64,000 nucleotides of DNA from the NCBI RefSeq assembly GCF_947258355.1, contig NZ_CAMYIC010000032.1, positions 1 to 64,000 of the forward strand, written 5' to 3'. Within the stretch, counting starts at the first letter, position 1, and every line of letters begins with the position of its first letter. This document shows, one piece after another, positions 1 to 64,000 of this stretch. The notes beneath the pieces are model-generated. The model did not search any database. It had not been told where the DNA came from and saw only the letters and a program-made list of their open reading frames with translations. Both the position numbers and the translations under genes were made by a program. Source of the DNA: an uncultured Allomuricauda sp. (GTDB lineage Bacteria > Bacteroidota > Bacteroidia > Flavobacteriales > Flavobacteriaceae).

Positions 1-2
1 AA

Positions 3-230
3 ACTTCGGTAATATCCTTTAATATAGAAGGCGTTCACCCCTACGATATTGGTACTATTGTGGACAAATTGGGGATAGCTGTCCGTACAGGGCACCATTG
101 CGCACAACCTATCATGGATTTTTATAAAATTCCAGGAACGGTAAGGGCAAGTTTTAGCTTTTACAATACCAAGGAAGAAGTGGATAAGCTGGTTGAGGGG
201 GTGACACGTGCAAGCAATATGTTGCAATAA
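3..230 (+). CDS. sufS: Cysteine desulfurase SufS, C-terminal end (cut by window edge)
   Basis: The reading frame is open from the window edge and ends in TAA. It gives the last 75 residues of a group II cysteine desulfurase, the PLP enzyme that takes sulfur from L-cysteine and passes it to SufE for Fe-S cluster assembly in the cytoplasm. The string RTGHHCAQP contains the active-site Cys that carries the persulfide, and the tail VRASFSFYNTKEEVDKLVEG is the usual SufS ending. sufE follows on the same strand after a 254-base gap holding a palindromic repeat. The upstream suf genes are presumably just outside the window. Confidence 0.93.
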   Translation, partial: TSVISFNIEGVHPYDIGTIVDKLGIAVRTGHHCAQPIMDFYKIPGTVRASFSFYNTKEEVDKLVEGVTRASNMLQ

Positions 231-266
231 CCTTTGTGCAATTGAAAATTCATAGATTCAAAAAAC

Positions 267-380
267 CGTCAGTTCGAGTTTTTTGAAAAAAAATATCGAG
301 AACAAGGTTTTTGCTCTGAAAATTCTGATTCTCGATACAATTTTTCAGGATTCTGTCCTGAAAAATCACTCGAATTGACG
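267..380. repeat. Nested palindromic (cloverleaf-like) intergenic repeat
   Basis: Outer arms CGTCAGTTCGAGT (267-279) and ACTCGAATTGACG (368-380) are complementary at 12 of 13 positions. Inside lie a T6-G-A8 mini-hairpin (279-293), a perfect 9-bp stem TATCGAGAA / TTCTCGATA (294-302 with 329-337), and a perfect 10-bp hairpin TTTTTCAGGA / TCCTGAAAAA with a 5-base loop (341-350 with 356-365). The whole can fold as a closed stem carrying three hairpins. It lies between sufS and the sufE promoter and may stop or protect the upstream mRNA. I recall similar CGAGTGA / CACTCGAACTGAC elements between genes of marine Flavobacteriaceae, so it is probably a dispersed family. Confidence 0.8.
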
Positions 381-439
381 AATTGTTGATAAATGCATCA
401 TGAGTTGTTATAGTTGGAAGTTATCTTTCTCTTAAAGAC

Positions 440-470
440 TTGAATGGCAACCCTCCGAGTTGTATTTTTG
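440..470 (+). promoter_or_regulatory. Bacteroidota-type promoter of sufE
   Basis: A TTG (440-442) is followed after 20 bases by TATTTTTG (463-470). This fits the Bacteroidota housekeeping sigma consensus TTG - about 19 to 20 bases - TAnnTTTG. The predicted start of transcription is near 477, leaving a very short leader before the ATG at 485. It suggests that sufE and the genes after it can be transcribed apart from sufS. Confidence 0.6.
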
Positions 471-484
471 AATAAAAACATCGC

Positions 485-907
485 ATGACCATAAAAGAAA
501 TACAAGAAGAGATAATAGACGAGTTTTCCATGTTCGACGACTGGATGCAGCGCTACGAATATATGATTGAGCTTGGAAAGTCACTTCCTTTAATAGAAGA
601 GCAGTACAAAACCGATGACAACCTTATAAAAGGTTGCCAAAGCAAGGTTTGGGTACATGCAGAATTGAATGACGATAAATTGGTTTTTACAGCGGATAGC
701 GACGCCATTATCACCAAAGGAATAATCGCCATTTTGGTCAGAGCTTTCAGCAACCAAAAACCGCAGGATATTATTGATGCCGATACCGAGTTCATAGATG
801 AAATCGGACTTAAAGAACATTTGTCACCCACACGTGCGAACGGATTGGTAAGCATGATCAAGCAATTGAAGTTGTACGCAGTTGCCTATCAAACACAGTT
901 AAAATAA
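485..907 (+). CDS. sufE: Cysteine desulfuration protein SufE
   Basis: SufE accepts persulfide sulfur from SufS and hands it to the SufBCD scaffold. The 140-residue length is normal. The key residue is Cys51 in IKGCQSKVW, the conserved sulfur-accepting loop, and the C-terminal half (GLKEHLSPTRANGL) is the usual SufE signature. It lies directly after sufS and 6 bases before the SufT-like gene. The first ATG is used because a good promoter ends just upstream of it. I see nothing atypical. Confidence 0.95.
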   Translation: MTIKEIQEEIIDEFSMFDDWMQRYEYMIELGKSLPLIEEQYKTDDNLIKGCQSKVWVHAELNDDKLVFTADSDAIITKGIIAILVRAFSNQKPQDIIDADTEFIDEIGLKEHLSPTRANGLVSMIKQLKLYAVAYQTQLK

Positions 908-913
908 CAAAGA

Positions 914-1243
914 ATGAGCGAAGAAACTACTATAGATACACAAGAGCTGGGCGAAAAAATCGTAAAGGTGCTCAAAACCATATACGATCCAGAAATTCCT
1001 GTGGATATTTACGAATTGGGATTGATTTACGATGTGTTCGTGAACGAGGAATACGAAGTAAAGATCTTGATGACCCTTACTTCGCCCAATTGCCCTGTGG
1101 CAGAAACCTTGCCCGTGGAGGTAGAGGAGAAAGTGAAATCCATTGATATGTTGAAGGATGTGGAGGTCGAAATCACTTTTGATCCCCCATGGACCCAAGA
1201 ACTGATGAGCGAAGAAGCGAAATTGGAGTTGGGACTTTTGTAA
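914..1243 (+). CDS. DUF59/MIP18-family Fe-S assembly protein (SufT-like)
   Basis: A 109-residue protein of the MIP18/DUF59 family, whose members help mature or load Fe-S proteins. The family motifs are clear: YDPEIPVDIYELGLIYDV near residue 25 and TLTSPNCPVAETLP near residue 55. The Cys of SPNCPVA is the conserved reactive or metal-binding residue. The C-terminal PPWTQELMSEEAKLELGLL is the standard ending of the suf-linked type. The position between sufE and DUF2805 supports a role in the SUF system. It is sometimes annotated as a PaaD-like protein, but no phenylacetate genes are present. Confidence 0.9.
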   Translation: MSEETTIDTQELGEKIVKVLKTIYDPEIPVDIYELGLIYDVFVNEEYEVKILMTLTSPNCPVAETLPVEVEEKVKSIDMLKDVEVEITFDPPWTQELMSEEAKLELGLL

Positions 1244-1255
1244 AACCAAGAACAG

Positions 1256-1489
1256 ATGACCACAAGACAGATTGATAGAATTATTGAGATGGCTTGGGAG
1301 GACAGAACCCCGTTCGAAGCCATAGAGTACCAGTTTGGCCTCAAGGAAAACGATGTTAGGGAGGTGATGCGAAGTAACCTAAAACGCTCGTCTTTTGAGT
1401 TGTGGAGAAAACGGGTAAAAGGGAGAAAAACCAAACACCAGAAAACGTCTTCGGCGAAAAGGTTTAGATCACAGAATCAAAAATTATAA
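1256..1489 (+). CDS. DUF2805 / TIGR03643 family small protein
   Basis: A 77-residue basic protein of unknown function. The segment IDRIIEMAWEDRTPFEAIEY followed by FGLKENDVREVMR is the hallmark of TIGR03643/DUF2805, a compact helix-turn-helix-like fold. The C-terminal third is a Lys/Arg-rich tail (KRVKGRKTKHQKTSSAKRF), which suggests nucleic-acid binding. The gene starts 12 bases after the SufT-like gene, so it is probably cotranscribed with the suf tail. I know of no tested function. Confidence 0.85.
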   Translation: MTTRQIDRIIEMAWEDRTPFEAIEYQFGLKENDVREVMRSNLKRSSFELWRKRVKGRKTKHQKTSSAKRFRSQNQKL

Positions 1490-1513
1490 TGGATTCCAGA
1501 CTTTAAGTTGGAT

Positions 1514-1541
1514 GTCAGACGTAAGAATTCAGACGTCTGAC
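1514..1541. repeat. Inverted repeat upstream of the four-helix-bundle gene
   Basis: GTCAGACGT (1514-1522) and ACGTCTGAC (1533-1541) form a perfect 9-bp hairpin with a 10-base loop. The word belongs to the same GTC(A)GA / GATGTC vocabulary as the 7-base tandem array at 2513-2610. It sits just inside one of two CTTTAAGT direct repeats that flank the next gene. Confidence 0.6.
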
Positions 1542-1595
1542 CAATAAAAATAATAGAAACGGATATCGAACCCCCGATAGCAACAGTATAAATGT

Positions 1596-1958
1596 ATGGA
1601 AAAGGGGTTTGAACAGATAGTTTCCTGGAAAAAGGCCCGAGAGCTAAACAAGGAAATATATAAAATAACTTGTGATAATAGATTTCAAAGGGATTTTGCA
1701 CTGCGAGACCAAATACGGAGAGCATCCATTTCTATTTCATCGAATATTGCCGAAGGGTATGGAAGAAAAACCAACAAAGAGTTCATTTATTTTTTGAATG
1801 TGGCCAAAGCCTCCTGTTACGAAGTAAAATCACAATTATATTTGACCATGGATATTGAATATGTGGATGATGAAGTATTTAGAAAACTTTATGCTCTTTG
1901 TGATGAAATTTCCAAGACCTTACATGGATTAATAAAACATTTGGAGAACAAAAACTGA
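1596..1958 (+). CDS. Four-helix-bundle protein (23S rRNA intervening-sequence protein family)
   Basis: A 120-residue member of the S23/IVP four-helix-bundle family, also related to Avd accessory proteins. The signature LRDQIRRASISISSNIAEGY, followed by GRKTNKEFIYFLNVAKASCYE, covers most of the protein. Such proteins bind nucleic acid and pentamerise; their cellular role is mostly unknown. There is no rRNA gene or retroelement nearby. The gene interrupts the otherwise tight suf-linked gene row, is AT-rich, and is bounded by 8-base direct repeats CTTTAAGT (1501-1508 and 1961-1968). It looks like a late insertion. Confidence 0.88.
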   Translation: MEKGFEQIVSWKKARELNKEIYKITCDNRFQRDFALRDQIRRASISISSNIAEGYGRKTNKEFIYFLNVAKASCYEVKSQLYLTMDIEYVDDEVFRKLYALCDEISKTLHGLIKHLENKN

Positions 1959-1992
1959 AGCTTTAAGTCTGACCACTGAAATCTGAAATCAT

Positions 1993-2499
1993 ATGTCTGA
2001 AATTATAAATAGAGTAGCCCAAAGCAAGTTGATTACCTTCAACCTTGAGGATCATTATCCCAAGGGGGAGCGAAAGGTGCTTGACATTAAAGATTGGTTG
2101 TACGAAGGTTTTATTTTGCGTGAAAAGGAATTTCGAACCCACGTGGAGGCGCACGATTGGTCAGCATACCAAGATGCTTATGTGGCGCTTCAATGCTCTA
2201 CTGATGCCATAGTTCCGGGTTGGGCTTTTATGTTGATTGCCTCCCGTCTGCAGCCCTATGCCAAAAAAGTAGTGCAGGGCAGTTTTGAAAACCTCGAAAC
2301 CGCACTGTATCAAACCATTTTGGAAAATTTGGATGTTACCGAGTTCACGGATAAACCTGTAATCATAAAAGGGTGCTCCAACAAACCAGTACCCGAAAAC
2401 GCCTACCTCATGGCTGTTATCAAAATACAAGAAGTGGCCAAAAGCGTAATGTATGGCGAAGCCTGTTCTTCGGTACCCTTGTTTAAAAGAAAGAAATAA
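1993..2499 (+). CDS. DUF2480 family protein
   Basis: A 168-residue cytoplasmic protein of the Bacteroidota-specific DUF2480 family. Recognisable parts are LDIKDWLYEGFILREKEFR, WAFMLIASRLQPYAKKV and the C-terminal IIKGCSNKPVPENAYL. The two Cys in the C-terminal half (KGCSNK and GEACSS) are notable in a suf context. In this phylum the family is commonly encoded next to the suf genes, so a role in Fe-S assembly is an inference from context only. Confidence 0.88.
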   Translation: MSEIINRVAQSKLITFNLEDHYPKGERKVLDIKDWLYEGFILREKEFRTHVEAHDWSAYQDAYVALQCSTDAIVPGWAFMLIASRLQPYAKKVVQGSFENLETALYQTILENLDVTEFTDKPVIIKGCSNKPVPENAYLMAVIKIQEVAKSVMYGEACSSVPLFKRKK

Positions 2500-2512
2500 T
2501 TTTTTATTCCCC

Positions 2513-2610
2513 TGATGTCTGATGTCTGATGTCTGATGTCTGATGTCTGATGTCTGATGTCTGATGTCTGATGTCTGATGTCTGATGTCTGATGTCTGAT
2601 GTCTGATGTC
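2513..2610. repeat. Tandem array, 14 perfect copies of TGATGTC
   Basis: The 98 bases are exactly 14 head-to-tail copies of the heptamer TGATGTC with no mismatch, starting 13 bases after the DUF2480 stop codon. A 7-base unit shifts frame with each copy, so the short open frames across it (Asp-Ile-Arg-His-Gln-Thr-Ser repeats on the minus strand) are artefacts. Perfect identity implies recent slippage, so copy number probably varies between strains. Confidence 0.97.
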
Positions 2611-2616
2611 CGTTCC

Positions 2617-2669
2617 TGTCATTTCGAGCTGTCACCCCGAGCGCAGTCAAGGGGGCAGTCGAGAAATCT
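2617..2669. repeat. Dispersed intergenic repeat (TGTCATTTCGAG...GAGAAATCT type)
   Basis: The segment opens with TGTCATTTCGAG and closes with GTCGAGAAATCT. The same two words recur in the elements at 2890-3023, 5431-5513 and 34031-34123. It is a half element, lacking the inverted right arm present at 34031-34123. It carries no gene. Confidence 0.7.
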
Positions 2670-2785
2670 TTTCATTGGGCAAAGGGCAAAGGGTGAAAGA
2701 AGTAGGCAGTATGTCAGTAAGCAGTGGGGAGAGTCTTGTTTATTCGCAATTAAAAGTAGATGGTTTGCAGTCAAATTTGTTCAAA

Positions 2786-2851
2786 TGTCATTCCTGCGCA
2801 TGCAGGAATCCATTTAACAATCATGGATTCCGTGTCAGGTACGGAATGACA
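2786..2851. repeat. Inverted-repeat element (TGTCATTCC...GGAATGACA)
   Basis: The ends TGTCATTCC and GGAATGACA are perfectly complementary. Inside are a smaller hairpin (TTCCTGCGCATGCAGGAA) and the ATTCCGTGTCAGGTACGGAAT hairpin, which recurs in altered form at 5560-5580. It is a non-coding, MITE-like or REP-like structure. Confidence 0.75.
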
Positions 2852-2889
2852 GCTCAGCATCCGCACAAAATAACGCCTTGAACCTTGCT

Positions 2890-3023
2890 TGTCATTTCGA
2901 ACCCCTGTCCCGAGCTTGCGAGGGAGCTGAGCGAGTGTGAGAAATCTGCTTTTTAAATGTGTTTTGGAATGAATGGGATTTCTCGATCGTCCCGAATTAT
3001 TTCGTTCCTCATTTCGAAATGAC
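2890..3023. repeat. Nested inverted-repeat element (TGTCATTTCGAA / TTTCGAAATGAC)
   Basis: The left end TGTCATTTCGA and right end TTTCGAAATGAC are inverted copies. Between them are GAGAAATCT (left half) and GGATTTCTCGA (right half), also inverted relative to each other. The interior is longer than in the copy at 34031-34123. Nothing in it looks coding. Confidence 0.75.
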
Positions 3024-3130
3024 CTCCGATGATATCATTCCGAACGTAGAGAAGCATCTTTTTTATCCAGTAATCGGACATCAGGAGCCAGTGCACTGAC
3101 ATCTGTCCTCTTAAATCTTAATCATCCCAT

Positions 3131-3170
3131 AAAAACAAAAACCGCCGACAGCCCTTTGGCCATCGGCGGA
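3131..3170 (-). terminator. Rho-independent terminator of lipoprotein gene 1
   Basis: On the minus strand a GC-rich hairpin (CCGCCGATGGCC, loop AAAG, GGCTGTCGGCGG) is followed by TTTTTGTTTTTAT. It lies about 50 bases after the stop codon of the TIG/cadherin/DUF285 gene. A near-copy follows the paralogue at 5781-5815, so the terminator was duplicated with the gene. Confidence 0.88.
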
Positions 3171-3220
3171 ATATTATTGATGCTATATATTTTAGCTACT
3201 TATTTATGAATGGGTAATGA

Positions 3221-5284
3221 TTATGGGCAGTTGATGATACCAGAATCCCCATTAAAAGCCCAGTTCCAGGTATCTATAAGAGCCTGTCTGGCCTGTGCTC
3301 CCGTGGAACCGAGACAATATTGTAGGCCTGCTGTACCTATTGTCAAATCGCTGTTCAAAAATGGCTGCTGGGACCATCCAATTAAAGTTGCACTATAATT
3401 TTGTATGGACATCCCTGAACCGTCCAGCATATTCGATGCTTCCTGTAAGCTGGAAATATCCCAAGAACCAAGATCTTGGTCAAAGGATTCTGCAAGGATG
3501 AACATCTCTCCCATATTTGTCACACTGGAGGTCTCCCACCCTGATATGTCCTGGTCAAAGGAATCGGCAGCGGAGAACATTCCTACCATATTGGTTACAC
3601 TTGAGGTGTTCCACCCGCCGATGTCCTGGTTAAAGGAAGCTGCTCCAGCGAACATGCCTGCCATATTGGTTACAAGCGGGGTCTCCCACCCTGATATGTC
3701 CTGGTCAAAGGAATCGGCATCGGAGAACATAGATGTCATAGTTGTTACACTGGAGGTGTTCCACCCTGATATATTTTGGTTAAAGGAAGTTGCAAAATTG
3801 AACATGCTAACCATACTTGTCACACTGGAGGTGTCCCAGCCTGAGAGGTCCTGGTTAAAGGAAGTTGCAGCAAAGAAAACACCTGACATATCGGTCACAT
3901 TGGAAGTGTCCCAATCCCCGATGTCCCCATTGAACAAGGAGCACGATTCAAACATTAGGGACATATCCGTCACCGCTGAGAGGTCGGGCACATCGGTGGC
4001 GGTATATTCGGCAAGGTTTGCACATCCCCTAAAAGCGGATTCCATGCTCTGCCATTGGATGTCTCCCCACTGTTGTATGCCCACCAGTTTGTCGGCCGTG
4101 GCATCGCCACTGTGCATATTTATGGCGGGGAACTGCCCCTCTATGGCAATGGTGTAGGTCCCTGGCTCGTTATAGGCATGGAAGAACACTGGCTCATTGG
4201 TGAAGGAAATGTTTTCCACCGTCGTGCCATCTCCCCAGTTGATTCTAAAGTCGTATTCCGTGTTTACCTGTACCCCTATGATTATGGACTCAAATGCCTG
4301 TTCTGTAGTCCAAGTGGTCACAAAGGTGGAGGGATCCTCGGCGGAGGTGATGTCCTCCACGAGCACGGTCACAAAGATCTCGAGCTTGTTAACGCCATCG
4401 CTGGCGATCACGGTGATGTTGTGTGCGATATCGGTCTCATAGTCGAGGTTCTTGCCCTCGGCCAGGCTGAGCTCCCCGTCATCGTTGATCTCGAAAAGAT
4501 CGTTGTCGTTGGGGTCTATGGAGAAGGTGATGGCCTGTCCCTCGGGATCCTCGGCGGTGATCAGGCCGATAATCTCGGTATCGGCAATGGTCTCGACCAC
4601 GGAGAACTCGTACTCCACCTGCCCGGTGGGCGCAAGATCCTCGGTGACGTTGATGGTGACCTCGGCGGTGGCCGTGCCACCCTTACCGTCGCTTACCTGC
4701 ACGGTGATCACATGCTGTTCCTGTTCTTCAAAGTCCAGGGTGGTACCTTCCGTAAGGCTCAATACCCCTTCGGGGGTGATCTCAAAGTGGTCGTTGTCGT
4801 TTTCGGCAATGGAGAAGGTCAGCTCGTCCTGGTCCTGGTCCGTGGCCGTTACGGTGCCTATTTCTTCGGTGTCGGCAATGCTCTCGACCACCTCAAAGGC
4901 CTGGGCCGCGATCACCGGGGCCACATTGTCGGGCTCGGGCTCGGTCACGGTGAAGGTCTTGGTGCTGGTGGCGGTATTCCCGCCCACGGTCACGGTGATC
5001 TTGCCGGAGGTGGCGCCCTGGGGCACGGTGATGGCCAGTTTGGTTGCCGTGGGCGTTCCGCTTATGGTCGCCGTGGCGCTTCCCAGCTTTACGGTGTTGG
5101 CAGCGGCGGTGGTGCCGAAGTTGGTCCCGTTGATGGTGACCAAGGTGCCCACCGGGCCCTGTTCGGGCGTAATGCTGGTAATGGTCGGCGCCTTGGCCGT
5201 TGGCGTACTTGGCCCATCGTCCTTGGAACAGGACCAAAGGGCGGCCACTGCAAAGAGCGAAAGGGCTAATTTTTTAAGATTCAT
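3221..5284 (-). CDS. Surface lipoprotein with TIG, cadherin-like and DUF285 repeats (paralogue 1)
   Basis: A 687-residue predicted surface lipoprotein. The signal peptide ends in a lipobox with Cys19, and the following SKDD matches the K-(D/E)2 export signal known from Capnocytophaga surface lipoproteins. Domains in order: IPT/TIG (about 32-114), two cadherin-like repeats with DxNDN-type motifs (122-215 and 222-312), a PKD-like segment with INWGDGT (340-385), then six 25-residue DUF285 (BspA-like) repeats of the form W(D/N/E)TSSVTxMxxMFxxAxSFxQDI (about 457-610), and a C-terminal cap. DUF285 proteins are usually adhesive; the ligand here is unknown. Its paralogue lies directly upstream. The cadherin part is unusually GC-rich for this genome. 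Confidence 0.88.
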
Positions 5285-5302
5285 AGTCTTTGTTTTTGAT
5301 GT

Positions 5303-5310
5303 TAAAAGTA
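5303..5310 (-). promoter_or_regulatory. Possible -7 element of lipoprotein gene 1
   Basis: The minus strand reads TACTTTTA, seven of eight matches to TAnnTTTG, about 19 bases before the ATG. No clear TTG lies at the expected distance, as would suit a promoter that needs an activator bound at 5348-5377. Confidence 0.35.
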
Positions 5311-5347
5311 CAAGGTGTCATTTTTGAAGAAGAATTTGGCTCATGAT

Positions 5348-5377
5348 CTGACGGATGCCCTGTTTGGGTTGATGGAT
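5348..5377 (-). promoter_or_regulatory. Direct-repeat operator candidate (9-12-9) of lipoprotein gene 1
   Basis: Reading toward the gene, ATCCATCAA (5377-5369) is followed after 12 bases by ATCCGTCAG (5356-5348). The same pair in the same order stands before the EF-hand lipoprotein gene (51200-51229), and variants stand before two more lipoprotein genes. Nine-base direct repeats with 12-13 base spacing are the known site layout of LytTR-domain regulators. The pair ends about 64 bases before the start codon. Confidence 0.55.
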
Positions 5378-5430
5378 GTTCTTTTTTGAAGAAGTCAGAG
5401 CTCAGATATGAGAGGTCAGAGATCCGTTCT

Positions 5431-5513
5431 TGTCATTTCGAACGAATGTGAGAAATCTAAAAATAGAAGAAGAGATTTCTCCATCGTCACTTCGTTCCTC
5501 ATGTCGAAATGAC
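5431..5513. repeat. Nested inverted-repeat element (TGTCATTTCGAA type)
   Basis: The ends TGTCATTTCGAA and TCGAAATGAC are inverted copies, and AGAAATCT / AGATTTCT form an inner pair. It is the same family as 2890-3023 and 34031-34123 and lies between the two lipoprotein paralogues. Confidence 0.75.
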
Positions 5514-5559
5514 CTCTTATCGTCACGCTGAACTTGTTTCAGGGTCTCACTCAGATGGG

Positions 5560-5580
5560 ATTCCGTGTCAAGCACGGAAT
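5560..5580. repeat. Hairpin ATTCCGTG-TCAAG-CACGGAAT
   Basis: A perfect 8-bp stem with a 5-base loop, related to the hairpin inside the element at 2786-2851. It is part of a mosaic of short palindromes that fills the gap between the two paralogues. Confidence 0.65.
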
Positions 5581-5639
5581 GACAGCTCTGCATCCAGAGT
5601 AGAATGCCAACTTGGGTCGCTGAGCGCTGGCCATTGAGC

Positions 5640-5660
5640 GCCTGCCTGCCGCAGGCAGGC
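5640..5660. repeat. Perfect 10-bp palindrome GCCTGCCTGC-C-GCAGGCAGGC
   Basis: Two 10-base arms are separated by one base. It is much more GC-rich than the surrounding intergenic DNA and has no T-tract, so it is not a normal terminator. A TTCGAGAAATCT word follows, as in the neighbouring repeat elements. Confidence 0.7.
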
Positions 5661-5777
5661 GAAGGGGGCATTCGAGAAATCTTTCTTATCCAGTAATCGG
5701 ACATCAGAAGTCTGAGCTCTGAAGTCTTATCTCTGATTTCTGACACCTGTCCCCTGACATCTTAAATCTTATCAGCT

Positions 5778-5815
5778 CAAAAACAAAAACCGCCGACAGC
5801 CCTGTGGCCGCCGAC
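5778..5815 (-). terminator. Rho-independent terminator of lipoprotein gene 2
   Basis: On the minus strand CCGTCGGCGGCC, a short loop and GGGCTGTCGGCGG are followed by TTTTTGTTTTT. It is nearly the same as the terminator of the neighbouring paralogue (3131-3170). Confidence 0.85.
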
Positions 5816-5848
5816 GGTATCTTTTATATAATTTGTTTGTTTATAAAT

Positions 5849-7669
5849 TTATGGGCAGTTCGCGAGTCCTACATCTCCCACAAAATCCCAGCCAATGCCT
5901 TCTAAAATATTCATGGCATCAATGGCGTCTTCTCCACAATATTGCAGGCCGTTTGCTCCAACCGTTACATTGGGTTGTAGGTCTGCTTGCTGGCCGGCCC
6001 ATCCAATCAAGGTGGCATTGTAACTCACCTGTGACATTCCAGAGCCGTTCAACATGCCTGTGGCAGTTGTAAGGCTGGACAAATTCCAAGTTGCCAAAGA
6101 GTTACTAAAACTGGAAGCATTGTTAAACGTATTGTTCATATTCGTTACATTACTGGTATCCCAACCTCCAATATTCCTGTTAAAATCGGTAGCATCTTGG
6201 AACATTGAGGACATATCCTGGACATTGGTGGTATTCCAACCTCCAATTCCTCCGTTAAACGAACTGGCGCCCCAAAACATATAGGACATATCCGTAATGT
6301 TGCTGACATCCCATGAACTTACTCCACTTTCCATTGAAAAGCAGTCTGCAAATGTATAAGCGGCCAGGGTGACTTGGGATAGATTCGGCACATCTTCTGC
6401 GTTGATTTCCATATTCTCACAGCCATAGAAGGCATAATTCATGCTGGCCCATACAATCTCGCCCCACTGGTCGATGGTTCTTAGTTTATGAGCACTTCCA
6501 TTGTCATCCATATATATTGCTGGGAACTCTCCTTGGATCGCTATTTGATAGACTCCCTGTGAGGCATATTGATGGTCGACTGAAGATAAACCGGAACCAG
6601 AGATTACTTCGATGGTGCCGTCGCCCCAATTAATGGTGAAATTGTATTCCAAAAGATTGCTCAATCCAATTTCAATCGTGTCCCCATCAAAATCAGTAAG
6701 CCATGTGGTCACAAAGGTAGAGGGATCGTCTATGTTGATGATATCCTCTACGTTAATGGTAACGGAGATTTCGACCTCGTTAAAGCCATCACTTGCAGTT
6801 ACGGTAATATTATGGGCCGTATCTGTTTCATGGTCCAGGTTCTTACCATCAGCAAGGCTCAATTCGCCATCGTTATTGATCTCGAAAAGGTCGTTATCAT
6901 TATCGGATATGGAGAAGGTGATGTCCTGTCCTTCTGGATCATCCATGCTAATGGCCCCTATGGCTTCGGTATCGGGAATGATCTCAGCAACAGAGAAATT
7001 GTACTGCGTTTCTCCTGTTGGCGCCAAATCTTCGGAGACATTTATGGTGATATCGGCAGAGTCAACTCCTCCCTTTCCATCGCTCACTTGTACGGTAATG
7101 GTGTGGGAGTCTGCGGTATTAAAATCAAGTTTTTTGCCCTCCGCCAGACCAAGCAGTCCAGTGTTTTGATCAATAACAAAAAGATCATTGTCGTTTGATG
7201 ATATCACGAAGCTAAGTTCGTCTCCGTCTTCATCGTTGGCAACTACTTCACCAATCTCTTGAACGCTTTCCATGACCTCGAATTCTTGGGCCGCGATCAC
7301 CGGTGCCACATTATCGGGTTCGGGTTCGGTCACGGTGAAGGTTCCGGTGCTGGTGGTGGTATTCCCGCCTACGGAAACGCTGATCTTTCCGGAGGTGGCG
7401 CCCTGTGGCACGGTGATGGTCAGTTTGGTTGCCGTGGGCGTTCCGCTTATCGTTGCCGTGGCGCTTCCCAGCTTCACGGTGTTGGCAGCGGCGGTGGTGC
7501 CAAAATTGGTCCCGTTGATGGTGACCAGGGTGCCCACCGGGCCCTGGTCGGGCGTAAAGCTGGTAATGGTCGGTGCCTTGGTCGTTGGCGTGCTCGGGCC
7601 ATCGTCCTTGCTACAGGATCCTAAGGTGATAATGGTAATAAGTGATAAAAAAAGATTTCTAATTTTCAT
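5849..7669 (-). CDS. Surface lipoprotein with TIG, cadherin-like and DUF285 repeats (paralogue 2)
   Basis: A 606-residue paralogue of the next gene. I chose the ATG at 7669 because it gives a proper lipoprotein signal peptide (Cys19 followed by SKDDGP); the longer frame adds 19 unlikely residues. Order: TIG domain, two cadherin-like repeats, PKD-like segment (INWGDGT), about three DUF285 repeats (against six in the paralogue), and the same C-terminal cap (NATLIGW, GLQYC). The first 110 residues are almost identical to the paralogue at DNA level, whereas the cadherin and DUF285 parts have diverged and use more AT-rich codons. Likely a cell-surface adhesin or binding protein; the ligand is unknown. 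Confidence 0.87.
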   Translation of the reverse strand: MKIRNLFLSLITIITLGSCSKDDGPSTPTTKAPTITSFTPDQGPVGTLVTINGTNFGTTAAANTVKLGSATATISGTPTATKLTITVPQGATSGKISVSVGGNTTTSTGTFTVTEPEPDNVAPVIAAQEFEVMESVQEIGEVVANDEDGDELSFVISSNDNDLFVIDQNTGLLGLAEGKKLDFNTADSHTITVQVSDGKGGVDSADITINVSEDLAPTGETQYNFSVAEIIPDTEAIGAISMDDPEGQDITFSISDNDNDLFEINNDGELSLADGKNLDHETDTAHNITVTASDGFNEVEISVTINVEDIINIDDPSTFVTTWLTDFDGDTIEIGLSNLLEYNFTINWGDGTIEVISGSGLSSVDHQYASQGVYQIAIQGEFPAIYMDDNGSAHKLRTIDQWGEIVWASMNYAFYGCENMEINAEDVPNLSQVTLAAYTFADCFSMESGVSSWDVSNITDMSYMFWGASSFNGGIGGWNTTNVQDMSSMFQDATDFNRNIGGWDTSNVTNMNNTFNNASSFSNSLATWNLSSLTTATGMLNGSGMSQVSYNATLIGWAGQQADLQPNVTVGANGLQYCGEDAIDAMNILEGIGWDFVGDVGLANCP

Positions 7670-7740
7670 AACAAAATTGTTTATGGGATTATTTAATAGG
7701 TTGCAAGATGTGGTTTTGCCAAACAATTTTTTGGTACGAT

Positions 7741-7792
7741 CTGACGGATGCCCTGTTTGAGTTGACGGGTGGACCTTTACAGATTGACGGGA
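7741..7792 (-). promoter_or_regulatory. Triple direct-repeat operator candidate of lipoprotein gene 2
   Basis: Reading toward the gene, three nine-base units follow each other: TCCCGTCAA (7792-7784), ACCCGTCAA (7770-7762) and ATCCGTCAG (7749-7741). They are spaced 13 and 12 bases, so the period is 22 then 21. The two proximal units correspond to the pair in front of the paralogue; the third is extra. The spacing puts all three on the same DNA face, as LytTR-type regulators require. The last unit ends 71 bases before the start codon. Confidence 0.55.
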
Positions 7793-7953
7793 TGTTTTAA
7801 GATGTTGATTTTAAAGAGGGGTGATGAAGTCGGTTTTGGTTTAATTATGGCTAGGCTGCTCCACTATATCTACCTAAGGTTTATTTTAAATGGATGAAGT
7901 GAATAGTTGTGACATTTCTTATTTTTACGGTTCTAAACATTAAACTCCATACT

Positions 7954-8886
7954 ATGAAAAAATTGCTGCTGGCCTCCTTGGCTATTTTTATGGTGTCGTT
8001 TGCCACCGCTCAAACCGCAGAAGAAATCAAAGCTGAAATGGGACCTAAAAAAGATTCCATCGCAGCTATTCAAAAAAGGGTAGATGCGCTTCAGGCAAAA
8101 TTGGACGCTCTGCCCGGATGGAAAGTTGGTGCTTTTGGTACCATTGGTGGAAGTATTTCGGAATTCAACAATTGGTTTGCACAGGGTATTCCCAATAACT
8201 CATCGGGCAATATTGGATTTACCGTCAATGCGTTTGCCAATCTACAAGAAGAAAAGTTTTTTTGGAGAAATGCCGCTAACGTAAATCTGTCTTGGGTAAA
8301 GTTGGACGACAAAGACGACCCAACTGATAACGACAGTTTTCGTCAAGCTACCGATGTGTTCAATATTTCATCGTTATATGGTAGAAAATTGAGTGAGAAT
8401 TTTGCCATTTCCGGTTTAATGGAATATCGGACTACCATTCTGAGCAACTTTAACGACCCAGGTTATTTAGACCTTGGTGTAGGTGCTACATGGACCCCAA
8501 TTTCAGATTTGGTCGTAGTGATACATCCGTTGAACTACAACTTTGTATTCAGTAGCGAGGATACTATTTTTGAATCTTCCATGGGAGCTAAAATTCTAGC
8601 GGACTACACCAAGCAAATCGGCGCTATAAGCTTTAAAAGTAACCTGTCTTTGTTCCAAAGTTATGAGAGCAGTAACCTGAGCAACTGGACGTGGACCAAC
8701 TCTTTTAGCTATACCTTGTGGAAAATGATCGGTGTCGGGTTCGATTTTGGGCTGCGAAACAACAAGCAGGAGACCTTGAATTATATTGTGAACAATGCGC
8801 CAACTCCAAACCCCGATGCTACGTTTGACACCATTGATAACGAACTACAAACGTATTGGACTTTGGGATTGAGCTATAAGTTTTAA
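7954..8886 (+). CDS. DUF3078 family outer-membrane-type protein
   Basis: A 310-residue exported protein. The ATG at 7954 is chosen because it starts a clear signal peptide (cleavage after ATAQ); the frame is open further upstream. After a short coiled segment (about 20-50, KKDSIAAIQKRVDALQAKL), the DUF3078 region begins at GWKVGAFGTIGGSISEFNNW. The alternating pattern and the C-terminal aromatic ending (YWTLGLSYKF) suggest an outer-membrane beta-barrel. The function of the family is unknown; it is common in Bacteroidota. It is monocistronic, with a terminator right after it, and is transcribed away from lipoprotein gene 2. Confidence 0.85.
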   Translation: MKKLLLASLAIFMVSFATAQTAEEIKAEMGPKKDSIAAIQKRVDALQAKLDALPGWKVGAFGTIGGSISEFNNWFAQGIPNNSSGNIGFTVNAFANLQEEKFFWRNAANVNLSWVKLDDKDDPTDNDSFRQATDVFNISSLYGRKLSENFAISGLMEYRTTILSNFNDPGYLDLGVGATWTPISDLVVVIHPLNYNFVFSSEDTIFESSMGAKILADYTKQIGAISFKSNLSLFQSYESSNLSNWTWTNSFSYTLWKMIGVGFDFGLRNNKQETLNYIVNNAPTPNPDATFDTIDNELQTYWTLGLSYKF

Positions 8887-8910
8887 AACAACAGTAAAAA
8901 CAAACAAAAA

Positions 8911-8937
8911 AAGCCCTTAATTTTAAGGGCTTTTTTG
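8911..8937. terminator. Terminator after the DUF3078 gene
   Basis: AAGCCCTTAA and TTAAGGGCTT form a strong stem followed by a T-run. An A-run on the other side makes it usable on both strands. Confidence 0.85.
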
Positions 8938-9155
8938 TGGGGTGAAAAATGTTTTTCGTGTTTTTAAGACCATGGTCTAAGTAGGTTAAGATCCATAAGA
9001 TCTGTGCGTGACACTAAAATGACTTAAAAACAATATGAAAGTAGCTTATCAGTGGTCACTCCCTAAACTTTTGTTGTGAACTGGTCTAAAAATGTTGTGA
9101 ACTGATTTTAGTTTTACCTTTTATCGAGGAAGTTGGCTGCTTAACTGTAAAAGGT

Positions 9156-10367
9156 TTAGTATTCGTCCAAATGCTCAGGGTACAAAAAGTTGTTGTACGG
9201 AAATCGGGTGATATGGATATCGCGCACCGCATCATATACGCGCTTTCTAAATTCATCCATGTTTTCCTTGTTCAATGCAGAGATAAACAAGGCCTTGTCA
9301 CCAAGCTTGTTGAAATAGGTTTTTTTCCATTTCTCCAGCGTGAAATGAGCGGTGGTGCGTTCGGTCACCAAATCATCCTCATCAATAGTTTCGGGCGTGT
9401 ACTGGTCTATCTTGTTGAAAACCATAATGCACGGCTTGTCCGAACTATCTATTTCATCCAAAATTTGATTCACCGAATCAATATGTTCTTCAAAATTGGG
9501 ATGGGAAATATCCACCACATGGAGTAACAGGTCAGCTTCGCGAACTTCGTCCAAGGTACTTTTAAAACTCTCTACCAATTGTGTGGGTAGCTTTCTGATG
9601 AATCCAACCGTATCACTCAACAAAAAAGGAAGGTTCCCCAGTACCACTTTGCGAACCGTGGTGTCCAGCGTAGCAAAAAGTTTATTTTCGGCAAATACAT
9701 CGCTCTTGCTGATCACGTTCATTAAAGTGGATTTCCCTACATTGGTATAACCCACCAATGCAACTCGTACCAAAGAACCCCGGTTACCTCGTTGGGTCTC
9801 CATTTGGCGATCTATTTTTGCAAGTTTCTTTTTTAGCAGGGCAATTCGGTCACGAACAATACGTCTATCCGTTTCAATTTCGGTTTCACCGGGTCCGCGC
9901 ATACCAATACCACCTCGTTGCCTTTCCAAGTGCGTCCAAAGACCGGTCAGTCTAGGCAATAAATATTCGTATTGGGCCAATTCTACTTGAGTCCTGGCAT
10001 AACTGGTTTTCGCTCTTTGTGCAAAAATGTCAAGGATTAAGCTTGTCCTGTCCAGTACTTTGCATCGAAGCAATTTTTCGATATTGTTTTGTTGTGCAGG
10101 TGATAATTCATCATCAAAGATGACCGAGCCGATTTCGTTTTCCTTTACATATTGGCGTACTTCCTCCATCTTACCGCTTCCGATGTATGTTTTCGGGTTG
10201 GGCACATCAATGCGTTGTATAAATCTTTTTTCTACTTCACCACCGGCAGTATAGGTCAAAAATTCTAGCTCATCCAAGTACTCTTTAACCTTTTCTTCAT
10301 TTTGGTGTTGGTTCATTACACCAATGAGTACCGCCTTTTCATATTCTATTGACTTCTTTTCTAGCAT
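9156..10367 (-). CDS. hflX: Ribosome-associated GTPase HflX
   Basis: A 403-residue GTPase that splits stalled or stressed 70S ribosomes. The N-terminal HflX domain is followed by a coiled linker with the family motif RRGGIGMRGPGETEIETDRR region (near residue 150-165), then the G domain: G1 GYTNVGKS, G3 DTVGFIRKLP, G4 NKID and G5 SAL. Its length is within the family range. It stands alone, with about 270 bases on its 3' side and 380 on its 5' side. Confidence 0.95.
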   Translation of the reverse strand: MLEKKSIEYEKAVLIGVMNQHQNEEKVKEYLDELEFLTYTAGGEVEKRFIQRIDVPNPKTYIGSGKMEEVRQYVKENEIGSVIFDDELSPAQQNNIEKLLRCKVLDRTSLILDIFAQRAKTSYARTQVELAQYEYLLPRLTGLWTHLERQRGGIGMRGPGETEIETDRRIVRDRIALLKKKLAKIDRQMETQRGNRGSLVRVALVGYTNVGKSTLMNVISKSDVFAENKLFATLDTTVRKVVLGNLPFLLSDTVGFIRKLPTQLVESFKSTLDEVREADLLLHVVDISHPNFEEHIDSVNQILDEIDSSDKPCIMVFNKIDQYTPETIDEDDLVTERTTAHFTLEKWKKTYFNKLGDKALFISALNKENMDEFRKRVYDAVRDIHITRFPYNNFLYPEHLDEY

Positions 10368-10748
10368 TAAATGGATTTAGAGTACAAATTTACGCAATGT
10401 TTTGGAAGCAATAGTGAAGTAACAGTCGATGTGTTTTGAATTGGAATAATGGTTGAACAGCGTAACCGAATTAGCAGGAAGAGGTGTCCCAATTCAAAAC
10501 CTAATAATAGGGTGGAGCCATTCTGTAATCCGTAAATTTCAAAATCTGATGAGGAAAACTTGTTAGTTGCTTTGTTATAAATTGAAAATTTTTTAGTTAG
10601 TAAGAAAAAAACTACACCACATAAAAGTTTATTTTCACAACATAATGAAGTAAAACGCTATGTATTTCGTCGAATAAAGTAGGAATTTTATCGATGAATC
10701 CTACACTTCCTTATATATTCGTAGTCCAAATCTTACCTAAACTTAATT
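10368..10748. other. Non-coding divergent region between hflX and the subtilase gene
   Basis: These 381 AT-rich bases separate the starts of two divergent genes and must hold both promoters. A TATATTCG at 10714-10721 matches seven of eight positions of TAnnTTTG before the subtilase, but no TTG lies at the right distance. I see no convincing small gene or repeat. Confidence 0.5.
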
Positions 10749-12944
10749 ATGGACTACAGATTTCCTTTAAGGGCCAAGGGAGCTATCTTCTCCATTTTAT
10801 TCTTGCTTTTAGGCATTGTTTCCACTCATGCCCAATCCAAAAAAGCCAAAGAGAAAATACGTTTTTCCTACGATCAAGGAAAAATATCGGGTGTTATTTC
10901 TGAAATGGAAATGGAACACCAATCCAAGTTACGTAAAATAGGGGAGTTAATTAAGTCTGAAGGTCTTAGCGCATCAGAAAAAAAAGCAGACGGGACACAA
11001 GTTGCCTTGAAGGATATCGGTACCGATGGCACACCGCTTTATTATACCACACTCAATGATCCCGCTTCCCAAACTTCTAGGGCACATACATTATATGATA
11101 AAGGCTTATTGAATTTGGGCTTAACCGGAACAAATATGGAAGTGGGTGTTTGGGATTCCGGTGTGGCACTATCTTCCCACCAAGAGTTTGATACTCGGGC
11201 AAAAAATAGCGATAATGTGGATGAAATTAGCCTACATGCCACTTTGGTTACCGGAAATCTTATTTCTGCCGGGGTAGAGCCCAATGCCAAAGGCGTTGCT
11301 TACGGGGCTCAGGCGTTGACCCACGATTGGAGCAGAGATAAAATCGAAGTTGCGGAAGCGGCCGCCAATGGTATGTTATTGAGCAACCATTCCTATGGAA
11401 TTTTGTCCGATAGGGTTCCCGATTGGTATTTTGGGGCTTATATAAAGGTTTCACAAGATTGGGATAGAATCATGTACAATGCTCCTTACTATTTGATGGT
11501 AACAGCTGCGGGCAATGCCCAAAAATCCTATGATAACGAATCGCCAAGTTTTGGTAAAACTGTAGATGGGTTCGATTTGTTGCTTGGCTTTACCACAACC
11601 AAAAATGGACTGACCATTGCCGGTGCCAATACCGAAATTGATAGCAATGGGGATTTAAAGAAAGCTTCAGTTGCGGGGTACAGCAGTTTTGGCCCTGTGG
11701 ATGATGGCCGAGTAAAACCAGACCTTGCCGGTGACGGGGGTAATATTCTTTCTACAAGCTCTGCCACCAACAGCAGTTACCAGGTTTCCGCTGGAACCTC
11801 AATGGCTGCACCTGGTGTAACGGGCACTCTTTTGTTGTTGCAACAGTATCACGAAGAATTGTTCGGCAGTTATATGAAAGCAGCTACCTTGAAGGGACTT
11901 GCACTTCATACTGCAGATGATGTGGATGCCCAAGGTCCAGATTACAAAATGGGATGGGGCATTATGAATGCGAAATCGGCAGCGCAGGTTCTTCAGAATA
12001 AGGATTATACTACCTTGGTGAACGAAGAAAGTTTATCGAACGGTGAAACTTATAGTATAACGGTAAATGCAATTGAGGGTGCTCCTTTGGTGGCTTCGAT
12101 TTCTTGGACAGACCCGGAATCAGAAAACATAAACCGAGGAGACCTAAATAGTACAATGGCCGCTTTGGTGAACGATCTGGATATTAGGATAACCAAGGAT
12201 GGAGAAACGTATTTTCCTTGGAAGTTGAACCCGTCAAAAGCAAACAATGCCGCTACACGTGGCGATAACAAAGTAGATCCTTTTGAGCGAGTTGAAGTGG
12301 AAAATGCTAGAGGCACCTATACCATTACAATTTCCCATAAAGGAAGCCTTAAAAATGAACTTCAAGATTTTACTTTGATCGTAACCGGTGCCAAAGTATC
12401 CAATTGTTCAATCGATGTTCCTACAGAGATTGATTTGGATGGCTCATCCGTTGATGGCGCAACCATTTCTTGGAAAAATGCAGAGGAAACCCTGTTCGAG
12501 GTGCAGTATAAAAGTATTGAATCGGACAATTGGAACAGTGAATTGATTTTTGAAAACAGTTTTGAACTTTCTGCGCTGGAAGAAGGTAAGGTTTATGAAG
12601 CCCGAATTAGGGCCATTTGTACCGAGAGGGCTGTTTCCGAGTTCTCGGATACTATAGAGTTCGAGTTTAAGGGGGCAGAGACCACATTGATTCAAAATGC
12701 CCCCATGTTTATCCCACAGGAATTGAACATATCTGTTTATCCCAACCCATCGGTGGACTTCTTGAATGTAAATGCAGAGTTGTCCAAAGATGCCGAATTC
12801 TCTATTGTAACTACTTCTGGAAACGTCATAAAAAAGGGTAAGACCGAAGGTTCCATAAATGTGTCCTCCTTATCATCTGGATTGTACGTATTGGTGATTC
12901 AGGACTATGCGGGTATTAAGAGCACAAAATTTTATAAAAACTGA
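10749..12944 (+). CDS. Secreted S8 (subtilisin-like) serine protease with T9SS sorting domain
   Basis: A 731-residue secreted protease. A signal peptide (cut near STHAQ, residue 29) is followed by a short pro-region and the S8 catalytic domain with Asp136 (VGVWDSG), His163 (SLHATLVTG), oxyanion Asn256 (AAGN) and Ser351 (GTSMAAPG). Next come a P/CUB-like beta domain (about 430-560, ISWTDPE, LVNDLDI), a fibronectin type III-like domain (about 565-650), and a type IX secretion C-terminal domain starting at ISVYPNPSVDFLNV. It is expected on the cell surface or in the medium, degrading proteins. All catalytic residues are present. Confidence 0.92.
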   Translation: MDYRFPLRAKGAIFSILFLLLGIVSTHAQSKKAKEKIRFSYDQGKISGVISEMEMEHQSKLRKIGELIKSEGLSASEKKADGTQVALKDIGTDGTPLYYTTLNDPASQTSRAHTLYDKGLLNLGLTGTNMEVGVWDSGVALSSHQEFDTRAKNSDNVDEISLHATLVTGNLISAGVEPNAKGVAYGAQALTHDWSRDKIEVAEAAANGMLLSNHSYGILSDRVPDWYFGAYIKVSQDWDRIMYNAPYYLMVTAAGNAQKSYDNESPSFGKTVDGFDLLLGFTTTKNGLTIAGANTEIDSNGDLKKASVAGYSSFGPVDDGRVKPDLAGDGGNILSTSSATNSSYQVSAGTSMAAPGVTGTLLLLQQYHEELFGSYMKAATLKGLALHTADDVDAQGPDYKMGWGIMNAKSAAQVLQNKDYTTLVNEESLSNGETYSITVNAIEGAPLVASISWTDPESENINRGDLNSTMAALVNDLDIRITKDGETYFPWKLNPSKANNAATRGDNKVDPFERVEVENARGTYTITISHKGSLKNELQDFTLIVTGAKVSNCSIDVPTEIDLDGSSVDGATISWKNAEETLFEVQYKSIESDNWNSELIFENSFELSALEEGKVYEARIRAICTERAVSEFSDTIEFEFKGAETTLIQNAPMFIPQELNISVYPNPSVDFLNVNAELSKDAEFSIVTTSGNVIKKGKTEGSINVSSLSSGLYVLVIQDYAGIKSTKFYKN

Positions 12945-13042
12945 TTTCAATAATCAATTAGCAATAGGTAGGTTCTTCGCTTCGCTAAGAGTGACAATTA
13001 TCCTGAAACCTTAACTATTCCCCCTTTTACCTTTCCAAAAGA

Positions 13043-13756
13043 TCAAACCTTTTTGATTTCTTCATCTGATAACAGTTCTTCATTGCGCAGTCGCAGAAAT
13101 ACTTGTGCTGTCGTGATCACATCCAATTCACAATAGGTTATGATTCTATCGATATCGTTTTCCTTGTAGAATACATCCTTTACCATACTGCCGTCCATAT
13201 CTTCCTTAGGAGAAGGGATTCCTAGCACATAGGCCAATAGTTTTAAAGAGGTATAATGTTTGTAGTCGCCAAACTTCCAAAGCTCCATAGTGTCCAAATG
13301 TGGGACTTCCCATGGCTTTTTGCCAAACAAATCCAATTTGTAGGGTAGATTGATGCTGTTTATCACCATTCTACGGGCGATATAGGGAAAATCGAACTCT
13401 TTGCCATTATGGGCACACAGAAGGTGCTTTACTTGACTAAAATGCTCTTTGAGCAATTGTTTGAACTCTTTTAAAATTTTGATTTCATCACCATAAAAGG
13501 AAGTGACCCTAAAATTTCGGTTTTCTCCTTTGTGGGTGAAATAGCCAACAGAAATACAAACAATCTTACCGAATTCTGCCCAAATCCCGGCACGTTCGTA
13601 AAATTCCTCCGCAGTGTATTCATCTTTGCGCTGGTACTGTGTTTTTTGTTCCCATAAAAGCTGGGCGGTTTCATCCAAGTCGGAGAAATCTTGTTTTTGT
13701 GGTACGGTCTCGATATCCAAAAAAAGGATATGCTCCAGGTTAAGTTTATAAAGCAT
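13043..13756 (-). CDS. Predicted 3'-5' exonuclease related to PolB (DEDDy family)
   Basis: A 237-residue RNase H-fold exonuclease. Exo I is FLDIETVP (Asp and Glu), Exo II lies at HNGKEFDFPYI, and Exo III is YCELDVITTAQVFLR. The set fits the bacterial PolB-exonuclease-like family, which is not fused to a polymerase. The ATG at 13756 is preferred; extending 9 bases upstream would need a TTG start. It follows ogt closely, which suggests a joint role in DNA repair. Confidence 0.82.
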   Translation of the reverse strand: MLYKLNLEHILFLDIETVPQKQDFSDLDETAQLLWEQKTQYQRKDEYTAEEFYERAGIWAEFGKIVCISVGYFTHKGENRNFRVTSFYGDEIKILKEFKQLLKEHFSQVKHLLCAHNGKEFDFPYIARRMVINSINLPYKLDLFGKKPWEVPHLDTMELWKFGDYKHYTSLKLLAYVLGIPSPKEDMDGSMVKDVFYKENDIDRIITYCELDVITTAQVFLRLRNEELLSDEEIKKV

Positions 13757-13765
13757 GGTAGCCAA

Positions 13766-14236
13766 TTAAAAAAGAGTCGTCTGCTTTGCAGGACTCTCGT
13801 GTTCCAATAACCATTTTTTTCTATGCAGTCCGCCTGCATATCCTGTGAGGTCTCCATTGGTTCCTATTACACGGTGACAAGGAACCACAATCCAAAGTGG
13901 ATTTTTGCCATTGGCCGAGGCTACTGCACGAATGGCCTTTACGTCACCGAGTTGTTTGGAAAGTTCCAAATAAGAAATGGTTTTTCCAAAAGGTATTTTT
14001 AAAAGGGCGTCCCAAACTTTCTTTTGAAAATCGGTTCCGGACGGATTCAATTTAAGATTAAATACCGTTCGGTCACCATCAAAATATTCTTGAAATTGCT
14101 GCGTAGCGTCCTTTAAATTTTCAGGAATTGTACTACTTGGTATTTTATTGTCCAAAACAGTAATGGAAGCAAGGCCGTTTGAGTCGCCTTCTAGTTTTGC
14201 TGTCCCGATAGGAGTCTGTATATAAGCAAATTCCAT
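13766..14236 (-). CDS. ogt: Methylated-DNA--protein-cysteine methyltransferase
   Basis: A 156-residue alkyltransferase that removes O6-alkyl groups from guanine by transfer to its own cysteine. The active-site motif PCHRV has the acceptor Cys120, followed by the DNA-binding and active-site segment GYAGGLHRKKWLLEHE. Its ATG overlaps the CNNM stop codon by one base (TAATG), so translation is probably coupled. It lacks an Ada regulatory domain. Confidence 0.94.
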   Translation of the reverse strand: MEFAYIQTPIGTAKLEGDSNGLASITVLDNKIPSSTIPENLKDATQQFQEYFDGDRTVFNLKLNPSGTDFQKKVWDALLKIPFGKTISYLELSKQLGDVKAIRAVASANGKNPLWIVVPCHRVIGTNGDLTGYAGGLHRKKWLLEHESPAKQTTLF

Positions 14237-15357
14237 TACTCTATTTTATCTTCATCTTCAATAATTCCCAATCGCTTTGCCCGGGCGTGCCAGTTCTTTC
14301 TAGCGAGCTTTTGAAGGTCTTCAACATTGTCACTTTCGTCCATAATTTCGAAACCTAGAAGGGTTTCAATCACATCTTCCATGGTAACCAAACCACTTAC
14401 GGAACCATACTCATCCACCACCAAAGAAATGTGCTCTCTTTTCTGCACAAATTTTTTGAATAGATCATTGATGGATTTACTGCGGTTAGTTACTAAAAGT
14501 TCCCTTCTAATTGTCGATAAGGTTTCATTCCCCTTTTTGTTAATGATGGCCTCCAATAATTCGTCTTTTAAAAAGAAACCGGTTATGTTGTCCATCCGAT
14601 CTTTGTACAGAGGAATCCTAGAGAAGCGCAGGGGTCTGTTTTTTTCAAAAAATTCTTTGATGGGCGTATCTTCAGAAGCCACCTTCATTACGGTTCTTGG
14701 GGTCATCACATCGCGTGCCAGAATTTCATCAAAATAGAGCAGATTCTTGATCATCTTCGATTCCGATTCCTTGAACACGCCTTCTTCATGCGCAATTTCC
14801 GTCATGGCACTAAAATCTTCACGGCTCAATATGCTACCGTGCTCACCTTTGGCACCGACCAGTTTAGTGAAGAGCTGCAGCAACCATAACAGTCCTGTCC
14901 ATTTTAGGATGAATACCATAATGTTCAGCGCTTTGCTGGTGAAGTTCGCCAGTTGTTTCCAAAAAGTGGCTCCTATGGTCTTAGGAATGATTTCTGACGC
15001 TACCAGAATCAATATTGTCATAATGGTGGATACTATACCAACCATAAGGTCTTCGGTCAATGCAAAGCCAAAAATGGTCCGCTCCGCACTTCCATACATT
15101 TCCGCATAAGCGGCTTTTGCTTGTACCCCTACCAAAATGGCCCCAACGGTATGCGCAATGGTGTTTAGGGTTAGTATGGCGATCAGCGGCTTGTCAACAT
15201 CTTTTTTAAGGGTTTCCAAGGTGGCCGCATAATCTTTTCCCTCTTGCTTTTTTACATTGATAAAGGTGGGTGTGATACTTAACAGCACCGCCTCCAAAAT
15301 GGAGCATAGAAATGAAAAGAAAATGGAAATAAGGGCATAAAATAGTAGTAGTCCCAT
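14236..15357 (-). CDS. CNNM/CorC-family membrane protein with CBS domains
   Basis: A 373-residue protein of the HlyC/CorC (CNNM) family, linked in other bacteria to Mg2+/Co2+ export. The first 180 residues hold the DUF21/CNNM domain with about four membrane helices (FYALISIFFSFLCSILEAVLL, PLIAILTLNTIAHTVGA, and LVASEIIPKTIGA among others). Two CBS domains follow (about 205-340; DVMTPRTVMK and YGSVSGLVTMEDVIETLLG). The C-terminal CorC_HlyC domain of longer relatives is missing, as in a subset of the family. It is cotranscribed with ogt. Confidence 0.9.
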   Translation of the reverse strand: MGLLLFYALISIFFSFLCSILEAVLLSITPTFINVKKQEGKDYAATLETLKKDVDKPLIAILTLNTIAHTVGAILVGVQAKAAYAEMYGSAERTIFGFALTEDLMVGIVSTIMTILILVASEIIPKTIGATFWKQLANFTSKALNIMVFILKWTGLLWLLQLFTKLVGAKGEHGSILSREDFSAMTEIAHEEGVFKESESKMIKNLLYFDEILARDVMTPRTVMKVASEDTPIKEFFEKNRPLRFSRIPLYKDRMDNITGFFLKDELLEAIINKKGNETLSTIRRELLVTNRSKSINDLFKKFVQKREHISLVVDEYGSVSGLVTMEDVIETLLGFEIMDESDNVEDLQKLARKNWHARAKRLGIIEDEDKIE

Positions 15358-15397
15358 AGAATGGCAGAATCTTTAGTACCAAGATAGGGAATAGGAA

Positions 15398-16705
15398 TTA
15401 ATTTTGAATGTTTAATCCTTCTGCTTTGTAAAAAACATCCTGAAGCGCCTGTCGAATATCCAAACTATATAATTTTCGGTGGTCACGAGAGGGGTATACC
15501 CGGTTAGAAAGAAAAATAAAAGTCAATTTTTTTACCGGATCTGCCCAAACAAATGTTCCTGTAAATCCAGAATGCCCAAAACTTTCTGAAGAAGCTAGTT
15601 GTGAAGGGTAGGCTTCTTCTATAGGAAGTTCCGAATTGTTCAAAAGCGGCTTGTCAAAACCCAAGCCTCTATAATTTTCATTTTCGGGATATTGAACTGT
15701 AGTGAACTCTCTCAGGGTTTCTTCGGAGATAATCTGTTTACCATCCACATTTCCATAATTTTGATAGAATAGCATCAGTTTGGCCAAGTCATCCGCCGTG
15801 CCAAACAAACCTGCATTGCCCGAAACACCTCCCTTAAGTGACGCATTTTCGTCGTGCACCCAACCTTTTACCAAGGTTTTCCTAAAAAGTGTATCCACTT
15901 CGGTGGGAACAATGGCATTTACATAATTGTTTTCCTTGGGCAGATAACCAAGTGTGTGACAACCTAAGGGGTGATAGAAATTTTCATCCAAATAGGTTTG
16001 ATAATCGGTTCCGGTAAGTTGTTCAATCAAACTGGGGAAAATCAGAAAAGTGAGCCCTGAGTATTTGTATTTCTTTTCATCCGAAACCTTGGATCGGTTG
16101 ATGATGCGGTTCATTTTTCGTTCAAAACGATTGTTGATATAGAGCCCGTCGTATACTTGTCCTTGAAATTTTTTATCCGATGCATTGTGTACAAACCTCC
16201 TTTTGATCTTACCATTTTTCCGAAGAACTTTCTGTAAAAACACAATGTAGGGCACCAAACCAGCCTGATGTGCCAAAATCTCACGAAGCGTGAGGTTCTT
16301 TTTGTCTTTTCTACTTTTCCATGGTTCCCAATATGTACTGAAAGGTTTGTCCAGGTCTAGTTTGCCCTCGTCTACCAACTTCATCAGCGCAGGTAGCGGT
16401 CCCGATATTTTGGTGACGGAGGCCAAATCATACATATCGTTCAATGCGACAGGCTGAATGCTATCATAGGTGTGGAAACCATAAGCCTTGTGAAAAATAA
16501 CGGTATCGTTCTTTGCAACCAACAATTGTGCTCCTGGAAAGGCCAAACTATCAATGCCCATTTCCATAATGGAATCTACTTTTTGGTTGATGTAATCTTC
16601 ATCAAAACCCAATTTGTGTGGATAGGCATGAATAAGTTCTCGTTGGGCAAACCCAAAGGGCATCACTAAAGTGATGAAGAAAAACGAAACCAATAGTTTT
16701 TTCAT
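15398..16705 (-). CDS. Secreted serine hydrolase, beta-lactamase class C / esterase family
   Basis: A 435-residue protein with a signal peptide (cut after FGFAQ). The catalytic SxxK is SVTK (residues about 97-100, in LASVTKISGP), a Tyr is at KYKYSG near 213, and a HSGFTG box near 372 stands in for KTG. This family (Pfam Beta-lactamase) includes penicillin-binding-like proteins and esterases, and the substrate cannot be read from sequence. It starts 12 bases after hemB, so it is probably at the distal end of the hem transcript. Confidence 0.86.
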   Translation of the reverse strand: MKKLLVSFFFITLVMPFGFAQRELIHAYPHKLGFDEDYINQKVDSIMEMGIDSLAFPGAQLLVAKNDTVIFHKAYGFHTYDSIQPVALNDMYDLASVTKISGPLPALMKLVDEGKLDLDKPFSTYWEPWKSRKDKKNLTLREILAHQAGLVPYIVFLQKVLRKNGKIKRRFVHNASDKKFQGQVYDGLYINNRFERKMNRIINRSKVSDEKKYKYSGLTFLIFPSLIEQLTGTDYQTYLDENFYHPLGCHTLGYLPKENNYVNAIVPTEVDTLFRKTLVKGWVHDENASLKGGVSGNAGLFGTADDLAKLMLFYQNYGNVDGKQIISEETLREFTTVQYPENENYRGLGFDKPLLNNSELPIEEAYPSQLASSESFGHSGFTGTFVWADPVKKLTFIFLSNRVYPSRDHRKLYSLDIRQALQDVFYKAEGLNIQN

Positions 16706-16717
16706 GTAGGTTGAGGT

Positions 16718-17707
16718 TTATCCCAAAGTACGGATAAAATCCTTCGCAAAATAACTGGCTATGATATCGGCACCAGCTCTCTTAATGGCGGTCAGTTGTT
16801 CCAGCATTACGGCATCGTGGTTCAACCACCCTTTTTCTGCTGCAGCTTTTACCATGGCATATTCTCCAGAAACTTGATAAACAGCAACGGGAACCTCTAC
16901 TTCATTTTTTATTTCCCGAACAATGTCCAAATAGCACAATCCAGGTTTTACCATCACGATATCGGCGCCTTCATCGATATCCATTTGGGTTTCTTTGATG
17001 GCCTCATACCGATTGGCATAATCCATTTGATAGGTTTTTTTGTCCTTAGGTACATTGGCAATATCAACGGGAGCGGAGTCTAGTGCATCACGGAAGGGAC
17101 CATAGAAAGCACTTGCATATTTTGCGGAATAGGCCATAATTCCGGTCTTGATGAACCCTTCATCTTCCAATGCCTCGCGAATGGTAAGAATTCTACCATC
17201 CATCATATCGCTAGGTGCCACAAAATCAGCTCCAGCTTTAGCATGCGACACACTCATTTCTGCCAAAACTTCTGCAGTTTCATCATTTAGGATTTGCCCT
17301 TCAGCCACAATACCATCGTGTCCATAAGCGGAAAATGGGTCAAGGGCCACGTCCGTCATCACCAACATTTGTGGACAGGCGTTTTTTACGGTTTTTATGG
17401 CGCGTTGCATCAAACCATCGGGATTCAAAGCTTCTGTTCCCTTATTGTCCTTCAGTTTATCATCAACTTTTACAAAAAGAAGAACAGAGCACAATCCCAT
17501 TTTCCAAAGTTCCTTTACTTCTTTTTCGAGATTGTCCAAACTCAACCGAAAATAGTTGGGCATTGAGGGGATTTCTTCCTTGATACCCGTTCCTTCGGTG
17601 ACAAATAATGGCACCAAAAAATCATCCGGGGTCAAGGTGGTTTCCCGAACCAACCTTCTGATGGATTCGGATGCGCGTAGTCTTCTATTTCGTATTAATG
17701 GATACAT
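16718..17707 (-). CDS. hemB: Delta-aminolevulinic acid dehydratase (porphobilinogen synthase)
   Basis: It condenses two 5-aminolevulinate molecules to porphobilinogen, the second committed step of heme synthesis. At 329 residues it is full length. Both Schiff-base lysines are present: Lys196 in AYSAKYASAFYGP and Lys254 in MVKPGLCYLD. The metal site reads DVALDPFSAYGHDG, with aspartates where the zinc enzymes have cysteines, so it belongs to the Mg2+-type rather than the Zn2+-type enzymes. It is separated from phzF by 174 bases and may have its own promoter there. Confidence 0.96.
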   Translation of the reverse strand: MYPLIRNRRLRASESIRRLVRETTLTPDDFLVPLFVTEGTGIKEEIPSMPNYFRLSLDNLEKEVKELWKMGLCSVLLFVKVDDKLKDNKGTEALNPDGLMQRAIKTVKNACPQMLVMTDVALDPFSAYGHDGIVAEGQILNDETAEVLAEMSVSHAKAGADFVAPSDMMDGRILTIREALEDEGFIKTGIMAYSAKYASAFYGPFRDALDSAPVDIANVPKDKKTYQMDYANRYEAIKETQMDIDEGADIVMVKPGLCYLDIVREIKNEVEVPVAVYQVSGEYAMVKAAAEKGWLNHDAVMLEQLTAIKRAGADIIASYFAKDFIRTLG

Positions 17708-17881
17708 ATTTTAGTTTTAGGTGATAAGCTTTCAGCTGTAAGCTTAAGTTTATAGTGATGTTTTTATGGTGTTGATCAATCTATTTATTTTAAGCATACA
17801 ATGATGTGATTAATCCCAGACCTTATAATTTTTATAGTTTCCCATAGCTTAGAGCATATTGCTTGATACTTAAAGCTACTA

Positions 17882-18670
17882 TCAAATATCAATTTGTCCT
17901 GTTAGATAAAGTACGGCCTTACCTGAAATTTTAACACGCTCGCCTAAGTACTCACACACCAAATCGCCACCTCGTTTGGAAAGCTGTTTAGCTGTCATTT
18001 TGGTTTTGTCCAATATTTCGGTCCAATAGGGAGTCAATGAAGTATGGGCAGAACCTGTCACAGGGTCTTCAGGAATTCCACAGGCAGGAGCAAAAAAACG
18101 GGAAACAAAATCTACTTCGTCCCCTGGTCCGGTTACAATTACTCCTCGAACGTCCAATTGCCCCAATAAATGATGGTTGGGTTCTATTTCCTCAATTTCT
18201 TTTTGTGAGCTATAGACCATCAGATAATCGGTTTTGCCCTTCAAGGTTTTTACCGGGGCTTTCCCAATAGCGGTGTCCAACTCCTCAATATTCTGAATGG
18301 CAATTAAGTTATCGGTAGGGAAATCCATGGTTAACCAACCATTATCTGCCTTGGCTACAGTTAGATTCCCACTTCTGCTGGAATAAAACTGAATGGTATC
18401 TTTTTCAAACTCATAAAAATGGAACAGCACAAAAGCGGTGGCCAAGGTTGCATGTCCGCAAAGGTCCACTTCCACTTCGGGGGTAAACCATCGAATTTCG
18501 TACAAATCATCTTTTTTTACGGCAAAGGCTGTTTCGGCAAGATTATTCTCTTGTGCAATTTGTTGCATCAGTTCAGGGTTCAACCACGAATCCAAAATGC
18601 AGACCGCTGCAGGGTTGCCCCCAAAAGTCTGGCTGGTGAATGCATCTATTTGATAAATTTTCTGTCTCAT
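17882..18670 (-). CDS. PhzF family isomerase
   Basis: A 262-residue protein of the PhzF/YddE fold (two pseudo-symmetric diaminopimelate-epimerase-like halves). Motifs: FGGNPAAVCIL near residue 17, the catalytic Glu in LAETAFAV, CGHATLATAFVLF near 72, and DPVTGSAHTSL near 215. True PhzF isomerises a phenazine precursor, but no phenazine genes are here, so the substrate is unknown. It lies 28 bases downstream of hemF within the hem gene row. Confidence 0.9.
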   Translation of the reverse strand: MRQKIYQIDAFTSQTFGGNPAAVCILDSWLNPELMQQIAQENNLAETAFAVKKDDLYEIRWFTPEVEVDLCGHATLATAFVLFHFYEFEKDTIQFYSSRSGNLTVAKADNGWLTMDFPTDNLIAIQNIEELDTAIGKAPVKTLKGKTDYLMVYSSQKEIEEIEPNHHLLGQLDVRGVIVTGPGDEVDFVSRFFAPACGIPEDPVTGSAHTSLTPYWTEILDKTKMTAKQLSKRGGDLVCEYLGERVKISGKAVLYLTGQIDI

Positions 18671-18698
18671 TGATTTGGTTTCAGGACAAAACTACGCA

Positions 18699-19601
18699 TT
18701 AAACCCAAGTTTTTGGATTTTGCAAAACCGCGATCAATTTCTCTTCCTCGCTTCCTTTTTCTGGATGATGGTCATATCGCCATTGCACATGTGGCGGCAG
18801 GCTCATCAAAATACTTTCGATACGGCCATTGGTTTTCAAGCCGAAAAGAGTGCCCTTATCGTGCACTAAATTGAACTCTACATAACGCCCTCGACGAATT
18901 TCCTGCCAGTCGCGTTGTTCTTGAGTATAGGGGAGATTTTTTCTTTTTTTAACGATTGGAGCGTAAGCCTCCAAAAAACTGTTCCCAACCTCGGTCACAA
19001 AATTGTACCAGTCTTCCATACTGGTTTCTTCGGTTGCTTTGCAATAATCGAAGAATAATCCACCTACACCACGAGCTTCATTTCTGTGTGAATTCCAGAA
19101 ATATTCGTCGCATTTCTTTTTGTAAGTTGGATAAAATTCTGGGTTGTGGGCATCGCAGGCCTTTTTGCAAATCGCGTGAAAATGTGTGGCATCCTCATCG
19201 AACAAATAGTAGGGGGTGAGATCTTGTCCACCACCAAACCATTGGTCCACAATGTTGCCATCTTTGTCGTACATTTCAAAATAGCGCCAATTGGCGTGTA
19301 CAGTTGGAACCATCGGGCTTTTAGGGTGGATTACCAAACTGAGGCCACATGCAAAGAAATCTACATCCTCTACTCCAAAATAGTTTTGCATACTTTTTGG
19401 TAATGGACCGTGGACTTTGGAAATATTTACACCTCCTTTTTCAAAAACAGCTCCATTTTCAATGACACGGGTTCTACCCCCACCGCCTTCTTCACGCTCC
19501 CAAAAGTCTTGTTGGAATTTGGCGGTCCGGTCAAGTTGTTCCAGTTTATTGGTGATGGTATCTTGTAGTTGTTGAATGTATTCGTAGAATTTATTTTTCA
19601 T
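18699..19601 (-). CDS. hemF: Oxygen-dependent coproporphyrinogen III oxidase
   Basis: It decarboxylates coproporphyrinogen III to protoporphyrinogen IX using O2. At 300 residues it is a typical length. Diagnostic blocks include EREEGGGGRTRVIENGAVFE, GGVNISKVHG, DQWFGGGQDLTPYY, RGVGGLFFDY and the Tyr/Arg block RRGRYVEFNLVHDKGT. It overlaps the preceding acetyltransferase gene by 11 bases. It points to an aerobic heme route that ends through HemJ and HemH. Confidence 0.97.
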   Translation of the reverse strand: MKNKFYEYIQQLQDTITNKLEQLDRTAKFQQDFWEREEGGGGRTRVIENGAVFEKGGVNISKVHGPLPKSMQNYFGVEDVDFFACGLSLVIHPKSPMVPTVHANWRYFEMYDKDGNIVDQWFGGGQDLTPYYLFDEDATHFHAICKKACDAHNPEFYPTYKKKCDEYFWNSHRNEARGVGGLFFDYCKATEETSMEDWYNFVTEVGNSFLEAYAPIVKKRKNLPYTQEQRDWQEIRRGRYVEFNLVHDKGTLFGLKTNGRIESILMSLPPHVQWRYDHHPEKGSEEEKLIAVLQNPKTWV

Positions 19602-20124
19602 AATTTAATTCATAAAGTTCCATGTCAAGAGGAGCCTCATTTGGAGGTTGATAGGCTTTCGATAAGGTTTTGACCCAAAGAAAACCCGTTTTTTCGGCAA
19701 CTCTAATGCTGGCCACGTTACTACTGTGGGCAAAGATGATTAACTTTTTTAGTTTAAGTTCTTCAAAGGCTGTTTCGATAATAGTTTTCACACTTTGAGA
19801 AATTATTCCCTTTCCTTGATGTTTTTTGTCCAAACAATAGGCCAATTCTCCTTCTCCCGTATCCCAGTGTATTTCTTTGAGAATAACAAGTCCAATAACT
19901 TTGTTGGTTTTATTCCTGATGGCATAAGTAAATTCAAGCTTTTGTTCTATTTCCTTATTTTTATTGGAAATATATAGTTGAGAGTTTTCTATAGATTGAT
20001 TCTGAGATAGGGTTTTTGTAAAAAAACGATTGAAAATGTCAGCGTTGGACGTCATCAAATGGTAGAGATCTTCAGAATCGCTCTCATTCAGATAATTTAT
20101 TTTGACTAATGCTGACTTTTTCAT
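19591..20124 (-). CDS. GNAT family N-acetyltransferase (RimJ/RimL-like)
   Basis: A 177-residue acetyl-CoA-dependent acetyltransferase. The acetyl-CoA binding loop is GEGELAYCLDKKHQGKGIIS with Q-x-x-G-x-G/I spacing near residue 100, followed by KTIIETAFEELKLKKLII and VASIRVAEKTGF, as in enzymes that modify protein N-termini or small amines. The substrate is unknown. It overlaps both neighbours (4 and 11 bases), so it is translationally linked to the DUF6973 gene and hemF. Confidence 0.87.
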   Translation of the reverse strand: MKKSALVKINYLNESDSEDLYHLMTSNADIFNRFFTKTLSQNQSIENSQLYISNKNKEIEQKLEFTYAIRNKTNKVIGLVILKEIHWDTGEGELAYCLDKKHQGKGIISQSVKTIIETAFEELKLKKLIIFAHSSNVASIRVAEKTGFLWVKTLSKAYQPPNEAPLDMELYELNYEK

Positions 20125-20612
20125 TTCTGAAGAATATGTACCATTCGATTTTCATATTCAGATAACACTGAACTTTCATCAATTTTGATGGATTCAGACG
20201 CCATTTTCCGTAACAGCCCAACGATTTCATCCTCCGATTTTTCAGGATGCTGTCTAAAAATGTATCGTCCCACTTCATTATTGTGTAAATCCATTGTCTT
20301 TGGCAATTTTTTGTTCGGAAATGAATCCTCGTGCCAATCGGTTACCTTTTTGGCCCAAGCCAAAGCTATTTCCTCGTTCCTTTGCCATTTAAAACACCTT
20401 TTTGCGATCAAGTAATTCCAAAAGGCGTGTCTAAATGCATTTGCAGGACCATTTTTATGGTGCAGCTTACCGTAGTTTTTTGTTGATATGGCTATGCAAT
20501 CCTTGGTGGCCTTTATGGTTGGCAATATAAAGTGAGGCCGGATCAATCCAATAAAAACACCTTTCAGTATATTTTTAAAATCGACCCGCTTTACTACTTC
20601 TATAAGGTTCAC
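20121..20612 (-). CDS. DUF6973 domain protein
   Basis: A 163-residue protein of unknown function. The conserved core is [19 protein letters not shown], then [16 protein letters not shown] and [10 protein letters not shown], a set of His, Asp and Asn residues that looks like a metal or catalytic site in the DUF6973 family. There is no signal peptide. It overlaps hemE by 4 bases (ATGA) and the acetyltransferase by 4 bases, so it is embedded in the hem operon. A link to heme is by position only. Confidence 0.75.
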
Positions 20613-21634
20613 TCCTTATATTCTTTTACCGCATCTATAAATGCTTTTGCATTTTCTACCGGTATGTTGGGTAAAATACCATGGCCAAGGTTAACTATGT
20701 ATTTGTCCTTGCCAAAATCACGAATCATTTGGGTTACCATTTCCTTTATTTTCTCTGGAGGGGACAGTAGACGTGCAGGGTCAAAATTACCTTGAAGGGT
20801 AACATTGCCTCCTGTTAAGTATCGTGCATTTTGAGCAGAACAGGTCCAATCGACACCAACGGCCGAAGCACCTGAATTCGCCATTTCCTTGAGTGCGAAC
20901 CAGCATCCTTTACCAAAAACAATAACGGGAGCTTCGTCTTTTAACGCATCCACGATCTGCTGAATATATTTCCAAGAAAATTCCTGGTAATCCTGAGGCG
21001 ATAGCATTCCTCCCCAAGAATCAAAAACTTGAACGGCATTTACGCCAGCTTTAACCTTGGCTTTTAGGTAAGCAATGGTGGTATCCGTAATTTTTTGAAG
21101 CAATTCGTGTGCAGCTTCGGGTTGAGTAAAGCAAAATCCTCTGGCTTTGTCAAAACTTTTGCTGCCTTGACCTTCCACGCAATAGCAAAGAAGGGTCCAA
21201 GGTGAACCTGCAAACCCAATCAAGGGAACTTCATCATTCAATTTTTCTTTGGTCATGGTAATGGCATCCATCACATACCCCAAAGTGTCTTGAATGTTCG
21301 GTACGATCACTTTGTCCAAATCTGCTTGTGAACGAATAGGATTTGGCAAATATGGACCAAAATTCGGTTTCATCTGTACCTCGATGTCCATGGCCTGTGG
21401 AATTACCAAAATGTCGCTGAACAAAATGGCTGCATCCATTCCGTATCGGCGTATCGGCTGTACGGTAATTTCCGAAGCCAATTCCGGTGTCTGGCAACGG
21501 GTGAAGAAATCGTATTTTTTACGGAGTTCCATAAACTCTGGCAAATAGCGCCCTGCTTGTCGCATCATCCATACGGGTGGACGTTCAACGGTTTCGCCTT
21601 TCATTGCCTTTAAGAACAAGTCGTTTTTTATCAT
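20609..21634 (-). CDS. hemE: Uroporphyrinogen decarboxylase
   Basis: It removes the four acetate carboxyls of uroporphyrinogen III to give coproporphyrinogen III. At 341 residues it is normal. The N-terminal signature [15 protein letters not shown] with its Arg residues is intact, and the active-site Asp is in [12 protein letters not shown]. The blocks [15 protein letters not shown] and [13 protein letters not shown] are also present. A 90-base gap with palindromic repeats separates it from hemD. Confidence 0.97.
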
Positions 21635-21645
21635 AAATTTTAATT

Positions 21646-21720
21646 TGTCATTCCTATGAAGACAGGAATCTTTTAATTGTTTTTTCGATGTTGAAAGATG
21701 CTTCGACTACGCTCAGCATC
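21646..21720. repeat. Palindromic repeats inside the hem operon (hemD-hemE gap)
   Basis: ATTCCT (21650-21655) pairs with AGGAAT (21664-21669), and GATGCT (21697-21702) pairs with AGCATC (21715-21720). The words TGTCATTCC and CTTCGACTACGCTCAG are those of the dispersed intergenic repeats at 2.8 and 5.5 kb. Such an element inside an operon may set mRNA stability between hemD and hemE. Confidence 0.6.
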
Positions 21721-21724
21721 CGTT

Positions 21725-22384
21725 TTATTGCGACATTTCTTTTATCGCCTGGACCAACACGTTTTCCACGGTTGGTTTGTTGGCTACAATAATATTTTTT
21801 GAATGTTTTTCAGCTTCGGAAGCGGTGGTATTTCCAATACAGAACAAGGTGCTTTTCCCTAAAGTGTTTTCCAAAAGATAGCTTCGGATGCCACTGGGGC
21901 TAAAGAACAGGATGCCATCAAAATCGCGTTGAAACTTTTTCGAATTCAAGTGGGTGTGGTAGACTTCCAATTCTTTATACTGAATGTTATATTTTTTTAA
22001 AGTATCAGGAAGTTCATCTCTTCTTTTGTTACCGCAAAGAAATAAAAAGGACTCGTTTTGATACTTTTTGACCAAAGTTTCTGCCAATTCTGATGCATTT
22101 TCGGCCATTTCTATCACTTTTAGACCCTTTTCTTCCAAAAGTGATTTTGTCTTTTCTCCCACACAAAACGCATTGAATTTGGATAAATCTAACCTTTTGG
22201 CTTGCCGTAAAAATGCTTTTACTGCATTCTTACTTGTGAAAATATAGTTGCTGTAAGTGAACGGGATTTTTACATCCAACAGTTCAATTTTTAGGGCATC
22301 GTACTCCACCAATCCCAAACCAGAATTTAGAAAAAGCTCCTTTTGGGCCGGACTCAACATTTTAGTGGACAGTACTGTTTTCAT
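21725..22384 (-). CDS. hemD: Uroporphyrinogen-III synthase
   Basis: It closes and inverts ring D of hydroxymethylbilane to give uroporphyrinogen III. The family is poorly conserved, but the 219-residue length, the two-domain Rossmann-like pattern (FTSKNAVKAFL, CVGEKTKSLLEEKG, FLCGNKRRDELP, ILFFSPSGIRSYL, CIGNTTASEAEKH) and the 23-base overlap with hemC make the call firm. Confidence 0.93.
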   Translation of the reverse strand: MKTVLSTKMLSPAQKELFLNSGLGLVEYDALKIELLDVKIPFTYSNYIFTSKNAVKAFLRQAKRLDLSKFNAFCVGEKTKSLLEEKGLKVIEMAENASELAETLVKKYQNESFLFLCGNKRRDELPDTLKKYNIQYKELEVYHTHLNSKKFQRDFDGILFFSPSGIRSYLLENTLGKSTLFCIGNTTASEAEKHSKNIIVANKPTVENVLVQAIKEMSQ

Positions 22385-23288
22385 TTCTGATCTCTTGCAT
22401 CAATTTGTCGCCTCCTTTTTGCAACACTTCTTCCGCGCTGATTTTTCCGAGGCCTTGCACATTGGAGAGCTTTACTTCTTTTTTAATGTCGATTTTTTGC
22501 CTTCCATCCAAGGAGAAAACAACCCCCTCAAAATATACCGTTTTGTCTTTTATGTGTGCCAAGGCCCCTATTGGCGCGGTACAACCGCCTTCCAGCGTAC
22601 GCAGAAACTCCCGCTCAATGGTTGTGGCCAATTCAGTTTCTGAATGGTTGAGTTTGCCCACAGCTTCTTTGGTAAAATCATCTTCTTCTTTGGTAACTAC
22701 GAGCATCGCACCTTGCGCTGGGGCGGGAATCATCCAATCCAACTGAATGGCATCCTTTGGCAATAGCTTGATTCGTTCCAATCCTGCCTGTGCAAAGATG
22801 GCTCCTTGCCAATCATTTTCAATGAGTTTCAGTAGGCGGGTGTTTACATTTCCCCTAAGGTCCACTACTTTGTGTTTGGGGTATTTGTTCAGCCATTGGG
22901 CCTTTCGCCGTAAACTTCCCGTGGCAATGGTCGCGGATCCATTCGAATTTAAAAATTCAGCACCTTTATGAACCAATATGTCATGGGTGACGGCACGTTC
23001 CAAAACGGCAACTTGAACAATCCCCTGTGGCAATTGTGTGGGGACATCTTTCATGGAATGCACTGCAATATCAATATCCCCTTTGAGCAAAGCAACGTCC
23101 AGGGTCTTGGTAAATATTCCCGTAACTCCAAGTTCGTACAGGGGCTTGTCCAATACTTGGTCCCCCATGGATTTTGTTGGCACCAAAATGGTATCGTACC
23201 CGAGTGCTTCCAGCTTTTCTTGCACGGTGGTGGCTTGCCACAGCGCCAATTCGCTGTCGCGGGTTCCAATGCGGATTATTTTGCTCAT
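22362..23288 (-). CDS. hemC: Hydroxymethylbilane synthase (porphobilinogen deaminase)
   Basis: It polymerises four porphobilinogens into hydroxymethylbilane. At 308 residues it is normal. Cys236 in LEGGCTAPIGA attaches the dipyrromethane cofactor. Other blocks are GTRDSELALWQA at the start, HSMKDVPTQLP with the catalytic Asp, and the Arg-rich ATGSLRRKAQ. It overlaps hemA by 4 bases and hemD by 23. Confidence 0.97.
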   Translation of the reverse strand: MSKIIRIGTRDSELALWQATTVQEKLEALGYDTILVPTKSMGDQVLDKPLYELGVTGIFTKTLDVALLKGDIDIAVHSMKDVPTQLPQGIVQVAVLERAVTHDILVHKGAEFLNSNGSATIATGSLRRKAQWLNKYPKHKVVDLRGNVNTRLLKLIENDWQGAIFAQAGLERIKLLPKDAIQLDWMIPAPAQGAMLVVTKEEDDFTKEAVGKLNHSETELATTIEREFLRTLEGGCTAPIGALAHIKDKTVYFEGVVFSLDGRQKIDIKKEVKLSNVQGLGKISAEEVLQKGGDKLMQEIRNENSTVH

Positions 23289-24541
23289 TTGGAGTGTAGT
23301 TCTAGCTGAAATACTTTCTGGATCAGTTCCAGACTATCATCGGTATCCACCTCGTTGCTCTTTAAGTGGTTGGCAAACTGCTTGGTGATTTTTTGAATGA
23401 TCCTGTCGGAGATGATTTCTGCCTGAATTTGGTCGAAACCTTCAATTTTTTTGGTCTGAAAATCGATTTCTTCGGTCTTCATCGTATTTAGTTTGTCCTT
23501 AAGTGCATTGATCACAGGGGCAAACTTGCGGGTTTCCAACCATTTTAGGAAATCCTTTTTCACTTTTTCTATGATTGCTTCCGCTTTGGGGATGTATTTT
23601 TTTCTTTTGGCCAAGGTCTCATCCGTAATTTGTGAGAGTTGGTCCAAATGTACCAAGGTCACATTGTCCAATTGCTTCACGTCGTCCGATACGTTTTTGG
23701 GAACGGACAAATCCAATACCAATAAAGGTTTCTTCGGATAAATAAGTGCTTTGGAAACGGTTGGCAATTGGGCTCCGGTGGCAACTACGAGAATATCGGC
23801 CTTTCTGATTTCCGTTTGCAGGTCGCCGTAATCCTTTACCGTTAAATGAAACTTGCCAGCGATATCCTCCGCTTTTTCCCGAGTTCTGTTGATCAAGGTA
23901 ATGTGTGAGTTATTGGAGTGCTTTACCAGGTTTTCGCATGTATTTCGTCCAATTTTACCCGTTCCGAACAACAAGATGTTTTTGTTGGAAATGTCATCAA
24001 CATTGTCCAAAATATATTTTACCGAAGCAAAAGCCACCGACGTAGCTCCAGAAGACAGTTCCGTTTCATTTTTGATACGCTTACTAGCCTGGATTACAGC
24101 ATTGCACAAACGCTCCAAGAACGGATTGGCCATTTCTTGCTTTTTGGAGCGATAAAATCCTTGCTTTATTTGGCTGATGATTTCAAAGTCGCCCAAAATT
24201 TGGCTGTCGAGTCCGGTGCCTACTTTGAACATATGAGAGATGGCATCATGGTTTTTATACACGTAGGCCACTTCCTGAAATTCTTCAACGGTTCCATTGG
24301 TCTCGTCGCAAAGGAGCTTGATAAGCTGGTAGGGATGTTGTGCAAAACCATAAAGTTCGGTCCTGTTACAAGTAGAAATAGCCAATAGGCCATCAATTCC
24401 GATTTCCTTGGCCTTGCCCAAAATATGGTCAATGGCAGGAACATCCAGACTGAACTTTCCTCTAACCTCTGCATCCGCCTTCTTGTAACTCAACCCTATG
24501 GCGTAGAAGGAATTATGTTTTGAAATATGGTAGTCCCTCAT
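23285..24541 (-). CDS. hemA: Glutamyl-tRNA reductase
   Basis: It reduces glutamyl-tRNA to glutamate-1-semialdehyde, the entry and usual control point of the C5 heme route. The ATG at 24541 gives 418 residues; the longer frame adds a 15-residue leader that does not fit the family. Cys58 in ISTCNRTELYGF is the thioester nucleophile. The NADPH domain follows (LLFGTGKIGRNTCENL), then the dimerisation helices. It is the first hem gene of the minus-strand row and faces the AraC-type regulator. Confidence 0.96.
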   Translation of the reverse strand: MRDYHISKHNSFYAIGLSYKKADAEVRGKFSLDVPAIDHILGKAKEIGIDGLLAISTCNRTELYGFAQHPYQLIKLLCDETNGTVEEFQEVAYVYKNHDAISHMFKVGTGLDSQILGDFEIISQIKQGFYRSKKQEMANPFLERLCNAVIQASKRIKNETELSSGATSVAFASVKYILDNVDDISNKNILLFGTGKIGRNTCENLVKHSNNSHITLINRTREKAEDIAGKFHLTVKDYGDLQTEIRKADILVVATGAQLPTVSKALIYPKKPLLVLDLSVPKNVSDDVKQLDNVTLVHLDQLSQITDETLAKRKKYIPKAEAIIEKVKKDFLKWLETRKFAPVINALKDKLNTMKTEEIDFQTKKIEGFDQIQAEIISDRIIQKITKQFANHLKSNEVDTDDSLELIQKVFQLELHSK

Positions 24542-24561
24542 AAAGGATATAAATCGCAGCA

Positions 24562-24569
24562 CAAAAATA
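24562..24569 (-). promoter_or_regulatory. Possible -7 element of the hem operon
   Basis: The minus strand reads TATTTTTG, a perfect TAnnTTTG, about 20 bases before the hemA ATG. The nearest upstream TTG is only 14 bases away (24586-24584), so the -33 box is weak. Confidence 0.4.
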
Positions 24570-24676
24570 ACAGGGTTATGGGTCAAAAAATAACGCTAGC
24601 GGAACTATGGGTGGTGGCTAAAATTATTTTATGTGTTTTTTTTGATAAAAATGATGTAAAGCATTGTTATTATTGA

Positions 24677-24684
24677 TAAATTTG
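24677..24684 (+). promoter_or_regulatory. Possible -7 element of the AraC-type regulator
   Basis: TAAATTTG fits TAnnTTTG exactly and lies 68 bases before the chosen ATG. No TTG stands at the expected -33 distance. The palindrome at 24699-24719 would begin close to the predicted transcript start. Confidence 0.4.
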
Positions 24685-24698
24685 GTGATACACAATAC

Positions 24699-24719
24699 AA
24701 TTTAGAGCGATTCTAAATT
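24699..24719. promoter_or_regulatory. 21-bp perfect palindrome, Fur-box-like operator candidate
   Basis: AATTTAGA-GCGAT-TCTAAATT is a perfect 8-5-8 inverted repeat. It lies between the possible -7 element and the start codon of the AraC-type gene, where a repressor would block transcription. It resembles the ATTTAGA-n5-TCTAAAT pattern I recall for Fur in Bacteroidota. Being next to heme genes fits iron control. Confidence 0.55.
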
Positions 24720-24751
24720 AACACAAAAACAAAATTAGATTGAAAATCAAT

Positions 24752-25630
24752 ATGAAAAATATCGCTAGCGGTTCATATGACGAAATTTTGGTCGAGGATG
24801 GTATTTACATCCTTAAAATACAAAACGATACTAAAGAACCTAAGCTGATAGAACGGGATATTGACAGTTCCTATATTCAATTCCACTTCTGTTTGAAGGG
24901 TAAGTCAAAGTTCAATTTTAATGAAGGCAACTACTATTTGGAGGTAAACGAAGAAAACTCCTTGTTGCTTTACAATACCCAAAAGGATTTACCTCTGGAT
25001 TTGGTGGTTTCACCTGGGTCCTGGTTGCTCTCGGTGGTGATGACCATAAGAAAGTTCCATTCCCTCTTTTCTGATGAGGCTAATTATATTCCTTTTTTGA
25101 GCGAAGAGAACAAGGAAAAGAAATATTATTCACAGGAAATGGTATCCCCGGCTACGGCGGTTGTATTGAGTCAGTTGATGAATTTCAACCTGCATCCATC
25201 CATCAAAAAATTATACCTGAAGGGAAAAGTGTACGAACTCATATCACTTTACTTTAATAAAACCGAAGATGCCGATTTGGAACAATGTCCATATTTAGCG
25301 GATGAGGATAATGTGCGTCGAATACGCATGGCCAAAGAGATTATGATTTCTCGAATGGCCGAGCCACCCACATTGGCCGAACTATCACAAGAAGTTGGGT
25401 TGAGCCTTAAAAAATTAAAGGAGGGCTTCAAACAGATTTATGGCGATTCCGTATTTGGATTTCTATTTGATTATAAAATGGAGTATGCCCGTAAAATGTT
25501 GGAAACCGGCAAGCACAATGTCAACGAAGTAGGTTTAAAAGTAGGATACAGTACGGCCAGCCATTTTATTACTTCCTTCAAAAAGAAATTCGGTACCACA
25601 CCTAAAAAATATTTAACTTCAAACGTCTAA
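24752..25630 (+). CDS. AraC family transcriptional regulator
   Basis: A 292-residue regulator. The N-terminal half is a cupin-like sensing domain. The C-terminal AraC double helix-turn-helix spans about 190-290 (PTLAELSQEVGLSLKKLKEGFKQIYG, then HNVNEVGLKVGYSTASHFITSFKKKFGTTPKKYL). The ATG at 24752 is preferred over an upstream in-frame TTG at 24740. It is divergent from hemA and 10 bases upstream of the ThuA gene. Control of the hem genes, itself, or both is an inference. The sensed ligand is unknown. Confidence 0.9.
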   Translation: MKNIASGSYDEILVEDGIYILKIQNDTKEPKLIERDIDSSYIQFHFCLKGKSKFNFNEGNYYLEVNEENSLLLYNTQKDLPLDLVVSPGSWLLSVVMTIRKFHSLFSDEANYIPFLSEENKEKKYYSQEMVSPATAVVLSQLMNFNLHPSIKKLYLKGKVYELISLYFNKTEDADLEQCPYLADEDNVRRIRMAKEIMISRMAEPPTLAELSQEVGLSLKKLKEGFKQIYGDSVFGFLFDYKMEYARKMLETGKHNVNEVGLKVGYSTASHFITSFKKKFGTTPKKYLTSNV

Positions 25631-25640
25631 ACAAACATCT

Positions 25641-26399
25641 ATGAAACCATTTGCACTATCGTTGCTTGCTTTTTGTTTTATGTTTCAAATAGTGGCGCAA
25701 GATGAGCCTGCAACAGAGGCTGAAGCACAAAAAATGCCCGAATTGGTAATGGTATTTACCAAAACAGAGGGCTGGAGGCACAAATCCATAGAAAAAGGGG
25801 TGCAAACCTTACGGGAACTTGGCAGACAAAATGGGTTTATAGCGTTACAAACAGAATCGGGGGAAGATTTTACCCCACAAAATTTAAATAACTACAAACT
25901 CGTTGTTTTCTTAAATACAACTTTGGACGTATTGAATAATGGGCAACAGAAAGCTTTTGAAGGCTATATACAAGGTGGCGGAAGCTTTCTTGGAATTCAT
26001 TCCGCATGCGACACCGAGTATGATTGGCCCTGGTACGGTGAATTAGTAGGTGGATATTTTGATAGTCACCCCAGCGATCCAAATGTTCGAAAAGCAAAAA
26101 TTGATGTGGTAAGCAAAGCGCATCCATCTATCGAACATCTGCAGGATTCATGGATCAGAACAGACGAATGGTACAACTACAAAAACCTAAGTTCCGATAC
26201 CACGGTTTTGCTCAATTTGGATGAGAGCAGCTACGAAGGTGGCACCAACGGCTCCAACCACCCAATTGCTTGGTATCACGAATTTGATGGTGGCAGGGCT
26301 TTTTATACAGGGGGCGGCCATACAGTGGATTCTTACGACGAGCCCATGTTCCGTCAACATCTTTTAGGCGCTATGGAATGGTGCTTAAAACGAAAGTAG
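25641..26399 (+). CDS. Exported ThuA-domain protein (trehalose-utilisation type)
   Basis: A 252-residue exported protein; the signal peptide is cut after FQIVAQ. The ThuA fold, related to class I glutamine amidotransferases, is seen in MVFTKTEGWRHKSIEKGVQTL, GGSFLGIHSACDTEYDWPWYGELVGGYFDSHP and the C-terminal HTVDSYDEPMFRQHLLGAMEW. ThuA proteins take part in oxidation and breakdown of disaccharides by 3-keto routes; DUF1080 and Gfo/Idh genes elsewhere in the window fit that theme. It ends 15 bases inside the 3' end of the opposite DUF1460 gene. Confidence 0.9.
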   Translation: MKPFALSLLAFCFMFQIVAQDEPATEAEAQKMPELVMVFTKTEGWRHKSIEKGVQTLRELGRQNGFIALQTESGEDFTPQNLNNYKLVVFLNTTLDVLNNGQQKAFEGYIQGGGSFLGIHSACDTEYDWPWYGELVGGYFDSHPSDPNVRKAKIDVVSKAHPSIEHLQDSWIRTDEWYNYKNLSSDTTVLLNLDESSYEGGTNGSNHPIAWYHEFDGGRAFYTGGGHTVDSYDEPMFRQHLLGAMEWCLKRK

Positions 26400-27236
26400 G
26401 GTCGGCCTCGCGACAATAATCCCAATATTGCTTTTGATGTTTTTGAGGTAATCTGCCAAAGGCATTTCAGATATTTCCACCTCACCGTTTTTGCTGGATG
26501 CATGCAATAAGTGTAACCTACCATCTGGTTGATGAATTGCAATGCCTGTATGGGTAACATCCAAGCCTTTTATGGAAGTGGCCAAAGCAAGAATGTCACC
26601 CGATTTAATGAGGTGCTCTTTACTTTCAATTTGGTCCTTAGGCAAATAGCATAATTTTTCTTTGGCAATTTCTTTTTCCACGGCCAACATGGCCTCAAAA
26701 TTTTCATCGCTGGCCAAAAAAGGATACAAGTTGCGGTGCATGCCCATAAAATTTATGGGTTTTACCAATTTCACCCCGCCAAGTTCGGCAGTGATGTCTT
26801 TTACCAATCCCTTTTTCTCGTTGTTTCTAATCCATTCCGTGAAGTAATGTAAACGGGATGGATACCCATCTAATTCACCATTTCTGTACCGAACGGTTTC
26901 CAAATTTTCAGTGAAATTTTCAAAATCTTTCTGTTGATTTTGAAGCATAAGGCTAAATGCCATCACGTTTTCCACAAAAGTGGTGCAATCCAACCCGCCG
27001 AAGTTCACCACTAAGGTTTCTGTGTTGCCAACTTCAAGGGTTTTTTCCACATAAGGAGTCCCAAGGAAGGATTGTCCTACCAAAGCTATGGTGTCTCCCA
27101 AGCTGGTACCTTTTGTAGGTTCCAAATCGGCTATTTTAACCTCAAAAAGGGTTTTGTCCTCAGGAGAACAAGTGATTTGTTGGGCATTGGCATAAGTCAC
27201 CAAAATCAAGAAAACACCAACTATCTTATTCTTCAT
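26385..27236 (-). CDS. DUF1460 family exported amidase-like protein
   Basis: A 283-residue exported protein of the DUF1460 (NlpC/P60-like, N-acetylmuramoyl-alanine amidase-like) family. The ATG at 27236 gives the best signal peptide (cut after ANAQQ). The probable catalytic Cys is in NFGGLDCTTFVENV (near residue 92) and the His in GLDVTHTGIAIHQPDG. A peptidoglycan substrate is likely by family. It overlaps the MscS gene by 11 bases, and its stop overlaps the ThuA gene tail to tail. Confidence 0.86.
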   Translation of the reverse strand: MKNKIVGVFLILVTYANAQQITCSPEDKTLFEVKIADLEPTKGTSLGDTIALVGQSFLGTPYVEKTLEVGNTETLVVNFGGLDCTTFVENVMAFSLMLQNQQKDFENFTENLETVRYRNGELDGYPSRLHYFTEWIRNNEKKGLVKDITAELGGVKLVKPINFMGMHRNLYPFLASDENFEAMLAVEKEIAKEKLCYLPKDQIESKEHLIKSGDILALATSIKGLDVTHTGIAIHQPDGRLHLLHASSKNGEVEISEMPLADYLKNIKSNIGIIVARPTLLSF

Positions 27237-28296
27237 TATTGCCATCTTTACGTTCAACCGTTAATCTGGTAGTTCTTGCGATACTTTCAGGATAATTTTG
27301 CTGTAAAAATACAATTAGCTTTTCGCGTACAAGAACCCTTAGGTCCCAAGCCGTAGGGGAATCCTTGGCACTTACCAAGCTTCTTATCTCAACATAATTG
27401 GGCTTGGTGTCCGTAACCTGGACCACATCCACTTTACCATCCCAAAGATCGGTATCATTCAATATGCGCGTTTGTTCCTCACGTATTTTATCAAAAGGCA
27501 CATTGTAATCCACATATAAAAATATCGTGCCCATCAAATCCGATGAGGTCTTGGTCCAATTCTGAAAAGGTTGGTTGATGAAATAGGGAGTGGGAACAAT
27601 CAAGCGTCTTTTGTCCCAGATACTTACCACAACGTAGGTCAGGGTAATCTCTTCAATGCGGCCCCATTCACCTTCAACAATCACCACATCATCCAGTTTG
27701 ATCGGCTGGGCAATGGCAATTTGAATGCCCGCTAAAATAGTTCCTATAAATTGCTGGGCAGAAAACCCTATGATTATTCCCGCAACACCCGCAGAGGCAA
27801 AAATACTGATGCCCACTTCGCGGATTTCTTCAAAACTCATCAATATAAATCCTACACCAAGTAGAACGATTATGAAAATAAAAATACGTTCCAGTATAGT
27901 AAACTGGGTATAGACCTTTCGTGCCTTTAGGTTGTCGACTTCTCCAATGTCATAATTGCTAATGACAATTTTTTTGATAATCTTAATCAAAGCAATCATC
28001 ACCCAGGCCATGGAAAAAATGAAAAGTATGGTACTCGCTTTTCTGAACCAGAAACCTGCATCCTCAAGGTTTAAAATATCCCGTAGTGCTTTCAATCGGA
28101 GCAATATGGAAATAAAGATCAGAACCAAGGGGAAAGCCAACTTTTTAAAAGCACTTTTGGGCAAGAGGTATTTTGGATTTTTCCCAAATCGTTTTAGCAC
28201 AACCGAGGTGCTCCAATAGAGAATAATCAGCACTAAAAGGGCAACCCCCAAGTAAATAAGGGATTCTTTCGAAACATTGTCGTAGAAGGACTCCAT
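27226..28296 (-). CDS. MscS family mechanosensitive ion channel
   Basis: A 356-residue inner-membrane channel that vents solutes on hypo-osmotic shock. The ATG at 28296 (MESFYDNV) is preferred over one 39 bases upstream. There are about four membrane helices; the last is the glycine/alanine-rich pore helix GISIFASAGVAGIIIGFSAQ. The MscS beta domain follows with PIKLDDVVIVEGEWGRIEEI and the family signature VPTPYFINQPFQNW. It is longer than MscS of E. coli because of extra N-terminal helices. Confidence 0.92.
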   Translation of the reverse strand: MESFYDNVSKESLIYLGVALLVLIILYWSTSVVLKRFGKNPKYLLPKSAFKKLAFPLVLIFISILLRLKALRDILNLEDAGFWFRKASTILFIFSMAWVMIALIKIIKKIVISNYDIGEVDNLKARKVYTQFTILERIFIFIIVLLGVGFILMSFEEIREVGISIFASAGVAGIIIGFSAQQFIGTILAGIQIAIAQPIKLDDVVIVEGEWGRIEEITLTYVVVSIWDKRRLIVPTPYFINQPFQNWTKTSSDLMGTIFLYVDYNVPFDKIREEQTRILNDTDLWDGKVDVVQVTDTKPNYVEIRSLVSAKDSPTAWDLRVLVREKLIVFLQQNYPESIARTTRLTVERKDGNNEE

Positions 28297-28441
28297 ATTC
28301 CAAAAATAAGGCAGAAAAGTCCAAGGAAGGAACATTGGTTAAACAAAATCGAGAAAGATTATTTCATCATAAGAAAGTATTTTGAAGAGGAAAAGGTGAA
28401 GTCCACTTCGTGTTGTATTTTAGCGGCCTAAACTAAAAGCC

Positions 28442-29488
28442 GTGAAAAAAGGAGTTTTATTGGTCAATTTGGGTTCCCCAGATAGCCCTACTGCAAAGGA
28501 TGTAAAGCCATATTTGGATGAATTTTTGATGGATGAACGCGTAATAGACGTAAATCCTATTCTAAGAAACATAATAGTACGTGGGATTATCTTAAATACC
28601 CGTCCCAAAAAATCGGCGGAGGCCTATTCCAAAATTTGGTGGGAAGAAGGCTCCCCATTGATTATCCTTTCCGAAAGATTCACGGAAAAAGTGCAAAAGC
28701 ACACCGACCTTCCTGTAGCTCTTGGGATGCGTTACGGTTCCATGTCCATTAAAGAAGGATTGCAGGAATTGAAGGAAAAAGGAGTGGATGAGGTGTTCTT
28801 GGTGCCATTGTATCCGCATTATGCCATGTCTTCCTATGAAACTGTGGTGGTAAAGGCACTTGAAGTGCAACAAAAGGACTTTCCCGAAATGCATTTGACC
28901 ACCTTGCCAGCCTTTTATAGTAATCCGGATTATATTAAAATATTATCAAAAAGTATTGCCGAAGGCCTTGAGGGTTTTGACTACGACCACATCCTTTTTT
29001 CCTATCATGGCATACCCGAAAGGCATATCAGAAAATCGGACCCTACCAAGTTTCATTGCCAACTGAACGGTGAATGCTGTAAGACCAATTCCGTTGCACA
29101 TCATACCTGTTACAGACATCAATGCTACGACACCACAGAGCTTGTAAAAAAAGAGTTGGGTTTGCCAGAGAATAAGGTAAGCACCTCATTCCAATCCAGG
29201 TTGGGCAGTGATCCATGGTTGCAACCCTTTACGGACAAAGAATTTGAACGATTGGGAGAAGAGGGCGTTAAAAAATTGGCCGTGATCACCCCGGCATTTG
29301 TGAGTGATTGTTTGGAGACTTTGGAAGAAATAGCCATGGAAGGAAAAGAACAGTTCCAAGAAGCAGGTGGTGGCGATTATATCCACATTCCATGTTTGAA
29401 CGATCGTGACGATTGGGCAGAACTAATGGCCAAATGGATCAAGGAATGGGAAGAAAAAGACACCCTGCCCGAAACCAACATCCGATAA
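28442..29488 (+). CDS. hemH: Ferrochelatase
   Basis: It inserts Fe2+ into protoporphyrin IX, the last heme step. It has 348 residues with a GTG start, since no ATG fits the conserved beginning KKGVLLVNLGSPDSP. The catalytic His is in FSYHGIPERHI, and the C-terminal VITPAFVSDCLETLEEI has the conserved Glu. A Cys-rich insertion (CQLNGECC, HHTCYRHQC) at about 200-225 could hold a [2Fe-2S] cluster, as in some other bacterial ferrochelatases. hemH is 4 kb from the main hem row, on the other strand. Confidence 0.96.
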   Translation: MKKGVLLVNLGSPDSPTAKDVKPYLDEFLMDERVIDVNPILRNIIVRGIILNTRPKKSAEAYSKIWWEEGSPLIILSERFTEKVQKHTDLPVALGMRYGSMSIKEGLQELKEKGVDEVFLVPLYPHYAMSSYETVVVKALEVQQKDFPEMHLTTLPAFYSNPDYIKILSKSIAEGLEGFDYDHILFSYHGIPERHIRKSDPTKFHCQLNGECCKTNSVAHHTCYRHQCYDTTELVKKELGLPENKVSTSFQSRLGSDPWLQPFTDKEFERLGEEGVKKLAVITPAFVSDCLETLEEIAMEGKEQFQEAGGGDYIHIPCLNDRDDWAELMAKWIKEWEEKDTLPETNIR

Positions 29489-29521
29489 ATTCCGTAAAAA
29501 GGAAAGAACAATAAAATTGCT

Positions 29522-30313
29522 ATGAAAATTGAACAATTGGAGCAGGAGCTCCAACCTCTGCGCGAACAACTCAAGAACCATCCACTTTATGCCCAATTGG
29601 AGTCGGTTGATGACATTAAAACGTTTATGGAGAGCCATGTCTATGCCGTTTGGGATTTCATGTCGCTCTTAAAAGCCCTTCAACAGCACCTAACGTGTGT
29701 GGGTTTGCCTTGGCATCCAGCTGCCGACACATCAGTGGCGAGGTTCATCAACGAGATAGTGTTGGAAGAAGAAAGCGATTTCAACGAAGAAGGAGAGGCC
29801 AAAAGTCATTTTGAGATGTATTTGGATGCCATGAGGGAAGTACATGCAGATACCCAAAAAGTTGAGGCCATCATTTCATCTTTCACAGATTTAAACACCG
29901 TTTCAACCCAAATTGAAGCCACTCAACTCAATCAGGCCGAAAAGAATTTTCTTCAATTCACCTTCGAGGTCATCAATAGTCAACAACCGCATCTTATTGC
30001 AGCTGCATTTACCTTCGGTCGTGAAGACTTGATTCCCGATATGTTCTTGGGAATAATTGAGCAGTCCGGGGAAAATGGTCCGAGTAAATACAAAAAATTG
30101 GAATACTACCTCAAAAGGCATATCGAATTGGATGGGGACGAACATGGCCCATTGGCATTGCGCATGATCAAGGCACTTTGTGGTTCTGACGAGGAAAAAT
30201 GGAATGATGTACTGGAGTATAGTAAAAAAGCGCTTCATTATAGAATTGAACTTTGGAACAGTATCACCGAAAAACTAAAAGAGAACAAAGGCAATTTGGT
30301 GAATGCGTTGTAG
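29522..30313 (+). CDS. DUF3050 protein (heme-oxygenase-like fold candidate)
   Basis: A 263-residue soluble protein of the DUF3050 family, which I recall as part of the heme-oxygenase-like superfamily that includes non-heme diiron oxidases. Possible metal ligands are His39 (ESHVYAVWDFM), Glu82-Glu84 and His96 (EEESDF, SHFEMYLDAM), and the triad His200-Asp204-His208 in KRHIELDGDEHGPLA. It starts 33 bases after hemH and 43 before the MATE gene, so it is probably cotranscribed with hemH. A diiron oxygenase acting in or near heme metabolism is an inference. Confidence 0.82.
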   Translation: MKIEQLEQELQPLREQLKNHPLYAQLESVDDIKTFMESHVYAVWDFMSLLKALQQHLTCVGLPWHPAADTSVARFINEIVLEEESDFNEEGEAKSHFEMYLDAMREVHADTQKVEAIISSFTDLNTVSTQIEATQLNQAEKNFLQFTFEVINSQQPHLIAAAFTFGREDLIPDMFLGIIEQSGENGPSKYKKLEYYLKRHIELDGDEHGPLALRMIKALCGSDEEKWNDVLEYSKKALHYRIELWNSITEKLKENKGNLVNAL

Positions 30314-30356
30314 TTTTGAAGCAGATGAATCATGAACCCGAAGAACACCTGCTGGC

Positions 30357-31733
30357 ATGGCCAAAATAACCTCTAACGACCTCGGGGAAGAACCCATTGG
30401 AAAATTGCTGATCAAACAGGCCGCACCTGCTTCCATTGGTATTTTGGTGATGTCCTTGAACGTTTTGGTTGATTCTATTTTTGTGGGGAACTGGATTGGT
30501 TCCATAGCCATTGCCGCCATTAATGTAGTGTTACCGGTCTCCTTTTTTATAGCGGCCTTGGGAATGGCCATTGGTATTGGTGGTTCCAGTATTATTTCAC
30601 GTGCCCTTGGTGCCAATAATCGCGAAAAGGCCCTTAAAACGTTTGGGAACCAAATTACTTTGACTTTGTTGGTCACCATTTCCATGGTGGCATTAGGACT
30701 TTACTATGTGGACAACCTAATTCCTGCGTTTGGGGGTAAAGGAACCATTTTTGATCCAGCAAAGATTTATTACACCATCATTTTATATGGAGTTCCTTTC
30801 TTGGCGCTCTGTATGATGGGCAACACGGTGATTAGGGCAGAAGGCAAGCCTAAGTTTGCCATGGTGGCCATGATCATCCCGTCCATTGGCAATTTGCTCA
30901 TGGACTACATCTTTATCTACCTGTTTGATTGGGGCATGCATGGCGCGGCATGGGCAACAACGGTGGGCTATCTGCTTTGTTTTTTATATGTTTTTTATTT
31001 TTTCCTTTCGGACAACTCCGAATTGAAAATCAATATTTCGCATTTTGGGTTGGACCGTCCCATTCTTAGGGAAATTGGTTCACTAGGATTTGTGACCTTG
31101 GCCAGACAAGCAGTGACCAGTATCACCTATTTATTGATGAACAACATACTGTTCAATTTGGGAGGTGAGGCCATGGTGGCGGTCTATGCCATAATCGGTA
31201 GAATGTTGATGTTCGCCCTATTCCCGGTATTTGGGGTGACACAAGGATTTTTACCCATCGCGGGCTACAATTACGGAGCGGTAAAGTACGACAGGGTAAA
31301 GGAATCCATTTATACAGCGATCAAATATGCGGCCTTGGTCGCAACGCTCGTTTTTGTGATACTCATGATCTTTCCTTCAGAAATCGCCTCATTATTTTTG
31401 AGTGATCGACCAGATTTGTCGCCAGAGGAGCTGGAAGCGAACAACTTTGTTCTGCGACATACACCATTGGCCATGCGTTTAGTTTTTGCCGCGACTCCGA
31501 TAATTGCCATTCAATTGATAGGGGCAGCCTATTTCCAGGCGATTGGTAAAGCTATTCCTGCTTTACTGCTCACTTTGACCCGTCAGGGCTTCTTTTTTAT
31601 CCCTTTGATTTTGATACTTCCCCATTATATGGGTGAAATTGGGGTGTGGCTTTCATTTTGTGTTGCCGATGTATTATCGACAATAGTAACGGGAATTTTT
31701 CTTCAAAAGGAAATCAGGACCGAACTATCTTAA
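30357..31733 (+). CDS. MATE family efflux transporter
   Basis: A 458-residue polytopic membrane protein with about 12 helices, the MATE architecture (two six-helix halves). The first half opens with LIKQAAPASIGILVMSLNVLVDSIFVG, and GIGGSSIISRALGANNREKA is a characteristic loop. MATE pumps export organic compounds against Na+ or H+; the substrate is unknown. Its place after hemH and DUF3050 leaves open a role in exporting a tetrapyrrole product. Confidence 0.92.
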   Translation: MAKITSNDLGEEPIGKLLIKQAAPASIGILVMSLNVLVDSIFVGNWIGSIAIAAINVVLPVSFFIAALGMAIGIGGSSIISRALGANNREKALKTFGNQITLTLLVTISMVALGLYYVDNLIPAFGGKGTIFDPAKIYYTIILYGVPFLALCMMGNTVIRAEGKPKFAMVAMIIPSIGNLLMDYIFIYLFDWGMHGAAWATTVGYLLCFLYVFYFFLSDNSELKINISHFGLDRPILREIGSLGFVTLARQAVTSITYLLMNNILFNLGGEAMVAVYAIIGRMLMFALFPVFGVTQGFLPIAGYNYGAVKYDRVKESIYTAIKYAALVATLVFVILMIFPSEIASLFLSDRPDLSPEELEANNFVLRHTPLAMRLVFAATPIIAIQLIGAAYFQAIGKAIPALLLTLTRQGFFFIPLILILPHYMGEIGVWLSFCVADVLSTIVTGIFLQKEIRTELS

Positions 31734-31786
31734 TTACCTCCATTTTGATTTAGATTGTTTAATTTGGGTGACCTAACTAAACAACC

Positions 31787-32887
31787 ATGAAAAAAATTAT
31801 CCTAGCAGGTGTAGTTGCTGTTTTAGCAATAGCCTGTACAGAAAAACCTGAAGAAAAACCTATGTATACCCTGTTTGTCGGAACTTATACTGATGGAGAT
31901 AGTGAAGGCATCTACACCTACACTTTTGATGCAAATACTGGTGAACTTTCCAACCAAAAACTGGCGGCCGAACTGATTAATCCGTCTTATTTGGCTATTT
32001 CGGAGGACAAGAAAAACCTTTATGCCGTACAGGAAACGGCCGATTTTGATAGTTTGGGCGGAGGAGTAACCTCTTTTAAATTGAACGAAGGTGTTTTGGA
32101 ACTTCAAAACAGTATGGGGACTCAAGGTGCACACCCTTGTCATGTATCGCTTTCAGGAGATGGCCATTTGGCCGTTGCCAACTATACTGGAGGCAATGTT
32201 TCCATATTTTCACTAAATGATGACGGTTCTCTGTCTGAAAATCCACAAATCATTGACCATAAACCATTGGATTCGGTAAAAACCTCACATGCTCACATGG
32301 CCCAGTTCAACGTTGATGGGCTAATGGTAACCGATTTGGGATTGGATGCAGTGAAGCGGTACAATCAGAAGGATGGAGAGTTCGTCCCCGCCGAACAATA
32401 CTCCCTATCTTTTGAAGATGGAGCAGGCCCTCGCCACTTTACTTTTGGCAACAATGGAAAAACGCTCTATGTCATCAATGAATTGAACAGTACCATTTCA
32501 GTTTTTGAAAAAGAAACTAATGGTGATTATAAAGAAGTTCAAGTGTTTCCGACCTTGGCTGCCGGTTTTGATGGGGAAAGTTTCTGTGCGGACATTCATT
32601 TATCTCCCGACGGTAAATTTTTATACGGCTCCAACAGAGGGGAAAACACCATTGTAATTTTTGGGGTAGATGGCGATTCAGGCCAATTGGAATTAGTCGG
32701 AAGGGAATCTGTCCACGGGGATTGGCCCAGAAACTTTTCCATGGATCCAACAGGTGAATTTTTGTTGGTCGCGAATAAGAAAACAAGCAATATTGCTGTT
32801 TTTAAAAGAGATAAAGAAACCGGAACCTTGACTTTTTTGAATGAGACCAAACACCCGAATCCTGTTTGTTTGGTGTTTTTGGATTAA
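31787..32887 (+). CDS. Lactonase family seven-bladed propeller lipoprotein
   Basis: A 366-residue protein of the YbhE/Pgl lactonase family, which includes 6-phosphogluconolactonases. A lipobox ends at Cys17 (LAIAC), so it is exported, unlike cytoplasmic Pgl. Propeller blades repeat the pattern G-x-Y-T-Y-x-F, NPSYLAISEDKKNLYAVQE, HPCHVSLSGDGHLAVANYTGGNVSIFSL and HLSPDGKFLYGSNRGENTIVIF. The substrate is uncertain. It ends 4 bases before the stop of the opposite zinc-ribbon gene. Confidence 0.87.
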   Translation: MKKIILAGVVAVLAIACTEKPEEKPMYTLFVGTYTDGDSEGIYTYTFDANTGELSNQKLAAELINPSYLAISEDKKNLYAVQETADFDSLGGGVTSFKLNEGVLELQNSMGTQGAHPCHVSLSGDGHLAVANYTGGNVSIFSLNDDGSLSENPQIIDHKPLDSVKTSHAHMAQFNVDGLMVTDLGLDAVKRYNQKDGEFVPAEQYSLSFEDGAGPRHFTFGNNGKTLYVINELNSTISVFEKETNGDYKEVQVFPTLAAGFDGESFCADIHLSPDGKFLYGSNRGENTIVIFGVDGDSGQLELVGRESVHGDWPRNFSMDPTGEFLLVANKKTSNIAVFKRDKETGTLTFLNETKHPNPVCLVFLD

Positions 32888-32891
32888 GTAA

Positions 32892-33986
32892 TTATTTATT
32901 AGCTAGAAAAACAATTATTCCTATAACAGCAATTACAGACAGAACAGTAAAGAATATTTTCCAGAAACTATACGGTCGTGTGCCCGATATACGTCCATTT
33001 TCCCCATTGATGAAAAAATTGTATTCCTTGCCATTATATCGGTAAGCACTCACATAGACGGGCAATAGTATATGTTTAAAGGTCTCCTCGGTCAATTTCA
33101 TGTTCATGGAGGTTACGCGCTGAGTATCGCCGCCAATATCACGCCTGCACCAGGAATCTGCAATATCCCTTGCCACTTCTTTGGAATGCAGGTGGCCATC
33201 TTTTAAGGGTATGGTATATTTTTCGGTAACAAACCCAGATAGAAATCCACTATCAAAGGGTTGAAGTTTAGAAAGGTCCCAAGATGAAATTTTTGAGGGA
33301 ATACGACCTGTTTTTTGGTGCGATGCTTTAATCAATGTATCGTCCACAAAGCCTGAAACCTGTCCCGACGCAGGATACCATCTGGTTTTCCTGACTCGTT
33401 GGGTCACCATTTTGCCATTGGCATTCCGAACTCTTTTGGTTTCATAATAATATTCACCCCTTTGTCCCGTGTAAGAAGCATACAGTTGCGCATCGAACGT
33501 CCAATAAGGCAAATAAAGTCCTTTGGTAAACTGAGGGTCCAATGCAGCTTTCTTTAAGTTGTTCGGCGCAAACCACAACCGCTTTACCCAGTTTTTAAAA
33601 ATGAGAAAAGATTTCTTTTGATCAATTTGAAAAGGCAATACGGCTCCGGGTAGGATCCAATTTTCTTTATAGGCGTCCTCGATAACTAAAGGTTGACCGC
33701 AATACACACAATGAAGGGATTTATAATTTTCCTCCACGTGTTGGTCTGCACCACAATTTTTACAATGCAACATGGAGATTTCCTCACTGTGCTTTTGTGC
33801 TCCCATTTCCTTTAGGAAAGGATATAGTTCCAATTCCTCGAATCCATTTTCATCTAATGCAATAGATTCTTCATGGCCACAATATTCGCATGTGATGCTT
33901 GTTGTACCGGGTTTGTACTTGAGTTCGGCCCCACAATTGACACAGGCCTTTTTAAGTTCGGTCTTTTGGATTTTTTGTTCTTCCAT
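32892..33986 (-). CDS. TFIIB-type zinc-ribbon protein with C-terminal membrane anchor (YdjG-like)
   Basis: A 364-residue protein with two zinc ribbons: CVNCGAEL with CEYCGHEE (residues 15-37) and CKNCGADQ with CVYCGQPL (about 75-100). A middle domain follows (LPYWTFDAQLYASYTGQRGEYYYE), then a single membrane helix at about 340-362 (FFTVLSVIAVIGIIVFLANK). This is the layout of B. subtilis YdjG. Its neighbour is a YdjI-like SPFH protein. In Bacillus that pair works with PspA at the membrane, but no PspA gene is seen here. Confidence 0.82.
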   Translation of the reverse strand: MEEQKIQKTELKKACVNCGAELKYKPGTTSITCEYCGHEESIALDENGFEELELYPFLKEMGAQKHSEEISMLHCKNCGADQHVEENYKSLHCVYCGQPLVIEDAYKENWILPGAVLPFQIDQKKSFLIFKNWVKRLWFAPNNLKKAALDPQFTKGLYLPYWTFDAQLYASYTGQRGEYYYETKRVRNANGKMVTQRVRKTRWYPASGQVSGFVDDTLIKASHQKTGRIPSKISSWDLSKLQPFDSGFLSGFVTEKYTIPLKDGHLHSKEVARDIADSWCRRDIGGDTQRVTSMNMKLTEETFKHILLPVYVSAYRYNGKEYNFFINGENGRISGTRPYSFWKIFFTVLSVIAVIGIIVFLANK

Positions 33987-34030
33987 AGGTACATTTTCGC
34001 GTATGCGGAAATCTATATCAATTGGGATAA

Positions 34031-34123
34031 AATGTCATTTCGAAAGAAGTTGCAAAGTAACGATTGAGAAATCTCATTTTTAAAGTTGGATTTCTCCGTC
34101 GCTAGTCCCTTCGAAATGACATT
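34031..34123. repeat. Nested inverted-repeat element (AATGTCATTTCGAA / TTCGAAATGACATT)
   Basis: The 14-base ends are perfectly complementary. Inside, GAGAAATCT and GGATTTCTC form a second inverted pair. It is the best-preserved copy of the family also seen at 2890-3023 and 5431-5513. It fills most of the 145-base gap between the SPFH and zinc-ribbon genes. Confidence 0.85.
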
Positions 34124-34131
34124 GGATATTG

Positions 34132-35271
34132 TTATTCCGTTGGTAATGGTGGTGGTGTGTTGCCTCCTAAAAAGGATTTCAGTTCCTCTACTTCTTTCAA
34201 TGCTGTCCAAGCGGACATACCCTGTTTCCATACCAAACTATCGCGGTTGATGGTTCGCGAAGCAAATAAAGATTGCATTTGCTCGAAGGTTACCGGTCCA
34301 TGTTGTGTCCCATTTGTGGCATAGTAATACATGGTTTGTGCAGGCATTGGTGGTGGTACTGCACCTCCAACGGGTTGAGCAACTTGTTGTGGAGCAGCTT
34401 GAGTGGTTCCGCCCATCATTCCGCCCATTTGCTGGGCCAGTACAAATCCCATTCCCATTCCCATTCCGGCACCAGCAGTTCCGCCTTCGTTCTGGGCCGC
34501 AGCTTCGATGGCTTTGGCCGTTTTGAACTTGGTCAGTTTATCCAAATCGAGCTTATCAATACGGCTGTATTCGAAGATTTCTTTCTTAAGATCCTCGGGC
34601 ATGGAAACATTTTCGATATAGAATTTCTCCAAGGATATACCAACACTTTCAAACTCAGGTGCCATTACTTCCCGGCAGGTGTCCGATAGCTCGGTGGTAT
34701 TGGCCGCATAGAGTTCAATGGGTAAATTGGCTTGGCCTACGGTATTTGTGAACCGTGTAGCAATCAAACTTTTTAGGTGCTCGTTTATCTCAAAATTGGT
34801 GAAGTTGCTATCCGTGCCAACAATGTCTTTGATGAACTTACCTGCATCGGAAATTTTGAAGGCGTATGTTCCGAAAGCTCTTATTTCAACTAGTCCAAAT
34901 CGGTCATCACTTAAAGTGATGGGGCTTTTGGTTCCCCATTTCTCATCGGTAAAAAGATGGGTGTTCACAAAATACACCTCAGCTTTGAAAGGAGAGTTGA
35001 ACCCGTATTTCCACCCTTTTAAGGTTGCCAAAATCGGAAGGTTTTTTGTGGTGAGGTCATAAGTGCCGGGTTCGAACACATCGGCCAATTGACCTTCATT
35101 GATAAAAACAGCGGTTTGTCCCTCGCGCACAATGAGTTTTGCGCCATTTTTTATTTCATTTTGATAACGCTCAAAACGGTAAGCAATAGTGTCGTCGGTA
35201 TAGTCGAGCCACTCAACAATGTCGATAAACTCATTGCTGAGTTTTTCCTTGATCTTTCCAAAAATATCCAT
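34132..35271 (-). CDS. SPFH-domain protein with C-terminal GYF_2/DUF4339 domain (YdjI-like)
   Basis: A 379-residue protein of the YdjI-type SPFH (flotillin-like) family, often labelled virion core protein. The N-terminal SPFH region spans about 25-250 (LIVREGQTAVFINEGQLADVFEPGTY and so on). A short Gly/Met-rich spacer follows (about 270-315), then a DUF4339/GYF_2 domain (YYATNGTQHGPVTFEQMQSLF, about 320-372), a likely protein-protein interaction unit. It probably builds a membrane scaffold. The zinc-ribbon partner lies downstream with an intervening repeat. Confidence 0.86.
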   Translation of the reverse strand: MDIFGKIKEKLSNEFIDIVEWLDYTDDTIAYRFERYQNEIKNGAKLIVREGQTAVFINEGQLADVFEPGTYDLTTKNLPILATLKGWKYGFNSPFKAEVYFVNTHLFTDEKWGTKSPITLSDDRFGLVEIRAFGTYAFKISDAGKFIKDIVGTDSNFTNFEINEHLKSLIATRFTNTVGQANLPIELYAANTTELSDTCREVMAPEFESVGISLEKFYIENVSMPEDLKKEIFEYSRIDKLDLDKLTKFKTAKAIEAAAQNEGGTAGAGMGMGMGFVLAQQMGGMMGGTTQAAPQQVAQPVGGAVPPPMPAQTMYYYATNGTQHGPVTFEQMQSLFASRTINRDSLVWKQGMSAWTALKEVEELKSFLGGNTPPPLPTE

Positions 35272-35370
35272 GGTAGTGTTTTTAGTTTATTTGATAGGTA
35301 ATTTATAAAAAAAGAAGCTTGCTTCCGTTAGATTAGTGTGAAATGACAAAGGATTGTTACAGATGGCATA

Positions 35371-36501
35371 TCATCGGTCTATTTTCCCGGCCTCTTTCAA
35401 CATCTCCAACACCTTTTCCTTTGGAAGAGCTTCAATTTTATGTCCATCGCGTCCAACAGTGGTTTCACCTGCAAAAAGGGAATTCAAAATAGCTTCTTCT
35501 GTGGCTTCAATAGTGGCTAAAAATAATGGGGTCATGGCCTCATTGCGCAAGGTTGGAAGGGTTTGAATGGGGCTTTCACTTTTATATGGAATTCTACATT
35601 CCTCAGCCGTGGAAACCGCAATCACATAATCGCCACTGCCATTGCTGGCTATTCCTCCGGTTCTCGAAAGCCCTAACATGGCCCGTTTGGCCAATCGTTC
35701 CAAGTTTCTGGAGTCCAAAGGAGCGTCGGTAAGAACCACCATCATACAGGAACCATCAGGGGAATATTTGAAAGAATCCGAATAATGTCCCAGTTTTTTG
35801 CCCACTTCAACACCGGCCACTTGCAACACCCCGCCAAAGTTGGTCTGCACCAATACACCTACGGTATAACCACCGGACTTTTTTGGCAACACTCTAGAAG
35901 ATGTGCCAATACCACCCTTGAATCCAAAGCAAATGGTTCCTGTGCCGGCTCCAACGCTACCTTCCTTTACTGATCCAATTTCCGCATTGTTGATTGCTTC
36001 AAGCACATGTTCTTCTTTGATATGACGACCCCGAATATCGTTCAGGTAACCATCGTTGGTTTCGCCGACCACTGCATTCACGGAACGTACATTTTCGTTT
36101 TCAGGTTGATTGAGGGTATAACCGATAAGGGCATTCATTGCTGTTGGGACACTCAAAGTGTTGGTCAAAATGATTGGGGTTTCCAGATTGCCCAACTCCT
36201 TGACCTGCGTATATCCTGCTAGCTTGCCAAACCCGTTGCCCACATAGATGGCTGCAGGTACTTTTTCTTGAAAAATGTTTCCCGAATGTGGTAAAATGGC
36301 CGTGACTCCGGTACGGATATCTGCTCCTTTATTTAATGTATAGTGACCGACTTTTACCCCAGGTACATCTGTGATGGCGTTCAAAGTTCCAGGGTGTAGC
36401 ACCCCTATTTCAACACCATGGTCCCGAAGTCTATTTTGTGCAAGCATTGATACTGGGAATAATAAAAGTAAAAAATAAAAATGTTGCTTTGGTACGTCCA
36501 T
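35371..36501 (-). CDS. Exported P1 family peptidase (DmpA-like)
   Basis: A 376-residue autoprocessing N-terminal-nucleophile aminopeptidase with a signal peptide (the ATG at 36501, cut after SMLAQ). The family motif GGIASNGSGDYVIAVST contains the Gly-Ser bond that is cleaved to expose the nucleophilic Ser. TDVPGVKVGHYTL and GAGTGTICFGFKGGIGTSSR are also typical. DmpA-type enzymes act on short peptides with N-terminal D- or beta-amino acids. It is the last gene of the DUF1080 - Gfo/Idh - DinB row, 7 bases after dinB-like. Confidence 0.9.
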   Translation of the reverse strand: MDVPKQHFYFLLLLFPVSMLAQNRLRDHGVEIGVLHPGTLNAITDVPGVKVGHYTLNKGADIRTGVTAILPHSGNIFQEKVPAAIYVGNGFGKLAGYTQVKELGNLETPIILTNTLSVPTAMNALIGYTLNQPENENVRSVNAVVGETNDGYLNDIRGRHIKEEHVLEAINNAEIGSVKEGSVGAGTGTICFGFKGGIGTSSRVLPKKSGGYTVGVLVQTNFGGVLQVAGVEVGKKLGHYSDSFKYSPDGSCMMVVLTDAPLDSRNLERLAKRAMLGLSRTGGIASNGSGDYVIAVSTAEECRIPYKSESPIQTLPTLRNEAMTPLFLATIEATEEAILNSLFAGETTVGRDGHKIEALPKEKVLEMLKEAGKIDR

Positions 36502-36508
36502 AATCAAT

Positions 36509-37015
36509 TTATTGATTTTCCAAAACACTAACCGTTACCAATAATTGCCCAACATGACGTTGACTATGTTCCGCTGCGTGGAAAAGCAAACCTATTAGAG
36601 TAGTAGGCAGTTTTTTGCGTCCAACAAAGCGTTTCTCTGTAAACATGTTTTCTGGGATTGTCTTAAAATATGACAAGGCTTCCTCCACTTTATGTTCAAA
36701 TTCAGAAATCAATATTTTGGATGAGGGCGCATGCTCTCCATTGCCTTCGTTTTTTAAAAACCCAAACTGTTTTTCAGTCAAGGTTTCTTGTTTGGCATAA
36801 GTCAATAATCTATCCAAGACCCCCGTCAAATGCCTCAGATGAAACCCAACAGATGCCCTGCCATATGGTTTTTCCCAAAGCTTCTCTTCCGGAAAATCCG
36901 ACAGGTATTGTTTCAACTCACGAACCGATTGCAACAAGGCATGGGCTGAAGGTTGCAATAATGCAGGAACATCGGGTATGGGACCACTTAACCAATACTC
37001 TTGTTTTGATGACAT
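36509..37015 (-). CDS. DinB family protein
   Basis: A 168-residue four-helix DinB/YfiT-like protein. The three metal-binding histidines are in FHLRHLTG (His58/His61 area) and FHAAEHSQRHVGQL. Such proteins are metal-dependent transferases that often use bacillithiol or similar thiols; the substrate is unknown. It lies 9 bases after the Gfo/Idh gene, so it is in the same operon. Confidence 0.85.
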   Translation of the reverse strand: MSSKQEYWLSGPIPDVPALLQPSAHALLQSVRELKQYLSDFPEEKLWEKPYGRASVGFHLRHLTGVLDRLLTYAKQETLTEKQFGFLKNEGNGEHAPSSKILISEFEHKVEEALSYFKTIPENMFTEKRFVGRKKLPTTLIGLLFHAAEHSQRHVGQLLVTVSVLENQ

Positions 37016-37024
37016 GGAAAATGG

Positions 37025-38446
37025 TTAAAAATCACGGTAATCCCCAGCCAAATATTTGTTGGCTTTCTCTTCTTTGAACTGAGCAGTATCAGCATCCCAA
37101 TGCAAGGTTTCCCCTGGGAAGCGGCCTGCTATGGTGCCCAATAAAATGGTTTCGGTCAATCTAGCCGCATAATCAAAAGGAGCGGTTGTGGTATCCTTTC
37201 CTAAACAAGCGTCCACAAATTGATGGTAGTGCTTTGGACCTTCGGTGGCATAGTTACGGATAGGCTCTCCCAAATTGTGCTCTTCGGAAACCTTGGCAAT
37301 TTCTTCGGAAATATCCACATATTTCCCTCTTCGTATTTTTTTTGGCAATTGCATAAAGTGGGGCAGGAGCAAACGTCCTTTGGTGCCGACAAACATAGCC
37401 CCTTGTTCTGGCAATTCATTTTCTCCGGCTACGCCCGCATCCAAGGAAATACTGTTTTCATCTTTCTTATCCGCCTTTTTATCCTTCTTCATTTCCATAC
37501 CTGGTAACATAAGGTCCTTGTGCATCTCAGGAGCTCCGGGGCCATCATACCAAATCCATTTTAGGGATTTACCTGTGTACTTGGTACCTGGGAACTCATA
37601 GGTGACCGTATTTTTTTCAGGGAAACCGAATCCGTTGGTGGGTCGACACTCCGTCATAATGGTTCTGGGCACATCCAGTTCCAATGCGTTGTAGGGTGTA
37701 TCGAAAATATGAACTCCCATATCGCCCAAGGTGCCACAGCCGTAATCCATTAATTTTCTCCAGTTGCCGGGGTGGTACATGTCTTTTTTATAAGGACGCT
37801 TTTTGGAGGTTCCCAACCAAAGGTTCCAATCCAATTGGTCTGGAACGGGGTCTTCACCTTCCGGTAACGGACCATCATACCCCCAGTTTTTTGGGGACCA
37901 TGCGTGAACGGTATGTACTTTTCCAATTATTCCGGATTGAATCAAAAGTGTGGCCAATTTATAATCGTAAAACGAGTGTACCTGTATGCCCATTTGAGTG
38001 ACCAATCCTTTTTCGGCGGCCAACTTTTTCATTTCCCTGGATTCGGAAACATAGTGGGTCAATGGTTTTTGACAGTATACAGGTTTGTCCATCTTCATTG
38101 CCATCAATGATGCAGGCGCATGTGTATGATCGGGTGTGGAAACAATGACCGCATCGATTTCATCGCCCATTTCTTCCAACATGGCACGGTAATCAAAAAA
38201 TATACGTGCGCCTGGATGCATTTTATGTGCGGTGGATAGATTGATGGCATCCACATCACAAAGAGCGACAACTTCCACTGCTCCGTGTGATGAAACTGCT
38301 TTTAGATCCTCCATTCCCATGTTCCCGACCCCAATGTGGGCCGTTCTAAGCTTGTCTTTTGGAAATCCTGCCTTTAAAATGGAAGGTGCAAGCATAATGC
38401 CGAGTGCACCTACACTACTTTTCTTGATAAATTCTCTTTTGTTCAT
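37025..38446 (-). CDS. Gfo/Idh/MocA family oxidoreductase, exported
   Basis: A 473-residue NAD(P)-dependent oxidoreductase with an N-terminal Tat-like leader (KREFIKKSSVGALGI; a single Arg instead of two). The Rossmann motif is HIGVGNMGMEDL (residues about 37-48), and the catalytic Lys is in VYCQKPLTHYVSE (the EKP-equivalent with Gln). The C-terminal domain is long, with a Lys/Asp-rich insertion near 330 (KKDKKADKKDE). It probably oxidises a sugar or polyol in the periplasm, possibly making a 3-keto-glycoside for the DUF1080 hydrolase encoded next to it. Confidence 0.89.
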   Translation of the reverse strand: MNKREFIKKSSVGALGIMLAPSILKAGFPKDKLRTAHIGVGNMGMEDLKAVSSHGAVEVVALCDVDAINLSTAHKMHPGARIFFDYRAMLEEMGDEIDAVIVSTPDHTHAPASLMAMKMDKPVYCQKPLTHYVSESREMKKLAAEKGLVTQMGIQVHSFYDYKLATLLIQSGIIGKVHTVHAWSPKNWGYDGPLPEGEDPVPDQLDWNLWLGTSKKRPYKKDMYHPGNWRKLMDYGCGTLGDMGVHIFDTPYNALELDVPRTIMTECRPTNGFGFPEKNTVTYEFPGTKYTGKSLKWIWYDGPGAPEMHKDLMLPGMEMKKDKKADKKDENSISLDAGVAGENELPEQGAMFVGTKGRLLLPHFMQLPKKIRRGKYVDISEEIAKVSEEHNLGEPIRNYATEGPKHYHQFVDACLGKDTTTAPFDYAARLTETILLGTIAGRFPGETLHWDADTAQFKEEKANKYLAGDYRDF

Positions 38447-38456
38447 GGTCTGGAGG

Positions 38457-39245
38457 TTATAGTTTTTTAATTTTTATGTTTCTGAACCAAATGGGACTTG
38501 CATGGTCTTGTAAAGCAATATAGCCTGTTTTATATTTTCCGTAATCTGGAGCATTGTCCCATTTTCCTGAATTCTTTTTGGTTTTCCAATCGTCGGACCA
38601 TGGGACAAATTCCAATAATTTTTTTCCGTTGAGCCAGTGCTCTACCTTTTCGGGCGTGAAGACGATTTTTGAGGAGTTCCATTCGCCGACAGGATTCAAT
38701 TGTTTTTGCGAATCGTCAGCAACATGCATGGCATAATCCGCTCCTGTTTTCTGCCAATCTTGAAGCAATTCGGGGTGCTCGGCACCAAATTGTGAATTGT
38801 AGCCCACTAAATCGTGGATGTCCGCGTAGTTCTCATCATCGATGATTTGATATTCCGGTGCCACTTCGGGCGGACCGTCATAACCTTCTTTTACATGATA
38901 AAAAATCCCACTATTTGCCCCTTTGGGTATTTTCCATTCCAGATAGAGCTCAAAATTATTGAACTCTTCGGCCCCGTAGATAATGTCTTTTCCACCCGTA
39001 TAATTTTGTTCCAACCCTAGTTCAGTGTCAAAAGTGAGGACACTGTCCTTTATGGTCCATCCTGGGGGAAGCGAGTCCATGTTGTATCCGCGCCACCCTT
39101 CCAAACTGCTACCGTCAAAAAGATAGGTCCATTCGGATGTTTTTTCTTCGGTTGAAGTGGTTGTTGCTTCTGCCTTTTTGTTTGATTGGTCTTTACAAGC
39201 TGCAATCAATAAGAGTAAGATTGCGAGCTTAAAAAATTTGAGCAT
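38457..39245 (-). CDS. DUF1080 (3-keto-disaccharide hydrolase) lipoprotein
   Basis: A 262-residue lipoprotein (lipobox LLLIAAC, Cys17). The DUF1080 domain, a jelly roll related to LamG/GH16-like folds, spans about 38-262: TYLFDGSSLEGWRGY, ELYLEWKIPKGANSGIFYHV, PEYQIIDDENY, GEWNSSKIVFTPEKVEHWLNGKKL and the C-terminal GYIALQDHASPIWFRNIKI. Members cleave 3-keto-glycosides, or sometimes bind sugars. It lies 10 bases before the Gfo/Idh gene and is the first gene of the operon. Confidence 0.89.
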   Translation of the reverse strand: MLKFFKLAILLLLIAACKDQSNKKAEATTTSTEEKTSEWTYLFDGSSLEGWRGYNMDSLPPGWTIKDSVLTFDTELGLEQNYTGGKDIIYGAEEFNNFELYLEWKIPKGANSGIFYHVKEGYDGPPEVAPEYQIIDDENYADIHDLVGYNSQFGAEHPELLQDWQKTGADYAMHVADDSQKQLNPVGEWNSSKIVFTPEKVEHWLNGKKLLEFVPWSDDWKTKKNSGKWDNAPDYGKYKTGYIALQDHASPIWFRNIKIKKL

Positions 39246-39353
39246 GGTTTGGTTTTTGAGTTTTATATGCTGGGTTAAAATACAAAATATTGGATAATTT
39301 TTTTTGCGCCTTTTTCACTACATTTAAGGCTGACTAACTCAACACTTTTAAAA

Positions 39354-42300
39354 ATGAAAACCCGCTTTTTCAAAATTGGTATGCTCTTGCTTACCGCAAC
39401 ATTGTTTATTACCCCAATGCATTCCCAGCGCAGGAACAAAAAACAAAGCGCTCCGGAATATCCCGAAGAACTTTATTCAAGCTTGGAATACCGGTTGATC
39501 GGTCCTTTTCGTGGAGGACGTTCTGGGACAGTTGCCGGTGTGCCGGGAGAACCTAACTTATATTATTTTGGAGCCACAGGAGGCGGCGTTTGGAGAACTA
39601 CTGATGGAGGCCGCTCTTGGGAGAATATTTCTGATGGGTACTTTGGTGGTAGTATTGGTGCTGTTGAGGTAGCACAAAGCGACCATAATGTAATCTATGT
39701 AGGTGGAGGTGAGCAGACTGTTCGTGGTAACGTCTCCTCTGGTTACGGTGTTTGGAAGACCGAGGATGCCGGAAAGACCTGGAAATCTTTGGGGCTGGAT
39801 AAAAGCCGTCACATTTCCAGAATGCGTATCCATCCCAAGGACCATAATATTGTTTACGCCGCGGTTATGGGAAATTTGTACAAACCAACCACCGAAAGAG
39901 GTGTGTATAAAAGTACAGATGGTGGCGAAACATGGAAAAAAGTACTTTATGCCAACGATATGGCCGGTGCGGTTGATTTAACCTTTGACCCGAACAATCC
40001 TAGAATCTTATATGCTTCAACATGGAGAATAGAACGTACACCGTATAGTTTGAACAGTGGAGGTGAAGGCTCTGCATTATGGAAAAGTACCGATAGTGGG
40101 GAAACCTGGACGGAGATCTCCAAAAACGAAGGTTTTGCAACCGATACCTTGGGGATAATCGGTGTGGCCGTTTCTCCCCAAAACAGCAATAGGGTTTGGG
40201 CAATGGTAGAGAACAAGGACAAGGGTGGTTTGTACCGCTCCGAAGATGCAGGAAAAACATGGTCTTTGGTCAATAGCGATAGAAGTTTAAGACAGCGTGC
40301 TTGGTATTACACTAGGGTTTATGCAGACACCAACGATGAAAATGTGGTATATGTATTAAATGTCCGTTATCACAAGAGTACTGATGGCGGAAAAACTTTC
40401 GAATCCAATAATGCTCCGCACGGTGACCATCACGATCTTTGGATCGCCCCTGAAGATTCCAATCGGATGATTATGGCCGATGATGGTGGCGCCCAGGTAA
40501 GTTATGATGGAGGTGAAACATGGAGTACCTATCATAACCAACCAACAGCGCAATTTTATAGGGTCACTACGGATAATGCATTCCCATATCGAATTTACGT
40601 GGCACAGCAAGATAACTCAACGGTAAGAATAAACTATAGAAGTGATGACGGTTCCATTGGAGAAGATGATTGGGAATCTACGGCAGGAGGTGAGTCGGCC
40701 CATATTGCAGTAGACCCAACCAACGATGATATTGTTTACGGCGGTAGTTACGGAGGATTGCTTACCAGAGTGAACCATGCGAAGAAGACGACAAGAGCAA
40801 TAAATGTTTGGCCAGATAACCCGATGGGTCATGGTGCTGAAGGGATGAAATACCGCTTTCAGTGGAATTTTCCAATCATGTTCAGTAAGCATGACCCCAA
40901 TAAATTGTACACGTTCTCGAACCATGTGCATATGACCACCAATGAGGGTCAGAGCTGGGAATTATTGAGCGGTGATTTAACTAGAAATGACCCCACAAAA
41001 CTGGTGTCCAGTGGAGGACCAATCACACAGGATAACACAAGCGTGGAGTACTACTGCACCATATTTGCCGCCAACGAAAGCCCATTAAAAGAAGGATTGC
41101 TGTGGGTTGGTAGTGATGACGGGCTAATACACGTGACCAAGGATGGAGGACAAACTTGGGAAAATGTCACTCCTCCAAATATGCCAGAGTGGAACATGAT
41201 CAACAGCATTGAGCCTTCCGCTTTTGACGAAGGTACATGTTACGTTGCCGCAACGCGTTACAAATTAGGCGATTTTGCACCATACCTGTACAAGACCACC
41301 GATTACGGAAAAACGTGGACCAAAATCACCAACGGTATAGAAAACGAGCACTTTACCCGCGTGGTAAGGGAGGATCCAAAAAGGCAAGGACTGTTGTATG
41401 CAGGTACTGAAACAGGAATGTACGTTTCTTTCAATGATGGACAAAACTGGGAAAAATTCCAGTTGAATCTGCCCATAGTTCCCATTACGGATTTGACCAT
41501 TAAGGATGATAATTTGATAGTAGCCACCCAAGGAAGAAGTGTTTGGGTAATAGATGACCTTACCGTATTGCACCAACTGGATGATGCCAAGAAATCTGCA
41601 GATGCTGTTTTGTACAAGCCGAGAGATAGCTATAGAACTAAGGGTAGAGCTGCAAGAAGGCCATCGAAAACAGAGGGTGAAAACTTGGCCAACGGTGTGA
41701 TTACACATTTTTATCTGAAAGATTTCTCCGAAAAAGACAGCATTGCATTGACTTATACCAAAATGAATGGGGATACTTTGGCCACATACAGTACCTATGC
41801 CAAGGAGAAAGGTAAAAAATTGGAAGCCAAAAAAGGAGGAAACACCTATGTTTGGGATACGCGTGGCAAGGGAGCGGAAAGACTAAAGGGAATGATTCTT
41901 TGGTGGGCCAACCTTAGCGGTCCAAAAGCAGTTCCTGGCACTTACAAAGTCAGTTTGAATGTTAATGGGGACGATCAAACCGAAGAATTTACCATTCTTC
42001 CCGATCCCAGGGCAGAAGTTACGGTGGCCGATATGCAAAAGCAATACGATTTCATTACTGAGGTGAACGAAACAGTGGATAGAGCACACCAATCCATTAA
42101 AAAAATCAGGGCCGTCAATAGTAAATTGGATGAATTCATCAAAAAGTACAAAGAGGATGAAGCAACCAAAGCTTTGGTAGAGAAAGCGAAAAAGATGAAG
42201 GAGGAATTTGGATCTATTGAAAAAGAACTGTATCAAACAAAGAACAGAAGTAATCAAGACCCATTGAACTTCCCCATCAAGCTGACCAATAAATTGGCAC

Positions 42301-42488
42301 ACTTGAACAGTTTGGTTTCCATTGACGATTTTCCACCAACGGAGCAGGATATTGCTGTTAAAAACGAGATGTCAGGGAAAATAAACGCACAATTGCGAGC
42401 TTTTGATACCTTGGTCGACAAGGAAATTTCAGCTTTCAATGAAGAATTCAATCAACTTAAATTGGATTATTTGAGCATCGAAGAATAG
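39354..42488 (+). CDS. Exported sortilin-type (VPS10-like) propeller protein 1
   Basis: A 1044-residue exported protein (signal peptide cut after TPMHSQ). Residues about 40-770 form a large beta-propeller built of BNR/sortilin-like repeats (TTDGGRSWENIS, TEDAGKTWKSLG, STDGGETWKKVL, SEDAGKTWSLV, TKDGGQTWENVT). A beta domain and a helical, possibly coiled-coil tail (about 890-1044) follow. Such proteins are often labelled glycosyl hydrolases because of sialidase-like Asp boxes, but no catalytic set is visible. Function unknown, probably extracellular binding. A paralogue follows. Confidence 0.87.
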   Translation: MKTRFFKIGMLLLTATLFITPMHSQRRNKKQSAPEYPEELYSSLEYRLIGPFRGGRSGTVAGVPGEPNLYYFGATGGGVWRTTDGGRSWENISDGYFGGSIGAVEVAQSDHNVIYVGGGEQTVRGNVSSGYGVWKTEDAGKTWKSLGLDKSRHISRMRIHPKDHNIVYAAVMGNLYKPTTERGVYKSTDGGETWKKVLYANDMAGAVDLTFDPNNPRILYASTWRIERTPYSLNSGGEGSALWKSTDSGETWTEISKNEGFATDTLGIIGVAVSPQNSNRVWAMVENKDKGGLYRSEDAGKTWSLVNSDRSLRQRAWYYTRVYADTNDENVVYVLNVRYHKSTDGGKTFESNNAPHGDHHDLWIAPEDSNRMIMADDGGAQVSYDGGETWSTYHNQPTAQFYRVTTDNAFPYRIYVAQQDNSTVRINYRSDDGSIGEDDWESTAGGESAHIAVDPTNDDIVYGGSYGGLLTRVNHAKKTTRAINVWPDNPMGHGAEGMKYRFQWNFPIMFSKHDPNKLYTFSNHVHMTTNEGQSWELLSGDLTRNDPTKLVSSGGPITQDNTSVEYYCTIFAANESPLKEGLLWVGSDDGLIHVTKDGGQTWENVTPPNMPEWNMINSIEPSAFDEGTCYVAATRYKLGDFAPYLYKTTDYGKTWTKITNGIENEHFTRVVREDPKRQGLLYAGTETGMYVSFNDGQNWEKFQLNLPIVPITDLTIKDDNLIVATQGRSVWVIDDLTVLHQLDDAKKSADAVLYKPRDSYRTKGRAARRPSKTEGENLANGVITHFYLKDFSEKDSIALTYTKMNGDTLATYSTYAKEKGKKLEAKKGGNTYVWDTRGKGAERLKGMILWWANLSGPKAVPGTYKVSLNVNGDDQTEEFTILPDPRAEVTVADMQKQYDFITEVNETVDRAHQSIKKIRAVNSKLDEFIKKYKEDEATKALVEKAKKMKEEFGSIEKELYQTKNRSNQDPLNFPIKLTNKLAHLNSLVSIDDFPPTEQDIAVKNEMSGKINAQLRAFDTLVDKEISAFNEEFNQLKLDYLSIEE

Positions 42489-42496
42489 AAAAATGG

Positions 42497-42527
42497 CCCT
42501 TATGTTCTGCATAAGGGCTTTATTTTA
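42497..42527 (+). terminator. Terminator between the two propeller genes
   Basis: GCCCTTATG and CATAAGGGC form a perfect 9-bp stem with a 5-base loop, followed by TTTATTTT. The two paralogues can therefore be transcribed separately. Confidence 0.85.
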
Positions 42528-42565
42528 CAGATTACATTACCTCTTAAAACAAACCAACCAACACC

Positions 42566-45500
42566 ATGAAAAAAGGACTTCTTTTTTTGTTATGTGCAGT
42601 TTTTGTAACACTCACCTTTGCACAGACCGCCAACGATTATTTTGAACCCATGAAATTCAGGAACATAGGCCCTTTTCGGGGTGGACGTTCTGTAACCGCC
42701 AGTGGGGTGGTGGGCGACCCGCTTACCTATTACATGGGAACTACCGGAGGAGGTTTATGGAAGACCAGCAATGCAGGGGGTCAATGGGAGAACATTTCAG
42801 ATGGTTTTTTTGATATGGGCTCTGTGGGTGCAGTTTCCGTATCCCAATCGAATCCCAATGTTGTGTACTGTGGTATGGGAGAACACGCCCCTCGTGGTGT
42901 GATGACCTCATATGGTGATGGCATGTACAAATCCAACGATGCAGGAAAAACATGGATCAAGCTGGGCCTTGAAAAAACCCAGCATATTTCACGGATTATT
43001 GTCCATCCAACAAATCCGGATACTGTCTATGTTGCCGCCCAAGGTGCCCTGTATGCTCCCAATCCCGAAAGAGGGGTTTACCGGTCCATGGATGGTGGAA
43101 AAACTTGGGAGAAGATTTTATATGTGGATGAAGGAACCGGAGCTGCGGAACTTTCCATGGATGCAAACAATCCTTTGGTTTTATATGCTGCTATGTGGGA
43201 GCATCAGCGTAAACCCAATAAAGTGATTAGCGGCGGACCTGGAAGTGGCTTGTATAAAAGTACCGATGGTGGGAACACCTGGAAAGAGATGACCAAAGGC
43301 TTGCCAGAAGAAAAAGGAAAAATGGCCATTGCAGTAAGTGCTGCCAATTCTGATAAGGTCTATGCAGTAATAGAAAGCGACTCTAACCAAGATAAGGGAG
43401 GTTTGTTCGTCTCAAATGATGCTGGTGATAGCTGGCACATGATAAGTGGTGATAACCGTTTGGTACAGCGTGCGTGGTACTATATTGAAGTATTTGCAGA
43501 CCCCAATGATGAGGATACGGTATATGTTCTCAGTGCCTCCATGTTCCGTTCCGAAGATGGTGGTAAAACCTGGGAGACCATTTCGGTTCCCCACGGCGAC
43601 ACCCACGATTTGTGGATCAATCCTAATGATTCCAAAAACATTCTTTTAGCAGATGATGGTGGGGCAACCATCTCTTTTGACTACGGAAAACATTGGACGC
43701 ATCAGGATAATATGCCAACGGCCCAATTTTATCGAATTAATACGGACAATCTTTTTCCGTATAACATTTATGGAGGTCAACAAGACAATACTTCTGTAAA
43801 AATTGCAAGTTTATCTGTAGGTCGATGGAGTATTGGAAGAGAAGACTGGCACTATTCCGCAGGTGGTGAGAGTGCCTTTTTGGGCTTTGATCCAGATAAT
43901 CCCCGCTATGTAATGGGTGGAAGTTATTTGGGAACCATTGAACTTTTGGATATGGAATCCAAAATGTCCAGCAATGTGATGGCGGCACCAATTCAGTATT
44001 TGGGACGTGATGCCCGCGATATGAAATACCTGTACAATTGGAACGCACCCATAATTTGGTCCAAGCACGAACCAGGAACGTTTTACCATGGGGCACAATT
44101 GGTACTCCGAACAAGGGATAACGGTGTGACTTGGGAAGAAATATCACCAGATTTAACTAGAGATCAAGATGAATTACAAGGAAAAGGAGGAGGTCCATAT
44201 ACCAATGAGGCTGTTGGGGCTGAAAATTATGGAACCTTGTCCTATATCATCGAGTCACCTCACGAAGCTGGAGTACTGATCACAGGCAGTGATGATGGTT
44301 TGGTACACATTACCAAAAACGGAGGTGAATCTTGGGAAAATATCACTCCAAAGGGATTAAAGGAATGTTTGGTGAACGCCATTGAAGTTTCGCCTCACAA
44401 TCCAGGCACTATTTACATCGCTACCACACGATATAAATTCAACGATTATACCCCCGCATTATATAAGAGTACCAACTATGGAAAAAGTTGGACCAACATT
44501 AGCGAAGGAATCCCTTATGGAGCCTTTACCCGCGTTGTTCGTGAAGATCAAGAACAAAAAGGCTTGTTGTATGCAGGTACCGAAAAGGGACTTTATGTAT
44601 CTTGGAACGATGGGCAAAAATGGGAACCGCTACAATTGAATTTACCGAAGACTCCGATTACGGACCTAAAAGTTCATCGAGGTGACCTGATTGTCGCAAC
44701 ATCAGGGAGGAGTTTCTGGATATTGGACAACATTACCACACTTTCTCAATATAAGAGTAGCAACGATGAAATGAAAATTTTTAAACCAGAAGAAGCCATT
44801 CACGGATATTGGGGAAGTCAACTGAACAGCAACTCCAAAAGTGTAACAGGAACCAGTACTTTTGAAGGTGTTAACCCGGCCAACGGTATGGTAATTTATT
44901 ACAATCTGCCGGAGCAAATGGATTCTACAGAAGTGACCATGGAGATTTTGGACGGACAGGGGAAAGTGGTTCGCAATTTCACTTCCAAAAAAGATAAAAG
45001 CTATATACCCCACAATGGTGGAGGAGCACCACCAAAACCTGTTTTGGGAACGGATAAAGGTCTGAATCGTTTTGTTTGGGATTTAAAAACGCCGATTGTA
45101 CCAGGTGTCCCAGGAGTTTATATCGAGGCTAATTTTACGGGGCATAAAGTACCGCCAGGTAGCTATACGATTAATTTGAAAGCTGGCGATAAAATGGTTT
45201 TCACAAACGGAACCATTGTACCAACCCCGAACACCGATATTTCCCAAGAGCGGTTTGAGGAGCACCATGCTATAATGACGGATTTTGAGGCGAAGTTGAC
45301 GGACATGCACAACAAGGTGAATAAACTCAAAAAAGTTCAAGAGCAATTACAAAAGCTTTTGAAGGATTTGGAAAATGATGAACTTAAAAAAGAAGGTCAA
45401 GCAGTTTTGAAAAAGCTGAAAGATTGGGATGGAGAAATGGTACAACGCAAATCAAAGGCTTATGACGATGTGGAGAACTTTCCCAACAAGTTTACTGCGG

Positions 45501-45691
45501 AATATCTTTTTGTTATGAACCACAGCAACAGTGCATTGCCACAAATCAATCAACCGTCAAGGGATAGAAAGGCAGAACTGGATGCACAATGGGTCGGGTT
45601 AAAACAGCGTGCTGAGACACTAATGAATACAGAAATCCCTAATTTTAACGCTAAACTATGGGAGAATGGTATAGGAGCCATTCGTATGTAA
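42566..45691 (+). CDS. Exported sortilin-type (VPS10-like) propeller protein 2
   Basis: A 1041-residue paralogue of the preceding gene, with the same layout: signal peptide (cut after TLTFAQ), propeller with Asp boxes ([60 protein letters not shown]), beta domain, helical tail. The shared core FRGGRSxTxxGVxGxPxxYYxGxTGGGxWxT and QRAWYY show an old tandem duplication. It is rich in Gly, Trp and Asn. The binding partner is unknown. Confidence 0.87.
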
Positions 45692-45709
45692 AACTTAAAA
45701 ACCTAGCAA

Positions 45710-46255
45710 TTGCTTTATCCCTATATAAAATCGTTACACTTAATATTCGTGGTGACCTGGTTTGCTGGTTTGTTCTACATACCCAGACTGTTTATCTACC
45801 ATATTGAAGCTTGGCAAAAATCATCGCCCGATAAGGAAATACTGTCCGATCAACTAAAGTTGATGACAAAACGATTGTGGTATATCATCACATGGCCGTC
45901 TGCAGTTTTATGCACGCTTACGGCCATTTGGTTGTTAATTTTAATGCCTGGATGGTTGCAACAACCATGGATGCATGTAAAACTTGGCTTTGTGCTCTTG
46001 CTTTTTGGATATCATTTTAAATGTCATCAAATTTTTAAACAGTTACAACGCGATGAAGTTAAATACACCTCCAAATTTATGCGGATATGGAACGAGGTAG
46101 CAACTATCATACTTTTTGCGGTCGTTTTTTTGGTGGTTTTAAAAAGTGCTTTCAATTGGATCTATGGCATAGTGGGTATGTTTGTACTGATGATTCTATT
46201 GATGCTGGGTATTCGATGGTACAAAAAAGTACGGGACAGGAACCCCAATGCGTAG
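45710..46255 (+). CDS. hemJ: HemJ-like protoporphyrinogen oxidase (CopD family membrane protein)
   Basis: A 181-residue membrane protein with about four to five helices. The family motif SLHLIFVVTWFAGLFYIPRLF at the start, with His10 and Arg25, and PWMHVKLGFVLLLFGYH near 88-105, match HemJ, which oxidises protoporphyrinogen IX to protoporphyrin IX. The start is a TTG; the nearest ATG in frame would remove the conserved His. HemJ fills the step between HemF and HemH, both encoded in the window. A plain CopD-like copper protein is the alternative label. Confidence 0.83.
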   Translation: MLYPYIKSLHLIFVVTWFAGLFYIPRLFIYHIEAWQKSSPDKEILSDQLKLMTKRLWYIITWPSAVLCTLTAIWLLILMPGWLQQPWMHVKLGFVLLLFGYHFKCHQIFKQLQRDEVKYTSKFMRIWNEVATIILFAVVFLVVLKSAFNWIYGIVGMFVLMILLMLGIRWYKKVRDRNPNA

Positions 46256-46358
46256 CAAGTCCGAATTAAAGGCCAAGTTAAATAACCTGGAACATGGTTC
46301 TCTTTTTTATTTGGATTTGAATCTGACTCTGAAACTTGCACTTTATTTGGCTCGATAA

Positions 46359-47843
46359 TTGCTAAATTTAACCTTAAACCAAGCGAGCTTGCTAAGAAAA
46401 CTTTCCTTACGGTCACGAATATTCATTGCCATGATAACATTGGTAGTGCTGGCCTCTGTGCTTATTGCCGGGGTCACTGTTTACCAATATAAGGAGCAAG
46501 GAAACGATTACCACAACGAAAGGTTGGAGCGAAAGGAAGAGCAATTGATGAAGAGCATCAACTACACGCTTAAGGAAACCACTTATCCCGTAACCACAGA
46601 AAACCTTCATCTCATCTTCAGTGAAGAGATTTATGAGATTGCCAATATCCAAAACGTCAATTTTAATATTTATGACCTTGAGGGTAATTTGATCAAGAGT
46701 TCCAGGCCCACATTCGAATCAAATTCAATAGCTACTTGTTTGGATGCAGAGGTGCTGAATTTTCTAAGGGAAAGCGGCGAACCACGCTTTATCGAGGAAC
46801 AAAGGACAGCGGGTGATAACTATCAGGCTACCTATAGGTATATCTACGACCTCAAGTTTAAGCCCATAGGTATTATGAACCTTCCTTATTTTGAGGATAA
46901 CACCTTCAATAATATGGAATTGAAGGAATTCCTTTTTAGATTGGGAATGGTATATGTTTTAATGTTGATCGTGGCCATCATTTTGGCATACTTCATTTCT
47001 AAATACATTACAAGATCACTTCAAACCATATCGGACAAAATCAATCGGACCAACTTGACCCATCAAAACGAAAAGATTTATTTGGAAAGTCCCGGCGAGG
47101 AAATAGGTAAATTGGTCGACTCTTACAACCGAATGATAGACGAACTGGAAGAAAGCGCTGTAAAATTGGCACGAAGCGAACGTGAGCAGGCATGGCGAGA
47201 AATGGCGAAACAGGTTGCCCACGAAATCAAAAACCCTCTTACCCCCTTGCGCCTTTCTGTTCAAAGCTTTGAACGCAAGTTCGACCCCGACGATCCGGAT
47301 ATACAAAAAAAGGTAAAGGAGTTTTCCAAGACATTGATTCAGCAAATAGATACCATGAGCAATATTGCGACGGCGTTTTCGAGTTTTGCGGATATGCCAG
47401 CACAGCAGAACGAGACTTTGAACGTGGTAAAAGTGGTGAAGCTGGCATTGGAAATTTTTAATGAGGATTATATTCATTTTATTGCTGACGAAGAAGAGAT
47501 CGTTGCCAAACTGGATCGCACACAACTGATTCGGGTAATTACCAATTTGGTGAAGAACGCCATTCAGGCTGTTCCTGATGTGGAGTCGCCCAGAATCTTG
47601 GTAACCGTGGCCACAGTGGGAGAACGTGTAAAAATCTCCATTGCAGATAATGGCCTTGGCATTGCGGACGAATATAAGCATCGTATTTTTGAACCAAAGT
47701 TCACTACCAAATCCAGTGGAACGGGATTAGGCTTGGGTATGGTAAAGAACATAGTGGAAAACTATGGAGGAACCATTAACTTTACTTCCAAAGTTGGGAA
47801 GGGAACCGTTTTTACCATTGAATTTCCTAAAGAACATAAATAA
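46359..47843 (+). CDS. NtrY-like sensor histidine kinase
   Basis: A 494-residue membrane kinase: helix 1 (about 21-43), a periplasmic sensor part (44-195), helix 2 (about 195-216, LGMVYVLMLIVAIILAYFI), HAMP linker, then the H-box VAHEIKNPLTPLRLS, N-box NLVKNAIQAV, and G boxes DNGLGIAD and GTGLGLGMV. No cognate response regulator is adjacent, so it is an orphan here. The start is unsure: only TTG codons (46359 or 46389) lie ahead of the first helix. Confidence 0.88.
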   Translation: MLNLTLNQASLLRKLSLRSRIFIAMITLVVLASVLIAGVTVYQYKEQGNDYHNERLERKEEQLMKSINYTLKETTYPVTTENLHLIFSEEIYEIANIQNVNFNIYDLEGNLIKSSRPTFESNSIATCLDAEVLNFLRESGEPRFIEEQRTAGDNYQATYRYIYDLKFKPIGIMNLPYFEDNTFNNMELKEFLFRLGMVYVLMLIVAIILAYFISKYITRSLQTISDKINRTNLTHQNEKIYLESPGEEIGKLVDSYNRMIDELEESAVKLARSEREQAWREMAKQVAHEIKNPLTPLRLSVQSFERKFDPDDPDIQKKVKEFSKTLIQQIDTMSNIATAFSSFADMPAQQNETLNVVKVVKLALEIFNEDYIHFIADEEEIVAKLDRTQLIRVITNLVKNAIQAVPDVESPRILVTVATVGERVKISIADNGLGIADEYKHRIFEPKFTTKSSGTGLGLGMVKNIVENYGGTINFTSKVGKGTVFTIEFPKEHK

Positions 47844-47885
47844 TAATGGCGGACATTTTACATACCGTCTCAAACATCAGTATAT

Positions 47886-48668
47886 ATGGATTTTGAAAAC
47901 ATTTACATTGAAGAAGAGAACAATTTGGCCACCATAACCATAAACAGACCCAAAAAACTCAATGCCCTCAATAAAAGAACTATCGAAGAACTACACGTAG
48001 CTTTTAAGGAATTGGATGAGGACAATGAAACCAAAGTGATCATTATAACCGGAAGCGGTGAAAAAGCCTTTGTGGCAGGTGCCGATATTTCAGAATTTTC
48101 CAATTATTCAGTTAAAGAGGGACGCCAACTGGCGGCAGCAGGACAGAGCAGCCTTTTCGATTTTGTCGAAAATCTTTCCACTCCGGTCATAGCTGCCATC
48201 AATGGCTTTGCTCTTGGAGGTGGTCTGGAGCTTGCCATGGCATGTCATTTTAGGGTGGCCAGCAGCAATGCCAGAATGGGTCTGCCCGAAGTATCTTTAG
48301 GTGTAATTCCCGGATATGGCGGAACTCAGCGTTTACCTCAGTTGGTCGGTAAAGGTAGAGCCATGGAAATGATTATGACGGCCGGTATGGTTGATTCCGA
48401 CAAAGCCTTTGGTTACGGATTGGTAAATCATGTGGTATCCAGTGAAGAATTGTTGCCATTTTGCAGAAAAATCGCTGGCAGGATATCGAATAATTCCACC
48501 ATAGCCATAAAACACGCAATAAAAGCTATAAATGCTGGTTTTAAGTATGACGCTGATGGTTATTCGGTGGAAATTGATGCCTTTGGCAATTGCTTTGGCA
48601 CGGACGACTTTAAAGAGGGTACCTCAGCTTTTTTGGAAAAACGTAAAGCCGATTTCCCTGGATCATGA
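47886..48668 (+). CDS. Enoyl-CoA hydratase/isomerase family protein
   Basis: A 260-residue crotonase-fold enzyme. Both catalytic glutamates of enoyl-CoA hydratases are present: Glu115 in GGGLELAMACHFRVA and Glu135 in MGLPEVSLG. The oxyanion-hole motifs GEKAFVAGADISEF and FALGGG are intact. It probably hydrates short-chain 2-enoyl-CoA in fatty acid or amino acid breakdown. No partner genes lie nearby. Confidence 0.92.
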   Translation: MDFENIYIEEENNLATITINRPKKLNALNKRTIEELHVAFKELDEDNETKVIIITGSGEKAFVAGADISEFSNYSVKEGRQLAAAGQSSLFDFVENLSTPVIAAINGFALGGGLELAMACHFRVASSNARMGLPEVSLGVIPGYGGTQRLPQLVGKGRAMEMIMTAGMVDSDKAFGYGLVNHVVSSEELLPFCRKIAGRISNNSTIAIKHAIKAINAGFKYDADGYSVEIDAFGNCFGTDDFKEGTSAFLEKRKADFPGS

Positions 48669-48692
48669 CCATTGGCCTAACTAAGCCAGACC

Positions 48693-50246
48693 ATGAAAAA
48701 CAACCTATTTCTACTATTTTGCTTTGTACTGACAGGCATGGCGGTGAACGCCCAAAAAATGCCCGTTTCCTACGATTTTGGGGAAAAATATCGCGACAGG
48801 TATCGCTATTCCAATCTTGTTGCCATTGATGAAGATGATTCAGGAGGGTATATCTTGGTTCGTTCCTACTACCAAGGCTTGATTCTAAAGCCCAAAGGAT
48901 ACCTAATAGAAAAGTACAATAGTGATTTGGAACTGGTTTCCGAGTACAACTATAAGCTCAAAGGGTTGGATTTTGTGAACGGGTTTCTTAAAAATGGCCA
49001 GTTGAATCTTCTGTTCCTGAAATACAATCCCAACAGAGGTGAATATGAATATTGGGTTCATACCAGCCCAATTATCGACTTTAATTTTAAGGAGAAGAAA
49101 CTGCTTTCGATTGCCTCGGAAGAAGTAAACAGTCCAGTGGGTAAAAACTATTACAATCGGGATTTTTCGCGCGGGTTCACTACCGCTGTTTTGTTCGATG
49201 AGGACAAAACCGGTTTTGTAATCAGTACCCATCACAAAAGAGGAAAGAGCAACAAGCATATGATCCATATGTACGATACTGCCCTCAACAAAAAATTCGA
49301 ATATGATTTTTCCGATGAAATCGAAGAGAAAAACTACGCCTTTGAGAACGTAGCGTTTTCACCGGACCTGCAAACTGCTTTCATCGTAGGGAAGGCCTAT
49401 TTTAAAAAGAGACGTTTTAGGGTGGATGAAAGAAAATTTCAGTACGAATTGGTTAAAGTGTCACAGTACGGAAACAAAACACAGTCCTTCGTGGACCCAG
49501 GCAAATATCCGGAAGCCCTATACCCTGTTCTTGTAAAGAAAAAGCTGGTTTGTGTTGGGTTTTATGCCGATAGAAAAGACAACAGGTATAATGGCATTGC
49601 CTATTTTGACGTAAATCCGAACACATTGGATATCCAATCACAGAAGTACAACTCCTTCTCACAACAGTTTATGGATGATAAATTTGGTCGTGAAGAAGAT
49701 AAGGATATCAAAAACTTGGTTTTCAAAGGGGTTGAGGTGACCGATGAGCAAGAGATTTTTTTCAATGCCGAGGAATACTTTGTTACATCCGGTTTGGAAA
49801 CAACAGGTGCTGGTCAGCGAATAAGGATAGAGCGCTATCACCACAACGATATTGTTAGTGTTAAACTGGATTTCAATGGCAATATGGAGTGGGCAAGGAA
49901 TATTAACAAAACCGAGGTTACCCAAGGCGATGGGGCCTACGCTTCGTATAGTTCTTATTGCAAGGATGGAAACACCTATTTCTTTATCTGCACAGCGGCC
50001 GAGAATCCACAATTGATCAATAACGAACGCTTGATTTTTAAGCAAGGATTCAGCCGTAACCGAAATGTTTTTATGATCTCTTTAGATCAAAACGGAGTAA
50101 TGGATTATGAAAAAATTATTGATCAACAAGAGGCAAGATTACCGCTGATGGTTTCCAAACCTTTAAAGGACGAAATGGAGGACAAAATGCTTTTTTATGC
50201 AAAACGAGGAAGCAGAAAGCAATTGGTGAAGGTGGATTTTAAATAA
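48693..50246 (+). CDS. Exported protein of unknown function
   Basis: A 517-residue protein with a signal peptide (cut after AVNAQ). I do not recognise a named domain. The sequence is almost all beta, rich in aromatic and basic residues, with repeated strands such as GFVISTHHKRGK, TAFIVGKAYFKKRRF and NGVMDYEKIIDQ, which suggests a propeller or similar beta fold. Homologues of this type are common single-copy genes in Flavobacteriaceae. It is followed by its own terminator. Confidence 0.7.
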   Translation: MKNNLFLLFCFVLTGMAVNAQKMPVSYDFGEKYRDRYRYSNLVAIDEDDSGGYILVRSYYQGLILKPKGYLIEKYNSDLELVSEYNYKLKGLDFVNGFLKNGQLNLLFLKYNPNRGEYEYWVHTSPIIDFNFKEKKLLSIASEEVNSPVGKNYYNRDFSRGFTTAVLFDEDKTGFVISTHHKRGKSNKHMIHMYDTALNKKFEYDFSDEIEEKNYAFENVAFSPDLQTAFIVGKAYFKKRRFRVDERKFQYELVKVSQYGNKTQSFVDPGKYPEALYPVLVKKKLVCVGFYADRKDNRYNGIAYFDVNPNTLDIQSQKYNSFSQQFMDDKFGREEDKDIKNLVFKGVEVTDEQEIFFNAEEYFVTSGLETTGAGQRIRIERYHHNDIVSVKLDFNGNMEWARNINKTEVTQGDGAYASYSSYCKDGNTYFFICTAAENPQLINNERLIFKQGFSRNRNVFMISLDQNGVMDYEKIIDQQEARLPLMVSKPLKDEMEDKMLFYAKRGSRKQLVKVDFK

Positions 50247-50273
50247 AACGCACCCTCCTTTAGATAAAGTAAT

Positions 50274-50296
50274 GGCCCCAATTCGGGGCTTTTTTA
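50274..50296 (+). terminator. Terminator after the unknown exported protein
   Basis: GCCCC and GGGGC pair around AATTC, and a T-run follows directly. Confidence 0.75.
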
Positions 50297-50340
50297 GTTT
50301 TACATTTTAAAAAAGAAAGAAAAAACCTACAAAATAATTG

Positions 50341-50370
50341 TATCGTCAATTCATTTGTGTCATTCATCAA
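50341..50370 (+). promoter_or_regulatory. Direct-repeat operator candidate (9-12-9) of the collagen-like lipoprotein gene
   Basis: TATCGTCAA (50341-50349) and ATTCATCAA (50362-50370) are separated by exactly 12 bases. They are weaker copies of the ATCC(G/A)TCAA unit seen before three other lipoprotein genes. The pair lies about 94 bases before the start codon, some 20 bases (two helical turns) farther than at the EF-hand gene. Confidence 0.4.
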
Positions 50371-50421
50371 TTGGTAACCCAGTTAGGTTAGTTAGGGTAA
50401 AATTCACCCATGTATACAACA

Positions 50422-50429
50422 TATTTTTG
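50422..50429 (+). promoter_or_regulatory. Possible -7 element of the collagen-like lipoprotein gene
   Basis: TATTTTTG matches TAnnTTTG exactly, 34 bases before the start codon. The -33 region lacks TTG, as would suit a promoter that needs an activator. Confidence 0.45.
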
Positions 50430-50463
50430 GCCTGTTAATTACCCAAATTAAAAACAAAGTATT

Positions 50464-51054
50464 ATGAAGACATTAAAATTATTTAGTATGGCCATGCTAT
50501 GTATGGCAATAGCATTGGTTTCCTGTTCTGGAGAAGATGGGGAAACCGGACCCCAGGGTCTACAAGGTCCTCAGGGAGAACAAGGAATTCAAGGCCCTCA
50601 AGGTGAACAGGGCCCTCAAGGTGAAGAAGGAAATGCCAACGCCCAATCCATTACATTTGATATGACCGAGTTTGTTGGAACCATATTTGTCGGTTCCTCA
50701 GATGAGCTTACGGAAGAAGTAATTGCAAAGGATGCAATTTTATATTATCTGGAAGTACAAACTGTAAATGCTCCAAGGTTCTTTTCAATTCCAGGTACCG
50801 TGTCTGGAGACTTTAATACCCAAGTATATACGGAGCCTGGAAATGTAAATATAAACTTTAGAGAGTTAGATAATTCCTCAAGCTATGTAATTTCAGAAAA
50901 TGACAATTTACAGAGTTTAAGAGTTGTGATTATTGAAAGTAATGCAAACACTGGTTCCAAATCTTCACAAAGTCTTGTCTTAGCCGAGCTCAAAGCTGCG
51001 GGAGTTGATACAAGTGACTACCATTCTGTTGCCGAATATTTTGGTTTAGAATAA
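50464..51054 (+). CDS. Collagen-like lipoprotein
   Basis: A 196-residue lipoprotein (lipobox ALVSC, Cys21, then SGEDGE, an acidic surface-export-like signal). Residues about 26-56 are ten Gly-X-Y triplets rich in Pro-Gln and Glu (GPQGLQGPQGEQGIQGPQ), able to form a collagen-type triple helix. The C-terminal 135 residues form a mainly beta domain that I do not recognise, which may trimerise the stalk. It is a likely surface fibre or tip protein. An operator candidate and a good -7 element lie upstream, and a GNRA-loop terminator follows. Confidence 0.83.
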   Translation: MKTLKLFSMAMLCMAIALVSCSGEDGETGPQGLQGPQGEQGIQGPQGEQGPQGEEGNANAQSITFDMTEFVGTIFVGSSDELTEEVIAKDAILYYLEVQTVNAPRFFSIPGTVSGDFNTQVYTEPGNVNINFRELDNSSSYVISENDNLQSLRVVIIESNANTGSKSSQSLVLAELKAAGVDTSDYHSVAEYFGLE

Positions 51055-51095
51055 AAGATATTTTCCCCCTTGGGGCAACCTAACCATTAGCTAAA

Positions 51096-51120
51096 AGCCG
51101 GGCGAAAGCCCGGCTTTTTT
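51096..51120 (+). terminator. Terminator after the collagen-like lipoprotein gene
   Basis: AGCCGGGC-GAAA-GCCCGGCT is a perfect 8-bp stem with a GNRA tetraloop, followed by a T-run. Confidence 0.92.
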
Positions 51121-51199
51121 AATCTAGTACTGGTAACTTAAGGAACTTAAAATATAGAAAATCATTGGTGTAAGAGCAGACTTTGTCATAATGTATTAA

Positions 51200-51229
51200 A
51201 TCCATCAATCGAAAACAGCTATCCGTCAA
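51200..51229 (+). promoter_or_regulatory. Direct-repeat operator candidate (9-12-9) of the EF-hand lipoprotein gene
   Basis: ATCCATCAA (51200-51208) and ATCCGTCAA (51221-51229) are near-perfect copies separated by 12 bases. Order and spacing equal those in front of lipoprotein gene 1 at 5348-5377, and the distance to the start codon (62 bases) is also nearly the same, although the two genes are unrelated. A TATTTTCG (51260-51267) may be the -7 element. Confidence 0.55.
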
Positions 51230-51291
51230 TTAAAGTATAGTAACAGGCGTTCCTTATTCTATTTTCGCAGGAATTAATTAAAATCCCAAAT

Positions 51292-51519
51292 ATGACAAAG
51301 TTTAACTTACTTAAAATTAATTTATTGATAATTGGTACCTTTTTGATTTCATGCTCCAAAGAATCAAATGAGGCAATGGAAGATACTTCAAGGCTTTCTG
51401 CAACGGAATATCTTGATGAAGCCCATTGTTGGGACCTGAACAATAATGGCATTGCTGATAGGGGAGAGGATAAAAACAAGGATGGAAAAGTAGATACCAA
51501 CGATTGTAATCAAAGGTAG
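51292..51519 (+). CDS. Small EF-hand lipoprotein
   Basis: A 75-residue lipoprotein: lipobox LISC with Cys21, followed by SKESNEAMED. The C-terminal half has two calcium-loop-like segments, DLNNNGIADRGED and DKNKDGKVDTND, the second a textbook EF-hand loop with Asp at positions 1, 3, 5 and the acidic end. Two Cys (AHCWD and NDCNQ) flank the loops and may be disulfide-linked. It could be a surface Ca2+-binding peptide or a dockerin-like module. Its upstream operator and a terminator support it as a real gene. Confidence 0.75.
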   Translation: MTKFNLLKINLLIIGTFLISCSKESNEAMEDTSRLSATEYLDEAHCWDLNNNGIADRGEDKNKDGKVDTNDCNQR

Positions 51520-51543
51520 TACTTGCTTTATTCGTTGTTTGAA

Positions 51544-51577
51544 GGAGAAACCCATGATTTGGGCTTCTCCTTTTTTA
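51544..51577 (+). terminator. Terminator after the EF-hand lipoprotein gene
   Basis: GGAGAAACCCA and TGGGCTTCTCC pair with one mismatch around a short loop, and a T-run follows. The hairpin lies 25 bases after the stop codon. Confidence 0.8.
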
Positions 51578-51621
51578 TTTCCAAAAGGAAATATTCCATA
51601 TATTTGGAATAAATCCAATAA

Positions 51622-52695
51622 ATGTCATCCAAAGAATATATAAAAGGAAGAGGAGCGCAAAAGAATACGAACAATAGGTTTTTGCAGCATGTGTCCGAAA
51701 CGCGTGATGATTTTTTGGAATTCTGTAGGTTGGAAGGAGAAGAAGCTGAAAGCAACAAAACCAAGTACATTCCAATTTTCCCAAAAACCATTGTGAACAA
51801 AGTGGACAGTCCTGATGTAGGGATGATGTATTCCATGAATCCCTACCAAGGTTGTGAGCACGGATGTATTTATTGTTATGCCAGAAACACACACGAATAT
51901 TGGGGATACAGTGCCGGTCTCGACTTTGAACGTAAAATACTGGTTAAAAAATCAGCCCCGGAACTTCTGGAGGCCAAGATAAGGTATAAAAATTGGAAGG
52001 CACAGACCATTGTTTTATCTGGTAATACCGACTGTTACCAACCTGCGGAACAAAAATTTGAGATCACCAGAAAATGTCTCGAAGTCTTCTTAAAGTATAG
52101 GCATCCCGTGGGCATCATTACAAAGAATGCAACCGTCTTACGGGATTTGGATATTTTACGGGAGTTGAACAAACATAAATTGATAGGCGTTAATATATCT
52201 GTGACTTCACTTTCTGAAAAGACCAGACGAATTTTGGAACCTCGAACCGCTTCCATTCAAAAAAGGTTGAAGACCATTAAGGTCCTTTCGGAAAATAACA
52301 TTCCCGTAAATGCTATGTTGGCTCCAATTATTCCGGGAATTAATTCCCATGAATTATTGCCATTGGCCAAAACTGTCGCTGATCATGGTGCATTATCTTT
52401 TGGACTCACAGTGGTACGGCTCAATGGGTCCATAGGACAAATATTTTCGGATTGGATAAAGAAGACCATGCCGGATAGAGCTGAAAAGGTGCTACATCAA
52501 ATTCAGGATTGTCATGGAGGAACCGTCAATGATAGCCGTTTTGGAACCAGGACACGCGGGGAGGGGAAAATTGCAGAACAAATACACCAAACTGCAATTC
52601 TTGCCAAACAGCGTTATTTTAAAGGGAGAACTTTTCCGAAATTAAATGGGGACCTTCACGAGCAATACAAAGATGGTCAGATGAGACTATTTTAA
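51622..52695 (+). CDS. PA0069-family (SplB-like) radical SAM protein
   Basis: A 357-residue radical SAM enzyme. The [4Fe-4S] motif is Cys78-x3-Cys82-x2-Cys85 (GCEHGCIYCYAR). The surrounding NPYQGCEHGC, GNTDCYQPAE and PVGIITKNATVLRD are typical of the PA0069 group, a relative of spore photoproduct lyase. The reaction is not known. A shared bidirectional terminator separates it from the facing Gfo/Idh gene. Confidence 0.9.
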   Translation: MSSKEYIKGRGAQKNTNNRFLQHVSETRDDFLEFCRLEGEEAESNKTKYIPIFPKTIVNKVDSPDVGMMYSMNPYQGCEHGCIYCYARNTHEYWGYSAGLDFERKILVKKSAPELLEAKIRYKNWKAQTIVLSGNTDCYQPAEQKFEITRKCLEVFLKYRHPVGIITKNATVLRDLDILRELNKHKLIGVNISVTSLSEKTRRILEPRTASIQKRLKTIKVLSENNIPVNAMLAPIIPGINSHELLPLAKTVADHGALSFGLTVVRLNGSIGQIFSDWIKKTMPDRAEKVLHQIQDCHGGTVNDSRFGTRTRGEGKIAEQIHQTAILAKQRYFKGRTFPKLNGDLHEQYKDGQMRLF

Positions 52696-52699
52696 ACGG

Positions 52700-52724
52700 A
52701 AAATGGCCCTTTTAGGGCCATTTT
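52700..52724. terminator. Bidirectional terminator between convergent genes
   Basis: AAAATGGCCCT and AGGGCCATTTT form a perfect 11-bp stem with a 3-base loop, with A/T runs on both sides. It serves the radical SAM gene (+) and the Gfo/Idh gene (-). Confidence 0.88.
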
Positions 52725-52742
52725 CGATACTTTCCTTTACTG

Positions 52743-54167
52743 TTATTTGAGTTCCCAGCCCTCTCGGTAATCCCTGGTCACCCAATCGTTTGCTTTTTCG
52801 TAATTGGTGATTTTCATGTTATCACCGTCCCACATCAGTTTTCTCCTTCCTGGAAAAGCATATGGTGCCCAATCGCCAACTTTCTTGCCCTCTTTCAGCT
52901 CTTTGTACTGATAAGCTTTTACGGCCAAGTTACCCATTAGCACTGTTTCGGTTAATCTACCAGCTTTTTCAAAATTGGAAGATGTAGGTGTACCGTTTTG
53001 GCAACCATCTACAAAATTGCCAAAGTGTCCTCCAATACCTCCTGGTACCCTTGGATATTTCGGTTCTGGGGCGTTATAAAGGTCCATCATTTCGGAAGGT
53101 AACAATCTGGCGTTTTGGGAATACGTGTCACATACCAATATTCCTTTTTCTCCGTACATAACGGTTCCTCCACCAGTATCACCTATGGTTTCATCATCTT
53201 TAAGTTCATCTGGCAGGTTGGGCTTCAATCCACCATCGTACCAATTCAAGGCAATGTCCCCGTGTTCTTCATGTTCAAATTTTAAATGTATTTTGGAAGA
53301 AGGAGGACAGGAATGGCTGTAATCTGCTTCCACAAAATCATCTACCCAAACCGTTGTGCAGCTTGCTTCCGCTTCCGTAGGATAGCCAAGGTCTAAAACA
53401 CTAAAAGGTGTTTCCATAATATGGCATCCCATGTCGCCCAGCGCACCAGTACCAAAGTCCCAAAACCCTCTCCATTTAAAAGGCAGATAAGCATCGTTGT
53501 AATCGCGCATTTTCGCAGGTCCTAACCAAAGGTCCCAATCCAATTCTCTTGGAATACGGTCTCTTTTTGTGGGCATGGGAACTCCTTGTGGCCAAACGGG
53601 ACGATTGGTCCAACAATCTATGGTGTGCACCCTTCCAATGATTCCGGACTCTACCCACTCACGTGCAATTCGGCTACCATCACTGGAAGCGCCTTGGTTC
53701 CCCATTTGAGTTGTAATTCCATTCTCTTTGGCAACTTTGGTCATTAAACGGGCTTCCTGAATATTATGGGTCAACGGTTTTTCCACATAGGCGTGTTTTT
53801 TTTCGCGCATAAATGGCAGAGCGATAGTGGCATGAGTGTGGTCCGGTGTTGCAACCATTATTGCGTCTATATCATCCAAATGGGCATCAAATACCTTACG
53901 AAAGTCCTTGAATCTTTTAACATCGGGAAATTGCTCGTATGTCTGTTGGGCACGACGGTCATCTACATCACAAAATGCTACGAATTTTACTTTTCCTGTG
54001 TCGTTTAGGCCATTAATCACATTATTACCCCTTCCTCCAACGCCAAAACCAGCAACATAAAGTGTATCGCTCGGCGGCACATGGGTTTTCCCCAAGACAT
54101 GGCTGGGAACTATGGAAAAAGCAGCTGAAGCGGCTGCAGTACTTTTGATGAACTTTCTTCTTTGCAT
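52743..54167 (-). CDS. Gfo/Idh/MocA family oxidoreductase, Tat-exported
   Basis: A 474-residue NAD(P)-dependent oxidoreductase with a true twin-Arg leader (RRKFIKSTAAASAAFS). The Rossmann motif is AGFGVGGRGNNVI and the catalytic EKP is AYVEKPLTHN. It shares the layout WDLWLGPAKMRDY, WRGFWDFGTGALGDMGCHI with the homologue at 37025-38446, so both belong to the same exported subfamily. A sugar or inositol-like substrate in the periplasm is likely. It appears to be monocistronic. Confidence 0.9.
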   Translation of the reverse strand: MQRRKFIKSTAAASAAFSIVPSHVLGKTHVPPSDTLYVAGFGVGGRGNNVINGLNDTGKVKFVAFCDVDDRRAQQTYEQFPDVKRFKDFRKVFDAHLDDIDAIMVATPDHTHATIALPFMREKKHAYVEKPLTHNIQEARLMTKVAKENGITTQMGNQGASSDGSRIAREWVESGIIGRVHTIDCWTNRPVWPQGVPMPTKRDRIPRELDWDLWLGPAKMRDYNDAYLPFKWRGFWDFGTGALGDMGCHIMETPFSVLDLGYPTEAEASCTTVWVDDFVEADYSHSCPPSSKIHLKFEHEEHGDIALNWYDGGLKPNLPDELKDDETIGDTGGGTVMYGEKGILVCDTYSQNARLLPSEMMDLYNAPEPKYPRVPGGIGGHFGNFVDGCQNGTPTSSNFEKAGRLTETVLMGNLAVKAYQYKELKEGKKVGDWAPYAFPGRRKLMWDGDNMKITNYEKANDWVTRDYREGWELK

Positions 54168-54230
54168 TTTGTTTAGTTTGATTTATGTGAATCCCTAAGA
54201 TACAAAAAAGAGTAAGAGTACTGTTATGGA

Positions 54231-54890
54231 CTATTCTTTACCATTCCACTCTTTATAAAACCGATCTAGATACTGCAGCATGAACAGATGCCGTTCCTCG
54301 GCCAGTTTTTTTCCGGTCTTGGTGTTCATTTTATCCTTTAGCAGCAATAGCTTCTCATAAAAATGGTTAATGGTCGGAGCAGTGGATTTTTTATACTCTT
54401 CTTTGGTCATCTTCAGATTTGGTGGAACCGTTGGATTATAAAGCTCCCTGTTTTTATAACCTCCGTAATTAAAAGCCCGTGCAATACCGATAGCACCAAT
54501 AGCATCCAAACGATCGGCATCTTGGACAATAGTAAGCTCCTGTGAAGTAAACTTTGTCCCATCCGGTTCCAAACTGTTCTTAAAGGACATGTGTTTGATA
54601 ATGTTCACAACATGATCTATGGTCTTCTGATCAATAGATTCGGTTTCTAGAAATTTTCTTGCGATTGTCGGCCCTATGGTTTCGTCCCCATTGTGGAACT
54701 TTGGGTCGGCAATATCGTGAAGCAATGCGGCCAGTTGAACAACCAAGGAATCTCCCTTTTCATGTTTCAACAGTAATTTGGAAGTATTATAGACCCGTTC
54801 AATATGGAACCAATCGTGTCCACCTTCTGCATTTTTAAGCTCCTGTTTTACAAAAGCAATGGTCTTATTTACTAATTGGTCTTGTTTCAT
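54231..54890 (-). CDS. HD-domain phosphohydrolase
   Basis: A 219-residue HD-fold hydrolase of the YedJ/YpgQ type. The metal ligands are in HDWFHIERVYN (His), AALLHDIADPKFHNG (His-Asp) and IVQDADRLDAIGAIGIARAF (Asp). Relatives remove pyrophosphate from nucleotides or act as phosphodiesterases; the substrate is not known. It overlaps plsC-like by 4 bases (ATGA). Confidence 0.9.
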   Translation of the reverse strand: MKQDQLVNKTIAFVKQELKNAEGGHDWFHIERVYNTSKLLLKHEKGDSLVVQLAALLHDIADPKFHNGDETIGPTIARKFLETESIDQKTIDHVVNIIKHMSFKNSLEPDGTKFTSQELTIVQDADRLDAIGAIGIARAFNYGGYKNRELYNPTVPPNLKMTKEEYKKSTAPTINHFYEKLLLLKDKMNTKTGKKLAEERHLFMLQYLDRFYKEWNGKE

Positions 54891-55624
54891 TTTTCTGTCT
54901 TCACGCCAGAAACAATCTGTTTTTCAATCCGGGAAATAAGTTCGTCTGCATTTCCCTTGTTTTCGATCGGTGGATGAACATCAAAGGTTACATGTGAACC
55001 CAAGCCCATGGGAAATTTACCATAGCGCAACAATTCCCATGAGTTGTTTATACTTATGGGTACGATCAATGCAGAAGGTGCATTTTTCATCATCACCTTT
55101 AGCCCTGTTGTTCTAAATGGTTTTGGGACACCGGTTCGGCTCCGCGTCCCCTCTGGAAAAATTACGGCACTTCGGTTGTTCGCTTCAATATACTTTGCCA
55201 ATTTTTGAAGTTCGGCTATAGACTGCTTGGGGTCTTTTCTGTCAATCAAAGCAGAACCACCATGCCTTAAGTTGTACGATACACTTGGAATCCCCTTTCC
55301 CAGTTCAATTTTACTCACAAATTTTGGATGGTATTTTCGCATGTGCCAAATAATTGGTGGGATATCGTACATACTTTGGTGGTTGGTAACAATAATAAGG
55401 GGCCTATCGGTAGGGATTTGCTGATTGTTGTTGAAGCTGTAACGAGTCCCAAGTACATTGGTACATCGCATAATAAACCAATTTAATACGGAAACGCTGC
55501 CCTTATGTGCATTATAACCGAACACGTTGAGGCAAATCCATTGTATGGGATGGAAAATGACCAAAACCAAACCAAATAGCAAAAAGAAAATTATGGTAAG
55601 GGGGTACGATAACAGTTTTAACAC
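54887..55624 (-). CDS. plsC: 1-acyl-sn-glycerol-3-phosphate acyltransferase
   Basis: A 245-residue membrane-bound acyltransferase that makes phosphatidic acid. An N-terminal hydrophobic helix (about 7-32) is followed by the four PlsC blocks: NHQSMYD (His82, Asp87), the GGSALIDR block, FPEGTRSR (156-163) and IVPISINNS. A lyso-ornithine or other lipid acyltransferase role cannot be excluded from sequence. Confidence 0.9.
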   Translation of the reverse strand: MLKLLSYPLTIIFFLLFGLVLVIFHPIQWICLNVFGYNAHKGSVSVLNWFIMRCTNVLGTRYSFNNNQQIPTDRPLIIVTNHQSMYDIPPIIWHMRKYHPKFVSKIELGKGIPSVSYNLRHGGSALIDRKDPKQSIAELQKLAKYIEANNRSAVIFPEGTRSRTGVPKPFRTTGLKVMMKNAPSALIVPISINNSWELLRYGKFPMGLGSHVTFDVHPPIENKGNADELISRIEKQIVSGVKTEK

Positions 55625-55650
55625 GGTTATATAGGTTTATAGGTTGACGT

Positions 55651-55685
55651 AAAAATAAAAAAACCACCCTTTAAGGGGTGGTCTT
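55651..55685 (-). terminator. Terminator of the bacilliredoxin gene
   Basis: On the minus strand a hairpin with ACCACCC / GGGTGGT arms is followed by TTTTTTTATTTTTA. It lies 23 bases after the stop codon of the bacilliredoxin gene. Confidence 0.85.
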
Positions 55686-55707
55686 TCAAAATCTTATTTA
55701 CTTGAAT

Positions 55708-56118
55708 TTAGCAAAATTCGTTATAAGCTTCCATTAAGTTTTCCGCAATAAGTTCAGCAGGTCTTCCTTCAATATGATGTCTTTCGATCATGTGTACCAA
55801 TTCACCATCTTTGAACAAGGCCATGCTTGGCGAAGATGGGGGGAATGGAACCATGTGGTTTCTAGCTGTTGTAACAGCCTCCATGTCCACACCGGCAAAA
55901 ACAGTGACCAAATTATCAGGTGTTTTACTGTTTTGTAGGCTCAACTTGGCTGCTGGTCTTGCGTTGGCGGCAGCACAACCACATACCGAATTTACGACTA
56001 CCAAAGTGGTTCCGTCCTTTTTCAAGGCATTTTCAACAGCTTCACTTGTATGTAGCTCTTCAAACCCGGCTACGGCCAAGTCTTCGCGCATAGGTTTTAC
56101 CAATTCTTCTGGATACAT
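55708..56118 (-). CDS. BrxA/BrxB family bacilliredoxin
   Basis: A 136-residue thioredoxin-fold protein of the YphP/YqiW family, which in Firmicutes removes bacillithiol from proteins. The start at 56118 (MYPEELVKPMREDL) matches the family; the longer frame adds 22 basic residues. The active site is Cys46-Gly-Cys48 (NSVCGCAAANARP). Bacteroidota of this type are thought to make bacillithiol, and the DinB-like gene in this window belongs to a family that can use that thiol. Confidence 0.92.
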   Translation of the reverse strand: MYPEELVKPMREDLAVAGFEELHTSEAVENALKKDGTTLVVVNSVCGCAAANARPAAKLSLQNSKTPDNLVTVFAGVDMEAVTTARNHMVPFPPSSPSMALFKDGELVHMIERHHIEGRPAELIAENLMEAYNEFC

Positions 56119-56241
56119 AGACTTCTTTTTAATTAGAACTACAAAGATAAGGGTTTGTTTGGTTTTTTTCATCACCCTTAACATTGCTTAAAGCTTTGTT
56201 TACCCAGTAAACCCCTATATTTGGGGTTTAAATTTTGAGGC

Positions 56242-56979
56242 ATGATCAAGTGGATAGCCGCTTTTCTCGGTTATTTTTTATTTCGGTTTCCCGGTGCGGT
56301 TTTAGGTTTTATCGTAGGGACTTTTTTAGATAATTTGGGGGGTTCTGGCAATAGATCCAGATCAGTGTTTGAAAATGTAACCAGACAATCGGTTTCTCCG
56401 GCCGATTTTGAGTTGAACCTACTCTCCCTCTGTTCCATTATAATCAAGGCCGATGGACAGGTCAATCAAAGAGAATTGGACTATGTTCGACAGTATTTTC
56501 TGAGCACTTATGGCAAGGAAAAAGCAAACGCTATCTTCAGAACCTTCAATGAAGTCATAAAGAAAAGAGAGATTTCCGCCCAACGTATATGCAACTTCAT
56601 GGTACAGCGCACAAGGTACGAGGTGCGTTTGCAAATGTTACATTTTTTGTTCGGTATAGCCCAATCAGATGGACAGGTGAGCAAAGCGGAAGTCGAAAAG
56701 TTAAGAGAGATCGCAGGGTATTTTCGTTTGGGTCAGCACGATTTTGAAAGTATCATGGCCATGTTCATAAAATCGGCCGACAATGCGTATAAAATTTTGG
56801 AAATTGAAAGGACTGCTAGTGACGATGAGGTGAAGAAAGCTTATCGTACCATGGCAAAAAAATATCATCCCGATCGAGTGGTCACGGAAAACGAGGCAAT
56901 AAGAAAGGGAGCCGAGGAAAAATTTAAAGAAGTGCAAAAAGCTTACGAAACCATACAAAAGGAAAGGGGAATATCTTAA
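56242..56979 (+). CDS. TerB-DnaJ membrane protein (DjlA-like)
   Basis: A 245-residue co-chaperone: an N-terminal hydrophobic segment (residues 3-29, glycine-rich as in DjlA), a TerB-like helical domain (about 55-170, [19 protein letters not shown] and [18 protein letters not shown]), and a C-terminal J domain (about 180-240) with the HPD motif in AKKYHPDRV. It should stimulate DnaK at the inner membrane. It lies 12 bases before hupE. Confidence 0.9.
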
Positions 56980-56991
56980 TCAAGAGTAATC

Positions 56992-57576
56992 ATGGAGGAA
57001 TTTTTGTTTTATGTTAAGTTGGGACTCAACCATGTATTGGACTTTGGTGCCTATGACCATATTTTGTTTTTGTCTGCATTGGCGGTGCCCTTTACATTTA
57101 AGTATTGGAAACGCGTGGTGATCTTGGCAACCATTTTCACTATTGCACACTGCACATCGTTGGCATTGTCCGTCTATGAAATTGCAACCGTGGATGTTGG
57201 TCTGATCGAATTCTTGATTCCGGTAACCATTTTGTTGACAGCACTGTTCAATTTCGCATATGTTTATAAAGAAGCCTTGAATGTGGGGCTTTTTCTTCAT
57301 GTTTTGGGTACCGCTTTCTTTGGATTGATCCATGGTTTTGGTTTCTCCAACTATTTTAAAATGTTGATGGCGGAAGAAGAGGACAAGATTACACCATTAT
57401 TAGGTTTTGCAACGGGGATAGAGTTGTCTCAAGTAACCATTATTTTGGTTGTTCTGGCCATCGCATATGTAGTTTTGAACTTTTTAAAGGTGAAACGGTC
57501 AATTTTTATTGCTGTCGCCTCAATTTTGATTATCATCATTACAATACCCCTACTGATTGCTACGTTCCCCATGTAG
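56992..57576 (+). CDS. HupE/UreJ family membrane protein
   Basis: A 194-residue polytopic membrane protein with about six to seven helices. The family marks are GLNHVLDFGAYDHILFL at the start, a His in FTIAHCTSLALS, and GLIHGFGFSN in the middle; these His/Asp residues form a possible metal path. Relatives transport nickel or cobalt. No hydrogenase or urease gene is present, so another metal or role is possible. Confidence 0.87.
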   Translation: MEEFLFYVKLGLNHVLDFGAYDHILFLSALAVPFTFKYWKRVVILATIFTIAHCTSLALSVYEIATVDVGLIEFLIPVTILLTALFNFAYVYKEALNVGLFLHVLGTAFFGLIHGFGFSNYFKMLMAEEEDKITPLLGFATGIELSQVTIILVVLAIAYVVLNFLKVKRSIFIAVASILIIIITIPLLIATFPM

Positions 57577-57661
57577 GACCTTAGTTAAATTTTATCGAAT
57601 AAGGTTGTAAAGGTCTTTTAAAGCAGGTATATTTATTTAATTATCAGCGTTTTTTGGATAA

Positions 57662-58099
57662 ATGAAGGCGAGCAAGCAAGAAAAATACGATAAAGCCTAT
57701 TTGCGGATGGCACAAGAATGGGGCAAACTTTCTTATTGTAAAAGAAGGCAGGTAGGTGCGATTATCGTTAAGGATAGGATGATAATTTCCGACGGGTACA
57801 ATGGAACCCCGACCGGCTTTGAAAATATTTGTGAAGATGATGAAGGGTACACTAAATGGTATGTGCTCCATGCCGAGGCCAATGCCATTCTTAAAGTAGC
57901 ATCATCTACACAGTCTTGCGAAGGAGCCACCCTCTACATAACCTTGTCGCCTTGTAGGGAATGTAGTAAGCTTGTGCACCAAGCTGGCATAAAACGTGTG
58001 GTATACCAGAATGCGTACAAAGACGACTCTGGAATAAAGTTTCTGGAAAGGGCAGGAGTGGATATCGTCCATTTGCCCATTTTGGAAGAAATGGTTTAA
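57662..58099 (+). CDS. dCMP deaminase family protein
   Basis: A 145-residue zinc deaminase. The zinc site is His70-Ala-Glu72 (VLHAEANAIL), Cys98 and Cys101 (SPCRECSKL). The first 60 residues, with CKRRQVGAIIVKDRMIISDGYNGTP, fit the deoxycytidylate deaminase / ComEB group, which feeds dUMP to thymidylate synthesis. It lies 15 bases before the S41 protease gene. Confidence 0.93.
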   Translation: MKASKQEKYDKAYLRMAQEWGKLSYCKRRQVGAIIVKDRMIISDGYNGTPTGFENICEDDEGYTKWYVLHAEANAILKVASSTQSCEGATLYITLSPCRECSKLVHQAGIKRVVYQNAYKDDSGIKFLERAGVDIVHLPILEEMV

Positions 58100-58114
58100 A
58101 ACCATAATTGCTAT

Positions 58115-59743
58115 ATGAAAAAGATCAAAGGATATATTTGGCCAACACTTCTTGCGTTAGCGGTGGCACTCGGTATTTTTATTGGGGGCAAGCTCCATTT
58201 TAACGATTCTCCGGAAAAGCTTTTTTCCACGAATTCAAAAAAAGATAAACTCAACAGGCTTATTGATTATATCGACTACGAATATGTGGATGATGTGGAT
58301 ACCGATAGCATTGTAGATGTTACCGTGAACAATATCCTGGGCAAATTGGACCCACACTCTGTTTATATCCCCAAAGACGAAATGAAGGATGTTGCTGAAA
58401 GCATGAAAGGTGATTTTGCCGGTATTGGGGTCAGTTTTTACATGTACAGGGATACCATTACGGTGATTAGGACGATAAAGAATGGACCAAGTTACATTAG
58501 TGGAATAAAGCCTGGTGATCGCATTCTAATGGCCGATAGCGACACCCTGTTTGGTAGACGAATTGCCAATGATGATGTGGTCTCTACTCTTAAAGGGAAA
58601 ATCGGTACCAAGGTCAATTTAAAGGTCTTTAGAAAAACTGAAGACAAAATCATGGATGTGCCCGTGGTTCGAGATCGAGTTCCGATCAGAAGTGTTGAGG
58701 CCTATTACATGCTAACCAAGGACATGGGCTATATAAAAATAAACCGTTTTGCTGAATCCACTTTTGATGAATTCAAGGACGCCTTGAGAAAACTGAAGTT
58801 AAGGGGAGCAGAGAAATTGACCTTGGATCTAAGGGACAATCCAGGAGGTTATTTGGGTATTGCCGAAAAACTGGCCGATGAGTTTCTTGGTGAGGACAAA
58901 TTGATTCTTTTTACAAAAAACAAAAAAGGAAGGGTTAAAAAAGCCTATGCGACCAAAAAAGGTGATTTTGAAGATAAACCCGTCTATGTTTTGATCAATG
59001 AACGTTCTGCATCTGCTAGTGAAATCATTGCGGGTGCATTGCAGGACAACGATATCGGCACCATTGTAGGACGGCGTTCCTTTGGAAAGGGTCTGGTGCA
59101 ACGTGAAATGGATTTGGGCGATGGTTCCGCGGTTAGACTTACCGTTTCACGATACTACACACCTACGGGAAGATCAATCCAAAAATCCTATAAAAATGGC
59201 AACCATGATTATTACAAAAAATTCATGGAACGATACTCTAGCGGAGAGCTTATCTCTGCAGATAGTATTAAGGTGGCCGATTCGCTCAAATTTGTAACAC
59301 CAAAAGGGAAAGTAGTGTACGGTGGTGGAGGCATTGTGCCGGATGTTTTTGTTCCCATTGGCAGTAATCAGGAAGAGGCCATTGAGAGTATGGACGATAC
59401 CTATCAATTTTTTGCCCGTTTTGTATTTGAGCACTTGGAAGAGGACAGAACCATGTATGAAGGATATACCCAAAACCAATTTTTGGACGAATTCAGGGTG
59501 GATGATATCCTTTTCGACAAGTTTATCCAATTTGTACTCGATCGTAAAGTAAAATTGGACTTCTACGCCTTTGAGGATAAGATAAAGGCTTATTTGAAGG
59601 CCAATATTGCCGAGCAATTGTTCTCACCCAATATTTCAGCTCAAATCAAGGGAGACTACGATGCTATGCTTAAAAAAGTAAGAGTGTTGGATCAAGCTCA
59701 AATCGACCAATCCCAAATAGGTGCCGTAGAGATAAAGCCTTGA
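58115..59743 (+). CDS. S41 family C-terminal processing peptidase
   Basis: A 542-residue protease with an N-terminal membrane anchor (about 8-25) facing the periplasm. A PDZ domain covers about 95-180 (GDFAGIGVSFYMYRDTI, GIKPGDRILMADSD). The catalytic dyad is Ser300 in ERSASASEIIAGAL and Lys325 in RSFGKGLVQ, 25 residues apart as in other CtpA/Prc proteins. The C-terminal helical extension is longer than in plant CtpA. It trims C-termini of envelope proteins. Confidence 0.93.
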   Translation: MKKIKGYIWPTLLALAVALGIFIGGKLHFNDSPEKLFSTNSKKDKLNRLIDYIDYEYVDDVDTDSIVDVTVNNILGKLDPHSVYIPKDEMKDVAESMKGDFAGIGVSFYMYRDTITVIRTIKNGPSYISGIKPGDRILMADSDTLFGRRIANDDVVSTLKGKIGTKVNLKVFRKTEDKIMDVPVVRDRVPIRSVEAYYMLTKDMGYIKINRFAESTFDEFKDALRKLKLRGAEKLTLDLRDNPGGYLGIAEKLADEFLGEDKLILFTKNKKGRVKKAYATKKGDFEDKPVYVLINERSASASEIIAGALQDNDIGTIVGRRSFGKGLVQREMDLGDGSAVRLTVSRYYTPTGRSIQKSYKNGNHDYYKKFMERYSSGELISADSIKVADSLKFVTPKGKVVYGGGGIVPDVFVPIGSNQEEAIESMDDTYQFFARFVFEHLEEDRTMYEGYTQNQFLDEFRVDDILFDKFIQFVLDRKVKLDFYAFEDKIKAYLKANIAEQLFSPNISAQIKGDYDAMLKKVRVLDQAQIDQSQIGAVEIKP

Positions 59744-59744
59744 T

Positions 59745-59945
59745 TTATTTTTTCAGCTTTTTATCAATCTTTTTTGAGGTCATAAAAATCAACATGAGCA
59801 CTATGGCGCACAAAGAGGCCACTATTCCAATCAAAGCAATGGTACTATCGCCCTGAATCGGATTGTTGAAATCTACCATGGTTACGTTATAAGCAATAAG
59901 CCCCAACGCAAGTATTATAATTATTACAGCAAAGGTCTTGTTCAT
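59745..59945 (-). CDS. Small two-helix membrane protein
   Basis: A 66-residue protein with two clear membrane helices (about 4-22 and 38-56) and a Lys-rich C-terminus (KKIDKKLKK) that should stay in the cytoplasm. No family recognised. It starts 9 bases after marC on the same strand, and its stop is 1 base from that of the S41 gene on the other strand. Similar two-helix small proteins follow marC-like genes in related bacteria, as far as I recall. Confidence 0.65.
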   Translation of the reverse strand: MNKTFAVIIIILALGLIAYNVTMVDFNNPIQGDSTIALIGIVASLCAIVLMLIFMTSKKIDKKLKK

Positions 59946-59954
59946 ATCAATAAT

Positions 59955-60539
59955 TTACACACCGTGGGCCAGTAACTCGTTAATGTTGGCGGCAAAAAGT
60001 TTTACCGCAATCGCCATAAGTATAACACCAAACACTTTTCTAATGATGTTGAGTCCGTTTTTACCCAAAATCCGTTCAATTTTGGCACTGGATTTAAGCA
60101 CGATATACACAAAGATAACGTTTATAATTATGGCTACTATAATGTTCTCTACATGATATTCTGCTCTTAAGGATAAAATGGAAGTCAATGTACCTGCTCC
60201 GGCAATAAGCGGAAAAGCAATGGGAACAATAGAAGCTGTTTCTGGCTCATCATCCTTGTACAGGGTTATTCCAAGAATCATTTCAATGGCCAGGAAGAAT
60301 ATGATAAAAGCACCGGCAACTGCAAACGAGTTCACATCGATACCAATTAAGGAAAGGATGCTCTCCCCGACAAACAAAAAAGCGATCATAATACATGCTG
60401 CAACTATCGAAGCTTTTTCGGATTGTACATGACCTACCTTGTTGCGTAGCGATAGAATAATCGGGATACTCCCCAAAATATCTATTACAGCGAACAATAT
60501 CATTCCAGCAGTAGCTATTTCTTTAAAGTTAAAATTCAT
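59955..60539 (-). CDS. MarC family membrane protein
   Basis: A 194-residue membrane protein with about six helices. The family motif FNFKEIATAGMILFAVIDILGSIPIIL opens the protein, and PIAFPLIAGAGTLTSILSL is the diagnostic middle segment. Despite the name, MarC proteins are not proven in antibiotic resistance. A TAAATTTG (60567-60560, minus strand) lies 20 bases before the ATG and may be its -7 element. Confidence 0.92.
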   Translation of the reverse strand: MNFNFKEIATAGMILFAVIDILGSIPIILSLRNKVGHVQSEKASIVAACIMIAFLFVGESILSLIGIDVNSFAVAGAFIIFFLAIEMILGITLYKDDEPETASIVPIAFPLIAGAGTLTSILSLRAEYHVENIIVAIIINVIFVYIVLKSSAKIERILGKNGLNIIRKVFGVILMAIAVKLFAANINELLAHGV

Positions 60540-60631
60540 ACCCTTATTTTTTCGGACGGCAAATTTACGTGTAAAAAATACTTTTGGACTACATATTATG
60601 TTTAGAAATCATCAATTTTTTGGTTTTGAAT

Positions 60632-60639
60632 TACCTTTG
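60632..60639 (+). promoter_or_regulatory. Possible -7 element of the DUF3109 gene
   Basis: TACCTTTG fits TAnnTTTG exactly and lies 20 bases before the ATG. The -33 box is not clear. Confidence 0.45.
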
Positions 60640-60659
60640 CCCAAAAAGTTAAGGCCTAT

Positions 60660-61232
60660 ATGTTTCAAATAGGAAAAACCATTGTATCTGAAGAGATATT
60701 GGAAAACGATTTTGTATGCAATCTAAATGCTTGCAAGGGAGCTTGTTGTGTGGGAGGGGAGTATGGAGCACCGTTGGAAGATTCAGAAACGGATAAACTG
60801 GTCAATATCTATCAAGATGTTAAACCCTTCTTACGTCCCGAAGGTATCAAGGCCATTGAGGAACATGGGGTTTTTGTGAAAGGTGAAGATGGGGAATGGG
60901 AAACCCCTTTGGTAAACAACAACGAGTGTGCCTATGTAATTTTTTCTGAAGATGGCATTGCAAAATGTGGCCTGGAGGCTGCCTACGAGGCGGGTGCCAC
61001 CAAATGGAAAAAGCCTATCTCTTGCTATCTGTATCCGGTAAGAACCAGAGAGTACTCGGAATTTACGGCAGTAAACTACCATAAATGGGAGATTTGTGAT
61101 CCAGCCTGTGCGTTGGGGGAAGAGCTAAAGGTTCCTATTTACAAATTTGTAAAGGATGCATTGGTCAAAAAGTTTGGGGAGGCCTGGTATCGTGAACTGG
61201 AAGAGGTGGCAGCCGAAAATACTAAATCGTAG
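60660..61232 (+). CDS. DUF3109 family cysteine-rich protein
   Basis: A 190-residue cytoplasmic protein. Its Cys pattern is CNLNACKGACCVGG (residues about 20-33), AKCGLEAA, ISCYLYP and ICDPACALG, a total of nine Cys that resembles the zinc/iron-chelating YkgJ-like families. It probably binds a metal or Fe-S cluster. The function is not known. Its 3' end overlaps that of the opposite sensor kinase by 11 bases. Confidence 0.88.
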   Translation: MFQIGKTIVSEEILENDFVCNLNACKGACCVGGEYGAPLEDSETDKLVNIYQDVKPFLRPEGIKAIEEHGVFVKGEDGEWETPLVNNNECAYVIFSEDGIAKCGLEAAYEAGATKWKKPISCYLYPVRTREYSEFTAVNYHKWEICDPACALGEELKVPIYKFVKDALVKKFGEAWYRELEEVAAENTKS

Positions 61233-63189
61233 GAATATCCAATACTACTTTTGTTCCAATGGGATTGCCTTTGGTGTCAAAAAGATCTAAAATATCCACA
61301 TCAAATTTATTTTGATAATCCTTTGCAAAATTGGCCAAACGTTCCTTGGTGATTCGAATGCCCAATGATTTTCTTTTAAGCACCCTATTTTCTTTGTTTA
61401 CTTCCGCCATGGTTCTGCCCACACCATTATCAACGATTTCTATACTAACATGTCCCTTATCCTTATTTTTCACATTGATCTGTATCTTCTTTTCACCATC
61501 TTTAGGGGAGAGGCCGTGCCAAAGTGAATTTTCCAGAAATGGTTGCAATGTTAGCGAGGGTATTTTGATATTCTCAATATTGATGTCTTTTTCTACTTCT
61601 ATTTTAAAATCTATTTCGTTGGAAAACCTTATGTTTTCGATATTCATGTAGAGTTCCATCGTATCCAATTCCTCGGCCAATGGAATTTCCTTTTGGGATG
61701 AGGCCTCCAGAATTTTACGAACCAGTTTGGAAAATTTGTTCAGATAATGGACCGCATTTTTTTGTTCGTTGTTTATTATATAAAGTTTGATGGAATTTAA
61801 CGAGTTGAACAGGAAATGTGGGTTCATTTGACTACGCAGCATTTTTTGCTCCAATGTAAGCACCCTTTTCTCGTTTTTGTTCTGGTATTGGCGATATAGA
61901 ATATAAAGAATAGAAGATATGAGTCCTACGATCAAGGCACTTACCAATAGTGTGGTCTGTTGTTTCTTTAATCTTAAGCGAACAATTTCATTTTCCTTGG
62001 CGAGAACGGCTATTTGGTTGTTCTTCTTGTCATTTTCGTACTTAATGATAATGTCGTTCATGTACCGAAGATTCGTAGCACTGGAAATCTGCTTGTCGTA
62101 CTCGTCGGCTTTTTTATAAAATTCGAAGGCTTTTTTGTAATCCCCTTTGGTGTTTTTAAGCTCGGATAATTTCTCATAACCATATAGGATATTGCTCGGA
62201 ATATTTCGGTTTTGAGCCATTTTAAGACCCTCCTGTATAAAGTTCTCGGCCTCTGTATAATTGCCTAACTTGGTGTGGGCCCACCCCGTATTTATGAAAA
62301 CAAGGGAGGTTATTGAAAAGTCACCTATTTCTTTGGATTCTTCATGAAGCGGTTCCAATAGCACCAATGCCAGATACGGCATGTTTTGTTTAAGGTATAT
62401 CTGGGCAAGGCTGTTCTTGCATATTACACGGCCAATGTCCGAATTTATTTCCTCATTGTATGCCAACGACTTTCTGTAATTTTCAAGAGCTGCTTCCAAA
62501 TCGCCTTTTTCCTCCAAACAATGTCCAATATTTTGATGATTGATGGCCAGGCCCAGTTTATTGCCAAGCTCTTCTTCCAGTTTTAGTGCTCTTTGAAATT
62601 GCAGGATGGCAAGGTCATATTGTTCCAAATTTTGGTAGAGGTTCCCAATACCGTTTAGGGCAACATTGATACTTCTTTTTATATGATTGGAGGGATTTTC
62701 CACTTGTTCTGCCAATTCCAATGCCTTTTGGTTGTAATCCAAAGCCGTTTTAATGACATCTGTACGCCTGTATACAACTCCAAGCATATTTAGACTAAGA
62801 ACCCTAAAATCGATATTATTCGCTTTTTCAGAAACCGCTAGGGCCTCTTCATGCAGCATTGTTGCTTTTTCATATTGGGAAATGTTCCGGTATTTCATGC
62901 CCAATAGGTTTAGGCCATAGGCCTGACCTTCCAAATAATCGTTCTCCTTACTTATGTTGACGAAATAGCGCAATAAGGTTGTATCCCTTTTGTCTGGGTA
63001 AAGTTCTTTGTCAAGCGATTCGTAAGTTTTGGGCTGTAGTTGAACCAGCGTCTCCGTTTTTTCTTGAAATGCTTCAGGGATTTGTTGGGCGATCAATGAA
63101 CCAAAAAACGAAAACCATAAAAGAAATATCAGAGTAACTTTTTGTACTCGATGTAGGTTTTCGATTTGTTGGAACTTTATAATAGGCAC
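61222..63189 (-). CDS. TPR-containing LytS-type sensor histidine kinase
   Basis: A 655-residue kinase: signal-like N-terminal helix (LIFLLWFSFFGSLIAQ), a periplasmic stretch with about seven tetratricopeptide repeats (about 85-380; for example AINHQNIGHCLEEKGDLEAAL), a membrane helix (about 420-440, TTLLVSALIVGLISSILYILY), and a His_kinase domain with MNPHFLFNSLNSIK and an ATPase with EIVDNGVGRTM. The TPRs probably sense a protein or peptide. Its partner regulator gene lies 15 bases upstream in the same operon. Confidence 0.93.
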   Translation of the reverse strand: MPIIKFQQIENLHRVQKVTLIFLLWFSFFGSLIAQQIPEAFQEKTETLVQLQPKTYESLDKELYPDKRDTTLLRYFVNISKENDYLEGQAYGLNLLGMKYRNISQYEKATMLHEEALAVSEKANNIDFRVLSLNMLGVVYRRTDVIKTALDYNQKALELAEQVENPSNHIKRSINVALNGIGNLYQNLEQYDLAILQFQRALKLEEELGNKLGLAINHQNIGHCLEEKGDLEAALENYRKSLAYNEEINSDIGRVICKNSLAQIYLKQNMPYLALVLLEPLHEESKEIGDFSITSLVFINTGWAHTKLGNYTEAENFIQEGLKMAQNRNIPSNILYGYEKLSELKNTKGDYKKAFEFYKKADEYDKQISSATNLRYMNDIIIKYENDKKNNQIAVLAKENEIVRLRLKKQQTTLLVSALIVGLISSILYILYRQYQNKNEKRVLTLEQKMLRSQMNPHFLFNSLNSIKLYIINNEQKNAVHYLNKFSKLVRKILEASSQKEIPLAEELDTMELYMNIENIRFSNEIDFKIEVEKDINIENIKIPSLTLQPFLENSLWHGLSPKDGEKKIQINVKNKDKGHVSIEIVDNGVGRTMAEVNKENRVLKRKSLGIRITKERLANFAKDYQNKFDVDILDLFDTKGNPIGTKVVLDIPTI

Positions 63190-63204
63190 GGTAATATTAT
63201 GGAA

Positions 63205-63939
63205 TTAGAGCATATCCAAAAAATCGGATTTTTTTTGACGGGAAACAGGAATTTTATGATTGGATTCCAAAACCACGTAACCGTCGGTTTTAAGGAATTC
63301 TTTTATTTTATTGAGATTGATGATATAAGAATTGTGTATTCGAAAAAAGCTGCTTTCGGGTAAAAGTGCATTTACCTCTTTTAGCTTTTTGGTAAGAAGT
63401 ATTTTTTGCCCATCTGTAAGGAAAATGGTGCTGTAGTTACCATCGGATTCTGCATACAAGATATCTTCGCTGTTCAAGAAAACCAACTTACCATCGGTGT
63501 TAATCGTGATTTTTTTGCTTTGGGACTCAGCATTAAAGTTAAGTAAAATTTTCTCCAAACGCTCTACTGTAAGGTTCTTGGCATTATACCTTTTGATCTT
63601 GGCAATAGTTTCCTCAAGGTCATCCGTATCAATAGGTTTGAGGAGATAATCAATGGCCTCGTTTTTCAGTGCTTGCAATGCATATTGGTTATACGCCGTG
63701 GTAATAACAACAGGGAAGTTCTTGTTTTTAAGATTTTTAATAAACTGGAACCCGTCCATAGCCGGCATCTCAATATCCAAGAACAAACAATCAGGTGTGT
63801 TTTGTTCTAGATAGGTCAAGGCTTCCCGTGCATCTGTAAAGGACGCAATAATGTCCACTTCATCACTCAAATTGGTAAGTTCCCAACTTAAGCTTTGGAG
63901 CGCCTTGATTTCATCATCAACTATTACGGCTTCTAGCAT
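63205..63939 (-). CDS. LytTR family response regulator
   Basis: A 244-residue regulator. The receiver domain has acidic residues VDDE (8-10), phospho-acceptor Asp55 (CLFLDIEMPAMDG) and Lys in LLKPI. The LytTR DNA-binding domain follows (about 140-244; LYAESDGNYSTIFLTDG, FFRIHNSYIINLNKIKEF). LytTR proteins bind pairs of nine-base direct repeats spaced by 12-13 bases, the layout found in front of four lipoprotein genes in this window. A TAAATTTG (63965-63958, minus strand) may be its -7 element. Confidence 0.94.
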   Translation of the reverse strand: MLEAVIVDDEIKALQSLSWELTNLSDEVDIIASFTDAREALTYLEQNTPDCLFLDIEMPAMDGFQFIKNLKNKNFPVVITTAYNQYALQALKNEAIDYLLKPIDTDDLEETIAKIKRYNAKNLTVERLEKILLNFNAESQSKKITINTDGKLVFLNSEDILYAESDGNYSTIFLTDGQKILLTKKLKEVNALLPESSFFRIHNSYIINLNKIKEFLKTDGYVVLESNHKIPVSRQKKSDFLDML

Positions 63940-64000
63940 AATTTAGAATAGGTAAATCAAATTTAGGATTATTCTTTACACGGTAATAAAATTATGTGTT

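Follow-up and report, generated by a model that had tools for sequence, protein, structure and literature searches.

LytTR operators, according to the accessible parts of the papers that describe them, are pairs of ~8-9-bp units repeated in direct orientation and set 10-13 bp apart, usually located just upstream of the -35 element; the repeat centre of AgrA lies near -60, RcoM and CoxC use triplets, and the LytTR-like operators of Bacteroides consist of 11-bp repeats with 11-bp gaps and come with a -33 element (PMC4227749, PMC11347149, PMC6193735). For the AraC-type hybrid regulators (HTCS) of Bacteroides, the accessible part of the source describes all predicted motifs as direct repeats averaging 21 bp, assigns to HTCS_Rgu-1 two sites of 12 bp separated by 9 bp, and terms the HTCS spacer non-conserved (PMC3878776).

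In the open-licence literature, no paper was found on a LytTR regulon in Flavobacter, the only work found that joins LytTR with Flagellimonas is a family-wide genome comparison of which part was accessible, and among the matches listed for LytTR direct repeats and Bacteroidetes lipoproteins no title points to such a regulon. To our knowledge, little is known about the signals that decide flavobacterial surface display outside sugar-uptake loci. Here we describe a direct repeat in an uncultured Allomuricauda sp. that is very probably, judging from its sequence context, the operator of one transcriptional activator of a large, genus-wide surface-protein regulon.

Direct-repeat sites in the window and their promoter geometry

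The window, i.e., the whole stretch of 64,000 nucleotides analysed, had been given a sequence-only reading in which repeated units precede four lipoprotein genes, always oriented toward the gene. All four sites were found in the present analysis with this orientation, one proving to be a triple (7740) and one degenerate (50341). The sites and their genes are as follows.

5347 to 5377, minus strand: operator of two units, ATCCATCAAC and ATCCGTCAGA, separated by 11 bases (period 21); score 39.9 with the independent matrix
3221 to 5284, minus strand: target gene, lipoprotein (CSKDDGP) with TIG, cadherin and DUF285 domains (Pfam)
7740 to 7792, minus strand: operator of three units, TCCCGTCAAT, ACCCGTCAAC and ATCCGTCAGA, with periods of 22 and 21; the proximal pair scores 36.2
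5849 to 7669, minus strand: target gene, paralogous lipoprotein (CSKDDGP) with TIG, cadherin and DUF285 domains (Pfam)
50341 to 50371, plus strand: weak operator of degenerate units, TATCGTCAAT and ATTCATCAAT, separated by 11 bases (period 21); score 18.7
50464 to 51054, plus strand: possible target gene, collagen-like lipoprotein (CSGEDGE); Pfam collagen repeat marginal
51200 to 51230, plus strand: operator of near-perfect units, ATCCATCAAT and ATCCGTCAAT, separated by 11 bases (period 21); score 39.9
51292 to 51519, plus strand: target gene, 75-aa lipoprotein (CSKESNE), the 'EF-hand' gene of the earlier reading

To avoid circularity, the independent matrix was built from 48 sites of two other genomes only (G183 and G181). 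With this matrix, the top four matches in the window (39.9, 39.9, 36.2 and 18.7) are exactly the four sites claimed previously, and the next match scores 5.6. The maximum in 20 Markov-simulated windows was 16.8 with the same matrix, and because this value comes close to 18.7, the collagen site at 50341 is the sole doubtful site of the window. The 7740-7792 site is classed as a triple because three units are present there. One further pair (45274-45304) is located within a coding frame and is absent among the matches scoring >4 with this matrix.

The distance from the last unit to the start codon is 62 bases at the 5347 site, 70 at the 7740 site (start codon at 7669), 61 at the 51200 site (start codon at 51292) and 92 at the collagen site, so that the distance of 63-71 bases previously given for three of the four sites holds within two bases. 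An octamer resembling a -7 element lies at offset 29 from the last unit at the 5347 site (CACCTTGT), the 7740 site (CATCTTGC) and the 51200 site (TATTTTCG, 51260-51267); at the collagen site no such element was found at the usual distance, and TAAAATTC occurs at 26 instead. The proposed gene families fared unevenly, in that TIG, cadherin and DUF285 are recovered by Pfam, the collagen repeat of the 50464-51054 protein is marginal (28.2 bits against a cut-off of 27.2), and for the supposed EF-hand protein (51292-51519) Pfam gives nothing at E 0.01. Elsewhere in the window, the intergenic stretch 5400-5720 gives the impression of a dispersed palindromic repeat sequence.

Among 133 non-redundant sites (107 doubles and 26 triples), the unit consensus is ATCCRTCAAYYS, present in two or three copies joined by the 9-base linker AAANNGGGC. 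Seven-base tandem repeats, downstream stretches shorter than 80 bases and sites with >62% downstream identity were dropped from this set; no coding filter was applied, and 5 of the 133 sites lie under an ORF of at least 200 aa. Most of the information resides within the two units and the AAA..GGGC linker. Above the first unit it amounts to at most 0.43 bits, faintly hinting at a third unit; directly below the last unit, too, little is conserved.

Past the last unit, TAnnTTTG (5 of 6 or better) occurs at offset 29 in 41 of the 133 sites and at offset 28 in 12, against a background of ~1.8 per offset. A -7-like element 28-29 bases past the last unit is therefore present in 53/133 sites; a related TAnnTTGY form also occurs, and a T is found at +33 in 125/133 sites and at +34 in 115/133. 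No -33 element is visible between the last unit and the -7-like element in these 133 sites. In the accessible part of its description, the sigma-A promoter of Flavobacterium psychrophilum has a -7 box, TAnnTTTG, spanning -12 to -5, and on that basis the last unit would fall at about -51 to -42, with a pair centred near -57. The promoters described here thus resemble flavobacterial sigma-A promoters in having a -7 element at a fixed place after many operators, but differ from them in lacking a conserved -33 element, and the combination of a -7-like element at 28-29 with an absent -33 box suggests the geometry of an activator site. Start codons follow the last unit by 59-66 bases in 34 of 113 assignable genes, and by 55-75 bases in 33 of 64 genes from three genomes.

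The sequence-only reading had taken the layout as evidence for LytTR regulation. Both the spacing, which agrees with the ~9-bp direct repeat pair 10-13 bp apart expected of LytTR operators, and the position just upstream of the core promoter, centred at ~-57 as compared with near -60 for AgrA, are consistent with this. Direct repeats of similar spacing are likewise shared with the LytTR operators of AgrA (Staphylococcus), HdrR/BrsR (Streptococcus) and RcoM/CoxC, triplets with those of RcoM/CoxC and a centre near -60 with that of AgrA; the differences are a unit of ~12 bases, a conserved linker, the missing -33 box and tens of unlinked sites. The LytTR-like operators of Bacteroides, as described in the accessible parts of the sources, are unlike the present operator in their 11-bp repeats, 11-bp gaps and -33 element. 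However, the 21-bp direct repeat of 12-bp sites and a 9-bp spacer published for the HTCS operators of Bacteroides, in the same phylum, matches the 12-base units and 9-base linker found here (the AraC/HTCS expectation being sites of 12-16 bp at ~21 bp), and since the 21-base layout is shared with these AraC-type operators, the layout argument for LytTR fails by itself. In the accessible part of the HTCS source, the regulons concern polysaccharide use, whereas the sites described here precede scattered surface proteins; the spacer is non-conserved there, whereas the AAA..GGGC linker is conserved here; and the triple arrays that make up 26/133 of the present sites go unmentioned. In our judgement, a LytTR protein is slightly favoured, since the linker is conserved and no second box follows the last unit.

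Distribution of the motif and its downstream genes

In the home assembly (3.30 Mb), pairs of CCRTCAA with a gap of 0-30 occur 21 times, compared with 5 in the reversed control. Nine of these pairs have a period of 21, two of them inside coding frames, and one has a period of 22, with 11 spread over the other 29 spacings (Poisson P ~3e-10). A longer pattern allowing up to 3 mismatches gave 40 matches in the home genome, compared with 3 in the reversed control. The first matrix was made from 26 of these 40 matches, at 23 promoters, the 14 inside ORFs having been dropped; 25 of the 26 lie under no ORF of at least 90 aa, and the 7740 site was kept by hand despite overlapping a 162-aa frame. Within the genus (probably Flagellimonas/Muricauda, judging from the named records with such sites), all 60 genomes, home included, contain matches, from 1 to 63 each and 975 in total, against 25 in the control; these raw counts include, in the matches listed, some coding and 7-base tandem-repeat matches. 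Two genomes are not above control (G167, 1 vs 1; G173, 2 vs 7). These data support the earlier proposals of genome-wide enrichment over control sequence and of a spacing-specific motif, with a period of 21 preferred.

In other genera, the pattern hardly rises above background. A scan of the family with a single genome for each genus (149 genomes, the home genome among them) found 158 matches in 66 of the 148 other genomes, compared with 66 in the control, and a hand sum that leaves out four genomes (G027, G075, G077 and G120) gives 79 matches against 56 in 144 genomes. In these four genomes, which belong to other genera, long arrays of the seven-base tandem repeat (AACCATC)n mimic the motif. 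A triple-repeat scan of named genomes yielded 83 stretches, of which 80 were listed as loci. Among those inspected, the intergenic sites with an A-tract linker come from Flagellimonas, Muricauda and Allomuricauda records and one unclassified Bacteroidia MAG, and most of the others are 21-base tandem or coding repeats.

The motif is conserved before homologous genes in other species, as the earlier reading had anticipated. Similar targets recur with a site, as judged by eye, among them collagen-like lipoproteins, TIG/cadherin-like ones and a small lipoprotein starting with CSKDD. A membrane-anchored AraC gene allowed 29 orthologous promoters to be compared: mean pairwise identity falls from 87% at 18 core columns to 74% across all 31 bases of the site, and to 33% in the 70 bases upstream. 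These 29 are the loci, of 30 in all, with a score >15, a selection by score that favours the motif columns.

Predicted lipoproteins account for 31/64 operator targets in three genomes and 2/47 non-targets of the window (Fisher P 1e-7), where the lipoprotein call is a crude, rule-based lipobox, the control genes are a small set from one window with a length of at least 150 aa, and targets could be as short as 60 aa. Four sites under ORFs were all counted as lipoprotein targets, and without them the fraction is 27/60; sites without an assignable gene (20/133, or 5/69 in the three genomes) were left out of the count. At least two acidic residues are present at +2 to +6 in 30 of 44 predicted lipoproteins. 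For example, the start CSKDDGP is close to the surface-export signal C-X-K-(D/E)2-X published for Capnocytophaga, as given in the accessible part of the source (PMC5080379). The remaining targets are other secreted or membrane proteins, together with what we take to be an SMI1-like protein and an antitoxin-like gene. The idea of a surface-lipoprotein regulon thus holds insofar as a genome-wide motif often precedes surface-type lipoprotein genes, but roughly every second assignable target lacks a lipoprotein prediction.

Several individual loci are of interest in their own right. In one genome (G183:C1:1391500-1411000), ten operator copies lie within 20 kb, several of them near-identical including the promoter stretch, and most precede a gene of their own, be it for a small secreted protein, a lipoprotein or something else, which looks like an array of promoter-plus-gene cassettes. 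At home, three neighbouring short secreted-protein genes (C17:844-5961) each have a triple operator, and in two of the three cases further secreted-protein genes come next, one with a segment that we presume to be GLPGLI-like. Elsewhere in G183 (C2:380500-384700), the gene behind an operator is a short antitoxin-like one, followed by a possible acetyltransferase frame (both named by eye); such a gene would be unexpected in a surface regulon.

Candidate regulators

For two regulator genes, almost every orthologue examined has the operator, but neither gene is present in every site-bearing genome. One encodes the membrane-anchored AraC protein (C11:53707-54351 in the home genome, HTH_18 domain); the other encodes a response regulator with Response_reg and LytTR domains on contig C28 (the C28 regulator), adjoined at home by a gene for a 7TMR-DISM and His_kinase protein. 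Two genomes without either gene (G150 and G170) still have sites before similar targets. Genomes with both genes (24) have a median of 19.5 sites, those with the C28 regulator only (20) a median of 9, those with the membrane AraC only (6) a median of 12.5 and those with neither (10) a median of 5.5, one of them having 25; because the relatedness of the genomes is uncorrected, these differences are only a hint.

An AraC-class protein, such as the autoregulated membrane-anchored AraC, is a possible but rather unlikely binder. The motif precedes 29 of its 30 orthologues with a score of at least 17 (27 score >20, two score 17.0 and 18.3, and one has none), and the median number of sites is 19 in genomes with the gene, as opposed to 7 in those that lack it (P 2e-4, phylogeny uncorrected). 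The 21-bp direct repeats published for the AraC-type regulators of Bacteroides are also consistent with this class, as is a second AraC-like gene, identified by eye in Muricauda sp. ARW1Y1, which has a perfect triple site. On the other hand, an orthologue of the membrane AraC, counted as present only within the block of best, near full-length matches, is found in 30/60 genus genomes and missing by that cut from the other 30, several of which are rich in sites: G199 (63 matches), G200 (31), G182 (29) and G155 (31; assembly 83% complete). On these four genomes the membrane AraC was dropped as sole regulator. Two other AraC types carry no motif scoring >12 at their loci (0/11 for a 360-aa type and 0/9 for a 506-aa type) and were likewise dropped, and the second box that a plain two-helix AraC half-site would lead one to expect is not conserved past the last unit.

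It is unlikely that the C28 LytTR regulator, autoregulated, controls all sites. At least one site scoring at least 15, often a triple, is present at 37 of 40 orthologue loci fetched, mostly before the regulator, its kinase or a neighbouring membrane-protein gene; in at least one case (G171) the only such site precedes a third gene, and the reversed-sequence control reaches 6.5 at most in the first 20 loci. The operator layout, the centre near -60 and the triple repeats known for LytTR proteins all fit, and two genomes that retain only remnants of the regulator have very few matches (G167, 1; G191, 4). Among loci of C28 orthologues in other genera, 2/6 have a nearby site, in each case ahead of a related secreted-protein gene and with a TAGnTTTG element (TAGTTTTG and TAGATTTG) exactly 29 bases on; no site was found at the other 4/6, one of which is only 2 kb long.

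The genus-wide distribution nevertheless argues against this regulator acting alone. The orthologue is present in 44/60 genus genomes, when truncated, pseudogene and most contig-end copies are excluded, and absent, broken or incomplete in the other 16/60. It was not found in G183 (49 matches), G150, G170, G189 and G205 and is N-terminally truncated in G181 (30 matches) and G203 (25 matches). As sole regulator the C28 protein, attractive for its own operator, was dropped on G183, G181, G203, G150 and G170. The difference in site counts is modest (median 15.5 with vs 9 without, P 0.04, phylogeny uncorrected), 14/20 loci in one set have no kinase ORF beside the regulator by one sequence test, and the Bacteroides LytTR-like operators, in the accessible parts of their descriptions, are of a different layout, as set out above. 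In G183, a site with a score of 26.2 precedes a gene for a sensor kinase, and the kinase part of this protein shares 52% identity with that of the C28 kinase. In G181, G203 and G167, the remains of the C28 regulator lie behind operator repeats; in the first two these remains run up to or into the beginning of another secreted-protein gene, which would fit a deletion that took out the intervening kinase.

The earlier reading had named, as one candidate among many, the LytTR protein encoded near the right end of the window:

63205 to 63939, minus strand: LytTR response regulator; present in 10/10 genomes tested, no clear site around it
61222 to 63189, minus strand: TPR histidine kinase, downstream of the LytTR gene

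That this protein is the binder is quite unlikely. It is well conserved (87-96% identity across 10/10 genomes) and has an adjoining TPR kinase, but its conservation is equal in the motif-poor genomes G191, G168 and G184, and four others of the 11 LytTR regulators tested together are equally universal, the five being present in 10/10 genus genomes, site-poor genomes included, at no less than 77% identity. No site >14.2 was found in the stretches around its 10 orthologues, and none >11.2 at home; nor do the upstream stretches of three universal LytTR genes (the window gene in 10 genomes, C41 in 6 and C26 in 4) contain a site >14.2. With no site around it and four equally universal LytTR proteins, nothing singles the window protein out. 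Between its gene and the next one upstream, beyond the window's right edge, lies a stretch of ~1.1 kb that has no ORF of 100 aa, and the operator was not found in it.

Finally, the notion that the repeats have no regulatory role, being due to chance or belonging to a dispersed or tandem family, is suggested by the (AACCATC)n arrays and 21-base tandem repeats that mimic the pattern in other genomes and by the near-identical copies with promoters in the one G183 cluster, but it is contradicted by the promoter geometry (orientation to the gene, with a -7-like element at a fixed distance and, in many cases, a start codon as well), as well as by variable linkers, conservation across orthologous promoters and matches far in excess of controls, and is hardly credible.

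A proposed activator of a surface-protein regulon

The reading that we prefer is that of an operator for one activator. Two or three 12-base units, 21 bases apart, lie on the same face of the DNA, where an activator could bind as a dimer or trimer in head-to-tail arrangement, its centre at about -57 relative to the transcription start, and replace the missing -33 contact; repression at the operator, instead of activation, may occur. Such an activator would switch on many unlinked surface genes together. It would have a domain that binds tandem repeats, of the LytTR class or, almost as plausibly in our judgement, of the AraC class, and may feed back on the membrane-anchored AraC gene and on the LytTR regulator locus, the two regulator loci at which, of those examined, the operator is most constant. 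More tentatively, we propose a surface-coat regulon in which a single tandem-repeat activator might drive dozens of unrelated lipoproteins from operator-promoter-gene cassettes that are gained and lost, with the membrane AraC and the LytTR regulator as feedback nodes.

For the Bacteroidota, these comparisons mean that a 21-base direct repeat alone does not tell LytTR from AraC regulation. For the genus as a whole, an operator so precisely defined, with as many as tens of marked promoters in a genome, would provide a list of co-regulated surface proteins, many of them of unknown function.
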